Source: Nymphaea colorata (taxonomy: Eukaryota > Streptophyta > Magnoliopsida > Nymphaeales > Nymphaeaceae). From it: a stretch of DNA of 64,000 nt. The DNA lies in contig NC_045141.1 of assembly GCF_008831285.2 (NCBI RefSeq), positions 10,524,106-10,588,105 of the forward strand. The letters run 5' to 3'. A model generated the notes under the pieces. That model was not told the origin of the DNA, did no database searches, and saw only the letters and a program-made list of their open reading frames with translations. Below, piece by piece: positions 1 to 64,000 of this stretch; position 1 is the stretch's first letter; each line of letters starts with the position of its first letter. The position numbers and the translations under genes are program-made.

Positions 1-2203
1 GCCATGTTCTACACCTTCAGAAGAACAAAATTCAGAAGCTAAGATGGTACAGCCAGGATAATTGATCAAACTGACCTCTGCTCTGAAGTCCTTAGGAAAC
101 CGGTCCTTAGCATCCCATAGTATATCAATTTCATCACGGTTGAGCATCAAAATATTTGACCTGATAAAAGATGTATTGAACATGACCCTGAACATCATCT
201 CTTCACGTTGCATATCCTCATCCAAGTTAATACATTCTAGGACAACATCACCTTGAACATGGCAGCGGATATCAACCTTAACTAGTTCACAGTCTTCCTG
301 CAAAACAAAAATCATCAGAGACAACATAGATTTGTGCTGAACTTCTTCTTGTTCAGCTGATCACTGCAAGCTGATTCTTATATTCATAAACCAGCTCCAT
401 TAGTTTACTTTATTTTCAATATGACAATATCAGATCCACTTCAAACTAAGGTGATAGATAGATGGCCAAAAGTGTTGACCAATGTTGTTAAAGTTGGTTT
501 TGAAATTGAACTTCTTTTCAAAAAGATTCAGGAAATCAGATGAATCAAATCAAGTTGGAACCATTTTTGAATATGTAACCATCTAGTTTTCATATTTATA
601 ATTAAAAATCAAAAGAAAAAAGAGAACTAAAAAAAAGTTCTAAAATTATTTTAAAACATTAAAAATATGACAACCAATCGAGAGATACATAAAAACGATT
701 TTCTACCAATTCTATCTGAACAGGCTGACTCTGCTCAATCTTAGTACACTGGTCTTCACATGGCAAATAGACTTGATCGCCAAAACCAAAAGAGCAGGGA
801 CAGACAAGCAAACCAAAACAAACCAAAAGAGTAAAAGTAGACACTACCTGACGATACAGCCGAAGGTTTTTTATTTTCTTTGACACTGAGAACAAAACTT
901 TGGTACTTCGATTTGTAGAGCTAAATGTGTCTTGACCATAGACACGAAATAAAGGCCTGCATCCACCTTCTCCATTGAAGTTGGGTATGTCTCTAAGAAT
1001 AACACAATCCAAAGTGAGGGCCCTATCAGCAGGAGGCCATGTTGAACCTACATTCCTCCTAGAAATGTAATTCAGATATCGTAACTGAGAAGGCAGAGGG
1101 TTCAATGGGGACAAGAGCTGCAATAGTTCTCGAGGTGCCTGCTTGTATATCATATCCAAAGTCTTCTGTTCTCCGCTGTATTGTTTCCTGTAGATCAAGA
1201 GCCCTGCCAGCATGAAAGCAAGGACAGGCCATCCTCCACGTTCGCAATGCATAAGCAACACATTATGCTGCCCCTCCAGGGACAACCAGCTTTCGCTGGA
1301 CCTCAAGAAATGGTGTATCATCTCCAAACATATCAATGGACACCCTTCATATTGCCGAGGGTAATCCATCACAATCATATCATACTCCGACAAGATGTCG
1401 ATTAGCTGGCTTCTCCTTTCACCCTCTCTGAAGTTGAAAACCATATAAAAAGAGTCAGGAAACTGCTCGCCAAGTTGCTTGACAATGCCTCCCATATAGC
1501 TTCTGTACATGTCTTCATCCAAAACATCCGTGGAGAAACAACAATCAAACACTGCATACACAGAAATGGATGACGATCACAATCAAATCGTAGCCCCACC
1601 GATGAGAAAAACACCAAATGCTTGTGAAGAAAGAGAAACCTCATTGCAACTTATTTCTCAATCAAGAAGTGTGCAGCACAAAATTTACTACCGTTGCAGC
1701 CGTTGGTACTACACCATGTATTCAATAGTTCTAGAAACCCCAGTCGTGCGCCATAATTTAGACTATTTAGTTTCCTAATTTAACCTACTTTTCTGTTAAG
1801 TGGGTGCATGACATCCCCTAGGGCGCCTACTCAGTTTTCTAATTTATTTTACTTTTCTAGGTAAGAGGGTGCAGCACATTCCTCAGGCAAGCTACAATCT
1901 TACCCAGCCGTCGTTCGGTTGAACACTGAACCACTACAAACCTGAAAAACTTTCTCGTACGAAGAAAAGGGAGGCGACAACGCAAGACCTGAAGAGACCC
2001 ATAAATTTCCGCAACACTATAACAAAATCTCGTACAAATGCAAACCCGTTTGTCACTCCACCATCTTTGGCATTCCCAGACAGCAGAAACGAAAAGAAAA
2101 AAAAAAAAAAAGGAAGAGATGTCGACATACCATAGACTCTCTCTGCAATCTCCAGAAGCCCATCAGGCGGCTTCTTGTAGAAGAACTTCCTGAACAGCGC
2201 CAT
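1..2203 (-). CDS. Class II formin with N-terminal PTEN-like domain (5' part, three exons, gene continues off left edge)
   Basis: Formins nucleate and elongate actin filaments; plant class II formins carry an N-terminal PTEN-like phosphatase plus C2 module that binds phosphoinositides, followed by FH1 and FH2. Visible here: exon 1 2203-2131 (begins MALFRKFFYKKPPDG, the standard class II start; donor gtatgt), exon 2 1551-848 (starts after tgcag; encodes VFDCCFSTDVLDED, then MVFNFREGE, VMDYPRQYEGCP and LLMHCERGGWPVLAF), exon 3 297-1 (C2 part: ELVKVDIRCHVQGDVVLEC, FRVMFNTSFIRSNILMLN). Phases agree: exon 1 ends one base into the Val codon and exon 2 ends on a complete CAG codon. Introns are 2130-1552 and 847-298. 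The would-be phosphatase loop reads HCERGGWP, without the arginine of the usual HCxxGxxR loop, so catalysis is not expected. FH1 and FH2 should lie left of the window. The family is sure; the exact orthologue is not. Confidence 0.95.
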
Positions 2204-3664
2204 TTGCTGTGAATCACGCCATCCTCTTCATCCTAAATCGATAAATCGTCCCATAAATCGAAATCACCAACCAAACCGCCGTCTTAGGTCGACTAAAACG
2301 ACGGCAAACCCATCAATCCACCAAGCCAATTTGCTCACTTACTCAATTCCTTGTAGAAACGAAGAATATCAAACGAGATTGCCAGAAAGCACGATCCAAA
2401 TTCTTGCCCTTCTCTTTCCGCGCCCGAGATTTCCACCGTAATCATTTCGCATCCTTGCTTACATTAGGCTTTGCTTCAAGACGAAGTCTGAAGATTTCTC
2501 CTCCCCGTGTCAGAAAGGTACCCAGTTTCCGGAAAGATCCGGAAACGCTTCGACCTTACCCGATATGGAGGCGCTTTCTTCTCGAGTGCCCGTAGATTGA
2601 TTGTTCCCTGGCGACAATGGATCTGACGGCGACGAACTGTCGGTTGCCGTAAATTAAGATTCAGAATTTGGTTTTGGTTCGTCACCCTCAATTACTTGTC
2701 TTGTAATCTTGTATTCAGCTCCCGTCTTAACGTGGCTACCTATCACATCTCTCTCTCTCTCTCTCCCTTTTCCGGCTTTTGTTGGCTACGTCGTCGATGA
2801 ATTGATCTCTCTTTTTCTCTCTCTAGTGCCTCTCTCCTCGTTGCCTGTTAGGTTATTAATGAGTTGATCTCTCTCACTCTCTCTCTCTTCCTTTTGCTTG
2901 ATGGTGTCATCATCGATAAAGCTGAAAAATAAAATACTTTGGTCAGACAAGAAAACGTTTTGCATATAAAGAATACGTGGAGATAGAATATATGAATTTT
3001 GCAAATATTTCTGAATTTAAAAAATTATTCAGCTACAGTTTTGTTCTAGACAACATGTTTCCTTTTCAATTAAAAATTGGTAAAGTCTCTTTTTCACGTT
3101 GATCCTTAACTTCCATTATGATTTTCAAATTCGTGCTCGCCACTTGCTTTTATTCTTTTTACGGCAATAATCAAGTACTTTACAAAATTAGTTTGGTAAT
3201 GCCTCTGGCAAATACTTGTATATCATTTTTAGTGACTGGTCAGTTTATATCTTTACTGTGCCTTTTTTTAATTGACGGAGATATTAAATTACACACGTCA
3301 CGTAAACACTAACTTGGAAGACAAAAATTATTAAATTTACAAGCGTCCATTTGTCTGTGATTTACAAGTCATAAAATCTATTTAAATAGACCTTTTTCCG
3401 AAATTGGGTCAAATAGGAAAGGGGGATTGGCTTTCCTCGAACGAAAAAGCGGACATGCTGAAACCCTTTGCAAGTTTCTTTCTGTTTTTTTTGTTTCTTT
3501 AAAATGCTGGTTTTCGCCATCTAAATACATCAAACGCACCATCAATAAAAGAGAGGGCCCCTGCTGGGGTTGGCAAGCCGATGGGAATACATGGACATTA
3601 TTCTTGTAGACGGTATCTAACTAATGGGTATCATACCCTACTCAAGTCTTGAAACAACTTATAA
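2204..3664. other. Upstream region of the formin gene, no gene seen
   Basis: This region lies 5' of the minus-strand formin start and should hold its 5' UTR and promoter. Pyrimidine-rich CT runs occur near 2745-2767, 2805-2825 and 2868-2892, and the phrase TTGATCTCTCT is repeated near 2802 and 2864, which suggests a short local duplication. No convincing TATA box or transcription start could be fixed by eye. Several short open frames here have no recognisable content. Confidence 0.5.
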
Positions 3665-3865
3665 CTCTAGAGAAGAAGCATAGCCAGAAGAAATTTTTCA
3701 TGAAGTGGGTCGAATTAAACTTTTTTAATTTTGATTAAGTTCAAAATATCATTTTTCAAAAATTTTATATAAAACAAGTGATTTTTTTTAAAATTTATAT
3801 GTCAATTAAAAAAAAAAAAGACGTGGGGTCAAGGCCCATGCAAGCCCTACCTTCCCTCCACCTCC
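3665..3865 (-). mobile_element. Decayed hAT-type miniature element (minus orientation)
   Basis: Read on the minus strand, this stretch matches the copy at 36457-36640 closely along its AT-rich body: TATATAAAATTTTTGAAA, then GATATTT, AATCAAAATT and ATGAAAAATTTCT followed by CTGGCT. The same family occurs at 22401-22595 and, with clean ends, at 23748-23945. The GGGCC-rich head lies near 3825-3850. The ends are too decayed to show a target duplication, so the boundaries are approximate. Confidence 0.6.
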
Positions 3866-6289
3866 ATTTAAAGCCAAGAGAAGGTTAGAAGGTTAGAGAG
3901 CATTAGGAGAAGGTTAGAGAGCATTGACTCTTCTTTCGACAACTCACACGCCCTCAAAAAGAAAGCAAAAATGAAGAACTTAGGAAGGTGATAAACCTGC
4001 CGGTCATGTCTCAATTGGATATGTGAATAAATGTTTAGGAGCAACGATTGGCTCATATATTTAGGCTGATAGACTATCATTACTACTGCTGAATAATGAC
4101 AACAATAATAGTGCAATTTTGCAAGATTGATTTAATTACATCTTAAACGTAAAAAGTTTATTTTATTCCTTATTCTAAATGCACCAATGATATATTGTCC
4201 TACATTTTACACATTTCTTGTAAATGTTTATTTAGAAGAGATTTATAACCTATAAAAATATATACATGTTTGTCAAGTTTTTTTTTTAACTTATAAAATC
4301 GTACTCTCTTCAATGAACTTATTGAAGGGTGATTTGTAGGATGCGAAGATCAGGATCACAGTTTTGAGCCTTCTCAAACTGGGATGAAACTATTTTTATC
4401 TTAAGTCTCCACATTAGTTGTTCAATATATCAAATTGAAATTTATAGCATGTTCCTATCCGTGTTTAGCAAAATGTAACTATAAAGGCGTAGTCTATATG
4501 ATTGATCTACTAACCAACCATCACAATAAAAATACTAATAAACTATTTCATACATTTGCCCCAAAAATTGGGGTACATACATAGATTATAAATGTTATAT
4601 TGTGTTCTACTTCTTTAGGGCAGATACATTGTATTTTAGAATATGAAACAATCTTTGGAACAAGTACATGAAACAATTTGTTATTGTTTCAATTGTCAAG
4701 TAGCTCATAAGGGGTTGTGACAATCAAAACAGTTTGCTATGTTTTGTGAATCTGCCTCAAATATTAAAGTTGATTTATAAAATACTATATTATAATGTTT
4801 TATAAATTTGTTTTAATTTTTGAATAAATTCATGAAATAGTAACATAATATCATTGTGTCAAATAACTATTTAAGAATAAACTTTTTTTATTTTTGATGC
4901 ATTAAGTGAAAACAGTTATTTATTTATTTATATCAATCTTGCTTATATACTAACGAAGATGTTTGGATAGCCGAATTGACAGAAGTGACATTGAAAAGAC
5001 GGAAAAGAAGCACCCTACGAAGTGCGAACTGAGGGTCCTGGTCAAGGGCCAACATGCTGCCTTGTAAGAGGGCTGTTCACAAAAGTCAATTCACTACGAG
5101 ATATATACATTTACTTAGAATTTGTGGAACATAAGCAGTGGTAATAATGATCGCCAGTTGGCCAATCAGTTTGATTGTTTCAACCATATTTATTGTATGT
5201 AACAAATTAAAAAAGTATAGAGGAGCTGGAAAGTTTGATTTTACGTAGTAGTTTTTTTTATGTGGCAAATTAGCAAATCGTAAATAATTTTTTAATAAGT
5301 TTACAAGCTAATATATGTTTATGTTTAAGCGAGTATGTGTATAAAAGAGAAAGAGAGTATTCTAAGTATAAAAGAGAGAGAGAGTATTCTAACTTTGTAA
5401 AATGTGCCACCAATTTCTGTCATTTGATTGTGTTTTTTAGTATTTACAAATTAATTTTTAAAAATAAACTGTAAAGATATGTAGAATGCTTGAAAAGAGA
5501 AATAAAAAGCCATCAAAATTTGGTAGTTAGATTGTATATTATAAACCGGCGGGCAAGCTAAGATTGTCAAACATTTAAAAATCTGATCTACACATCGTGT
5601 TTCCATGATTTTTTAACGTATAGTTTTTAGACCTTCTATATTCATCTTCATGGTCGAACTTGGTACACGCATGTTGTTGTTTATGTTTTATGTACTCACT
5701 ATTTTAATTGTAAGATCTTAATAAACAAGAATTAGTCAATTAGATTGTAACAATTCTCAAATAAATTATTTGCTTTCTTTGCATTGTTCATAGCTAGATG
5801 ATAACTAAGTCACAATTAAATAATAAACAAATTAATTTAGATCAAGTGAAACAACTAAATAATAAATGAGTACATGACAATTTTGTGTCACGCAATGGCA
5901 CTAGGGTCCCACATAACTTGAACTTCTAGTATAACTAGAAGTACAGCACTTTAAATGGAAGTTCACAACCTCATATACTATATAACTACATTTGATTTGA
6001 GATAGTTGCAGAATTAAAGTAGAAGATGGAGGTTTAGTTGGCAAAAGCCCAGCTTAATACTATTTAAAACAAAATATAAGTTCACTAGTCGTAACACCAG
6101 GCATTAACATGTGTCCTTAGAATATTCCCTATATTTTAAGTATTCATCTACCATGATGGATAATATGTTGTAACTAAGACATGTCATTTAATAAGATATT
6201 GAATAAATTTTTTGATTGCAAAAAGAACGGCAGTGTATGAAATGCACCACATTTTGCATATTAAGTGCACACGTTTATCCATGCTTTAT
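3866..6289. other. AT-rich intergenic DNA, no gene seen
   Basis: No coding potential is recognised. The only structure noted is a short tandem duplication at about 5336-5393, where a unit containing AGTATAAAAGAGA and AGAGAGTATTCTAA is present twice. A slightly GC-richer stretch at 4975-5085 has no recognisable content. Confidence 0.5.
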
Positions 6290-6870
6290 TAGTTAAGTTA
6301 AAATCCATGTTTATGTTGGTTTAGATGTGAAGAGACTTTGGCTTCACTAGATTTGGAGATAAATTGAGGAGTTTAGTACGATTACAATGCACTAAAGTGA
6401 ATTTCTGAAGCTTTAGAATCCACAACAACCTTGACGTGGTACCCAACTCTACACCCAAATCCAAGCCCAAGGAAAAGCATTTGAAAATCCTAAAAAGGCT
6501 TTTCTTCTATCAATTGGCACCACTTTCATCTGGAATTAGGATAGAATTAGTGTTAGTGATTGAAGTAGTTTCTTGCATAAACTTATGTACTTTATTTAAC
6601 GTATGTCAGGTTTTTGTTATAAATAGCCGGGGAGGGGCTTGCATCCATCTTCATGTTTGAGGAGAAAGTCCCTCGTCAGTGCCATCATATGTAGCTCTCT
6701 TTAGTAAGCGTTGTATAGTGTTTTGTTTCTTCTTCTTTAAATTTCTTTTTCTTCTTGTTTTTCTCTATTCTCTTCTTTGTTATTATGGTTGTTAGTGAAT
6801 GAATTTGAGCAAGTTTGTGGCATATATATAACTCAGATTCAACAGCACCCTCTACCATCGCAAGGAGCTG
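6290..6870 (+). repeat. LTR-like promoter block (possible solo LTR)
   Basis: A TATAAATAG box near 6619-6627 is followed by a GC-richer segment and then a long TTCTTCTTTAAATTTC pyrimidine tract, an arrangement common in the R-U5 half of plant LTRs. No matching second copy, target duplication or primer binding site was found in the window, so this is only a suggestion; it could also be an unannotated promoter. Confidence 0.3.
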
Positions 6871-6989
6871 ACCGTGCTCTTTGTTCTCTAATGTTCTTCA
6901 TTATTCTCTTCCATCATTAGTTCCCCCTATCCACAACTGATCTTGGACAATGCAACAACCAGCATCACGGTTGTCCTCTCTGCAAATCA

Positions 6990-7490
6990 GAATCGGAAAC
7001 TCGACTCCATCTCTTCTTCCGCTGTACATGGCGTGGGGAAATTGTTGCGCCTCTTGCCAAGATCTAAATTAAATAAGAAAGAAAAAAGAGGTTGGGCAGG
7101 AAAGAAAGAGTCTGCTGGGTCTTTCTTTGTAAAGAAATGCCAGTCAACCCGAGGAGCTGCTTGCGCCGGAATGATGAGTGCCATCTGTTGGATAGACTGC
7201 CGGAAGGGGGTGCAGAGGGTGAAAGAATCTCTATCCCGGTTCCGACCGTGAAAGCGGATTCAGGAGCTTGTCCTTTTGTCTCTTATTAAAAGAAGCGGCT
7301 GGGAAGTGGGAAGTCCAGGTTAGGTAGGTATGGTAAGGGCCAGTCTCGTGTTTGAGGAAGCAGTAGAAAGGGAACCTGCTTTTGGAACTAAAAAGGCTCT
7401 TGTTCACTTGTCAGTTAAGCCGCCATTAAGATAAAGCCTTCCCGACCCTACTTGCATTAGGTGGTTGCATGTATCCGTTTGTTTCTTCTC
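6990..7490. other. Putative nuclear insertion of mitochondrial DNA (NUMT)
   Basis: Base composition changes abruptly from AT-rich flanks to a balanced, GC-richer text with phrases typical of plant mitochondrial intergenic DNA (AAGAAGCGGCTGGGAAGTGG, GCCTTCCCGACCCTAC, GAAAGCGGATTCAGGAGCTT). Overlapping open frames on both strands look incidental. A second piece of similar style lies at about 7618-7735 (GAAGAGCCCGCC). No mitochondrial gene was recognised, so this rests on composition and style. Confidence 0.4.
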
Positions 7491-7739
7491 TTTCTCAAGC
7501 GGATATTTATGTTTTGTTTCACAAAATCCTAGCAATATTACATGTTGGATCAGACCTTTAATTTTATCTTGATTTTACATGTTTTAGCTAGCTTTTGAAC
7601 TATCATAAAAGATAGAATGAAGAGCCCGCCCCAAAGGGTGAAAGAAGTTCCTCACCACCTAGCTACCAACCCTCGGCTGATTGTTGCTCACAACAAAGTG
7701 TAGGAAAGATTTGACTTTTCTTTTCCTACAGTATTTGGT

Positions 7740-7889
7740 TGTTTTTCTCCCACTTAGCTCTATTTTACATGAAATCTATTGCATATTTTCTTATCAACAA
7801 AACAATGTTAAGATAGGTTTTGAGCAATTAAAACATCGATGAATGCATGCCAAATTATATTAAATTATCATGCATTTTATGCATCATCA
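7740..7889 (-). repeat. Downstream (3') LTR of the small LTR element
   Basis: Direct repeat partner of 10925-11075. On the plus strand it starts TGTTTTTCTCCC and ends GCATCATCA. The adjacent interior sequence ACTTCCCCATGCTTAG is the complement of a polypurine tract. Confidence 0.7.
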
Positions 7890-9179
7890 AACTTCCCCAT
7901 GCTTAGACATTGCTTGTCCTTGAGCAAGAAGAAAAGAAAGACAGCAACAGCAAACTACTGCAAAAAGATAAACTAAATGCAAAGAACCTAATGTGCCACT
8001 CAAATAGTCTAACTCACTTTCGTGGGAACCACAGTTGCATTTAGCTTATGTAACAAGCCCTTTATACCCCAGTGGGTGAGTATGGTCTTGGGTTTCCAGC
8101 AATGTTACCCCTTGTCATCATTCATTATTTCAAAAATCATCAGGCATATAGAAAAATTCAATTTCAGCAAAACTACTTCATGCACATGTAAAAACAATCT
8201 ACGGCACTACGGTAAGAACTTTTCAAAATCATAACTTGTACCCTTCACCTTAATCAACTTTTCAAAATCAATCTTCACCTTGAATTACCTTGGTAGGCTA
8301 CTACGAGGTTCTAATTCGCTGGTTGTGTGTAGGATTGTCATCAACAATGTTGTTCCCATCAGACGTCCAGGTCCTTGTAGCAAGCTTTCGGCTGGTAACT
8401 TGTAAACCAGTTGACCTTAGGATATCATGTGTAAAACACCTCTTGGTCTTACTTGCTCAACCCTAGAAGGCTTTGAGACACGACACAACTCATACAAATA
8501 TGCATATTCATTCTCTTTATATTTGAGGCAGTAGATGTGTCACCTCAACCTCATTTTTCTATTCAAGGATATGGACAGCGAAACAACTGCACTCCCCCAA
8601 ACTCATACCTTTAACCATACTCTTTTTTCCTTTATACATGACTTTTTTATGTGGGGAATATAAGAGGTGATTTTCAATGAGAATCAAAGAATCATATATT
8701 TTCATTTCTTTAAATTTCATGTAAACAACACTTCTTTCAAAGCAATTAAAAAATTTACATGGGGCTTAAAATTCTTAAGACATGCCGAATTCATAGCTAA
8801 CAATCTATATCAAGTCAAGAATCAATTTTTAGATAGTCTAAATCATGTGATTTGGGTGCCACCCCTTCCCCAAGCTTAGAATGTTGCTATCCCCAACTAT
8901 GCCTTCCCCACGCTTATGACTTCACAATAAATAGAAGGAAATGTTGACAAACACAAGAAAATATTGGAAGAAGGTATGACACAACCTGATTTAGTGAAGT
9001 TTTCTTTAAAATTCTCTGCTTGAAAATCCTTGAATAAGTAGCTCAATCCTCTAACAAGTATTTGCTTTGTAAAAAATAAAATACTGAATGCACGACCTAT
9101 TTTACAAAAAAATAAAGAAATCAAAACAAAGGTAGCAAATAATCTAATTAAGGCGTTACATATGACCAAAAAAATCAAC

Positions 9180-9890
9180 TTAGTTCTGGAAATATCAGCC
9201 CATGGCCAGCCTACTCTGGCCTACTACTCCCTAGAAAGCTCCTCATGGCTCTCCCTCTGCGGCAAAACTCCCTTCTCCATGCTTATTCCTCTACCTATAG
9301 GGTTTTGCTCTGGTTGGTTGGGAAAAATTCCCTCTACCACTTGCTTTAAAACCTATGCAATTTGTCCCACCTGAGTCTTAAGTTTAGAAATAGCTTGGAT
9401 GTGGGAGTTGAGCACCTCATCATATTTTTGTCATGCAGTATTGTTGTACACTTTCATGTCTTCTATGGCTTTCAATAACCACTTCTCAATAGAGGACTGT
9501 TGCTACTCTGCTGGTGTTGCTGAATAATATGAAGATGAGAAGGCGATCAGTCATTTTGTTGAAGGAAATACAATTTCCAAAAGTTCTGATTGGGATTTGG
9601 GGTCTATATTGTGGATAGGATAGTCCAGGAGAAGGCTGTTGGGGAGGACACCAAGAGAAATTGGGGTGATTCCTCCAAACTGGATTATATGTATATGAAT
9701 ATGGGTCATTCTGATGTTTGGAGAATTACAGAGTGACCTGAACTTGTTCGGCAACAAGTTCAGGCAACTATGGTGCCGAAGGGCATTCAATGATGGCATG
9801 CGCAGGGCTAGAGTACATGGAACATATAGGTGAAGGCTGATAGGAAGAGATAGCATGAAACTAATCCAACTTTTGTGATAACATGCCAAT
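9180..9890 (-). pseudogene. Broken gag of Athila/Tat type
   Basis: On the minus strand, in shifting frames, the sequence encodes NDPYSYTYNPVWRNHPNFSW (about 9710-9640), the well-known gag segment of plant Athila/Tat elements. Further on it encodes KLKTQVGQIA, a stop, then VLKQVVEGIFPNQPEQNP (about 9395-9300), matching the conserved gag motif of the form LETQIGQLA followed by a LPSQPEQNP-like run. Stops and frameshifts interrupt it throughout, so it is not functional. It gives the small-LTR element its lineage. Confidence 0.7.
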
Positions 9891-10906
9891 CTTGGAATTA
9901 GTTAAGTTGAAAAGATTAGCTTCAAGCACCCTTCTCTTCTTTTGGATATTCTACACACCCCTCTCAGCATGAGGTGAAGATATGCAATGAAGAGATTTTT
10001 TTTGCAAGTATATTAAATAATCTTCATACCTCTTCCTCTCTCTTCAACAAAAACAACCCACCACAAGAAGAATCATTCATCTATTTGTTAATCAATACTC
10101 TCTCTCTCTCTCTCTCTCTCCTCCCCCCTCCCCCCCAGTATAAGAGTGCAGGAACTTAAAATGAAATTCCACATTCTGATTTTCAACTAATGTTCTGGCG
10201 TGCAGACGGGTTAACTAAATAAAACACCTGTACTTTCAAGAAACTAATGCAGTCCAACAAAAGAAAAAAAAAAACTCCAATGACATCTAAGAGGACTGTG
10301 ACTAGACTGACCAAAACAGAAATCAAATAGAAAATTATGAGCACATGATTAGAGATCCACCATTGTCTAGGTTAGAAGTACAGAAGGAAATATCAGATTT
10401 TTATTACAAGAAAATTGCTACGTTACATTATGATACATCGATACAAAATCTATTGCAAGCAAGCTATATTATCCTAAGTCAAAAATCTGAAAATGCTGCC
10501 ATATAATTCCAAGAAAATTAATTGACTACAAGTTGGAGAAAAACCAACGCTTGTTGCCACAGCATAGGTTGTTAGCAAAAATCTTGACCTAAAACCCATC
10601 CATGCTATAAAAATACCAGCCTAAAGCTAGTAAATTGAATATTAAAATAAAAGAAATTGTGCTGAAAATGGTGTAAATATAGAAATAAAAAAGATATTGA
10701 AAGACATGACACTAAACCCTAAAACAAAAGGTAAGAAAAAGAACACCTACCGGTTTGGTGCTTTGACGAAAGGGGGGAAGACATGATGTGCAGTTTGAAG
10801 TTCTTGATTCTTTAGTACGTATGCTTCTAGTTCTTGGTTCAATGCTTGGATCCAGATTAAAATCTATTTGACTTATTGAATTTGGTACCAGATCTCTTGC
10901 AGTGCT

Positions 10907-10920
10907 GCTCTGATGCACCA
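10907..10920 (-). other. Primer binding site of the small LTR element
   Basis: Minus-strand TGGTGCATCAGAGC lies four bases inside the upstream LTR and resembles the initiator methionine tRNA site TGGTATCAGAGC with a two-base expansion. Confidence 0.55.
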
Positions 10921-10924
10921 AATA

Positions 10925-11075
10925 TGTGATATTTCTCCCAATTTCACTCTATTTTACATCAAATTTATAGTATAATCTCTTACCAGTAAGAACAATGTTA
11001 ACATAGGTACTTCGCAATTAAAACATGGATGAATGCATGCTAAATTATATTAAATTATGATGCATTTTATCATCA
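10925..11075 (-). repeat. Upstream (5') LTR of the small LTR element
   Basis: Direct repeat partner of 7740-7889. On the minus strand it begins TGATGATAAAATGCATC and ends ATATCACA. Its length of about 150 bp is very short for an element carrying a gag remnant. Confidence 0.7.
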
Positions 11076-11480
11076 GCTACTGAATCAAAGGCATTGGAAG
11101 CAAACTCTATGTGGACCTTGAGCATCAAGAAAAAAAAGTCATCGGCTGCAAATGGGTATTGAAAATCAAATATAAGGTTGATGGCTTTATTGAAAGACCC
11201 ACTTTGTCAGCAAAGTTTGTACTCAAAATAGAAGGCAATGATTATATAAAAACTTTTGCAACTACAGTCAAAATTTCTATCATTTATTATAATTTAGCCG
11301 TAGCAATCCAAGAATGGTATCTTTTCTAATTTCAAACCTTTTTTCACAGGAATTTCAAAGAAGAAGTCTACAAGAATTTTCTTTTCACACAATATGAGGT
11401 TAACAATACATGTTGATTCAAGAAATCAATATATGTTCTCAAACTGGCATAAGCGGCAAAGGTCTTTCGCAAATGGTTCT
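11076..11480 (+). pseudogene. Ty1/copia reverse transcriptase fragment
   Basis: The plus strand encodes KVIGCKWVLKIKYKVDGFIE, the start of the copia reverse transcriptase, preceded one frame over by ALEANSMWTL. Further on are NDYIKTFATTVKISIIY, equivalent to the DYxETFAPVAK region, and KKSIYVLKLA, equivalent to KKSLYGLKQA. Frameshifts and stops break it. It starts exactly at the right edge of the small LTR element, which may have inserted into it. Confidence 0.75.
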
Positions 11481-13490
11481 AAGTGTTTCCTTCCTCTATG
11501 AAATATTAAATTGAGTTATAATTTGTGAGGTCTTCATATCGTTAAGGTGTATGTTGTCTCTTCTAGATGCCCTTTATGGGATAAGCTTGATAATAAATTA
11601 AATTCATTGTTGATGGTCAGACACAATCTCTTGAATTCTGCAATCCATGAATACATATATGGCCATGCGAATATATAAGACGCCATCAAGGACACTTAGA
11701 TTTTAGCATGAATAAAGCTTCTACTTCTCTCTCCCTCTGACTAAGTACCAAACCTTAAGAAATATGCAGTTTTTTCACCAATGTAACAACTTAGGAAATG
11801 TGCATCTTCTTATTATTTTCAATATCATAGCACGAAAAATGCTTTTTAGAAGAAGAGGATATGAGAAATGTGCATTTGAATGCTTAGTAGCTTAATTTGC
11901 GACAATGCTTTGCAAATAAGAAAACATAAATTAGCAACACACCCAAAGGTCATTTAACTATTTGAGGATAAACTTCTTCCATTCAAAATTTAAGGGATAT
12001 TTATTTGATTTATCAAATATATAGTATCCATGAACTCAATCCAATATTTTTTTTTGGAAAATTAGTTGACAATATGAATGCTTGATTTATCTCCAAAAGA
12101 TGTCTATTTTTTTGTACCTGGAAGCACATTTTGTTGGAAGAATCTTAACAATAGTCTACTGAAAAGCGTCATTTCTATTCTGAGAGTGTCAAATAGTTGA
12201 TTTATATAATAAGCTATATTGTTCTTCAAAAGGACTTTGATATTGGCGTTGAAGTATACTTTCACCATGGTGCAGAAATTCTTGACATGCATGAAGGTAT
12301 TGTCCTTCAAACGCATGAAATAAACTAGTAGTGGAGGCATGTGTAGGATTATGTGCGCAGTTGCCTACAGAGTCCCACCTCAAAGTTATTTTCTTCATTT
12401 ACATATTGTTGCCCCTTAAAAAACTAAAATCTCAGTACTACTACTCCTCAGCAGATTTTTCTGGCTCCACACCTGAAATGAACTCATGTTTACTTAGTAA
12501 AAATCATTAAGAAAAAAGAGGCATACTATTCAAACCACAGATAAACAATTGTGGTTGAACACCATATTTCAAATGAATGAAATTTAATAAGGGAAAAGTG
12601 CAAGGATCTCATTCTTGCATGCCAACAAATAGCACATGAATTAATAATAAAAATATAAATTTCGTCTTGACATCTTTAGAGCCTCGATAGACAAATTCCC
12701 TCAACTAAAGGTGCCATAATTTTATCCACATTAACTAAATCTTTAGCAATCAATGTCTTGCACTGATAATGAAGATCATATCAACAATTCATCATCTTTC
12801 TTTTGGTACGATTCTCTTGTCTAGAAATAAATATTAATAGGAAAAATATTGACAAGTTAAGGCATAGTAATCTTTATGATTGATTGGACATCAAAATTAA
12901 AATTAGACACAATATGCAACTCCTTACTAAGAAAGTTGTTATAGTTTAGCACACGTGATTCGTCCAACTTCATATATAGTTAATTAGCTGTTTCTAAATT
13001 ATGAGGCTTTTTCTATCATTGTTTCATATATTTATGTTTCTGAATTTAATAAATGCAACCAAATAAGTGAAGATTCCAAAGAAATAATTATTGCACAAAA
13101 ATAATGACACAATTGGTTAATGAACTCCAATATAGCAATAGCGTGTAAGTGATTTTTAAAATATGACAAAATCAGGAGTATTAGCACTTAACACCCCACA
13201 TGAAGTAGGAATTATCAAACTTCTTTGTATGATGACTTCTCATTCAAACTCTTCAATATGACTTTGCATTTATTAGGACATTGGATGGGTGAGAAAAATA
13301 GAACATGAGAATATGTTCAGATCCTTGTAAGTGTCTTGCGATCCAATCCAATGCCACATACTTTTCCCTTAGCATTTCTCTTAGTAACTTGACATAGTTG
13401 TGATACATTCTTTCATTAAAGATTGCTCTTTGTGCTATTTAGCTATGTTGGCACTTAACTTGGAGATCTCCTTGTTTCTTTTTCATAGAA
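11481..13490. other. AT-rich intergenic DNA, no gene seen
   Basis: No recognisable gene or intact repeat. The short open frames on the minus strand around 12104-12398 show no known domain. Confidence 0.45.
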
Positions 13491-13492
13491 CC

Positions 13493-13755
13493 TATTCCCT
13501 ATTATTTTACCACATCTTTTCATAACTATGCCATCCTTTTTGTGATAGATATAGGTTATTTTTTTGTTTGAATCTACTTTTATCATTGGCAGTGTGATCT
13601 TTCTCTATTATTGGTTGAACTATTTCCTATTTATGAAGTAAACTTGATTATTTGTTGATCTGAACTAATAGTTCATGGTGTATTTATGGATCATTTGCCT
13701 AACCTCCTATCTCATTATTGTGGCATTGATTGCAATAAATCAGCAGACTCATGTC
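13493..13755 (+). repeat. Direct repeat copy A flanking the LINE region
   Basis: Matches 19146-19410 in the same orientation. Shared blocks include CCTATTATTTT, CCACATC, CCATCCTTT, GAACTATTTCCTATT and TTGCCTAACCT, in the same order and similar spacing. The two copies are clearly diverged. Identity unknown; possibly LTRs of an old element or an independent dispersed repeat. Confidence 0.6.
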
Positions 13756-14659
13756 ATGCAATCAAGTGAGTGAGCACAAGCCAAAAAACTCCTATATATA
13801 TCAAGCGAATGAGGGCAATGGGCTGAATAAGAAATTTTTGCGAACCTCATGCAAGAGGTTATGCCTTTTACTTTTGTTAAGGAAAAGTCAATGAACAAAG
13901 AATGAAATGGAAAACAGAAAAATAACTAATCTTCCACAGTTGATCCATTCTTGGTGAAAAACAGGAAACAAAAAGCAACATCTTTAGAGGGCCATTCATT
14001 GTGGATCATTAGAGCAGGAAAAAAATATACTGATATCAGGAAATTCATTTGGAAAATTTCTATGACCTTCAAGGTAGCTAAGGAGCCATGGATTCCAATT
14101 CTTGATGTTTGAGATGAGATAAATCCGTTTGATGGATATCTCTGCATTCTATTCAATATTTGATTAAGAAGGATTGTGTTGGAATGAAATCTGCTTTCAG
14201 GTGTCTTTTCAATAGGAGACAAGAAAATCTCCTTGCCTTTGTCGTTTCTCATGCCAAAGATAGTTAATTGACTACCATATGAACTGCATGATAAAATCTA
14301 AGTGCATATTTCGTGCTCTTCACATTTTGTCTAGTCACTAGGGACAAACCCCTACTTGAGCCATATCCTGCATTCCATTAGGTCTTCAGTATTAGCCTTT
14401 AGGAGAAACAAATGGTTCTCCACATGCCTTCCTCAAATTCCTTTTTTCTCTTCAGCAATGTTCTCATCTTTGTCTTTCAACATACGTAAATTTCTGATCA
14501 TCCAGATGCTCCATATAACTTGTTGGAAAGTCATCTTCCAACATTAATTTATTTAGCCCCCCTTTTTTGAAGTTAGATGTAAACCACCATCTCATTTCTT
14601 TAATCACTTCTTTGCAAGGGCTTCTTCTTCAATTTTTTTTGGAGATCATTTTCCACATG

Positions 14660-15300
14660 TTTGCAGCCAACAACAGGTAATTAGAACATGGAAAGCATAT
14701 TCTTTTCTATTCTCACAAATGAAGCATATGTTAGCCATCTCAATTCCTCTGCTTTGCAGTTGATCAAGGGTGGGGAGTCTATTGTTGATAGCAACATAGA
14801 CAAACCATCTAGAACTAGGGTGACAATCCTTCCACTAAATAAGTTTTTTCCATTCCTTAGGATTGAAGGAAGTATGTACAATCTTATTGAAGTCGGAAAA
14901 TTTGAGATAGGATGCTTCATTATTACCTAATCAAGAGCACATTGGGTTTATTTGCACACATAGGCATATGAGTCATCGTTCTTGAATTCATCTTTTAAAA
15001 TGTAATAGAGTAGAGGACGCAGACCATTGAATAATTTTATCAATTCTCATGAATTCCTCTGAAGTTAATTGCAAGTATAGGTAGGAGGATGGCCAGTGAT
15101 CGTGCCAAAACTTTATTTTATGAGAGCCAATTGACCAACAGATTTTTTCTTTGATTAGGTTTCATGTCCATAGGATGCTCATTAGAAACCAAGAAAGACA
15201 TCTCCTTCAACCAATTGTCCATAGACTGCAACAATGGAGATACTTTTTGTTAATGAACTAAGATTAAAAAATTTCAATCGTTAGCCCAGCTAATTGGAAG
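14660..15300 (-). pseudogene. LINE zf-RVT zinc-binding region and preceding linker
   Basis: Encodes WSIGSHKIKFWHDHWPSS and, after frame changes, NNRLPTLDQLQSRGIEM followed by a Cys-x2-Cys pair (CFIC) and a His, the usual zf-RVT arrangement of plant LINEs. A stop codon lies just ahead of the conserved WKD segment. Confidence 0.75.
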
Positions 15301-15599
15301 GGGCTTTAGCTTAAGACTTGTTTGATGCATTAGCTCCCCAAAGAAATATGAACACAGCTAAGCTTTCTCCCCACCACCTTCGGAAGCTGAAATATGTTGC
15401 ACCAAAATCTAATGGTTTGCAAAACAACGTACTTAAGTAAGCATAGGCTCCCAACGTAGGAAAGCAAGTTCGCTTTCTAATTGGCAAGGTTTCTTTCAAC
15501 TTTGATCATAATGTTTGCACACCATTCAAGCTTAAGATTCCCATGAAAGAGGGGGAGACCTAAATACTTGATAGGAAGGCTATCAATTTTTCGTCCTAA

Positions 15600-16560
15600 A
15601 ATTGCAGAGATACAATAAGCAATATTCTAATTAATGTGGAAGAAAATTATTGAAGATTTGGTTTGGCTGAATTCAAGACCAGATGAAAGTTGAAGGTTTG
15701 ATAGGATAGACTTAAAATGAATGATGGACTGAACCTTAGCTTTGCAAAAAACTACAATGTCATCAGCGAAAACTAATAAGCCTGAAACTTTTCCCTCTAA
15801 ACAACATTCTTGGAACATTTATCTTTCTATGGCCCACTAGATTATCAATCTTTCTTGCAGAAATTTCCATTGCAGTGATAAACAAATATGGTGACATGGG
15901 ATCACCTTGTCTTATACCTCTTGTCATATCAAAACACTGGCCACAATCACCATTCACAATGGTAGAAACTGATGCAGTTGAAATGTAAATCATAATTTGA
16001 TTAACCCAATTTCTTGAGGATCCAAAGTAGAGCAGAGAATTTCTAAGGAAATCCCAATTGACCTTGCCATATGCTTTTATGATGTCAAGTTTTAGATTGA
16101 CTCTACCTTGATTACTGTTGTCTAAAGAGTCGATGATCTCATGGGTTGTTATAGCATTAGCTTGCAAGCTGTGCCTTAGCAGAAAAGTCACTTGTTCTTT
16201 CCCTAAAATTATTCTCAATGGCATTTTCAAGTGTTCCACAAGCAGTTTAGAGACAATCTTATAAAAAAATTGCATAATGTGATTAGGCAATATTGTTGAA
16301 TATTTTTGACATATAGACATTTTAGAATCAGAACAACATTGGTCCAGTTGACCTTATTAACCAATTTTTTATTGCGAATAAAATTTTCTATCATGTTAAA
16401 GATGCCTCTACCAATTACATCCTAATGGTCCTAGTAAAATGAGCTAAGGAAGTCATCAGGTCCTGACACACTGTCCTACTAAGGCTTAAAATGACTTTTG
16501 TTACCTTTTCAATGGTGACTACTTTCATTAAATTGTGGTTCTCCACTTTTGATATAAATT
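15600..16560 (-). pseudogene. LINE reverse transcriptase remnant
   Basis: Contains DIIKAYGKVNW (the catalytic Asp of the SKAYDKVNW motif region), RGIRQGDPMSPYLF and, one frame over, FADDIVVFCKA with the paired catalytic aspartates. The finger region upstream is recognisable as VIGRGIFNMIENF and KKLVNKVNW. At least two frame breaks separate these parts. Confidence 0.8.
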
Positions 16561-17199
16561 CACATTCTTTAATATTCTGAAGCAGTTCGCCTGAACCTTA
16601 AAAAACTCCAAGCAATTCCTTAAAAAAAATTGTTACAAACTTCTCTAATGTCGTCAGCCCTCTTGCTGAAGTTGCTATTACTTTCAAGGCCATTAATTGT
16701 GTTTTTTTCATCTCTCTCCCTCATGCAATAGCTTGGAAAAATGCTACATTTCTGTTGCCTGCTTCCATCCACTTGATTCTAGCCTTTTGGCGCTAGATTT
16801 GTTCTTCCTCATCTAAAGTTGAATTATATTCAATTCTCAAGAAATGTTCTAGCTCTATAGTAGAAGAATCTCCTTTGTCCATGTGAACTTGAAGAGCCTC
16901 AAGTTGTGACTTTAGTTGCTTAATTCTATCTGAAACATTCTCAAAACATAATATGTTCCATCTAGAAAGAGAAAACCTTGTCTTTTCCAGTTTGGACAGA
17001 ACTTTAATCGGCAGTCAACCTCTAAGATAACGAGACCAGACTTCTTGAATAGCGTATCTATAGCCTTGGAGTTTACTCCAGCAAGAAAAATATCTAAAAG
17101 AATGAGATCTGAAACTAGAGATGTGATTTCTTCTCACTGAAACAAGTAAGGCATTTTGATTAGAAATAGAATGAGGAAGCATTGACAAAAAACTTTTCG

Positions 17200-17797
17200 A
17201 ACCTGCAATTTTTTCTAAAAAATTGTTAACAAACACCAATCAATGCGACATAGAATCAAGTTCTGTCCTTCATGATTATTCGACCAGGTATATTTCATTG
17301 CCATATCTTCCACATGCTCAAGACAACAATCATAAAGAAATTTAATGAAAATCTTGCAAGATGATTTGTTAAGCTTTCTTCCAGTGTTATCATTTGAATT
17401 TCTCAAGGAATTAAAATCTCCAAGAAGAATGAGAGGCTTATTCACATTGAAGAGCATAGCAGTTAGGTCTTCAAATGCAGCTTTCCTTAAGAAAGGGTCT
17501 ATTGGTAAATAAATATCACAAACAAATGCTTGCACACCCTCTTCCTAAAAAATCCAGCAATGGTCAATTACAGTCACATATGCTTTAACACAGCTAGGAT
17601 CCCAGCAACCTAAAAGACGAGCTTATCTTGGGCAAAAGAACAATTAAAAATAATTGGGTACCTGGAACATTCTCTTTTCCAAGGAGCAACCCGCTTCTTA
17701 GATAGCATGGATTCTAAAATGAAGTTATGACCAACTTTAGCACCATCCGAACCAACTTTCTAACTAGACCTTGGAGATTCCATGATAGCAGCTTCAT
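17200..17797 (-). pseudogene. LINE AP-endonuclease remnant
   Basis: Starts MKLLSWNLQGLVRK, the usual beginning of the plant LINE endonuclease. It continues in another frame to VCDIYLPIDPFLRKAAFEDL, then LILLGDFNSL (the GDFN active-site motif) and KYTWSNNHEG. The frame is broken between these parts. Confidence 0.75.
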
Positions 17798-19145
17798 TGG
17801 GAGGCTCGACATTTCATTCGTTCCAATTTGAACAGCCCCTTCGACAGGGTTGTCATCAGCTTGAACATCATTTCTCAATCATTTTCTACCAATAGGATCT
17901 TCTTTGTCAATGGATGCAGAAGACCTGTTGCTAACATCCTCCAATAGATGCTTCCCCTTTCTTCCTCTGCTAGCTCTTACCCTGCTACGGTATAAATTAG
18001 AAGTCAATACATATGTGTTCTCGTCGGTATCATTCTTGACTGAGAGCTGATTACCAGGCATTGAGTTGGCTAATTGGTGAGACCTTAGTATAGGACGTGA
18101 AGCTTGACAATGAAATCTTAAGAGGAAAATTTTCTTCCTCTTGCTCCATCAAATTCTAGTCCTCAGAAGAAAAAAGGATTTTCACCTTGAGTTTTCACCG
18201 TCTCAGGTGAGGAATTGGATTTGGAAGGTGAAGCCCGATGATCCTTCATCAATTTATGCTCCTTTGTAAAAGAAGTACCTGCAACAACTCTCAATATATC
18301 ATTCTCTTCATGCATTACATCATTCTTTTCCAAATCTCCTGAAGGGTTTGAGGGACCTTCGTTGGCCAAAACATTAAATCGATTACTCATATTTGTCGAA
18401 GAGATTTTGGATGTTTAAGTTCCTTTTGCTTCCTTTGCAGGGGTGAAAGAATTTTTGGCTGCTTCAAATCTACATTCGTTGGCTAGGGTCTTTTTTTTTC
18501 TGGGTATTGCTCTGGTGCATGAGAATTAACCTCACAATTTCTATAAAATCGAACACCCTTATATACAGTCAATTGTTAAATGATTTTCTTGTTTCCAATA
18601 AGGATTTCAATTTCTAATGAAGCTCTGTTTTGATTGGAATATAATTCTAGCGAAAGAGTGTCTGGAAACATCTCTTATTGGTCCATCACTGCAAGAAAGT
18701 TGCCTTTAAGGAATAAGCAACTCCTTGAAAGATTCTCCAATTTTAGTAAATAGGATTTAGCCCAAGGAAGCAAATCCACAGAGGTGTTTTCAATTTTGGA
18801 TCAATATAGTGCTCTGATTATGGCACCCATTTACATGTTGGATAAGCTAGAAAGAAGGGAAGGAGAAACCTATTGAATGTCTGTGTAGGTGCCCTAATAG
18901 AGGTCTTGTTCTTAGTAGGTACGTCCAATAGCGAGTTCATGTAGTTGTGTACTACACATTCTTTAGTTGAAAGCCTCTTTGTCTTATTTAGTTAGTTGTC
19001 ACGCACTAATTAGGGATTTTTATTATTTATATACTGAGGATCGACTAAAATTGAGTGGACGGTTACAAACACTAAGGTACACAAAAGACTAGTAATGGAG
19101 ATAATGTAATGTAACCAAATAGATATTTTTATATTTCTAATTAAG

Positions 19146-19410
19146 GAACCCAGCCTTCCTATTATTTTCCCACATCCTTTTCTAAGTATGACCATCCTTT
19201 CTGCATTAGGAGTAGGTTAAATTTTTCTATTGAATCTGTCTTTACCAGAAGTCATATGATTTCTCTCAGTTCATTGTCGAACTATTTCCTATTCTGCGGG
19301 GGAATGTCGATCTATCTCCTCAACTGGAATCAATAATTTTTAGTATGTTTATGATCTTTTGCCTAACCTACTCTCGTTACTGTGTGATAGATATAGCACT
19401 AATCGACAGA
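19146..19410 (+). repeat. Direct repeat copy B flanking the LINE region
   Basis: Partner of 13493-13755 in the same orientation; see shared blocks there. About 5.4 kb separates the two copies and the LINE lies between them. Confidence 0.6.
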
Positions 19411-21020
19411 AACTTAGGTGACTTGAGAACTTGGCATCTTAGGTTCCACGATTGTAAGACTGTTTCTAGAACATAACTGAATTTTCTCATTTCTCATGTA
19501 ACAATTTAAAAAATTTCAGGATCTTGTTAGTTGGGAGGTGGCAATCAAACTCGTCCCACCTCCAACAATCTCTAAAATATAACAATCATGTATTTGTTTT
19601 CCCTTGATCTACTTTGATCTAAGATCCTCAAGATTTGAGATCTATAACTCTAAGTTCAGATCCCTACATCAGAATAATTCAACCGTTTTAGTCTCCATGC
19701 ATGTCAGAAGTCAGTGCACCATCACAAGGTGGTTCAATGACATCCGTGGGATAGTCACATACACAAAATTTTCCTTTACCACTAAGAAATATATTGGACT
19801 GAACTATGCCAAACAATTCAAGGTTAATGTGCTGGGGAGGGTTAGTGGAAGAGGGGCAATTAAGCTGAGATTGTTAGTACTGTCCTCCTACAAGACTGTC
19901 ATCTTTACATGTGAAGGTGATAGAAATTAAGAGACTTAATGGAAAGGAGGGATGAATAAAAGGAGCACAAATATAAAGTGCAAATACAGGCCAGCGCCTA
20001 CGAATTAAGAGGCTCAGTTCATGTACTGCACTACTATCATTAACCATAATAAATATTGGCACCATGACAACAAATAAAAACCTATGGATGTGCTTGGCTA
20101 CAAAGATTAGCTGCCCTAAATAGAATTCCGCTAAACTAGTAAACTAACATTAACTTGATTAAGGACACTAAAAGAGCAGATCCATTAGGTGCTAATAGAA
20201 TGGTGATAATTATGGGCATAAACCAATTATAAGCCTGCCACACCTACCAACAGGCTTTATGAACAATTGGTCTTTACACCGGGAGAGAGAGAGATATGAT
20301 TTTCTTGTAGTGATCGAGGTAAATAAATATTTGCTTATAGGGTAGACATCATAGCTTATATATGTTACTTCACTGTCCCATGCTTAACCACAATTACCTA
20401 GCGGTTGTAATAGAGTACATATTTGAGATATACATTTGTAATTAAGTTAGCATGCATTCCCATAAGGAATGGTGGAAGGGAAAAATTTACAGACAAGATC
20501 CCATTTTTTCCTTAATTTTTACAATTCATGTCTAACATTTGTTATTTATGTTTTGCTACTTGAGCTGAGAACATACTTCTCAAAGAGCCCCCCAAAGTTA
20601 GCCGTCAGCTAAAAAATTTTAAGCAATGATCAAAATTAGGATACTCCCCTTATTTACCTTCCCCTACTCTCTCTATCTCTTTTTCACACGCATACACATA
20701 TATTATTGGATGTTTCTGTAAGCAAGAGAAATACTATTTTTTCATAATTTATTGTTCGACCAATCTTATAGAAATGATTTACATACATTAAGGGAATGTT
20801 AATTAATATAAGTATCATTATATAAAACAAGTTTTAGACTATATAATGCTAGCATAAGTGCGAGTGTCATTAAAACATCATCCGCCCAGGCCTTTTAGAC
20901 TTATAAATTGATAGTATTAGATTTTAGAGGCATTTTCTAACACATTATTTGTATTAAACCAATTATCGGCTATAGTTTTCAGACACTATGGGAATAGTAT
21001 ATATATAGAGCACCTTCAAT
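19411..21020. other. AT-rich intergenic DNA, no gene seen
   Basis: An open frame of about 108 codons at 19604-19930 begins at a non-ATG codon and shows no known domain. No repeats with clear boundaries were seen. Confidence 0.45.
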
Positions 21021-21228
21021 TGTTGATGGAAAAGGGACAGTTTCAGCTTGATCTTTTCCAGATTGGCGGTTGAGAAAAAACCCATGAAAAGAATGAGTAA
21101 ATTAATACTAAATAATAAAAATATCTCACCACCTTTTTCATCTTGCTTTTCTTTCCAATCACTGAATTAGAAAAGAAAAGGCCAAGGGTTCAGATTGTTC
21201 CATTTAACATCTAATTGTCTAGCTAACA

Positions 21229-21306
<78 letters not shown>

Positions 21307-21573
21307 AAGAAAGAAAAAAACAAATTGGCAGGTGGTAGATACTTAAATGTTAAATGGATAAGGAAAAATTTCAGCCTTTGATCTTTTCTTGATAGGAAAA
21401 CAAGAAGAAAAAGTCTGATAAGGTATTTTCATCATTTAATATTAGTTTATATCTTTTTGTTTATGTTTTTCTCTCAAGTGTTCACCTAAAATGATCAATG
21501 GTTGACATTATTCATTGTCCATTTAACATCTAAGTGTCTAACATCTATTGGTTTTTTTTCTCTCTCAATCTTG

Positions 21574-21635
<62 letters not shown>

Positions 21636-21660
21636 TCATGAATTGTATCATTACCTTCTA
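21020..21660. repeat. Microsatellite-rich dispersed repeat pair
   Basis: Two related segments (about 21020-21235 and 21345-21545) share TTTCAGC followed by TTGATCTTTTC, and CATTTAACATCTAA with GTCTA. They are separated by a (TA)n(GA)n tract at 21231-21306 and followed by (CA)n(TA)n at 21574-21631. The part around ATTTAATATTAGTTT occurs in opposite orientation in the two copies, suggesting a fold-back miniature element. Related sequence is seen near 25196-25290 and 40028-40075. Confidence 0.5.
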
Positions 21661-21888
21661 GCCATTACATTGGAAAGATAGATATGTGGTTGAGGTTGAA
21701 ATACCTTTAGTTTAAAAAAAAAAAATCTTCCCTTTCTTTTTTAAGGGTATTCTCATTGATTCCAGCTGGTAGTACCTTATCTATTGACTTCCATTTTCCT
21801 AAAGTATTTCAACCAAACATTTCACCTTTATATCATGGGTTCATGAAGAATGACCAATCTTTTAAAATAAATACTGTCATATAGTTGT

Positions 21889-21920
<32 letters not shown>

Positions 21921-22400
21921 CCATTAGGTCGGGGTAAAAACCAGATGGCTTAACTGTGGTAATTAAAGTGTTTTTCTTGCAACCTAACATTATTGGTATG
22001 AAGTTAACAATGGGTTGATAGTTTATTAAGTTGATTTTTTATTTTAGTTTAATGGTGCTTCTATAATAAGAAAAAAACGAACAGCTCCCATAACATCAAC
22101 ATTTTTATAGCCAAAAAGTCCTCGTTTTTCATAAAAAATGACTTGAATCAAGGTATGTTTTATATTAAAATAGTTTTTATAAATACATTAGGATGTTTAT
22201 ATCTTGTTTCAAATAATTTTTTAATAAAAATATAAGGTCCGGTTTTTATCCCTGACCTAATAATTGTGGATTTAGCAATTATAATGATGGCAACTATGCC
22301 AATCAGTCTATTGGATAAAAAAAAAATGTGACAAAGATGTCTTCAAAAAAAGAATGTAATCCTGTAGGTAGGTAACTTTATAAAGGGTTAAGGTTTAAAA

Positions 22401-22595
22401 CAGGGGAAGAGCCAAGGAGGGAGGGGCCAGTAGGGCCCTAGCTTCCTCTCAAAATTTTTTGTTTAATTTGCAATTATATTTTAGAAACTTTTATTTATCC
22501 TATATAAAAATTTTGAAAAACGATATTTCGACCCTATCAAAAATTTGAAACTATAATTCGGCCCTTGTTATGAAAAATTTCTGGTTTTACTCATA
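22401..22595 (+). mobile_element. hAT-type miniature element
   Basis: Begins CAGGGGAAGAGCCAAGG and has a GGGCC-rich head, then the AT-rich body TATATAAAAATTTTGAAA, GATATTTCG and ATGAAAAATTTCTGG shared with 36457-36640. Flanks GTTTAAAA (22393-22400) and GTTAAAAA (22596-22603) form a one-mismatch 8-bp target duplication, as expected for hAT elements. Too short to encode a transposase. Confidence 0.65.
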
Positions 22596-22603
22596 GTTAA
22601 AAA

Positions 22604-23739
22604 CACTTGAATTTTTTTTTTTTTCCCACACGTGTCTCAAGCGAAAAATCAGCTGAGATAGTTAACACCATCAAATAGTTGAAATAATAAAAGGACTCTA
22701 TATCTATATCAAAAGAGAGTCCAAGAGTTCAGTTGCTTATATATTATTTTAACATGTACCCAATTGAAAACACTCCAGCCATTTATGGGAGGAGGGAGAA
22801 CAAATGGAAGCGTACAACGCGTAAGACAAAGGGCATGAAGCGCAAACTGTCAATTCATAAGTGCATCTGTTCTCTTGCAAACAACTGGACAAGGTAAAGT
22901 ATTCCAAAAGGGAGAAAAAAAAGAAGAAAGAACCCAATGTTCTTGGTAATTTAGACCTATTCACACATCCAAATTAAAACAAACTACCGGCGCCATGTGA
23001 TGCATAACTAATGAAAACATGCCAACTAGTTTTTATATATTCATTAACTCCAGGAGTTTTTGTATAATTGAACTTTTGGGCCCAGTCCGTGACCCCAATA
23101 TAGGTAGTTCGCATTCAGGAAAATGCATAAAGGAGGGAGGGCCTGACAAGCTTCGACTCTCTTCTTAAGATAAAGATAGGATAGGATGAAATATCATTAC
23201 CTAATTAAAACATGTGGCTCAGCTCACACAAATGGTAAAGGTGGAAAAATTTTTAGACGTTTCCTCATGTCGGCCCGAAATAGCCACCTAATGCTGCCGA
23301 GAACTGCATTAAATAATTTCCAAGTGTTGTAAAGGATGCCAATGTTAATAATTTACCAAATACGAAAGACATCTGTCTCGTAGTTCAACTTCACTATTTC
23401 GAGGCTCTGCTGAAATGAAACATGTCCACTCCTTTCGATCAAACTCAATAGTATGTTTTGTGAACATCTCATCTGATGTGATTTTTGATGGACCTCCAAT
23501 GGTGACAGTGCTTATGAATTTTCCCTTTTTTCTTTTCTACTCCCTCACCGTCTAAATGCTTGAGAGAAAAAAAAAAGATATTTGAATAACATTAAATGGT
23601 GAGATCATGATGATTAAACACTTTAGACATTTTGCCCTGCTTGCTGTTTCTATTTAACTCAAAAGGATGGGTATATTAAAAAGTAGATCGTTGAACCCCA
23701 TGTTTGAGGAAAACTTTTGAAGTGTTTCCAAGTATTCAC
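22604..23739. other. AT-rich intergenic DNA, no gene seen
   Basis: A weak tRNA-derived SINE-like start (TGGCTCAGCTCACACAAATGG) occurs at about 23216. No gene recognised. Confidence 0.4.
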
Positions 23740-23953
23740 CTTGTGGTCAGGAGCGGAGCTAAGATTTTTTTGTTTTTGTTGTAAGAGTCAAAATCTATAG
23801 TTTCAAAATTTTAACAAAAACTGAAACAAAATTTTTCAAATATTTTTATATATATTGAACTAAAAATTTTTAGATTTACAAATAAATTTTTAAAGTTTTT
23901 TAAATCTGAAGGGGGCCTGTGGGCCCCCTCTTCCCTCTGCCCCTACTTGTGGT
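23740..23953 (+). mobile_element. hAT-type miniature element with perfect 8-bp target duplication
   Basis: Element 23748-23945 starts CAGGAGCGGAGCTAAG and ends with the complement of TAGGGGCAGAGG, giving imperfect terminal inverted repeats. It is flanked by identical 8-bp repeats CTTGTGGT (23740-23747 and 23946-23953). The interior is AT-rich with a GGGGGCCTGTGGGCCCCC palindrome near the right end. The 8-bp duplication and CAGGGGCGGAG-type ends are diagnostic of the hAT superfamily. Confidence 0.85.
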
Positions 23954-25080
23954 TGATCGTTACTATGTTTTTTAGGTCTTTCAATGCACTCAAACGGTTA
24001 GTCAACAAACATATAAACATCTTTCCGATGGATATATACATGTGCCGGATGCACTTTCCCCGTAGCACACACAGTTGTTAGACATGTAAGTGCCCATTCA
24101 GATATGAAAACCTGTGAATCAGTATCATTCTAGAAAATTTTTCTACCACTAACTTTAACTTGTGCTCCGTTTTTGTAACATAAGAAGTTGACACTTGTAA
24201 AGAAGACTTGTAAAGAAAACTCGGAGCCTATAAACCCTAATTCCTCTCTTGTGCCAACCCTCAGAAAATAACACCTCCAATATTAATTTTCACATGTTCC
24301 AAGCTGCAACTACAACTGGCAGGAACATGACTATGACTACGGTCATGAGTTTGGCCGGCCATCATGAGCGGCTACCTCACTCTTGACTTGTTGCTCCAAT
24401 TTGATTCCGTTCACGGGTTGCCGGTAAACCGCAGTTGGGACAAAACTTCCGTTACCAAAGCTAAAGCAGTCCGTCCTTCATTCTCTCCTTTTGGCACCAA
24501 TATGCCACATGAGTTCAAACTTTGTTGCGTCTATTTAATGAGCCAACTTTTGTCTGATTTGATTTTCAGCAAGTAAAATATAAAGTCAGCATGTCATGTT
24601 GCTTTCTTGTGTCCCAATTCGACGAAGCCTGCCTTTCGTTTTATCTTTTGCTCTTTCTCTCTATATATACATGCATCCGTTTGTAGAAAATTTTAAGAGC
24701 TTATTTGGATAAAATATATTTCCAACATTCAATATAGGGTGTCCTTTTTTCAAGGCAGCCTTCAAATTAGTAACAAAGTAATTAATTGCGATTTTGCCTT
24801 GAACTGTCATAAGGAAAACTAGTTAAGAAAATTAATGCACTTAACGTCATTATAGACACACCCCTAACTAATTTATGTATAATATAAAGCAGTGTATTAA
24901 TTTAGATACGGTATTTAAATATGCATTAATGACGTGATGTTTGGTTCGACCGGCTGATCCAAAACAATGATGATATGAGATAATTCAACTCCTATTGCCA
25001 AGGGTGTTTAACTGGTGTTTTCTTTTGTAATAGATGAACATGTTTTATGTATCAATGTTAAACATTGTTAAATATATCCC
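23954..25080. other. AT-rich intergenic DNA, no gene seen
   Basis: No supported feature. A short open frame at 24364-24576 on the plus strand shows no known domain. Confidence 0.45.
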
Positions 25081-25339
25081 AGGTTGTTGTTATATATATA
25101 TATATATATATAGTGATTTTGACTTTTTAAAGTCATTCAACCAGTTAAGAGAGTCATTCGATTTGTCATGATAGATCGTTGGTGACAGATATTTCTGTCA
25201 TTTAGTATTAGTTTCTATCTTGTTCTCCATAGTTTTCTTTCAACTGTCATTTAGTATTAGTTTTTATCTTCTCCATAGTTTTCTTTCAACCTTCCATCTG
25301 TAACATACGGTCTTAGTTAAATGGTTGCACCATTCACTT

Positions 25340-25402
<63 letters not shown>
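25081..25402. repeat. TA-flanked repeat with internal tandem duplication
   Basis: A (TA)n tract (about 25090-25113) and a longer one (25343-25402) flank a segment in which TGTCATTTAGTATTAGTTT, TATCTT and CTCCATAGTTTTCTTTCAA occur twice in tandem (about 25196-25290). The same TTTAGTATTAGTTT-like core appears near 21430 and 40040, so this is a dispersed family. Confidence 0.6.
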
Positions 25403-27656
<2,254 letters not shown>

Positions 27657-27664
27657 GTGTTCGA

Positions 27665-28053
27665 TAGGGATGTCAATAAATTTGATTTATATTCGATATT
27701 AGATTGAACTATGCCCATAAAAAATTAAATATGAAAAAAATTTGATGTTCAATTAAAATATTAAATCAGATTCAAATATAAGAAATGACATTCGGTCACA
27801 TTCAGATTCAGATTTAAGAAAATATTGACCGGATTCAGATTTGAATCGAACGTAAGAAATAAATATCCTATACTCAACGCATATAATATTGTTTCGGTTT
27901 GGTTAAAAAACCGGATTTGATTTAGACTATGAGTTTGAATTTTGCATTTGGTCCCAATTTAAATATGAATGCAGATCTGAATATATAAATATAAGAAAAA
28001 ACAGATATGGTAAAATATATACCCAATTTAAATCTAACCCCTTGACATCCCTA
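27665..28053. mobile_element. Miniature inverted-repeat element with 12-bp terminal repeats
   Basis: Left end TAGGGATGTCAA (27665-27676) and right end TTGACATCCCTA (28042-28053) are perfect inverted repeats. Flanks GTGTTCGA and GTGCTCGG agree at six of eight positions, compatible with an old 8-bp hAT target duplication. The AT-rich interior has no coding sequence. A second copy of the family lies at 34649-34831. Confidence 0.75.
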
Positions 28054-28144
28054 GTGCTCGGGTTTGAATATAATGTACTCTCACATGCTTGCCATATCAC
28101 TTAAGAAAAAGAAAAACTATATTTTCTGGATCATAGTACCCATA

Positions 28145-28330
28145 AATGTAGGGGCAGAGGTAAGTGTAGGTAATGTGTAGACAATTGCCCACACGAAGCC
28201 CAAAAAAGTTTTACATGTTTATATTGATATTTTTGAATAAATTTTCTCATTTACTCAAAAATAAAAATTTTATCCCTAGCGCCTCTTAACTAAAATTTTC
28301 TAGTTCCTCTCTCCTGTTGGGAACACATGT
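28145..28330 (+). mobile_element. Decayed hAT-type miniature element, second family
   Basis: Begins TAGGGGCAGAGG and ends near CCTCTTAACTAAAATTTTCTAGTTCC. The same body and 3' end (CCCTTAACTAGAATTTTCTGG) occur at 39437-39605, and related sequence lies around 28858-29200. No clear target duplication. Confidence 0.5.
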
Positions 28331-28732
28331 TCATGTCACTAATAGTAGTGATCTCTCCATTCTTTCATTTTCCATTTTGTCATCATAACGAGAACATGTT
28401 TATATGTCTTTTACAAGAACGAAACGTGGCCATTTCAGTAAATTTGAAAGCGTTCGGCCCGAACATATAACAAGCCTCTGACTTGGTTAGTCAAAGCCAA
28501 ACAATGTAATTTATCTAATTGGGTCCATTAAAGGCTAAAAAATGTCAATGTAGACTGAACGTTAGAAAACAAGCATAGTTCATTTTATTAAATAGTTTAA
28601 AATTGTTCAATAACTAAGTTTTCATATAACAAATAGAAAATCATTCGAAATGCATATATGTGATAGGAGCCAATGCATACTAGACATACTTTTGTTTATT
28701 AAGTTTGAACTTTGAAATGAAAATTAGTGGTC

Positions 28733-28870
28733 TCAACGAGGCATAGTATAGTTGGTAAGGGCGGGGAACACATAAATGAGATGTTCCTGTTCGGCTTCTT
28801 GTAGGTACTATTTTGAGAGACCACTAAAGGTAAGGGTGAACTAACCATCTAGACCTAATGGCAGAGCTGC
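28733..28870 (+). repeat. tRNA-derived SINE-like sequence
   Basis: TAGTATAGTTGG at about 28745 fits the RNA polymerase III A-box consensus TRGYNNARNNGG at every position. GTTCGGCTTC, a degenerate B box, follows about 37 bases downstream, the usual spacing in tRNA-derived SINEs. The 3' end is unclear because another repeat begins at about 28858. Confidence 0.5.
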
Positions 28871-29210
28871 ATTGTGACTGGTATGGGCAGTTGTCCATAC
28901 TATCAGGGGCGGAGGGGGGAGGCGCCCGGGCCATGGCTCGGGTGAGCGCAGAAAAAAAAAATTTATATGTAAAAAATCATTTTTTTTTAGTTTGGCCCGA
29001 TCCGTTGCTCCTCTTGGCCTTACCGTCGCTCCTCTTGGCCCGACCAGCGGATGGTTTGGCCGTCCCTAAGAAAAATCCTGTACTATCCCACTAAATTTAC
29101 TTTATTTGCATATAAAACGTCATTAATTTTTACTTTTTTTTTTCATAAGAGTGTTTATTAAAATTTAAAGTGTTCCTTAGCTAAAAATTTCTGACATAGC
29201 CTAAATCCCT
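28858..29210 (+). mobile_element. Nested hAT-type miniature elements
   Basis: An outer AT-rich repeat starting GGCAGAGCTGC is interrupted at 28904 by a second element whose head is CAGGGGCGGAGG, the classical hAT terminal sequence in plants. The flanks CATACTAT (28896-28903) and TGTACTAT (about 29083-29090) agree at six of eight positions and mark the inner insertion. No transposase is encoded. Confidence 0.55.
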
Positions 29211-30709
29211 ATAGGCAATGAGAGTGAGAGGTCTTTGGCTTTCATTTACTGATGGTGAATTGCTAAGCTTACTCAAAAATGAAAACCACGTATATGTACA
29301 ACGTTGTTGTCATTCACTTATTCAATGTGGGGACTTTCATATACTTGTATTTCTACCAAACGTTGCGAAAAATCTTCCCAGCGCGATATAAATCAACAGA
29401 TTTATGAGTAAGTGGCACAATTAGTTTAAATCTTAACCGATACATATGACATTCAAGGGTGGGTACGTGCCGAACTAAAATTTGCTAAATATGAAAGTGG
29501 TACGGTTGTCTGTCAGAGATCCTTTATTTGACTAAATTCGATCCATACATTTCAATGCTTAACTACTACCACTACTACTACACACACACACACACTCTTT
29601 CTTTTTTTTTTTTTCTCTCTCTCTCTCTCTTTCTCTCTCTCTATTTATATATTATATATATATATAATAATAATAATAATAAAAAAGCTGAAATTTTATT
29701 AGGAAAGAAATGCAAGCTGACACTTTGAGCAAGAGGGAAAAAGTAGAAATAAAACTTTTAATGGGCGAAGCAAATTTGAAGGGAAAGAAAGACAGAGAAT
29801 TTAATAGGTGGAGCAGATTTCTTGCGCAAGGATTCAAAAAATCTGACACCTTCATCAGTCGGAAGCATGAAGGAATTAAAATCTGCCATTATGAGCATCT
29901 CCATGGCCACCCAACTCCAACATCTTCACCCCCTCCCCACATTTATTTGCTGCTGTCAGTAATAAAGTAGGCACCCACCGCTGACCCTACCTGCCTTTTC
30001 AACCTTTTGGACCAAGCAACTAACAAAATATTACCATCTCCCTGTTTCCCACCTCAACAACACCTTCACTTTCATATTCTCTTTCTCTCTTTATATATAT
30101 ATATATATATATATATATGTCTTATCAATAGCTGTTGGTATTTTCAATAAGGATCCAAGCATATGAAAATGTTTAGGCTTCAACTAACTTTTACATGTTG
30201 GCAGAAGCTGAATCCTTTTCACTACATTTTCTCTCCTACTGTAGGACAAAATGATTGCCAACGGACATACCTAAAAAAGCATAAACTTTATAATTGAGCA
30301 AGTAGTCAGATGCGATTTCACAGTGGATGTGTTGCTATCTGTAAATTAAGACATTTTCCTTTTTATATCCATGGCGACAGAGAGAGCCAATCCTCAAGCG
30401 GACCGCCAGACAGACAAACAAGTAATAGGGTTTTGGGAGTTGGGCATCTCTCTCTCTCTCTCTCTCTCTCTAACTTTTCTTGTTACTTTCAAAGGTACAA
30501 TCGACAAGAAAAGCGGGGAAAGAAAATTTGATCTTTTGAAGAGAATGAAAGAGAAAAAGCAGAGCCCCATCCTCTTCCTCTGCTTGTCAATGTCTCTCTG
30601 AAAACAAAGAGAAAAAGGAGTCTCCATTTTTCAAAGATTTGGCGCAGGAGGCTCAGAAAAAGGCTAAAACGGAAGCCATTCTGTCTTTGAGAGAGAAGGA
30701 GAGGGAGTT
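29211..30709 (+). promoter_or_regulatory. Upstream region of the LRR receptor kinase gene
   Basis: This region contains CA and CT runs (29581-29640), a (TA)n tract near 30091-30118, TATATCC near 30364, and a CT run at about 30449-30471 that probably lies in the 5' UTR. A purine-rich GAGAGAGAAGGAGAGGGAG directly precedes the ATG at 30710. The transcription start cannot be fixed by eye. No other gene is recognised here. Confidence 0.45.
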
Positions 30710-33334
30710 ATGGTGGGTAGCTCCATTTGCGTTTGGCGCCTTTGGTTGATGGCTCTGATGGCCGGCCTGGTGAGCGTCGCCGGCATGGAAGACCCCAATA
30801 CCGACGGATACTTCGTCGCCTCCTTCTTCCAGAAGATGGGACTTACGTCTTCGTCGCTCCCCAACGAGAACTTCCGCGACGACGCGCCCACCTGCTCGTG
30901 GAAGGGCGTCGTCTTCTGCGGGATGGCAGGTCGCGTGACGAGGCTGGTAGCCTCCGGCTTCGGCCTCTCCGGCCCCATTCCGGACACTACCGTCGGGAAG
31001 CTCTCCGGCCTCGAGGATCTCGACCTCAGCAACAACTCGGTCTCCGGTTTCTCATCGGATTTCTGGGGTTTGGGAGCTACACTCAGGAGCCTCAATCTGT
31101 CCAGGAATGGGATTTCTGGTTTCCTCCCCAATGACGTCGGCAACCTTGGCTCTCTTCGGGTCCTGGATCTCTCGCACAACAATCTTTCCGGCGAGATTCC
31201 GGCGACGTTCAGCTCTCTTACCACTCTGAAGGTGCTGAACCTCAAGGGCAATGCTTTTGAGGGGAGGATTCCTGGGGGGATCGTGAATTGCGCGGCTCTG
31301 GTTTCTCTCGACCTCTCGTTGAATCGACTGAGCGGGAAAGTCCCCAGTAGGTTCGCGTCTTCGCTGACGGAGCTTAGGGAATTAAACCTCGCCGAAAACG
31401 GCATCGTGGGGAGGGGTTCCGACCTCTTTCTGGGCTTGAAATCCGTCGTCTTCCTCAACGTTTCCGGCAATCAGTTCCAAGGGTCCGTCTCGGGCGCCCT
31501 CTCTCTGCCGTCGTTGCAGGTTCTCGACGTGAGCCGCAACTGGTTTCAGGGTCACATCTCGTCCGCGAATGCGCGGTGGTCGGCGAGCTTGGCGTTTGTC
31601 GACTTGTCGGAAAATCAACTTAGCGGCGACATCTTCATCGCCGGCAGCAAGTCGCTCAAGCATCTCAACCTCGCTCGCAACAGGTTCGCCCGGGGGAGCT
31701 TCCCTCCTGGATTGCTGGAGCTAGCCGGCCTGCAATTCCTGAACCTGTCTGGGACTGGTCTTATTGGAAACCTGCCCACTGGCAAGGAGATGTCCAATCT
31801 CCGCACCCTGGCGGTGCTGGATATCTCGCACAATTTCATCGCCGGAAGGATTCCGAATGGCTTGGAGCGTCTTGAAGGTCTGAACCAGCTGGACTTCTCG
31901 TGGAACAATCTCTCCGGCGAGATTCCACTTCCTCTCCAAGAGAAGCTCCCCAAAATGGGCAGGTTCAACTTCTCCTACAACTTCAAGCTGACAATTTGCT
32001 CTTCCATTTTCCTGCCGCGGTCCTTTCCCTCCTCTTTCCTCGGCCTGAACAGGGGCAGCTGCCCGATTGCCGTGAACCCGAGCGCGCCGAAGACGGGGAT
32101 GACCGAGGGGCAGCCGAAACACAGGGGACTGAAGCTCGCCGTGGCTGTAGTTTTAGCTGCAGTTTGTTTGTTGATGGGTTTGGTGTGTCTGGTCCTCGCC
32201 TGTAGAAGACGACCCAGACTCTGGGCCGTGAAGCAACTCTCTTTCAAAGAAGAACAACCGGCCGTTTCGGGGCCCTTTTCGTTCCAGACGGACTCGACGA
32301 CGTGGGTAGCCGACGTGAAGGTCGCCACCTCCGTTCCTGTGGTCATGTTCGAGAAGCCGCTGCTGAATTACACGTTCGCAGACCTCCTGGTCGCGACCTC
32401 GAATTTCGATCGAGGTACATTGCTCGCGGAAGGGAGGTATGGCCCCGTTTACAGGGGCGTTCTGCCAGGAGGAATGCACGTTGCCGTCAAGGTCCTGGTG
32501 AATTCGGCGTCCGTCGGCGACGAGGAGGTGGCTCAGGAGCTGGAGAGGATCGGCAGAATTAAGCATCCCAATCTGGTTCCGCTGACTGGTTATTGCTTGG
32601 CAGGAGAGCAGAGGATCGCAATCTATGAGTTCATGGATCACGGGAGCCTCCAACGGTGGCTGCATGATCTCCCCATCGGGACTCAAATCACAGAGGATTG
32701 GAGCAACGATACATGGGAGGAAGATGACGGAGGCGGCCGGAGCACCTGGAACGAAGGCGTCACCACCACCTGGCAGTTCAGACACAGGGCGGCATTGGGC
32801 ACGGCCAGGGCGCTGGCATACCTTCATCACGGTTGCATTCCTCAGATCATTCATAGAGACGTAAAAGCGAGCAGCATTTACCTGGATTCTTCATTGGAAC
32901 CCAGATTATCGGATTTCGGGCTGGCCAAGATCACCATGATTGATCTCAAATCCGAGTCTTTGTCCACAAGTTGGTCTGGTTACTTGCCTCCGGAGCTGCT
33001 CGAGTCAGAAGCATATGATGCTGTCAGTCCGAAATCCGACGTTTACGGATTCGGAGTAGTGCTGTTTGAGTTGATCACCGGAAAGAAGCCGGTCGGCGAC
33101 GATTACTCCGATCGGAGGGATACCAATTTGGTTAGGTGGGTTAGAGATCTAGTGAAGAAGAATGACGCCTCGAGCGCAATTGATCCGAAGATTGCAGAGA
33201 CAGGATTAAAGGCGCAAATGGTGGAAGGTCTGAGAATTGGGTATCTTTGTACCGCAGATTTACCTTCAAAGAGACCCAGTATGCAGCAAGTTGTTGGCCT
33301 TCTGAAAGACATAGAACCTTCTGCACATCAATGA
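30710..33334 (+). CDS. LRR receptor-like serine/threonine kinase, At2g24230-type
   Basis: Single-exon, 874-residue plasma-membrane receptor-like kinase. Hydrophobic signal peptide about 1-25, an N-terminal LRR cap with Cys62 and Cys70, leucine-rich repeats about 75-425 (for example LEDLDLSNNSVSG, LRVLDLSHNNLSGEIP), a paired-cysteine region near 430-451, one membrane span about 474-498 and a kinase domain about 569-867. Kinase landmarks: AVK lysine 594, Glu610, HRD 715-717, DFG 735-737, SDVYGFGVVLFELITGKKP. Length, order and the GPFSFQTDSTTWVADVK juxtamembrane signature match the Arabidopsis At2g24230 family, whose ligand is unknown to me. The residue normally Asn after HRDxKxx is Ser722 and the first glycine of the P-loop is Ala573; the family appears to share these, so kinase activity is doubtful. 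Higher GC than its surroundings; intact. Confidence 0.96.
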   Translation: MVGSSICVWRLWLMALMAGLVSVAGMEDPNTDGYFVASFFQKMGLTSSSLPNENFRDDAPTCSWKGVVFCGMAGRVTRLVASGFGLSGPIPDTTVGKLSGLEDLDLSNNSVSGFSSDFWGLGATLRSLNLSRNGISGFLPNDVGNLGSLRVLDLSHNNLSGEIPATFSSLTTLKVLNLKGNAFEGRIPGGIVNCAALVSLDLSLNRLSGKVPSRFASSLTELRELNLAENGIVGRGSDLFLGLKSVVFLNVSGNQFQGSVSGALSLPSLQVLDVSRNWFQGHISSANARWSASLAFVDLSENQLSGDIFIAGSKSLKHLNLARNRFARGSFPPGLLELAGLQFLNLSGTGLIGNLPTGKEMSNLRTLAVLDISHNFIAGRIPNGLERLEGLNQLDFSWNNLSGEIPLPLQEKLPKMGRFNFSYNFKLTICSSIFLPRSFPSSFLGLNRGSCPIAVNPSAPKTGMTEGQPKHRGLKLAVAVVLAAVCLLMGLVCLVLACRRRPRLWAVKQLSFKEEQPAVSGPFSFQTDSTTWVADVKVATSVPVVMFEKPLLNYTFADLLVATSNFDRGTLLAEGRYGPVYRGVLPGGMHVAVKVLVNSASVGDEEVAQELERIGRIKHPNLVPLTGYCLAGEQRIAIYEFMDHGSLQRWLHDLPIGTQITEDWSNDTWEEDDGGGRSTWNEGVTTTWQFRHRAALGTARALAYLHHGCIPQIIHRDVKASSIYLDSSLEPRLSDFGLAKITMIDLKSESLSTSWSGYLPPELLESEAYDAVSPKSDVYGFGVVLFELITGKKPVGDDYSDRRDTNLVRWVRDLVKKNDASSAIDPKIAETGLKAQMVEGLRIGYLCTADLPSKRPSMQQVVGLLKDIEPSAHQ

Positions 33335-34648
33335 AGAAAATTATGGAATTTCCTTTTTTTCTTTTCTTCCGATGGATATGGGAATCATTCTTCTTCTTAG
33401 CGATTCCTGCATCGATATTGCTGACGTTGGAAGGAAGGTTGAAGAGTAGGAAGAAATGTGGTAATTAAGCAGTAATGGACCCCAAAGATATTTCAGCCAA
33501 AAAATGGTAGTCTTTTTCTCGAAGACACATGAATTCATTTCAGGGGATGCCACCATCATTCTGTTCTTGGCTACTGCTGATATTGTCCATGTAGGTATAG
33601 AAAGGCGTTGATACTCACTCTCTCTCTTTTTCTCTTTCTCTTCGTTTCTCCTTTGCTTCGTTTATTGATTACTCTTTTGAGGTGGAAGAAATTGTACAGT
33701 GGTTAGTGCGATTTCATGGAAATTTATACTAACTTGGATGTTGTTCCTTTTTGTTTAAACTGCATTTTTTTCGCTTTTTCCGTCTGAACATAAACAAATG
33801 GCTGCTCTACTTTCTTCATTTCCTTTGTCATGAATCTTTTAAATACCTTAGCGTTAATGGATTGATGAAAAAGAGGTGGCATAATCTAGTTGACTTAAAG
33901 TTAAACTCCATCTTGATCCTTTAGCTCTGTGGTGTTCTCTAGAGTGTGTACCAGCTAGACGAAGCATTTCAGCCAATATATTCTTGCACAGTTGCAGCTC
34001 ACACAGTTATCATGCGTGACGTGATATTGAGAAAGCATAGTCTTGTATGAACAAGCGATATTCTTGGAGGACTTCGGTGTAGCAAGTTTGCTTAAGACTC
34101 GATGGCTCAAGGAACTGTTGCTGAATAACAAGTTTCAGTTTACGTTGACGTATGCAAATGCACAGTAGATAGCATAGAGTTAGCCCTTCAGTTTTGATGG
34201 TTGGTGGCTGCCGGTCGCTTTTGGCCGTTTCTTAAAAAGTTTGACGGTATAGAAAGAGTTGGAATGTTTTAAAAGTTATATGAATAAATATAAATCATAA
34301 AAGTTTTTGTAGATTGAATTTTATGAGAAAGGCACTGAAACTATGGGTTCTTAGAAACATAAGACCCGATGGACGTTTCAATTGTATTCGAATCAAAGGT
34401 ACTATTACATTTGAATTTCATTAATTAGATTTTAGGAATCAGCAACGCAGCCGCTACCAAACTTTAGATCTTCATATAATTTAGGTTCCTCATTTTAAAT
34501 TTTTTTGATTTCTTTCTAATTGTAAGTTCCATAGAGGTAACATCTATGCACAGTTTAACTTATCAAACACTGCTCAAAGATGTTGAACCAACTGACATGT
34601 ATTCGACATGACAGACAGCTGGATGATAGACAGCTGGATGACCGAACT
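33335..34648. other. 3' region of the receptor kinase gene and intergenic DNA
   Basis: The first few hundred bases probably hold the 3' UTR. No clear AATAAA-type signal could be assigned. At 34613-34641 the phrase GACAGCTGGATGA is tandemly duplicated. No gene recognised. Confidence 0.4.
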
Positions 34649-34831
34649 TAAGGATGTCCATGTCAATGGATTGGATTCAATTATATATCCTTGCATTTGC
34701 ATTTGAATTCAATCCAATGTCATTTTTAAAATTCGATCTAATTTCTTAATCGGGTAGACTTTTTTTTTCTTCATATTGGATTTTCTCAGTTCCATCAAAT
34801 CTGATTTAAATCGCATATATTAACATCCCTA
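34649..34831. mobile_element. Second copy of the GGGATGTCAA miniature element
   Basis: Left end TAAGGATGTC and right end complement TTAGGGATGTTA resemble the 12-bp ends of 27665-28053, and the interior has the same ATTGGATTCAATT-like AT-rich text. Ends are decayed and no target duplication is seen. Confidence 0.55.
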
Positions 34832-35365
34832 ACTAAATCGATAACCATCCATGGAAAACAGAGAAGAAGATCAACACGTACTTTACGCCAGTGAATTTTT
34901 TTTTTTTTGGGACAAAACTGGTCAACAAGGATGTGACCATCTGCAGAGCTGGTTGCTGGGACGTGACACCGGAAAGGCTGCAAAAAACAATAGAAAATAA
35001 CGGTTTGAATACTTTTTGGCTTATAAATCCTGTCTTTTATATGCAAAAAACAATTATTTTATAATGTGGTATGTAATAATGCATATGGTAGGATCTTGTG
35101 GAGTTGGATATGCGGGTAGTGACAAAAATATGGTGTCATGAAGGGAAGTGCCAAGAAAGGCCATACATTGTGGCTGTTACTGTCGAACCTTATAATATTT
35201 TAGTCATCAATGGAAGTCATGTAAGCACTGCAGTATGAAAACAAGCGTTGGACTAATGTGACTCATGACATAATTAAGTCAGCAGAGACGACCTGCAAAA
35301 GCAAGAATCTTTGCCTTCAAAGCCGCAAGTCGTCTTCTGCACACACTATAAATCAGTTAGGTGGC
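34832..35365. other. Intergenic DNA, no gene seen
   Basis: No supported feature. Confidence 0.45.
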
Positions 35366-35757
35366 CATAAAATTAAGGTTGGATACTGGGCCGGGCTGCC
35401 ACAAGGTGTCCGGTCTGACTCAGGCTGGGAAAAAGGAACTCAGGCTGGTTCGATAATTTAATTGGCTGGTTCAGATGGGACCGATGAGCTCAATTCGGGC
35501 TTGATGATTGGATTTTTAATTTTTTTATTATTTATATATATATTTGTAAAATTTTATTATAATTAATTATATTTACATATTATTTTATATTTAAAAATAT
35601 ATTTTTAAATTTAAACTGTTTGGGTCCAGGCCGGGCTCAGGTTTTTCGAGTCGGGCTGGGCCCAAGCCCGGTTTTTGGATGTCGGGCAAGCTCGGACCCA
35701 ACTCGTTATCGGGTTGGACCCGGCCGGGTCGGCCCAATGTCCAGGCTTACATAAAAT
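35366..35757. mobile_element. hAT-type miniature element with GC-rich ends and perfect 8-bp target duplication
   Basis: Element 35374-35749 begins TAAGGTTGGATACTGGGCCG and ends with the complement of TAAGCCTGGACATTGGGCCG, an imperfect inverted repeat of about 20 bases. It is flanked by identical 8-bp repeats CATAAAAT (35366-35373 and 35750-35757). GC-rich GGGCCGGGC-type arms enclose an AT-rich core (about 35510-35620). No coding sequence. Confidence 0.88.
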
Positions 35758-36448
35758 AGAGGAAGCCCAAGATGCTTTAGGAGCTCCTCTTCAGGCCATC
35801 CCAATACCTAATCGATCAACACCCAAACGGTATTGTCATTTGTCTCCAATAAATAAAGGCTTCTCGTTATTGACCAAAGGGCCACCATGGGCTTCAAGAG
35901 TACTAACTAAAAGTGCACAACTCAGGTTGCCAAGAATTGAGGTAACAACGCACACCTCAATGATTCACATGAATTATCTTAAGTAGAGCGGTATACAACT
36001 CATAACGCCAACCCCTACTGATACAAATATAGAAGGGCATAAATTACAACAAATAAATGAGAAAATTATTTAGCACGAGATAATAGGGAGTTAACAGCCA
36101 TCCTAAGTTATGCCATCCAGCATTCTTACCAAATCTGAAAGGTTTTGAATCTGACGCTATCTTTTAACAGTTTCTTTTACATCCCCTGTCAAGTTGAGTG
36201 TGGGTTTACTCGCTTGAAGATTGGTGCGAGACATTTCAAGTTTGAAAGTGTGAAGGGATTTGTTAAGTCCATCAGTGAGCTGTTCATCAGATTTAATAAA
36301 ACTGGCATGGAGATGTTCTTGTTTGACATGATCATGTACAAAGTGAAAATCAACCTCAATATGCTTTGTATGGGCACCGAAAACTAGACTGAAAGCCAAA
36401 TATAAGACCCCAATATTGTCACACCAATCTTCAGGAGGCTGAATAATA

Positions 36449-36788
36449 GGCATGCCCAGGGACAAAGCCAAGGTAGGCCCACATAGGTCCTTGCCCCACT
36501 AATTTAAAAAAAAAAATGTAAATTTTAAAAAATTTCACTTGTTCTATATAAAATTTTTGAAATGATATTTCGGCATTAATCAAAATTTAGAAACTTAAAT
36601 TCAGCCCGCCTCATGAAAAATTTCTGGCTCCTTCAAACTATAGGGATAGGGAGGAAGTTACTCGACCTCGACAACAAGGAGAGGGAGTAGAGCTGGAATA
36701 AAGGAAAGAAATGCTGCTTTCAACCACTTTGCTCGTGACATGACGCCTTTCAAGGTCAGCATTGAAATTCGCCTTGGCAGAACATGCC
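36449..36788 (+). mobile_element. hAT-type element inserted in copia RNase H, with CATGCC duplication
   Basis: CATGCC at 36451-36456 recurs at 36783-36788, and the copia reading frame resumes across the two copies, so the 326 bp between them are an insertion. The insert starts CAGGGACAAAGCCAAGG, as in the element at 22401, and contains the family body TATATAAAATTTTTGAAATG and ATGAAAAATTTCTGGCTCC. The duplication could be 8 bp (GGCATGCC versus AACATGCC). The last 140 bp of the insert have no match in the other copies here. Confidence 0.72.
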
Positions 36789-37017
36789 TAATTCGTCAAA
36801 TAAGGACTTCAACCATATCAATTCACAGGCAGCTTTAGCAAGAGCTTTGTCTTTGGATTGGGCACTATATCTGACCATGGTTTGTTCTTTTTTGGGTCCT
36901 CATGAGATAGCATTTGAGCCAAGAAAAATAATAAATCCCCAATAGATTTTTGATCTTCTTGGTTGCCTGCCCAATGGGCATCATGTAAGAATCGTCTGGT
37001 GGACCGGCATATTTCAA

Positions 37018-37446
37018 TGAGGAATTTCAGACATTATGGCTATCTTAATGTAACTATTCGATTAAGTGATTACATTTTAAGATATCACGTCATTTAATAT
37101 GGTATGATGTATTTTTATAATGTATAAATATCTGTACGCAATTACAGACTCTTTGATGGGTTGAATCTGTAATTGCTCTTAATATAAAAGGGTAGTGGTC
37201 CTTCGGGTCGTGCAGAGAGCAAAAGTGAGACTTGAAATGTCACTTTTTATGGTTGTCTCTTCTCCATCTGAGAGAAACCGCATGTGCTCTGCACAGACCC
37301 TAGAAGATCCTACTGCGATCTCACTGTCCAGTTGTTCAGATGAATTTAGGTACGCTTCCGCTACAGTTAAAGTATTGATTCATGAACAAAATCTTGTTTT
37401 AGGGCATATTCGTTTTTTGTGTATGCACGAGGAAATCTCTCCAACA
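37018..37446 (+). repeat. Possible solo LTR inserted in the copia fragment
   Basis: Fills a gap in the copia reading frame. It has a TATAAAAG box near 37183-37190, followed by a GGTCCTTCGGGTCG segment and a U5-like TTAGGTACGCTTCCGCT, and ends CTCTCCAACA at 37446. An 11-bp perfect hairpin, GCAATTACAGA with its complement (37138-37148 and 37166-37176), lies just upstream of the TATA box. Left end and target duplication are uncertain. Confidence 0.4.
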
Positions 37447-37939
37447 CATCAAAGCCACCAAGACATAATGGAGCAGAAGATGGTTAGAAACACAATCCAT
37501 AGTCCATAGTACCTTTTAGGTACCGTAAAATTCTTTTGAATAAACTCCAATGTGCATTGGTGGGACAATGCATATGTTGGGTCCTGCGATAACAAAAAAA
37601 GGCAATGTCTGGTCTTGTAAGTGTAATATACTGCAATGCTCCAATCAGTACAAATAAGGGTCACGGAAAGGGGTGGAATCTTCATATGGACTCTTAGGCA
37701 TCGCAGCAGGGTTCACACCTTCATGCTTGGCACATTTCAAACATTGCGAATGTAAGTTTTTTGAGATAATGTTATCTTTTTTCCTTGGTGAATAACCATC
37801 AAAATATTGATAATCAAGTCTACCTGCCTCAACAGATTTTTTTTTTTTTTTTTGGAAGCCTTTGGACCAGTTAATGAACTCAAGAAATTTTCCAAGTCCA
37901 AGTACTCCAACCAATGTGCATGGAAGGCTGCCCATTTAC

Positions 37940-38325
37940 ATTTTCCTCCATACTAGTCGTGTGTATTGCACTATGCTAAATAGAGAGAAAAAAGGAAGAA
38001 TAAGAAACAGACTTGACGTGGTTCAGGTGTCAACCCTACATCTATTGTGCTTTCTCCCATCACAAAAGATTCTCCCATGGGAGGTTCCACTCAAACGTTT
38101 AAATCGAGCTACAAAGATAAGGAAGGCATGTAACCTTCCTTCTATTTTTCTTTTGCGCTTCAATATCTGGCATATCTCTTTTGAATTTCATATTTCTTTC
38201 ATCATTATCTGTTACAATACACGAGCTCGAAGGATTCTCTTTTAATGGTGCGCTATTATGAGATTTCCATTCTTGAGGTTCAGATATAAACTAACGTGGT
38301 CCAGATTGAGTCTAGATAACGTCTC
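37940..38325 (-). repeat. Probable LTR sequence of a minus-strand copia element
   Basis: Lies directly downstream (minus orientation) of the copia RNase H end at 38330 and holds GACGTGGTTCAGGTGTCAACC, a phrase resembling the TACGTGGTTCGG segment often seen in plant copia LTRs. No second copy is present in the window, so the limits are approximate. Confidence 0.4.
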
Positions 38326-38327
38326 CC

Positions 38328-38725
38328 CCTTAAACTCAAGGGTCCTGGAAGGATGTTGAGTTTGGATCTAGCTGCAATGAAAGGAGACTCAAGCAACACT
38401 TTGGTCATTGTATCCGCAAGTTTATGTGAACCAGGAACATGTTGAACAATAAGAAGCCTTTTGGCTGCCTTGTCATTGCAGCAATGAATGTGACAATAAC
38501 ATTATCACACCAGACGACTGGAGTAGGGGAAGGAATAAAAATATGAAGTTCATTAGGCAAATATTGTATCCATAAGAGTTCAGCGTCAGTGTTGGCATCG
38601 ATCTGTACTTAGCTTCAATGGAGGATTAGGCAACTGTATTCTGTTTCTTAGGTTTTCATGAGATCAAATTCGGACCAAGATAAATAGCAGAGGCTCCAGT
38701 AGCTCTGGAGCTTCAGTTGGCGGTC
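38328..38725 (-). pseudogene. Ty1/copia RNase H remnant (second fragment)
   Basis: The minus strand encodes ATGASAIYLGPNLIS, then, after frame changes, SSIEAKYRSM, NELHIFIP, SGVIMLL/VVWCDNV-type sequence and LNILPGPLSL close to GGGGGAGACG. These are the typical end of copia pol. The best-preserved parts need at least three frame changes. Confidence 0.65.
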
Positions 38726-39436
38726 GTGGTTCAGTAGTTGTTGATGGCGAATGGAGAAAGAGCGAAAAATTTAAGCATTTAGGTATATTGTGGCCTGCTT
38801 TGCCTCCACCTACTGCCTCCTACAGAAGGAACATTTTTATTGTGCTTTGCATTAGCTCTAACACCACCCCTCTCTCCCATTCCACTTGTATGTTGTTTGT
38901 TTTGATATTGTACCTTGTTCTTTTGCATTTTTTTTGTAATACTTGGTGATTGCTCATCACGGTTTTGTTATCAATTTTAATTTTTGTGATCCTCTACTCT
39001 CTCCGTACCTAAATAATAGGGTGGCCCCAAGCTGGATCTCCAAAATTATATACACTGTTAGAATGGAAGAAGAAACAGGAAAACCTAACCACCGTCATGA
39101 ATATATTTGGTTTAAAATCTTGAACTGCCCTATTATTAATTAGTCGGCACAATGGCCCTACCAGTTATAGTTACTAAGGTGGGAACCTTTTCTATTCCTC
39201 TTGTTTTCAATTCCCCTTTTAAATAATAAATATAGAAACATCAATAGATAAGAATCACAAAACATATAGAAATTTATCCTACTTGATTTTTTACCCAAAA
39301 CCCAAAGAAACTAAAAAAAAAAAAAAAAGACAAAGTGGCTTAATCGCTGGGTATAGAGTAGCTGCTATCAGGAGTCCCAGAGCGATGATATTATGGAAGC
39401 CTCAGTGTTGGGGCGAATAATATATCCAACGGACAG
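38726..39436. other. Intergenic DNA, no gene seen
   Basis: No recognised gene or bounded repeat. Confidence 0.4.
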
Positions 39437-39605
39437 TAGCAGAGGCAGGTGTGGGCTGATATGGTCCATTGCTTCACAAAAATTGAATTATTTATACATT
39501 GATGCCTCTATAATATTTATTTATTTATATATAAGTGCCATTTAAAATTTAAAACATAAACAATTAGCACCCTTAACTAGAATTTTCTGGTTCTACCACT
39601 TGTTG
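39437..39605 (+). mobile_element. Decayed hAT-type miniature element, second family
   Basis: Starts CAGTAGCAGAGGCAG and ends TTTTCTGGTTCTACCACTTG, imperfect inverted ends. The body and 3' part match 28145-28330 (ATTTAAAATTTAAAACAT, CCCTTAACTAGAATTTTC). Confidence 0.5.
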
Positions 39606-42600
39606 CTGGTCCACAATAGGGATGATGTAGAGTTAGTTAGGACTGTTCTTTTGCTCTTGAGTTTGGCTTTCATGTTGGATATTATCATGATAGCTATTAG
39701 TTAAATGAAGATTCCCAGTTGTCTTTCTGTACAGTATACACATTCCTTTCCTTTTGTTGAATAAAATGCTTGACCGGATCCTACTATTCCCCACGGTTGG
39801 CACCGGGAAGAGAGAGAGAGAGAAGTCATTTATTGTTATTATTATCTGCCAGCACAATCCCTCTCCCTCTCAAAGCATATGCGATGGTAAGAACAGCAAC
39901 AATCGTGGCGACTTCAAGGGGATACAGCTTCTCTTGTGTGTACAATTAGGCCAATGTCACGCGACAGTGTATGTATACATATACTCTCGCTTTTTAGAGT
40001 CATCTAAATAAAAAAAAACGTAACATGACATTTTATCATGTAGTATTAGTTTTCATTTTTTTTTCATGTTTTTCTGTTAACCATCCATCAGTAATGGATG
40101 AATAGTTATAATTAGATGGTTGGGTGACTGTGGCAAAATCACCATTTACTCATAAGCACACGTATTCTCGCTCTTTCTTTCTCTCTCTCACAACCTATAT
40201 GTATATTTGTTTTCGTCTGCGTAATGCATAAATGCAGATTCATCAACTGCTTCCACATGGCTAAAATCTAATGGATTTGCAGCGACGTTTGCCTTCGGAC
40301 GTCGATGAAACACGATCTTCACCGACACAGTGACACAGTGACTTGGACATCAGTAAAAATGCTCTTTCACCAATGTCCTCCTTACTACGTATCAGTGCAT
40401 CTGCTCATTTTTGTAGTGAATAATCATCAAATTGGTATAGCTACTGTTTATGGTGAAACCACGGTTTATGATGGCTTTAGCAGTAATTTATGATTTTTTT
40501 TATTAAGGATTTTTTTCATAAACATAGTCAGTTTGAGCAATAATGTCTAGCCTATGTAACAATATGAGAATGGAAAATATACATTATCATTATGTATTAT
40601 ATATAATATTGAAGGCATATATTGGATTGGCTCGGAGGGAAATTACTTTGAAAACAGCTTCCTGCGAATTTGACTATTTTTCCTCCCTTTTATTTTTCTT
40701 GTTTCCCACGTCAATAATCGCGGACTGATTATCGGCGAAAAGATAAAGCACGGGTGGCAACAGGAGCAAAGCAGAAGAGAGACAAAGAGATGGAAGTCAA
40801 CAAAAATACTTGGAACTTGGAAGCGCACTGGATTGACCAGCGATGGGCGGCGAGTCCTTATTTCATGTTGAATTACCTTTTGTACTTGAGGAATTAACTG
40901 CCCATTCGATCGAGTGAATAGAGGCAATCGCCGGTAAAATCTACGCTTGTGGAATTAGTGGCTGCGATTTGTTTTCCTACTTCTGTATGGTCTTTATAAT
41001 AGTTATTACGTCAAGAAGTTCTTGTTTTATTTTTTTCTTTTCACTTTGTGAACGTCGAAACCCGTTCGCCTCATCGTTCAAACATGACGCGATATTATTC
41101 CCTAGAAACGGCCATCTGCAGGACTTTGATAATTCGGTCGATAAGAACATTTTGGGCCGCATGAATATTATATCTCCAACTTTTCTCATATGATTTTTTT
41201 ACTTGCTGAAAATTTCAGGAAAAATGGCCTCAAGTTAAATAATCTATCGCGTGTCACATATGTTGAATCACAAATAATTGCCGTTTTAAATCGAAAAGCA
41301 TTTTGATAATCACGAAGGTGACAGCCAATTGAAAGAAAATTTTCGTCAATAATTCAAGACTGATCATATATACAAAGTAAGCCAATGGTCCCCCAGGCAG
41401 ATGTTGATTTCTTTGCTAGCCTAAGCTCCGTTCATTGAAAGCCTGAAGAATATTGTGGACGACTGTTTTAACAAAACATGTAAAAGTTCTGCGCAAGTTA
41501 AAAAGAAATTTCAATGAAATAAAAAAGACGAAAAAAAACTATACTTAGGTTGCGGTTAATAGTCTTGGATGTTATATCTGAAACTGCATTAAATGATGTG
41601 CTTTTCAAGATGAGGATATTGTAACGTGGATCTTAAATTGACATTACATGTTAAAAACCATATATTGAAGGTCAGATGGGAGGTGGGTCTGACCTTAAAT
41701 CCATGGATCTAATTTAAAATCACGGTGGATCTAAGGTCCGTGGTGAAACAAACACACTCTTAACCATTGATTGTGGGGGGAGGCAGAAGCATGTGCCCTG
41801 GAAGGCACGATGATGATGAAGATTACTTTCCTGGAAAAAGAAGGTACGTACTCACCACTGTATCCATCGATGATATCAAAGGAACTTGGAGTCTTCGCAC
41901 ATTTGAAGATTTTCCTAGCAGTATGTGGATCATGTAGTTACATGGAAAAGCCATGATGATGTTGAAGGTTATTTTCTTACGAACCTGGTTACATGTGTCA
42001 TATTGGTGCAAGAATTTTCGTGCGCCAATATGGTTAATGGCTAAAATACCATCAATTCACACTGAAAAAGAAAAGTTTTTGTAAAGATAAAAATAAAAAT
42101 CCAAAAAAGTAAAAAGTCAATAAAGAACATTGCTTACTTTTTCTAGTTTCTTAAAGAGAAATACTGTGGAAGAAGAAGGTACATACTGACCAAAGTGTCC
42201 CCCAACGATATCTGAAGGAGCCTTCATGGATGACTTGCAAGGGAAATAATTGAATTTCTCTCTCCCTTTCCTTTTACAAGGAATAGAAGTCAGAATGCGA
42301 CAGATGAAAGTCCAAATGATAGTTAAGTACCATTTCCTTTTCTTTGAATCTAAGATTTGGGTTCCCCATAGTCAACATGGTATCTACTATGTACAATTTT
42401 GGGGCAATAAATTTAGAGAGAGAGAGTGGGGAGAAAATCCTGTCACATTAGTCATCAAGCCGCAACTCTTAATCCAAGTCAACACTAGGATAGCACTCTT
42501 TAAAAATAAAATTGAGAATATGAATTTATTTGCTACCCAACCCAACGGATTGCACTACCCATCATTACCATACCATAACTACTTTTTCACATTCAGTTAT

Positions 42601-42911
42601 GTGACAGTGATTTCCTTTAGGTGTGGATCTCAGAGAATTTTGACTAAGTTTTTCAGATTTTCTGACACATTGATCGAGGGCAATGGACCTTTGAATTTTA
42701 GTAACGGAAACGCACTTCTTACGTTTTAGTGTCACTAATTTTGTCCAAATTAGATATTAATCGAGAAAATATCTTTTGAGTATCACTCGTATCTGTATGT
42801 AATAATGTAGGATGACGACTGAAAATTATAGACTTTCACATTGAACTCAATCCTTTTTTTAAAGTCCGTTTGTTTTAAACATTAAGTAAGTAAGGAAAAA
42901 ATGCAAAATCT

Positions 42912-42990
<79 letters not shown>

Positions 42991-43387
42991 TGCTTCAAGC
43001 AACTTAACTAGTAAAAAAATTGTGAAGTGAAGAAGTATTAATAAATAACAACTAATGATGAACAAACCACGGTTTTTTCGATAAGCCAATGGAAAAGAAA
43101 GCAATTGTAAAGCAGCCAAGCAGCCCCAGACTCAGGTGTGGCAGCCCTTTTGGAAAGTCTGTCAATTAAGCCTCTTCGTTTTACTTGCCAGCAACATTCT
43201 GGATTATAGAAAACATTTCAGTATTTCTGAGAGCATTCCAAGAATTAATGCTAAAAAACCTTAAGCTTGCGTTCATACTTTATGGCCATCAAAAGCAAAA
43301 CTATCTTAACATATCGTAAGCTTGTACATTGCAACATTATAAAATTATGTCGGTTTCTCAATTCAATTAGAGAACTAAACCATTTAA
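39606..43387. other. AT-rich intergenic DNA with scattered repeats, no gene supported
   Basis: About 40028-40075 shares the ATGTAGTATTAGTTTT core with 25196-25290 and 21430. Segments 41838-41905 and 42170-42235 share AGAAGGTAC with TACT, and ATATC followed by AAGGA, in order, suggesting a diverged local duplication. 41630-41765 ends GTGAAACAAACACACTC, like the end of common plant miniature elements. A (TA)n tract lies at 42916-42986. Open frames here, including 159 codons at 42250-42729 starting at a non-ATG codon, have no recognisable domain. Confidence 0.45.
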
Positions 43388-43459
43388 GGAATTGTTGGGA
43401 TTTCCCCATCTGGATAGTCCTGCGTCGATACGGGTTCATATCCGTTTCGGACCCTTAAG

Positions 43460-43467
43460 TATAAATA
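43460..43467 (+). promoter_or_regulatory. TATA box of the copia 5' LTR
   Basis: TATAAATA, conserved in the 3' LTR at about 49760. Transcription would be expected to start roughly 30 bases downstream, placing the LTR short reading frame near the 5' end of the RNA. Confidence 0.7.
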
Positions 43468-43568
43468 CTCGTGTCTTATGATGGAGTGAGACACATCAAG
43501 TTTTTCCCGTCTGGGTAATCGGTCCCCTTAGCCATACGTGAATTGTCTGTCCCCATCACTGGGCTGCT

Positions 43569-43715
43569 ATGGCTGAGGAGAGAAACCCATTGCCGCTGCT
43601 GCCGCCACCGCTACCTCCGCAGGGGAACGACTCTATGAGAACCGTAGCCGTTCTGCCAACAGCCGCCAACATTCAGTCGGCGGTCGCCTCTACAGGTTCT
43701 ACTTTCGCCCTATGA
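43569..43715 (+). CDS. LTR short reading frame, candidate first coding exon of gag
   Basis: ATG-initiated frame of 48 codons, rich in Pro and Leu, ending TGA. The 3' LTR has the same frame as 51 codons (49869-50024), and the length difference is a multiple of three. A donor-like CAG/GTTCTA lies at 43695/43696, after 42 codons plus one base. The acceptor at 45488 would accept that phase and lead straight into gag, which has no ATG of its own. The frame lies downstream of the LTR TATA box, so it would be in the transcript. Splicing is inferred; the reading frame and signals are seen. Confidence 0.55.
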   Translation: MAEERNPLPLLPPPLPPQGNDSMRTVAVLPTAANIQSAVASTGSTFAL

Positions 43716-43795
43716 AACACATGGATCTATGAATGATTTTTCGATTTCTGCATTTTCCTTTGTGCGCTATCTTGATTCCTCGCAAAGTTCCAACA

Positions 43796-45488
43796 ATGGG
43801 TTATGGGCCCACACCATGTTTCCGCTGTGCGTTTCCCTTTGCATACTATTTTTTCACGCAAAGGGAATAGGGCAGAAACGTGGAAGAAGAGGGCACCAGT
43901 GTGCCTGTTCCTTCCTCTATTGCAGAATGGATGATGGAAGCGTTGGGCTTCTGTTGCAGCCGCAGAGAAAGGAACAGGGAGAGGCGACGGACGTGCTTCT
44001 TGCCGGCACCCACCCACTGTGTTGGGATAGAAACCGTCGTCTGTTGCCGAGAGACAAAACAACAGGCAAAAGGAAAAGGGGAAAACTTGAAACGGAAGGG
44101 AAAGGGAAGGCGACGGGTGACTGCCGAAAGGGAGGCCACCGGTGGGTTTGCCGTCGCCAGACGGCACCGTGCGACCCACCGGTGCCCACCCAAGTCGTAC
44201 GAAGCCCTGCCGGTTGTTCCCTTTCTCCCTCTGCCGTTTTCAACCACCGACATACAGTGAAAGGGGTTCGCTCGATTCTGGCACCCACATTCGCATCTCC
44301 ACCGCTGGGAGGTTCCTCGTCACCGGGCGGCACCGTGAGACTCTCTGGCGACCACCCAAGGCTGTCGGAGAGGAAAATCCGTCGTTGCCTGCTGTTGCAG
44401 GCGAGCAACGGTTTTTGTTGCCTGAAACCGCTCGCTAGGTCGAGTGGGAGTGGGTCTGGCGGAAGGCGGGTCGGACCCGGGTCGGGTTAGTCCTGTCTCG
44501 ACCCGGATCCATAAAAGTTTTTTTTAAAAAAAAAAAAAATCATTCCCACTAGTTCTTCCGCCCGACGCCCGCCCGTGTTTTGATTTTTTGGATCGGGTCG
44601 GGTCGACCCGTGTCCATACTGCCTGATTTTTTAAAACAGAACCGATTCGATCCGTTTCAGAACCGATTTGGGCATTTTCAAACTAATTCAGAGTTGTTTG
44701 AGACCGGTTCTTTCCCTTTTTAGACCGGTTCATTTAGTTTTCCACCGGTTCAGTCCATTTAGGACTGATACGGGACCGGTTCTAAGCTAGAGGAAGCTGG
44801 TATATGTGGTTGTATGCCCATTTAAGGTGTTTAACGAATTGGTTCGATCATTTTAAATCGATACGGGACCGATTCATTATGTGTTATGGAGCTTTAATGA
44901 ACAATTTTGATAGCATTAAGTTGATTATGCAGAAATGATCCGTGTGTTTCATTTTAAATGTGCTATTATGACATATTCTTGTATCATGTTTTTATTTAGG
45001 ATTATACTAAAGTTAATTTTATTGCATGATCATAAAGTTTGTACGATAATACTAATGTAAAGAGCCTATGATTAGTTAAATCATGTCATACCTCACCAAA
45101 CTGACTACGCATGATTTAAAGGCACATTAGTATTTCATGTTGTACTTACTCTCATTTGAAATAACATAATTACCCAAAGGTAGTGTGTTATGTTTAAGAG
45201 AATAAGTAGAATAAAATAGGAAAATAGATTCTTACATAGTTCTGTCATTTTACACCCAAAGGTGTTATGCTTTACTATAGTTTGAATTTACATTTCCTAG
45301 TTTTACTAGATAAAGTTAAGACGGAATACATGTGCGTATTAGGTATATTACCAAAATAGTAACCTAATGATCCCTGGTATTTGTCTTGGAAATAGTAGAC
45401 ATAAAGAGCCTTTTATTTAGTTAACTGTTCCATATGGTTTGTCTCATATAATGCATGTCAACTTATTGATATCTTTTGTCATGTGCAG
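43796..45488 (+). other. Copia leader region, probable intron
   Basis: The first 700 bases are GC-rich and purine-rich with long overlapping open frames on both strands that show no known domain. Around 44640-44790 are four copies of ACCGGTTC plus several ACCGATT sites. The rest is AT-rich without coding. It ends in ATCTTTTGTCATGTGCAG at 45488, a good splice acceptor. An upstream TGA in the gag frame (45467-45469) closes the frame, so the region cannot be a simple 5' extension of gag. Confidence 0.55.
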
Positions 45489-46370
45489 TGCCTAGTTCTA
45501 TTTATTTTAATGGCTCAAATTCTATCCCTTTACTTGATGATTCAAATTATGTTAAATGGAAAGAGAATGTTGTGTTTACATTAGGGTATATGGATCTGGA
45601 TATGACTTTGAGGCGACCTGAGCCACCACCTCGTACACCACAAAGTACACATAATGAAATAGTGTATTTTGACAAGTGGGAGCGTTCTAACCGACTAAGC
45701 TTGTTGCTTTTGCAATCAAGGGTCGCTAAGAACATACGTTGTGCTATCCCACATTGTAGAACGGTGAGAGAGTTCTTGGATACAGTTGAGGCTTAGTTTG
45801 TCAACTCTCATAAAGCCAGAGCCAGTACCCTAATGTCAAAGTTAATATCTATGAAATATCAAGGAGGGGGTAACATTCGTCAGCATATGTTAGAAATGAG
45901 GAACATTATTTCTTAATTGAATGACATGAAGTTGACTATTTCTGAATCTTTCTTGGTATTCTTTACTTTGACTTCTTTACCAGTTGAATATACTCCTTTT
46001 AAGATCAGTTACAACACACATAATACTGAATGGACATTCAATGAATTAATGTCTAAGTGTGTTGAAGAGGATGAAAGAATGAAGGGTGAGAAGTTGCAAA
46101 GTGCACATATGGTTTCTCACTCTGGGGCTGGTAAAGTTGGCATAAAGAAAAGTTCAATGAAAAGGAGTGCCAAGAAAAAGTCAACAAGTCAAACTGCTTC
46201 TCAAACTGCGCAGACTAACTTAGCTCCTATAAAATATTTCTTTTGCAAGAAAAAGGGGCATAAGAAGTCAGACTGCATCAAGTACAAGAATTGGTTAGAG
46301 AAGAAATGTTACATGTCATTTGTTTTATTTGAAAGTAATATGTTACATGTTTCTATTAATAGCTGGTGGA
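45489..46370 (+). pseudogene. Copia gag
   Basis: Encodes the capsid region of a plant copia gag (PSSIYFNGSNSIPLLDD, NYVKWKENVVFTLGYMDLDM, ERSNRLSLLLLQSRVAKNI). The frame opens without an ATG: the first codons after the upstream TGA are TAT CTT TTG, and the first in-frame ATG lies well inside the conserved domain. In-frame TAG (45794) and TAA (45914) interrupt it. A nucleocapsid knuckle near 46240-46275 reads FFCKKKGHKKSDC, where the first of the usual three cysteines is Tyr. Confidence 0.85.
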
Positions 46371-48135
46371 TTGACTCTGGTGCTACTGTGCATATTTTCA
46401 ATTCTTTACAGGACTTTCTAAGCAAAAGAGAACCAACTCTACATGAGAGGAACATTTTTTCAAGAAACAAAATGCGCTCACATGTGAAGGCTGTAGGAGA
46501 ATGCCAGATTAGACTTGATACTGGCTTTGTTTTGGATCTTCATGATGTTTTCTTTGTTCCATCATATAGTAAAAACTTAATTTCTATATCAAGACTGGAC
46601 AAATTTGATTTATGCTTAAAGTTTGAGAATTCAAAGATGTTCATTTATAAAGATCTTGTTGAAATTGGTTCTGCTATTTTGTGTGATGGTTTATACAAGT
46701 TGAATGTGAAGATCCAATCTCCTGAATTGTTGGTTTCTAGTCATTGTATAAGTGGCAATAAGCGTAGTATAATAAAAGATGATTCATACATGCTATGGCA
46801 CCACCGTTTGAGTCATATCTCTGAAAAGAGAATAAGGAGACTCTTAAATGAAGGGATCTTACGATCTCTTGATTTTACAGATAAAGGCATATGTGTAGAT
46901 TACATAAAGACAAAACAATCTAACATATATAAAAAAGGTGTCGAGCGACGTACTAAAAGATTAGGAATTGTTCACACAGATGTTTGTGGACCTTTCCTCC
47001 TTGTTACACAGGCGAAAAGTATTTTGTCACCTTTATAGATGACTATTCTCGGTATTTGTATCTCTACTTAATCTTTGAAAAATCTGATGTGTGTCAAGTT
47101 TTCAAGGACTATAAGAAAGAAGTAGAAAAACAAACCGGTGAAGTTATCAAGATAGTCAGATCAGATAGAGGTAGTGAATATTATGGTAGGTTTACTGAGA
47201 TGGGATAAAGGGAGGAACCATTAGCACGATTTCTAAAAGACGAAGGTATTGTGCATCAATACACCATGCCAAACAGTGCCTATCAAAATGGTGTAGCTGA
47301 AAGAAGAAATCGTACGCTTAAAGAAATGATTCGAGCTATGATAAATTATTCCACTCTCCCTCTAACCTTGTGGGGTGAAGCTCTCAAGACAGCAGTGCAT
47401 ATACAAAATAGGGTTCCTACTAAAGCTGTTCCCACAACTCCTTACGAATTGTGGACATGTAGGAAACCTTCTCTCTCTTATATGCACGTATGGGGATGTC
47501 CTGCTGAAGCTAAGTTGTACAACCCTTACATAAAAGCCTTTGATCCTAGAACAACCAGTGGTTTCTTTATTGGTTATCTAGAAAGATCGAAAGACTATAG
47601 ATTTTATTGTCCATCTCATACACCATATATTGGGGAAACAGATAAGGCTAAATTCCTGAAAGATGGTTCATTTGGACTAGATGCATTACAAAACCTCATT
47701 TTTGAGGAAATACAGGATACTGAAAGTAGACCTGCTAAAGAGAATGCAAGTGTGTATGAATATGTTGTCTCTCATGATGACATGAATGCAAATCATGCAA
47801 GTAATGCATCAGATCCAGATGAGTTAAATATAGATCATACTGATGAATACGAACAGGATGTAGCCATACAAATTGAAAATGATCAATTACCTGTTCGTAG
47901 ATCTGCAAGAGCCAGGAGATCTGCCATATCATCAGACTATGTGGTATACCTACAAGAGCCTAGTGATTTCATATATGTTGATGATGACCTTTTCACATTT
48001 ATTGAAGCTGTTGAAAGCAAACAATATAGACACTGGATTAATGTCATGAAAGAAGAGCTTGACTTTATGGCTAAAAACCAGACATGGAGCCTTGTGACTC
48101 TAAAGGCAACATGGAGAGATACAAGGCAAGATTAG
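46371..48135 (+). pseudogene. Copia protease and integrase
   Basis: Protease active site WIDSGATVHI near 46367-46396. The integrase zinc region has HHRLSHISEKRIRRLL, but the second Cys of the usual CxxC is Tyr (CVDYIKTKQ). The catalytic triad region is recognisable as GIVHTDVCGPF, VRSDRGSEYYG and [20 protein letters not shown]. The frame is broken by a shift near 47030 and a stop at 47206. The C-terminal part continues to [19 protein letters not shown] at about 48100, just before RT. Confidence 0.85.
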
Positions 48136-49490
48136 TTGCTAAATGATTCACACAAATGGAGGGCATTGACTATAATGAGACATATTCACCTGTCTCTGCT
48201 AAAAAGTCAATGAGGATTGTCCTTGCACTTGTAGCTCATTTTGACTTAGAGCTACATCAAATGGATGTGAAAACGGCTTTCTTAAATGGTGATTTGAATG
48301 AAGAGGTATATATGGATCAACCTCAAGGGTTTTCTAAGAGTGGTAAAGATCATTTGGTTTGCAAGCTTAATAAAGCGATTTATGGACTTAAATAAGCCTC
48401 ACGTCAATGATACATTAAGTTTTTCGAAGTCATTACGACCATTGGGTTTACAGAAAACATCATTGATCGATGTGTGTATCTTAAGATATGTGGGAGTAAG
48501 TTCAAAATTTTGACTTTATATGTGGATGATATTTTACTTGCTTCAAATGATCTTCAATTGCTAACAGAAACCAAACATTTTCTTGCATCTCATTTTGAGA
48601 TGAAGAACATAGGTGAGGTTTCGTATATTCTCAGCATTGAGATTCGTCGAGACAGATCTAAATATGTTTTAAGTCTCTCCCAATCAGCATACATCAATAA
48701 AATACTTAAAAGATATGGGATGGAGAATTGTTCTCCTATTTCAGTACCCATAGCTAAAGGTGATAAATTGAGCCTAAATGATTGTCCAAAGGACGAATTT
48801 GAAAAGGTACAAATGATCAACATTCCATATGCATCAGCAGTTGGTAGCTTGCAGTATGCGCAGATTTGCACTAGGCCAGACATTTCCTTTGCTGTTGGCA
48901 TGCTTGGTAGATTTCAATCTAATACAGGCATGACACATTGGCAGGCCATAAAGAGAGTCATGCGATACTTGCAAGGGACAAAAGATTACATGTTGACATA
49001 TCACAAGGTGGACCATTTAGAAGTGATTGGCTATTCTGACCCCGATCTTGGAGGATGCACTGATAGTAGAAAGTCTACTACTGGTTTTGTTTTCCTATTA
49101 TCAAGGGGTGCCATCTCATGGGGGAACAAAAAGCAGACTGTGACTGCTGCTCATACCATGAAAGCAGAATTCATTGTATTATATGAGACTACATCCCAGA
49201 CAATTAGGATAAAGAATTTCATTTCACAGCTCAAGATAGTGGATTCTATTGATAGACCACTTAAGGTTTACTGTGATAATGAAGCTGCAGTGTCCTTTTC
49301 TAATAACAACAAAAGTACTACTTCTTGTAAGCATATGGAACTTAAGTATTTTGTTGTTAAGGAAAAGTCAGAGAATCAACTAGTGTGTATTCAACACATT
49401 AGGACTACAGATAGATCCTCTTACTAAAGCGCTAGCATCTGGTATGTTTTTTGAACATGTTAAAAGGATGAGTTTGTGTAGTTCAATGTA
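48100..49490 (+). pseudogene. Copia reverse transcriptase and RNase H
   Basis: RT parts: [11 protein letters not shown] (48112), then a stop, then EGIDYNETYSPVSAKKSMRI, LHQMDVKTAFLNGDLNEEVY, and the catalytic LYVDDILLAS near 48514-48545. RNase H parts: GYSDPDLGGCTDSRKSTTGF, GAISWGNKKQTVTA and YCDNEAAVSFS, ending in DPLTKALASGMFFEHV. The usual segment before [11 protein letters not shown] (the IGCKW region) is missing, an internal deletion. Further breaks lie at the stop near 48150 and a shift near 48400-48470. Confidence 0.88.
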
Positions 49491-49691
49491 AACACACTAT
49501 TGTGCAAACATTTATAAATGTGATCACATATAGTTTGTTGATTCTCATTAAGTTTGTTGTCTATTTATTTTGCATTCTCATTTGTTTATTGAGAAGTTTT
49601 GTAAGACAATAAAGGTGGGATCTTGGAATGGATTTTAAGGCTAATCTATTCATTTTGTTTACCCTTGATATCGACTTGGACTAGTAGAAGA

Positions 49692-50104
49692 TGGTTGGGA
49701 TTTCCCCATCTGGATAGTCCTGCATCGATACGGGTCCATATCCGTTTCGGACCCTTAAGTATAAATACTCGTGTCCTGTGATGGAGTGAGACACATCAAG
49801 TTTTTCCCGTCTGGGTAATCTGTCTCTTTAGCCATACATGAATTGCCTGTCCCCATCACTGGGCTGCTATGGCTAAGGAGAGAAACCCATTGCCGCTGCC
49901 GCCACTGCCGCCGCCGCCGCTACCTCTGCAGGGGAACGACTCTATGGGGACTGTAGCCGTTCTACCAACAGCCGCCGACATTCAGTCGGCGGTCGCCTCT
50001 ATAGGTTCTACTTCTGCCCTATGAAACACACGTTTCTATGAATGGTTTTCGATTTCTGCATTTTGCTTTTGGTCGCTATCTTGATTCCTCATAAAGCTCC
50101 AACA
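49692..50104 (+). repeat. 3' LTR of the copia element
   Basis: Matches the 5' LTR along its length, starting TGGTTGGGATTTCCCC and ending AGCTCCAACA. It contains the TATA box and the 51-codon short frame (49869-50024) with the TATAG/GTTCTA donor-like site. Confidence 0.93.
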
Positions 50105-50109
50105 GGAAT

Positions 50110-51836
50110 CACTCAACTCATTTGACATCATAGTTGTTTGTAAAGAATTGAATCAGATATGTATAAATAAAAGGACGTCATGAAAAAGCATAGATCATCT
50201 TAGCAAAGTTAAATGATGATACAAGTAAACAACAGCAAGATAATAGTAGCTTAGTGATAATGACAAACATAATAATAACAATAATAATTATAGGTTTGAT
50301 GATTTGATGAACAAAAGTGGATTGGAAAAAAAAGGAAGGAAAACTGACGAAGAAGGAGAAGCATGAAGGTAAAGAGTGACAAAAGGATTAGAAGAAGGAG
50401 AAGAAAACACTAAACCAGCTGTCTAAAGAACAAGAACATAACAAAGAAGGCCAAAAAGAAGCTGCAGAAGAATAACCAAAAGCAGTACCTTCTCCAATGA
50501 GTTCTTGGGCATCTAAGAGCAGGGTCAGAGAAAAGGGGAGGGGGTGGGAAGCGGCCATGCTCCACCACTCACCATGCACCCCTTGTCCGTCAATTTTTTT
50601 TAAGTATACAAAAAATTTGAAAAATTATATTTCGGCCCTCGTTAAACTTAAAAAACTATAATATATTGGTCTCATTATGCTAAGAGGCCGACACTTTGCT
50701 ATACTGCTTCGCAGAACTGCTGTTATGTGCCGCAGAATTCCCCATGAGGAGGCTATGTTTGAATGGTGCATGGAAAAGAGGAAAAAAAAGGAAATGGTAG
50801 ACAAAGTTGTACTTGAATGCCTAACGAAAGAAAAAAAACAAAACGATAATTACATTTGTTTGTGTTTGGATAAGAAATTAAGAAACCCCACCCCCCCCTC
50901 GCCGACCCACCAAAAAAAAAAGGAAAAGAAAAGGAAAAAGATGTATAACCAACCTCTTCAAAAATAAAAAAATTAGGAAGGAAAGGAATGTGTGTTCTAA
51001 TAAATGACAAAGTTTGTAATCATTAATCTATCTTTTTTTTTTCATTTCTTCCTCCAACAATATTAAGCCTTCCTCTAATTGTTCTTTATATTTTAAAATT
51101 ATTTCCTTTCCCTCCATCAAAAGAAGTGTTTTGAAGGAGTGAAAAAGAAAAGACAAAAAACATATGCATGGGACGGAAAAAAAACATAAAAAATCTCATA
51201 AAAAGAAAGGCAAAATATTTCGGAAACTTCTCTTTACACCTTGATGCATGAGTCATGTAATCTCGAGGTAAATTTCTTTTGCGAAATATGTGTTCCATTG
51301 CAAGCCTGCTGGGGGATAAGACCCCGTCCCAATTTATTAAGAAGAGAATGAAAGAATACAGTCGCAAGAAACAAGAAACAACTCCACCAACAAGCCAATA
51401 ATCTCGGGCCAGAGGAGCTCAAAAAATCAGAGAAACCATTCCAAGCAATAAAGGAATTAACAGCTATTTGGACACCAAGTGAGCTGAGAGTTTCTACAGG
51501 AAGATTGGAATTGCGAAAAATTATTTCGTCACTGCTTGAGAATATGAACGAGTGTCCCAGACCAGTCCTCTTATGAGACCACCAAAGTTCGTTTGAGCAA
51601 GTTTTACCACGAGACTGGGACTGCCACCACACAGAGCTTCTGAGGGGGGACGCTAATTCGATTTAGAGCATAGGTAAAAAAGCTTTCTGCATTCCATTTT
51701 CTTCTTGCATCAAAGCATCTCACACCAGCATGAAAGAATTCATTGTGCTCAGTCTTAATGATGACGCTAGTGGTCTGGTTCCCCTGCTTCATGATGCAAG
51801 CAGTTTGGAGATTGATCTCATTAAATGATGGCCAAG
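50110..51836. other. Intergenic DNA between the two large retrotransposons
   Basis: About 50595-50690 resembles the hAT miniature body (AAAAAATTTGAAAAATTATATTTCGGCCC). From 51830 down to 51290, the minus strand has a coding-like stretch in shifting frames (FHAGVRCFDARRKWNAESFF, WWSHKRTGLGHSFIFSSSDE) that ends in CTTCTTAATAAATTGGGACG and a GGGG/CCCC hairpin, a tail style seen in plant LINEs. I do not recognise the protein, so it is left unnamed. Confidence 0.4.
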
Positions 51837-52339
51837 TGTTAACACCCCAAATTTTTCCACATCAAAATTGAAGCAATGTGAAAATTTCACAAAAGAATTG
51901 TGAAAATTTGCAATTTCAAAGCCAATTTCGAATCTAAAGAACAATTAGATTCAAATCGTGAATTTAACCCGATACACGAATCCCAATGCAGGATTACGAG
52001 TCCAAATTCAATTGCAAATGTCATTTGAAATCCAAATCCAATTGCAAAATGCAAATTTTGACTTAGATCCAAGAATTGGATCTAATTCAGTCTAAAATGC
52101 TACGTGGGACCCACGTGTGGGCCCCACCTAGCCCGTGTGGTCAAGAGCCCTCCCCAGGGGCCATGCCCCCCTCCATGTCAAAAAAAAAATAATAAATAAA
52201 TATTTTCTCTCAAATTAATTGAAGAAAAGTCATTTTCAAGAAGAAATAAAGGAGAAACCTAGGAAAAGAGAGACATTTATGTCTCTCTCTCTTCTTTAAC
52301 CAGATCCTCCTTAAAGAAAAAAATCATTTCCAAGGAAGC

Positions 52340-53130
52340 AATTACTAGACTGGTCAAACTCACCTAACCTATTTAATCCAAGTAGGTTTGACCCGGGTGC
52401 ACTCAAATGTGGTGCCAATTCCAGCTAGGTTCGGTCACAATGGGCTCAACATAGTCAAAACGTAAGTCTGTCTCATGATCCAATTAATGGACGAAAATAG
52501 ACTTTGACCGAACCAAACCCACTTTGACTAAACTCAGTCAAAGTACAATTTAGCTCAATTAAGAGCTTTCTTGACCCAAATTTATCAAATTACCTCAAAT
52601 AAAGTCAAACTACTTGCAAATGAGCTTTGACTTTGGTCAATTGGTCGAAATTGATCAATTTGGACAATTTTGCCCTTCTGCGGTCAACTTAAGATTAAAA
52701 AGCCTAAAATGGTTTATGAAAGGCAAATAAACATTTGAATTTGTCAAATGCTTGAATCAAATACCAAATTTAAATTGAATTTCTCAAGTGAAAGTTTGAT
52801 TCAGTTGAAATCCATTTTCAATCAAGTTTTGGACGAAAATACCCTTTTCGAACCAAATTTGATAAAATTTTTAAATTTTATTAAAATTTAAATTTAATTA
52901 TCATAATTCAATGGCATTTGGAGCTTAGTAACTAGGTTTTAACCTTATAAGCTCGATTTCAAACAAAAAAAAAATAAATAGTATAAAATAAGGGCAAAAC
53001 CCTGTGTAAGGGCATTTTCGTCCAAAATTTTGGTCAAAATGGTCACCTAGGTCTGAACCCAAGTTGACCAAACCTAGCCCAGCCCACCTAGCTCGTGGAA
53101 ATGGGCTGAGAAATGGTCAATTAGAGCCTT
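52340..53130 (+). promoter_or_regulatory. W-box-rich upstream segment of the gypsy LTR
   Basis: About fifteen TTGAC/GTCAA cores lie within about 800 bases upstream of the TATA box, several of them full TTGACC or TTGACT W boxes, the binding site of WRKY transcription factors. Examples are near 52390, 52504, 52524, 52572 and 53074. Function is inferred from motif density only. Confidence 0.45.
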
Positions 53131-53221
53131 TAAAGTCTATTTAACTCATTTTACAAGTCCCCAAGGTCTTAAGTAAGTTCCAAAGGTGAGTTAAGAAGGT
53201 GGTTGAACCCACCTCCTCCTC

Positions 53222-53229
53222 TATATAAA
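53222..53229 (+). promoter_or_regulatory. TATA box of the gypsy LTR
   Basis: TATATAAA after a CCTCCTCCTC run and before CCTCCCCTTGG. Transcript start is expected about 30 bases downstream, dividing the LTR into U3 and R-U5. Confidence 0.7.
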
Positions 53230-53598
53230 CCTCCCCTTGGCCACTAAGGGGGAGGACGAAATTTTGGAGCATTCTATCAAATTGCTGCAGCCAAGGAGCT
53301 AGGAGGGAGAAGCCAAGGAAGAGAGAAGAGGTTCGTCCAAGCCCCCTTCCCCTTTTTCTCCCATTCTCTTCTTCACTTTCTTCTATTCTCCCCATTGATT
53401 TTGCTAAGTTAGGGTGCTTAAGTGAACCCTTACTTAGGATTTTCGTGGTGAGAAGCCCTCTTTACCACTCCAAATTCCAGCAAGCAAGCTATTTCTTATT
53501 CTAGCTTTGCTAAGCTTGAATCCACGGTTGGATTCTTGCTTAGGATTGCTTGGGTTAGAAAACAAGTGAAGACGAAAGACAAACATCAAGACCGACCG

Positions 53599-53608
53599 CA
53601 AGGTAGGT
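53599..53608 (+). promoter_or_regulatory. Candidate splice donor in the gypsy LTR
   Basis: CAAG/GTAGGT with the cut between 53602 and 53603, close to the ideal plant donor and about 350 bases downstream of the expected transcript start. Acceptor-like tracts precede each of the three downstream ORFs. Confidence 0.5.
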
Positions 53609-55658
53609 GATCTTAACTCACTTCTCTTCTACTTTAGCTTATTGTTGATTTATTTTAATTCCAACAATTTGTGGGAGGGTTTATTTTCATTTGCTTACGG
53701 CTGGGAATGATGTCCAGCTAAGGGAAACCTACGCTTCAATGTACATGTTAATGCATAATGCATGCATATGTCGGTTTTTCTTAAATATGAACCCAAGTAT
53801 CAAATTTCGAAATGGGCCCCAAGGCCACGTCCCTTTCAAAGGAACCAACTTAATACCATTTTGAACTCCCTACCATGAGAGAATCCCACGGTGAGAAAGT
53901 GATTTTGCTACATCACGTATGATGAAAATGCCTATAAGGGATGGATACGTTTTTATGAATGTGATCCACCCTTGCGTGGCGAAATGATGGACGAATAAGC
54001 TTGAGTATTGTTTTATTTTCTTTCTTATTCACAGTCATTTTGATTCATGTCTTTCAATTTAATTAATCAAGGGTAGTAGGGAAGATTTGAAACAAGTTCT
54101 CAATCTTCCTACATAAAAGAACCCAGCCATGAATCATCATGATTCATGAGTCATGCGGTCCCTTGATAAAATTTCATTTTGAAAAGTAAGGTACGTATAT
54201 GTATACATTGTTATATATGTACATATATGCATCCGATTTCTTGTCAAAAATTACATTCCTCCCTTAAAATCAGGTTGGAACATGTTTCCAAACCGGTCTT
54301 TAAGGAAATTGGCCATTTTTATTGATTTTTCTAGTGCAAGATTATAAATTACTTTCATTTCATTTTTACTTAATTTCAGCAAACCCATACGTAAGATGTA
54401 TGTATGTTGTTGAAATCAGACCATGTTTTATAGGAATTGGTTTAAGAATATCAAAATTTACGTATTTGAAATACCAACCATCCTAGAATCATCCAAAGGA
54501 GTTGATGATTTCATTACTACGAAATCTGGAATTTGAATAGATTTGAAAAACTCATTGTTTCTATCTAAGAAACAAGTCTTTATTGGAATCAATGTCCACA
54601 ATTTTCAGCTATTTAAATCAATCTGATTTTTAGCTATTTTGAGACAAAAGTGGACGTCATCCATGTCTCCCATCCGTTTCAAAGATTGAACTTGACATCA
54701 TTTATATATTTTCATCATTTTGATAATTTTATGTCAAGCCTCAAGCTTATGGACTACATCTCTAATTCATGTGCTTAATCATATAATGAGCACATATAGA
54801 GAAAGTCCTACATTTTAATCAATCTTCATGTATAGATTGTATGACGTGCAATACGGACTTTGAGAGATTATGAGGGAGTGAAGAATGTATGTTTCATATG
54901 AATGAATCTTGATGGATTATGAGAGAGAGAAGAATGAATGTTCCATATAGTTTCCATTCTCGTTTCATGCATTCACTTTCACTCAAAATCAATGGCACCA
55001 CATGCACATTCTCAAGAAATTAAGTGATTCAAATTTAAGTTGCAAAAAGTGACCAAGTCATATTGCAATGAGAATTTGTAAACTTCACTTAACTTCAAAA
55101 GAAAACACAAGCAATGCATTCATAATCTTTTGGCCAAAGTGCATTTGAAAAACAACATGTTTTCTAACAATTTGGAACCTATGTTCTTTCAAAAGAATGA
55201 ATTCTACAAATCACATGATTTGACAAAAGAAGAGTTCAAAATCAATTTTTATCATAAGATGATCATCATCATCTAGAGTTCACAACAAAGAACTCAATTC
55301 CAAATCTTCAAAAATCCTCAAGAATTATGTGTTTCAAATAACACCAAAACAAAGGATTTTAAACCAACTTGAAAACCCCCAATATTCAAATTCATTTATT
55401 CAAAAAAATGAATTTCGGTTCTTGAATCCAAAACCTCAATGCATAAGCATATAGGACTTACATCAATAACTCGTATATGATCCAAATGATCTTTAGTCCT
55501 TGGTCTAATTACCCCTGTTAAAGGCGGCAGGAACGGTTGGACCTCGTACCGACGAGCGGATCCCTTTCTCTTGAAAATTTTCTCAAAACCCCAATTTTAA
55601 AAGAATTTTGCTGACTCGCATTTCGACCTTCTTGAAAAGGGAGTGGGGTGCGAACAGA

Positions 55659-55676
55659 TGGCACACCCGGTGGGAC
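55659..55676 (+). other. Primer binding site region of the gypsy element
   Basis: TGGCACACCCGGTGGGAC lies two bases after the LTR end and resembles the TGGCGC(A)CCCGGTGGGAC-type sites found in Tat-lineage elements. The tRNA was not identified. Confidence 0.6.
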
Positions 55677-56430
55677 CCGTCATTGTTTGTCTAAAGACTT
55701 ATTTGGATCATATATGAGTTATTTTCACCAATGTCGGACATCAATTGCACAAAAAAAAAAAAAAAAAAAAAAAATTAAACTCACAAAAATGCATACCGAC
55801 ATCATGTAGTGTACATTGAGGAGATTTCATGAACCTCATTCATTTCAATTTATCCTACCCCTCCTCAATTTAAGGATTGTATGCAGCCCATGTATGCTCT
55901 CAAAATTTCAAATCTATCTCTTAGGAATGTATGCAATAGAGCCATCTATTTTGCATCTTCTCATGAATTTTGAAAAACAAATCCTTACCTATATCATATC
56001 CCGGTCATCATGTTGCCGGGCTATTTCTAAGACATTAGTCCAAGATATAGCCTTACAACTGGACCACCCAATTGGACTGAGAAGTCCCCCCATTAGTACC
56101 GAAACGGACAATAGTCCCGGTATATCGATGGGTGAACAAGGAGAAATGGAGAGCCCAAATCTAGAAAACCCTTGGAGGAGTCAATGCTAGTACTATAAAT
56201 TAGAATCATTTACCCATTTATTTTCCATAGGTTCCAAGACCAATTTTCAAAATAATGCATATAGGCAAGAGTCCTAGGAATTGCATTATCAATTTTTCAT
56301 TAACTGCTTGTTTGGACGCATGTGATGTTTTACTTTGCCCCTAAGTCCATGTCCAAACCCAATGTCAAAACTCTTCTCGAGTCTCTATTGGGTCAATTCA
56401 TGTCAAAGTCTAATACCTTCTCTTGTCTAG
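55677..56430 (+). other. Leader between primer site and ORF1
   Basis: Contains a run of about 25 A at 55750-55774 and an open frame (about 55816-56190) starting at a non-ATG codon with no known domain. It ends in TAATACCTTCTCTTGTCTAG at 56430, directly before the ORF1 ATG, a convincing acceptor-like tract. Confidence 0.5.
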
Positions 56431-57642
56431 ATGGACTCAGAAAGTATCTTCCCATATGACCACATCCTATTCGGGTCATGTCAAGGCCGATCCGGACTTC
56501 GCATCATCCCAAGTGGAGTCTACCTACCTCAGTGGTATCTTTCATGGTACCCAACTTTTCGGTGTATGTTCCCGGATCACTTAGAGGATTGCGGTCTTGA
56601 AGAAGCAGTCAGTCTTGCCATACAGCCTATCAATGGCAATCTAATCCATGCAATTGCTGAAAGATGGAACCCAAGGACCAACACATTCTGGTTTCCATGG
56701 GGTGAAATGACAATCACTCTTGATGAGTTCTCCAACATTATGGGTTTGCCAGAACCAAAAGGTGACCCAAGAGGTCCAATTGAAGACCAGTTCCTTGTAA
56801 ACCAAGGTCAAGTCAAAACTCTAGAAGTGATTCGTAAACTCACAGGGAAAAGGAGTTGGCATTTTCTAGAGAAAGATGGACATCAATATCTTCAACTACA
56901 AGAGCTTGGTGAAACATACTCCCAATTTGTCAACCCTGCGTCACTATCTAGAACTGTTGCAGACAAGTACAAAAACTCCATAGTGACTTGTACCGTGGGT
57001 CTTATCTTCTTCAATAATGAAGAACACATAATGGATTTCCGCATAGCTCGCCTCTTCAGAAAATGGGGGCATGTCCAAGTCCGTCACATTTCCATAGCAA
57101 TGGCAGCCTTGGCATTCCTTTACAGAGGGTTGGCCAAATTTTCAATTGGAGATGCAGACTCGATAGAAGGATGTGTCTTTGCACTGCAAGCATGGTTCTA
57201 CAAACATGTGGGGCCACAATCATGTCATTTTCAAAACACAGACGGTCAGTTATCTAGTATGGAGCACTACCGCAGAAAGATGGAGGAAGTTGATGACTCC
57301 ACCATCATTTGGGACTTCTTTGATCGAGAGGTCATCAAGTCAAGATACACTTACAACCCAGTCAGAGGAAGTCTTCTATTGGGACCGTTTTTCATAATTG
57401 AATATCATCCGGAGCGTTGCCTCAGGCAATTCTCACTGCGTCAGAGGAAGGCATATCCAATTGAGTCGGAAGGAGCCATTGTGGAGTGTGAACTAGACAC
57501 TGAAGAGTGGTCCGGGATATACACCTATGCCCAGCAACGTTGGGAATCATTTGCTCACTTGTATCTTGTCCTTGGTCCAGGAATGGGTCCCGAATATGTA
57601 AAATGGTGGGATGAAGTTCGCCCATCTATCCTTCTGTCCTAG
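56431..57642 (+). CDS. Plant mobile domain (PMD) protein, ORF1 of the gypsy element
   Basis: Intact 403-residue ORF. The core WNPRTNTFWFPWGEMTITL (residues 79-97), followed by DEFSNIMGLP, is the signature of the plant mobile domain (aminotransferase-like PMD), known from the nuclear proteins MAIN and MAIL1 and from some plant transposable elements. Further PMD-like parts are RLFRKWGHVQVRHISIAMAA and a Trp-rich C-terminal region ending near KWWDEVRPS. The ATG follows immediately after a TCTTGTCTAG acceptor-like tract. It sits upstream of gag-protease in the same orientation, the position of the extra ORF1 of Ogre-type elements. Its role in the element is unknown; host PMD proteins act in silencing and gene expression, so a link to silencing is only a guess. 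The spacer to gag repeats TTTGTCAAG several times. Confidence 0.85.
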   Translation: MDSESIFPYDHILFGSCQGRSGLRIIPSGVYLPQWYLSWYPTFRCMFPDHLEDCGLEEAVSLAIQPINGNLIHAIAERWNPRTNTFWFPWGEMTITLDEFSNIMGLPEPKGDPRGPIEDQFLVNQGQVKTLEVIRKLTGKRSWHFLEKDGHQYLQLQELGETYSQFVNPASLSRTVADKYKNSIVTCTVGLIFFNNEEHIMDFRIARLFRKWGHVQVRHISIAMAALAFLYRGLAKFSIGDADSIEGCVFALQAWFYKHVGPQSCHFQNTDGQLSSMEHYRRKMEEVDDSTIIWDFFDREVIKSRYTYNPVRGSLLLGPFFIIEYHPERCLRQFSLRQRKAYPIESEGAIVECELDTEEWSGIYTYAQQRWESFAHLYLVLGPGMGPEYVKWWDEVRPSILLS

Positions 57643-57825
57643 ATTGTCATGTCTAATTCATTGTCATTAAGCCAAAATTTGTCAAGTTTTGTCAAGTTAT
57701 GTTAAACTTTGTCAAGTTTTGTCATTCTCATCTTTCTTTTAATATGTAATCAAAATTTGTCACCTCTCATCAATTCACATCCTAACATTTTCAATTTTTC
57801 TTCTTGCAAGGTGAACATCCGCTTT

Positions 57826-60390
57826 ATGGTTGAAACCAGAAGCCAAAGCAGGAGAAGGAGTGAAATGGAGCTTGATCAACCTTTTATAGGAGACAGGGGA
57901 GAAGAATCCTCCTCAGAAACACCTCCCAAGCTGGAAATAAATGACCCAGAATTTGAGGAATACAGAAGATTCCGAAAATACATGATCATGTTCAATGAAG
58001 AACAAGCGCAGGCAGAAAAAGCCAAAAAGAAAGGGAAGAAAACAAGAAAGTACTCATCAAGCAGTTCAGACTCTTCTGAAGACGCTACAACAGAATCTAG
58101 TAGTGAGGAAGAACCGAAAACTCCCAAGAAAAAGAAGAAGGGAGAATCCTGGAAAACAAAAATCCAGGAAGTTGAAAAAAAGTTAAATGCAGTACAACTT
58201 AAAGGCAAGAACAAGAGGAATTTCACTTGCGAAGATTTCTACGAAAGCTTCGAAAATGACAAACACATAAAAAACTTGCCCAAGAAATTTATCAAATTTG
58301 ATGGCCATGGAGACCCAAAGGCACATTTGGCCATGTTCTTTGCTGAATGCTACAAATTCCGCCACAATCATAGGGCCCTCTTTCGATGTTTCCCTAGAAG
58401 CCTAGAAGGAATTGCAGCACAATGGTATCGGGAACACATCAACCCAGTGGAATTGAAAAATTTTGACATGTTAATCAACCTTTTCATCGAAAGGTTCATT
58501 CAAAACGTTGAAACTGCACCAACGATCACCACATTATGCTATCTAAAACAGAGGCCAGGTGAAAAGGTGAGAGATTTTATTCAGAGGTGGAGGTCTTCTT
58601 GCAACAAGATGAGAGACCCAATCTCTCAATCCCATGCACTGGGATTGATCGTAAACAATTTGACACAACCATTAAGGAGCCTCATTTCCAATGCTCCAAT
58701 CAAGTCTTTCATCGATCTCACTGAGAGGGCAGAATGCATTGAAGCAGGAATTGAGAATGGAGCTTTTGATGCTGTCATCCCGGTAAAAGTAAGGGAAGAT
58801 ACAAAAAAGAATAGCAGAAGTCAGAATGCTCCAGCCAACATCGTGGCCAATGCTGCAGCCTTCAAGAAAGAAAAGTCCGAATATCCTAAGAATAAAGGGG
58901 TAATGGACAAAGCTAGTGGCAGTAGTAGTGGCACCAAAAACAAACATCCTGGATGGGGGTACGATAGAAAATTTACCCCATTACAACAAAGTTATGAAGA
59001 GGTCATGCATATGCTAATAGGTACTCAGTTTCTCCCAAAAGTCTCCAACCCCCCACCAATGATGGGGAAAAACAAAGAGCAATTCTGCAAATTTCATCGC
59101 GCTCCAGGACATGATACAGAAGACTGCCTTGTACTTAAAAATATTGTGCAAGATGCAGTTGACAAAGAAATAATCAAAGAGGTCAGTGAACAGCCGGACA
59201 TTCTCAAGAATCTTTTTCCTAAACATGACAAAGGAATAGTTTCGATGGTCAGATTTTCAACAGGTCGTCAAATTATGGTGACAAACAAAAGGGATACAGC
59301 GTCCCTGGATTTCTTTGGATTGCTTTTCAAACATGATAAAGGATCCATCAATGCACAAACCGGACTGGTTAAACAAGACCATCTGACAGAGATTGATCAG
59401 AAGTCACAAGTGTGCGACCCTGAACCATTGGAATCCATTTTCAATGAATTGGACCCCTTACCTGAAGTCAAGAAGGGAGGGTTTAGCCCTAACAGGGGGA
59501 ATGAATGGGTTTTTGAATTATGTGAAAATAGTCCGATCATATTCTCTGATAAAGATCTACCAACTGGAGGTGCATCACACAATGACGCCTTGCACATAGT
59601 GATAGAGACAAGGGGCACCAGAGTCTCCCACGTTTTAATTGATGGTGGAGCAAGCCTGAACATCTGTCCACAACAAACAGCTCGTGAGTTGGGCATAAGA
59701 CAGGCTGACTATACTCCATCCAAAATTTTCATCCATGGATATGACGGGACAGGACAACCATGCCTAGGATGCATATGTCTGGATTTGAATATTTCTGAGA
59801 CGTATCATCGGGTTTTATTTCATGTGGTGGATATAGAACCCTCCTTCAACTTGTTGCTTGGCAGGCCATGGATCCATGCTACCAATGCAGTTCCCTCCAC
59901 TCTACATCAGTGTGTCAAATGGACTTACAACGGGAATTCTATAACCATCTATGCAGAGGATAGGGAAAGTCGGCTTGTACACCCAATGATTCCGGTACCA
60001 ACATATACAATTGAGGTACCCAGTATTCGAGTCTGCAAAGAAGAAGAAATATCTCAAAGTCTTAGCAGGTTGGCCATTCAGAAACCAAAGAAACAGGTAT
60101 GGGTGAAAAGGGGTACCAAACTTGAAACAAGTTACAAAAGTCATCCGTTGTTCAAGAAATTCTGCCAGAATGAGAAAGGATTGGATTTACTCATACGCCA
60201 TGGCTACCAGCCATTTACTGGCCTTGGCAAACATGAAAATGGAATCTTGGAACCAGTTACCTTGACAGGACAACGAGGCACTCAAGCCTTGGGGTGCCAA
60301 AGCTATGAAAAAGTGGATGTTGAGGAAGAATTCAAGCCAGTACCTTTCGTCAAGAGCAATACCATAGGCGGATGTTCACCATCAATTTGA
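57826..60390 (+). CDS. Gag-protease polyprotein with G-patch, gypsy element
   Basis: Intact frame of 854 codons from the ATG at 57826. The frame is open for 39 codons further upstream but only from a non-ATG codon, so this ATG is preferred. In order: a basic and Ser/Lys-rich N-terminal part with YSSSSSDSSEDATTESSSEE, a retrotransposon gag domain (DGHGDPKAHLAMFFAE to AQWYREHINPVELKNF, about 58300-58480), a CHC knuckle CKFHRAPGHDTEDC (59086-59127), an aspartic protease with LIDGGASLNICP (DGGAS at 59641-59655) and LLLGRPWIHATNAVPS, and near the C terminus a G-patch motif GYQPFTGLGKHENGILEP (about 60202). Gag packages the RNA and protease cuts the polyproteins. The ATG lies 15 bases after a TTTTTCTTCTTGCAAG acceptor-like tract. 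Confidence 0.93.
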   Translation: MVETRSQSRRRSEMELDQPFIGDRGEESSSETPPKLEINDPEFEEYRRFRKYMIMFNEEQAQAEKAKKKGKKTRKYSSSSSDSSEDATTESSSEEEPKTPKKKKKGESWKTKIQEVEKKLNAVQLKGKNKRNFTCEDFYESFENDKHIKNLPKKFIKFDGHGDPKAHLAMFFAECYKFRHNHRALFRCFPRSLEGIAAQWYREHINPVELKNFDMLINLFIERFIQNVETAPTITTLCYLKQRPGEKVRDFIQRWRSSCNKMRDPISQSHALGLIVNNLTQPLRSLISNAPIKSFIDLTERAECIEAGIENGAFDAVIPVKVREDTKKNSRSQNAPANIVANAAAFKKEKSEYPKNKGVMDKASGSSSGTKNKHPGWGYDRKFTPLQQSYEEVMHMLIGTQFLPKVSNPPPMMGKNKEQFCKFHRAPGHDTEDCLVLKNIVQDAVDKEIIKEVSEQPDILKNLFPKHDKGIVSMVRFSTGRQIMVTNKRDTASLDFFGLLFKHDKGSINAQTGLVKQDHLTEIDQKSQVCDPEPLESIFNELDPLPEVKKGGFSPNRGNEWVFELCENSPIIFSDKDLPTGGASHNDALHIVIETRGTRVSHVLIDGGASLNICPQQTARELGIRQADYTPSKIFIHGYDGTGQPCLGCICLDLNISETYHRVLFHVVDIEPSFNLLLGRPWIHATNAVPSTLHQCVKWTYNGNSITIYAEDRESRLVHPMIPVPTYTIEVPSIRVCKEEEISQSLSRLAIQKPKKQVWVKRGTKLETSYKSHPLFKKFCQNEKGLDLLIRHGYQPFTGLGKHENGILEPVTLTGQRGTQALGCQSYEKVDVEEEFKPVPFVKSNTIGGCSPSI

Positions 60391-60548
60391 ATCAACAAAT
60401 CCGCCATCATTTTGTCATTTTGTCGTCATTGTACTCAAATAGACCAAGTGTCTTCATTTTGTAATACCTTCAAAAATACAATGACAAATGCAAATTACTT
60501 CCATATACAATGTCTCAAATTTCATCTAACTTCTTTACAATCTTTAGG
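60391..60548 (+). other. Gag-protease to pol junction, candidate intron 3' part
   Basis: Gag-protease ends at 60390 and pol is in another frame. The pol frame is open from about 60510, but a pyrimidine-rich AACTTCTTTACAATCTTTAG ends at 60547, one base before GATGGCATTTGAG. Ogre elements are known to have an intron between protease and RT, so an acceptor here would be in keeping with the lineage. The donor is not obvious. Confidence 0.45.
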
Positions 60549-63224
60549 ATGGCATTTGAGGATCAAACATCAAAAGCTTTTAAGGAGATAAATCCAGAAC
60601 TCACAGAGGCCGAATGTCCAGAGTTCATCCAAATGAGAAAGCAAGATCAACCGTCACCTCTGATTAATGATCCGATTGAGGAAATTAACATTGGCACGGA
60701 AGAGAGTCCAAAGATTTTGCAAATTGGAACAAGTCTCTCAGCAGAAGAAAGAAAAGAGTTGATAGATTTCCTCAAAAAGCATCAAGAAGCCTTTGCGTGG
60801 ACTTATGAGGACATGCCAGGACTTGATACAAAATTAGTCGAGCATCGACTACCATTGAAACCAGAATGCAAGCCAATCAAACAAAAGTTGAGGAAACTAG
60901 ACCATCGTCTTGAGGGGCAAGTTAAGGAAGGCCTGGAAGACCTACTAAAGGCAGGGTTCATCCGAACAATCGACTATCCTGAATGGTTAGCAAATATTGT
61001 GGTAGTCCCAAAGAAAAATGGCAAAATTCGGCTCTGCATCGATTTCAGAGATTTGAATAAGGCTACACCAAAGGATGACTACCCACTTCCAAACATTGAC
61101 TTGTTGGTAGACAGTACCGCAGGTCACGCTATGTTCTCCTTTATGGATGGATATTCTGGTTATAACCAAATTAAGTTGGCAGCTCAAGATCAAGCCAAAA
61201 CATCATTTACAACCCCATGGGGTACCTTCTGCTATACAGTAATGCCATTTGGTTTGAAGAACGCTGGGGCAACATATCAAAGGGCTATGGCAGCTATTTT
61301 TCATGACCAAATGCATCAAATCATGGATGCATATGTAGATGATCTACTAATTAAGTCAAAAACAAGGGAGAATCACATCAACATTCTCTCTCAAGTTTTT
61401 GATAGACTCTTACAATACAAACTTAGATTGAATCCACAAAAATGTGTATTTGGTGTGGAATCCGGTAAGCTTTTGGGATTTATGGTCAGCCAAAAGGGAA
61501 TCGAGATGGATCCTTCCAAAGCAAAGGCGATCATCGAAATGTCACCCCCAACAAATCTTAAGGAGCTACGCAGCTTGCAAGGCAGAATTCAATCAATCAG
61601 AAGGTTTATATCTAATCTCGCCATGAGATGCGAACCCTTCAACCATTTACTGCGGAAAGGAGTCAAATTTGAATGGGGGCATGAATGTCAAGCCTCATTC
61701 GAAAAGATCAAGAAGTATCTTCTTTGCCCACCAATTTTAAAACCTCCAATTTTAGGGGAACCTCTACTCCTTTACATCACAGTTAACGATTCAGCCTGTG
61801 GTGGATTTCTGGCTCAATATGAAGAAGGATGCCGAATAGAACATGCCATTTATTACATCAGTAAGACATTTGTGCAGTATGAAAAGAACTACTCGCACAT
61901 GGAAAAAACTTGCTTAGCCTTGGTGTGGATGTGTCAAAAATTAAGGCATTATCTATTGGCTTGTGAAGTTAAAATTTTATCCAAACTTAATCCACTCAAA
62001 TATATCCTCGAACAGCCATTTCTGAATGGAAGGATAGCAAAGTGGCAGGTTTTGCTGATGCAATATGATTTGGAATATGTGTCACAAAAATCAATCAAGG
62101 GGCAAGCCATTGCAGACCAATTGGCAGATTTTCCTCTATATGAAGAAATTAGAACAAATGATGATTTTCCAGATGAGCAAATCCTGACAACTGAACCAGA
62201 GCCGATTTGGGAGATGTACTTTGATGGATCTAAGAGCACAGCTGGGGCAGGCATTGGGATACTTTTCATTACACCAGAAAGGGAAATGATTCCTTACTCT
62301 CTCAAATTGAATTTTTCCTGCACGCATAATATGGCAGAGTACGAGGCCCTAATCCAAGGACTCAAAATGTTGCTCAAATTTAAAGTGCAGAGAGTTCGCA
62401 TTTTTGGAGATTCTCTCTTGGCTGTCAGTCAGGTCAATGGAGATTGGCAAGTCAAAGATCAAAAATTGATCCCATATCAAGAGTTAGCAGCTTCCCTCTT
62501 AAGACAGTTCGAGGAATGTCAACTCTTACATGTCAAAAGAGAATTTAACCCAATAGCAGACGGTTTAGCCAGTTTAGGCTCTACCATTGCCTTCAAACCT
62601 GGAGAATCTATCAGATCTTTTGAAGTTGGAAGACTCGAACAACCATCTTTTGTCATACCAGAACAGGTGTTGCAAGCAGAAAGTAGAGAAACACCATGGT
62701 ATCAGAACATCAAGGATTTTCTCCAAACTGGAACACTTCCACCAGAAATGTCTCGAAAAGAGCAAAGAGTTTTGAGACACATGTCTTCAAGATATTTCAT
62801 TCTAGCCGACATCCTATACAGAAGAGGATTCAGCACAGAATATGCTAGATGTCTCGATGCAAATGAGGCACTAGAAGTCATTCAAGAAGCCCATGAAGGA
62901 ATTTGTGGGGGACATGTAGGGTATCAGACCCTCGTCAAGCAGATAGTCAGAGCAGGGTACTATTGGCCCACAATGCAAAGAGACTGTCACCAATTTGTCA
63001 AGAAATGCATCAAATGTCAGTTGCATGCACCATCAATTCATGCTCCAGCAGCGTACCTTCATTCGGTCAGCTCACCATGGCCATTCTCCATGTGGGCCTT
63101 CGACGTAGTCGGTCCAATCAATCCACCTGCCTCAAATGGACACAGGTATTTTCTTGCAGCTACAGATTACTTCACCAAATGGGTGGAAGCGATCACTTTA
63201 AAAACAGTCGAAGGACAACAGTAG
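60549..63224 (+). CDS. Pol: RT, RNase H, archaeal-type RNase H, N-terminal integrase (gypsy element)
   Basis: RT region has VVVPKKNGKIRLCIDFRDLN, PFGLKNAGATYQRAM and the catalytic YVDD (61332-61343). RNase H follows (ISKTFVQYEKNYSHMEKTCL) and then a second RNase H with EMYFDGSKSTAGAGIGIL (about 62211), HNMAEYEALIQGL and GDSLLAVSQVNGDWQVKD, the archaeal-type copy typical of Tat elements. The integrase zinc region (GGHVGYQTLVKQIVRAGYYW, CIKCQ) and first catalytic Asp region (FDVVGPI) precede a stop at 63222-63224. The integrase continues in another frame, so a frameshift lies just before this stop. The ATG at 60549 directly follows an acceptor-like tract. Apart from the shift the ORF is intact. 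Confidence 0.93.
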   Translation: MAFEDQTSKAFKEINPELTEAECPEFIQMRKQDQPSPLINDPIEEINIGTEESPKILQIGTSLSAEERKELIDFLKKHQEAFAWTYEDMPGLDTKLVEHRLPLKPECKPIKQKLRKLDHRLEGQVKEGLEDLLKAGFIRTIDYPEWLANIVVVPKKNGKIRLCIDFRDLNKATPKDDYPLPNIDLLVDSTAGHAMFSFMDGYSGYNQIKLAAQDQAKTSFTTPWGTFCYTVMPFGLKNAGATYQRAMAAIFHDQMHQIMDAYVDDLLIKSKTRENHINILSQVFDRLLQYKLRLNPQKCVFGVESGKLLGFMVSQKGIEMDPSKAKAIIEMSPPTNLKELRSLQGRIQSIRRFISNLAMRCEPFNHLLRKGVKFEWGHECQASFEKIKKYLLCPPILKPPILGEPLLLYITVNDSACGGFLAQYEEGCRIEHAIYYISKTFVQYEKNYSHMEKTCLALVWMCQKLRHYLLACEVKILSKLNPLKYILEQPFLNGRIAKWQVLLMQYDLEYVSQKSIKGQAIADQLADFPLYEEIRTNDDFPDEQILTTEPEPIWEMYFDGSKSTAGAGIGILFITPEREMIPYSLKLNFSCTHNMAEYEALIQGLKMLLKFKVQRVRIFGDSLLAVSQVNGDWQVKDQKLIPYQELAASLLRQFEECQLLHVKREFNPIADGLASLGSTIAFKPGESIRSFEVGRLEQPSFVIPEQVLQAESRETPWYQNIKDFLQTGTLPPEMSRKEQRVLRHMSSRYFILADILYRRGFSTEYARCLDANEALEVIQEAHEGICGGHVGYQTLVKQIVRAGYYWPTMQRDCHQFVKKCIKCQLHAPSIHAPAAYLHSVSSPWPFSMWAFDVVGPINPPASNGHRYFLAATDYFTKWVEAITLKTVEGQQ

Positions 63225-63943
63225 TGTCCTTCATTCATAAAAATCTTTTGTGTAGATTTGGCATCCCGCATGATATCGTTTCTGATAACGGTACTCATTT
63301 CAAAAATGAGAAAATGCGCAATCTTTGTCATAAACACAAAATACAACATCACTTTTCTGCCCCATATTACCCTCAAGGTAATGGTCAGGCAGAAGCAACC
63401 AACAAGATTTTGATTCGTGTCTTAGAAAGGACAGTTGAAACAGGCCGAGATTGGCACGAGAAAATGCACAATGCACTTTGGGCGTATCGAACCACAATTC
63501 GGACACCCACCAATGCTACACCAGCAGAATTAGTATATGGAACGGAAATTGTCCTTCCATTACATGTCCAAAAACCAGCAATGAAATTTGCTGCTCTCAT
63601 TGAACTCCCAATTAACAAATACCAAAAAAAGAGACTTACTCAATTAGACCTCTTAGACGAGAAAAGACTACAAGCGGCAGAGCATGCCGAAGTCTATCGT
63701 AAGAGAGTCGCCCGACATTATGCCAAATCAGTCATTGAAAGAAAATTTCAGGTAAATGATCTTGTTTTAAGATCCATAGTTCCACTCAGGAGTAGACCCA
63801 AAGGAAAATGGGCGCCGAACTGGGAAGGACCATATGTTGTCAAAGAGGTTCTACCTCACAATTCTTATCGACTGATTGATGCCGATGGGGTTGAAATCCC
63901 CGATCCAATTAATGCTTTGCATCTCAAAAAATTCTATACTTGA
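63225..63943 (+). pseudogene. Integrase C-terminal part in shifted frame (gypsy element)
   Basis: Continues the integrase in the next frame with FGIPHDIVSDNGTHFKNEKM (second catalytic Asp), YYPQGNGQAEATNKILIRVL (catalytic Glu), ALWAYRTTIRTPTNATPAEL and a C-terminal domain ending KWAPNWEGPYVVKEV and LHLKKFYT, then a stop at 63941-63943. No chromodomain follows, as expected for Tat elements. The shift occurs near 63215-63225 and looks like a single-base loss, so an uncut integrase cannot be made from this copy without frameshifting. Confidence 0.88.
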
Positions 63944-64000
63944 ATTTGCAATTCAAAAAAAAAAAAAATTCAAAATAGTTGTGCTTTGATAAGCACGTTT
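63944..64000 (+). other. Region after pol, cut by the window edge
   Basis: AT-rich with an A run. No polypurine tract or 3' LTR start is seen before the window ends. Confidence 0.5.

Follow-up and report, generated by a model that had tools for sequence, protein, structure and literature searches.

Architecture of the copia element

The window, the whole 64,000-nucleotide (nt) stretch of Nymphaea colorata DNA analysed here, contains one copia element, which spans positions 43393 to 50104 and has GGAAT on either flank (Table 1). Its TG..CA LTRs and 5-bp target-site duplication are as in the Ty1/copia superfamily, and its domains, Retrotran_gag_2 (PF14223, below the cut-off), the integrase core (PF00665) and reverse transcriptase (PF07727), follow one another in the copia order. 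The two LTRs, with ends set by eye, measure 403 and 413 bases and are separated by a K2P distance of 0.077. Several stops interrupt the coding frame, and the element is an old, decayed copy, whose parts are described here as they stand, without repair of the frame.

Table 1 Features of the copia element and its flanks, in window coordinates
Feature	Position	Strand	Remarks
Target-site duplication, left copy	43388–43392	+	GGAAT; matches 50105–50109
5′ LTR	43393–43795	+	TGTTGG...CCAACA; ends set by eye
TATA box	43460–43467	+	TATAAATA; read from sequence
Predicted gag coding exon 1, inside the LTR	43569–43695	+	MAEERNPLP...IQSAVAST; 127 nt; phase 1
Predicted leader intron	43696–45488	+	1793 nt; GTTCTA...TGTGCAG; contains the primer-binding site and many ATGs
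Primer-binding site (PBS)	43797–43812	+	TGGGTTATGGGCCCAC; half-tRNA type, complementary to the tRNA-Met anticodon arm
gag-frame ATG 5′ of the acceptor (rival start)	45455–45457	+	followed in the window copy by TGA 45467
Predicted gag exon 2, start	45489–45796	+	VPSSIYFNGSN...; open up to TAG 45794–45796
Further gag coding sequence	45917–46093	+	Retrotran_gag_2 (PF14223), 26.4 bits, just under the cut-off of 27
Integrase core	46990–47184	+	PF00665
Reverse transcriptase	48147–48755	+	PF07727; two pieces split by a stop
3′ LTR	49692–50104	+	same frame at 49869–50024, 51 codons plus stop
Target-site duplication, right copy	50105–50109	+	GGAAT

The gag frame of this copy opens after the TGA at 45467–45469 and lacks an ATG ahead of the conserved capsid start. 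The first-pass annotation of the window had proposed that the LTR encodes the N terminus of Gag and that removal of a leader intron of about 1.8 kb connects it to the remainder, and the individual parts that it named are present. The LTRs hold ATG frames of 48 codons (from 43569) and 51 codons (from 49869), and the ATG of the 5′ LTR lies downstream of the TATA box TATAAATA (43460–43467). The donor CAG/GTTCTA at 43695/43696 (slashes mark predicted splice junctions) closes an exon whose length of 127 nt is 1 mod 3, and the acceptor ATGTGCAG, which ends at 45488 and is followed by TG at 45489, accepts phase 1 and matches this donor. When scored with a plant splice-site matrix, the donor is weak, ranking 15 among 134 GTs, and the acceptor ranks 11 among 110 AGs.

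Conservation of the predicted exon and splice sites in the near family

A DNA search of the genome (407,766,735 bases) using the gag start defined the near family, for which 40 of the 135 candidates were scored and about 3.6 kb was taken around each. An LTR, whole or partial, was located for 35 of the 40 gag copies, and the resulting comparison comprises 36 LTR rows, namely those of 34 other genome copies together with the 5′ and 3′ LTRs of the window element. Of 22 further LTR places that do not belong to the 40 gag copies, 20 do not enter it.

The exon-1 ATG is kept in all 36 rows. The exon varies in length from 70 to 142 nt and is 1 mod 3 in 35 rows, the donor GT survives in 35 (L057 has lost it through an 11-nt deletion), and a stop falls within the LTR frame in 3. 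On the gag side, the acceptor AG is found in 39 of the 40 copies, L063 being the loss. The comparison of lengths modulo 3 gave 34 exons in class 1 and one in class 2 (n = 35), 16, 14 and 4 donor-to-LTR-end segments in classes 1, 0 and 2, respectively (n = 34), and 13, 12 and 6 introns in classes 1, 2 and 0, respectively (31 of 35 copies measured). The frame-changing indels of the LTRs start directly 3′ of the donor. Most 3n indels of exon 1 fall in a CCG repeat, in which 3n slippage is expected, so that changes of such lengths carry little weight at that site; outside the repeat, in-frame deletions are present in L047, L052 and L066.

The TATA box TATAAATA is found in 32 of the 35 rows holding that column. 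In 28 of 35 rows, no other ATG stands between TATA+25 and that of exon 1; the remaining seven have one more in this interval, which counts against the model. The context of the exon-1 ATG is GCTATGGC, a good plant start-codon context, in 27 of 35.

Phase, donor and acceptor are kept in the near family, and this comparison supports a Gag N terminus that would be encoded in the LTR and joined to gag by removal of the leader. The check proposed at first pass was whether the LTR frame and both splice sites are conserved under codon-like substitution. Across genome copies the LTR frame, the donor and the acceptor are kept. Substitutions within the family do not tell the exon-1 frames apart, the codon-position and N/S tests are uninformative, and the start and splice dinucleotides are conserved just slightly above the neighbouring bases. 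No conserved coding frame was seen in the GC-rich leader of 35 copies, where the position and strand of the longest frames vary from copy to copy.

Divergent relatives

We searched the genome with a Gag fragment and scored 150 of 324 candidates, which fell at 37–40% (55 candidates), 51–59% (4) and at least 72% identity (91, some of which are pieces of one copy). A search for the motif SNYxxWKE in other codons gave four matches and was set aside: three translated without Gag context, and the fourth was near-identical to one of those.

The four intermediate relatives (L093, L094, L095 and L096) are single decayed copies. The LTR of the L093 copy (L097) was located, whereas no LTR was identified in the stretches read for the remaining three (L098, L099 and L100). 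The L097 copy, the Gag of which is 54% identical, has an LTR frame of 94 nt in phase 1 (MVEERRP...AIDVQSVVV; ATG GTT GAG GAG AGA CGC CCA ... GAT GTT CAG TCA GTG GTT GTT AAT GCA G/GTTCAA), which keeps the donor as CAG/GTTCAA, and no ATG lies between TATA+30 and the exon start.

The exon-1 proteins of L097 and the near copy L051 align over their length with 14 of 38 residues identical, and the similarity is strongest in frame (z 7.8, as compared with 3.6 and 2.2 for the two alternatives). The window copy, which is decayed, shares a 9-residue match only with L097, and for this pair frames 0 and 1 tie at z 5.6. In hand-aligned blocks, the mean differences between exon 1 and L097 are 7.4, 8.7 and 6.3 at codon positions 1, 2 and 3, and this lack of third-position bias suggests that exon 1 would encode a fast-changing tail rather than a strongly constrained domain.

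At the gag start, L095 reads GGAG/TG CCT AGT, in the same phase as the near family, and its leader ATG is out of frame. L093 has no simple in-phase acceptor, although its LTR fits, and decay is the only explanation that we can offer for this; in L096, the acceptor AG is lost.

A shared layout in the distant family

The family with 37–40% Gag identity provides evidence from both sides of the predicted intron. In L101 and L102, gag opens with TTGTACAG/TG AGT TCT, which keeps the near-family phase. For the L101 copy, the only distant one read at both ends, the LTR (L103) contains ATG GAT TCA G/GTATCC, the ATG of which is the first after the TATA box, and the LTR end CCAACA is followed by the usual full tRNA-Met PBS, 119 nt past the donor.

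Both sites recur throughout the genome. A 26-mer of the commoner form of exon 1 (ATG GAT TCA G/GTATG) matched 380 genome sites with at most 3 mismatches, and a 26-mer of the acceptor (TACAG/TGAGT) matched 206 under the same threshold; the reversed-pattern control gave 0 in each case. Among the best 100 of the 380 exon-1 sites, the ATG is present in 98 and the GT in 100, a selection of best matches that overstates conservation, and among the 100 of 206 acceptor matches listed, counted by eye, the AG is present in 99. At least 11 exon–acceptor pairs among the matches listed lie 1565–2262 nt apart and represent all three length classes.

The distant exon is only 10 bases long and its sequence is unrelated to that of the near-family exon, and yet the start codon, the place, the phase and the acceptor are alike. 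This layout, shared despite the unrelated 10-nt exon, appears to us the strongest single argument for a split gag. The proposal made from the window alone thereby gains wider support, on the LTR side in the 54% relative and on both sides in the 37–40% family.

In L096 (C14:5008770–5009070, minus strand) and in L063, which have lost the acceptor AG, an ATG stands at that spot at the start of gag, and the distant-family acceptor at C1:6309386, among the 100 matches listed, shows a change of this kind.

Alternative explanations

One alternative is that gag starts at its own ATG, either the equivalent of 45455 (MSTYRYLLSSA-VPGS...) or another just upstream, in which case the frame seen in the LTR would be a conserved cis element or a short upstream frame. 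The lack of a gag ATG, on which the first-pass annotation had built, holds for the window copy but is not a feature of the family, since in 30 of 39 near copies an ATG that is open into gag lies in frame, 33 nt 5′ of the acceptor codon (L063 is omitted from this count, because the acceptor deletion there shifts the tested frame). The first pass had named in advance, as evidence against an LTR-encoded start, any family member whose gag has an ATG in frame, and taken literally these 30 copies are such members. Three of the four divergent relatives (L093, L094 and L096) and one of the two distant copies (L102) have some other ATG in frame close to where gag begins, which likewise counts against the split-gag model.

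A stop follows the 45455-type ATG in 9 of the 39 copies, the window copy and 8 others, and could mark decay; at the position of the TGA of the window, most near copies show AGA, GGA, CGA or the like. A stop common to nine copies is hard to square with a needed ATG, if those copies multiplied after the stop arose.

Against a start at this ATG, its equivalent does not lie in the gag frame of L093 or L095 and is missing from L094, it is one of 31–46 ATGs in the intron of each of the 31 near copies measured, and its 11 codons show no coding signature, the variants found in at least 3 copies comprising 1 synonymous and 3 nonsynonymous changes and 1 stop. On these grounds, we think that the 45455-type ATG is not the gag start. 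Moreover, L095 has no in-frame ATG before the acceptor, L101 has none upstream of gag, and those of L102 arise only through a 2-nt length difference that flips the frame. A gag that begins at its own ATG is thus, in our judgement, unlikely.

The leader might instead be spliced from another donor, and the LTR frame would then not encode the Gag N terminus. The leader does contain higher-scoring donors, for example at 44800 and 45343, but only a donor inside the LTR frame provides the gag of the window copy with a start codon, and of the five GTs in that frame the one at 43696 alone is in phase 1. The distant family, moreover, shows the better-looking CAG/GTATG in the same relative place and phase, and we regard the use of another donor as very improbable. 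We likewise give very little credence to a frame that arose by chance within a conserved, CCG-rich cis region (R/U5), for although R 5′ of the ATG equals the exon in conservation (0.964 versus 0.958–0.972) and CCG slips by 3n, frame-keeping deletions outside the repeat (set against the L057 deletion at the donor) and the phase kept in both the 54% relative and the distant family, with its unrelated 10-nt exon, speak against it.

Primer-binding site and leader repeats

All 16 bases of the near-family PBS are complementary to the anticodon arm encoded by a tRNA-Met gene, which we take to be of the initiator type; three tRNA-like places were fetched, and ARAGORN called one of them. Half-tRNA-iMet priming is also used by Drosophila copia, a likeness to the near family. 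In both families, the PBS lies inside the predicted intron and the donor lies upstream of it in the LTR, so that splicing would remove the PBS.

A half-tRNA-Met PBS is given for Osser, Bryco and part of Gymco-II in REXdb (PMC6317226). The window copy has a PBS of this type, and the distant family has the usual full tRNA-Met site (L103). Since the near-family PBS is unusual, self-priming, as the same source describes for TAR (PMC6317226), was considered and then dropped on the match to the tRNA-Met anticodon arm. A search for the half-tRNA PBS next to other LTR ends found seven places, two of which (L089 and L090) are decayed family members and five of which have no LTR match. L086 and L091 carry CTCCATCAATGGGTTATGGGCCCA but no match to the family LTR, and possibly belong to another family with a half-tRNA-Met primer site.

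Repeats of the form ACCGRTTC (ACCGGTTC/ACCGATTC) occur in the leaders of both families (window 43697–45488, and L103 and L101), in 6 and 10 copies, respectively, as compared with about 0.06 copies expected under even base use. If the split-gag model holds, these repeats would be carried by the unspliced RNA only, which makes them candidate packaging or dimer signals.

A predicted division between translated and copied RNA

The best explanation of these observations, and one that we consider highly probable from the comparison of genomic copies, is a split gag, in which an exon in the LTR contributes the start codon and is joined to gag by removal of the leader intron. The LTR, 3′ of the promoter, would carry a start codon at the head of a short coding exon, and this first exon would reach the donor in phase 1; an intron of about 1.2–2.3 kb, beginning in the LTR and containing the PBS, would be removed, and gag would resume at CAG/TG.

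From the conserved parts and their matching phase, we infer both the splicing and a division of labour between two RNAs. The spliced RNA, with the PBS gone, would be translatable and not reverse-transcribable, and could encode Gag-Pol as well as Gag. The unspliced RNA would keep the PBS and take the role of the genome, as ribosomes scanning it would meet only the short LTR frame, followed by dozens of ATGs. Because the start codon, the donor and the PBS follow one another in this order, the two RNAs would be unable to swap jobs, and the genome sequence itself predicts two molecules neither of which could do the work of the other. The weak near-family donor would leave much RNA unspliced, as such an element needs.

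Probes for the spliced junction, of 24 bases for the near family and 27 bases for the distant family, gave no genome match with up to 3 mismatches. This negative result fits the model without proving it, and more diverged copies would escape these probes.

Comparison with known elements

Yeast Ty1 has its gag start codon in the LTR, as predicted here, whereas its gag is continuous and has no leader intron. In retroviruses such as the lentiviruses, a donor lies in the 5′ leader and the unspliced RNA is the genome, as predicted here. The lentiviral donor, however, is 3′ of the PBS and the spliced RNAs retain the PBS, and gag is made from the unspliced RNA.

How one transcript can act as both mRNA and genome is presented as a major question in the abstract of the work on BARE (PMC3735527). 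Barley BARE1, also of the copia superfamily, keeps separate RNA pools for translation and copying and involves splicing. In that account, gag follows an untranslated leader, the pools are separated by two TATA boxes, and a 104-nt intron at the end of gag abolishes Pol expression, whereas the intron predicted here lies in the leader and would remove the PBS (PMC3735527). Drosophila copia likewise makes its Gag RNA by splicing, although, as this source summarizes it, the 2950 nt spliced out comprise virtually all of pol and not the leader (PMC3735527). For the copia element EVD/ATCOPIA93, the shGAG study describes a splicing event that yields a translation-favoured RNA, with the unspliced RNA mostly nuclear; there, by contrast, splicing is coupled to early polyadenylation, the product is a short Gag-only RNA and the intron is not in the leader (PMC8892269).

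Plant LTR elements are generally without introns, Ogre and EVADE being the exceptions given in a review (PMC12786077). In the literature searched, which lacks most subscription papers and is therefore weak evidence on this point, we found no description of a plant copia element with a leader intron and a gag start codon in the LTR. The model, if true, would account for elements that carry a leader with dozens of ATGs, and annotation that seeks an ATG at gag would mis-start these elements.

Taking the genomic evidence as a whole, we lean towards a view in which a single choice, to splice or not, would commit an RNA to either translation or replication and never to both: the intron would hold the PBS and perhaps packaging or dimerization signals in the form of the ACCGRTTC repeats, the LTR exon would offer the only usable start, and hundreds of LTRs would constitute portable first exons. 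The 380 distant-family LTR sites carry a promoter, a start codon and a phase-1 donor, and where such an LTR inserts 5′ of a host gene, that gene could gain a ready-made first exon.
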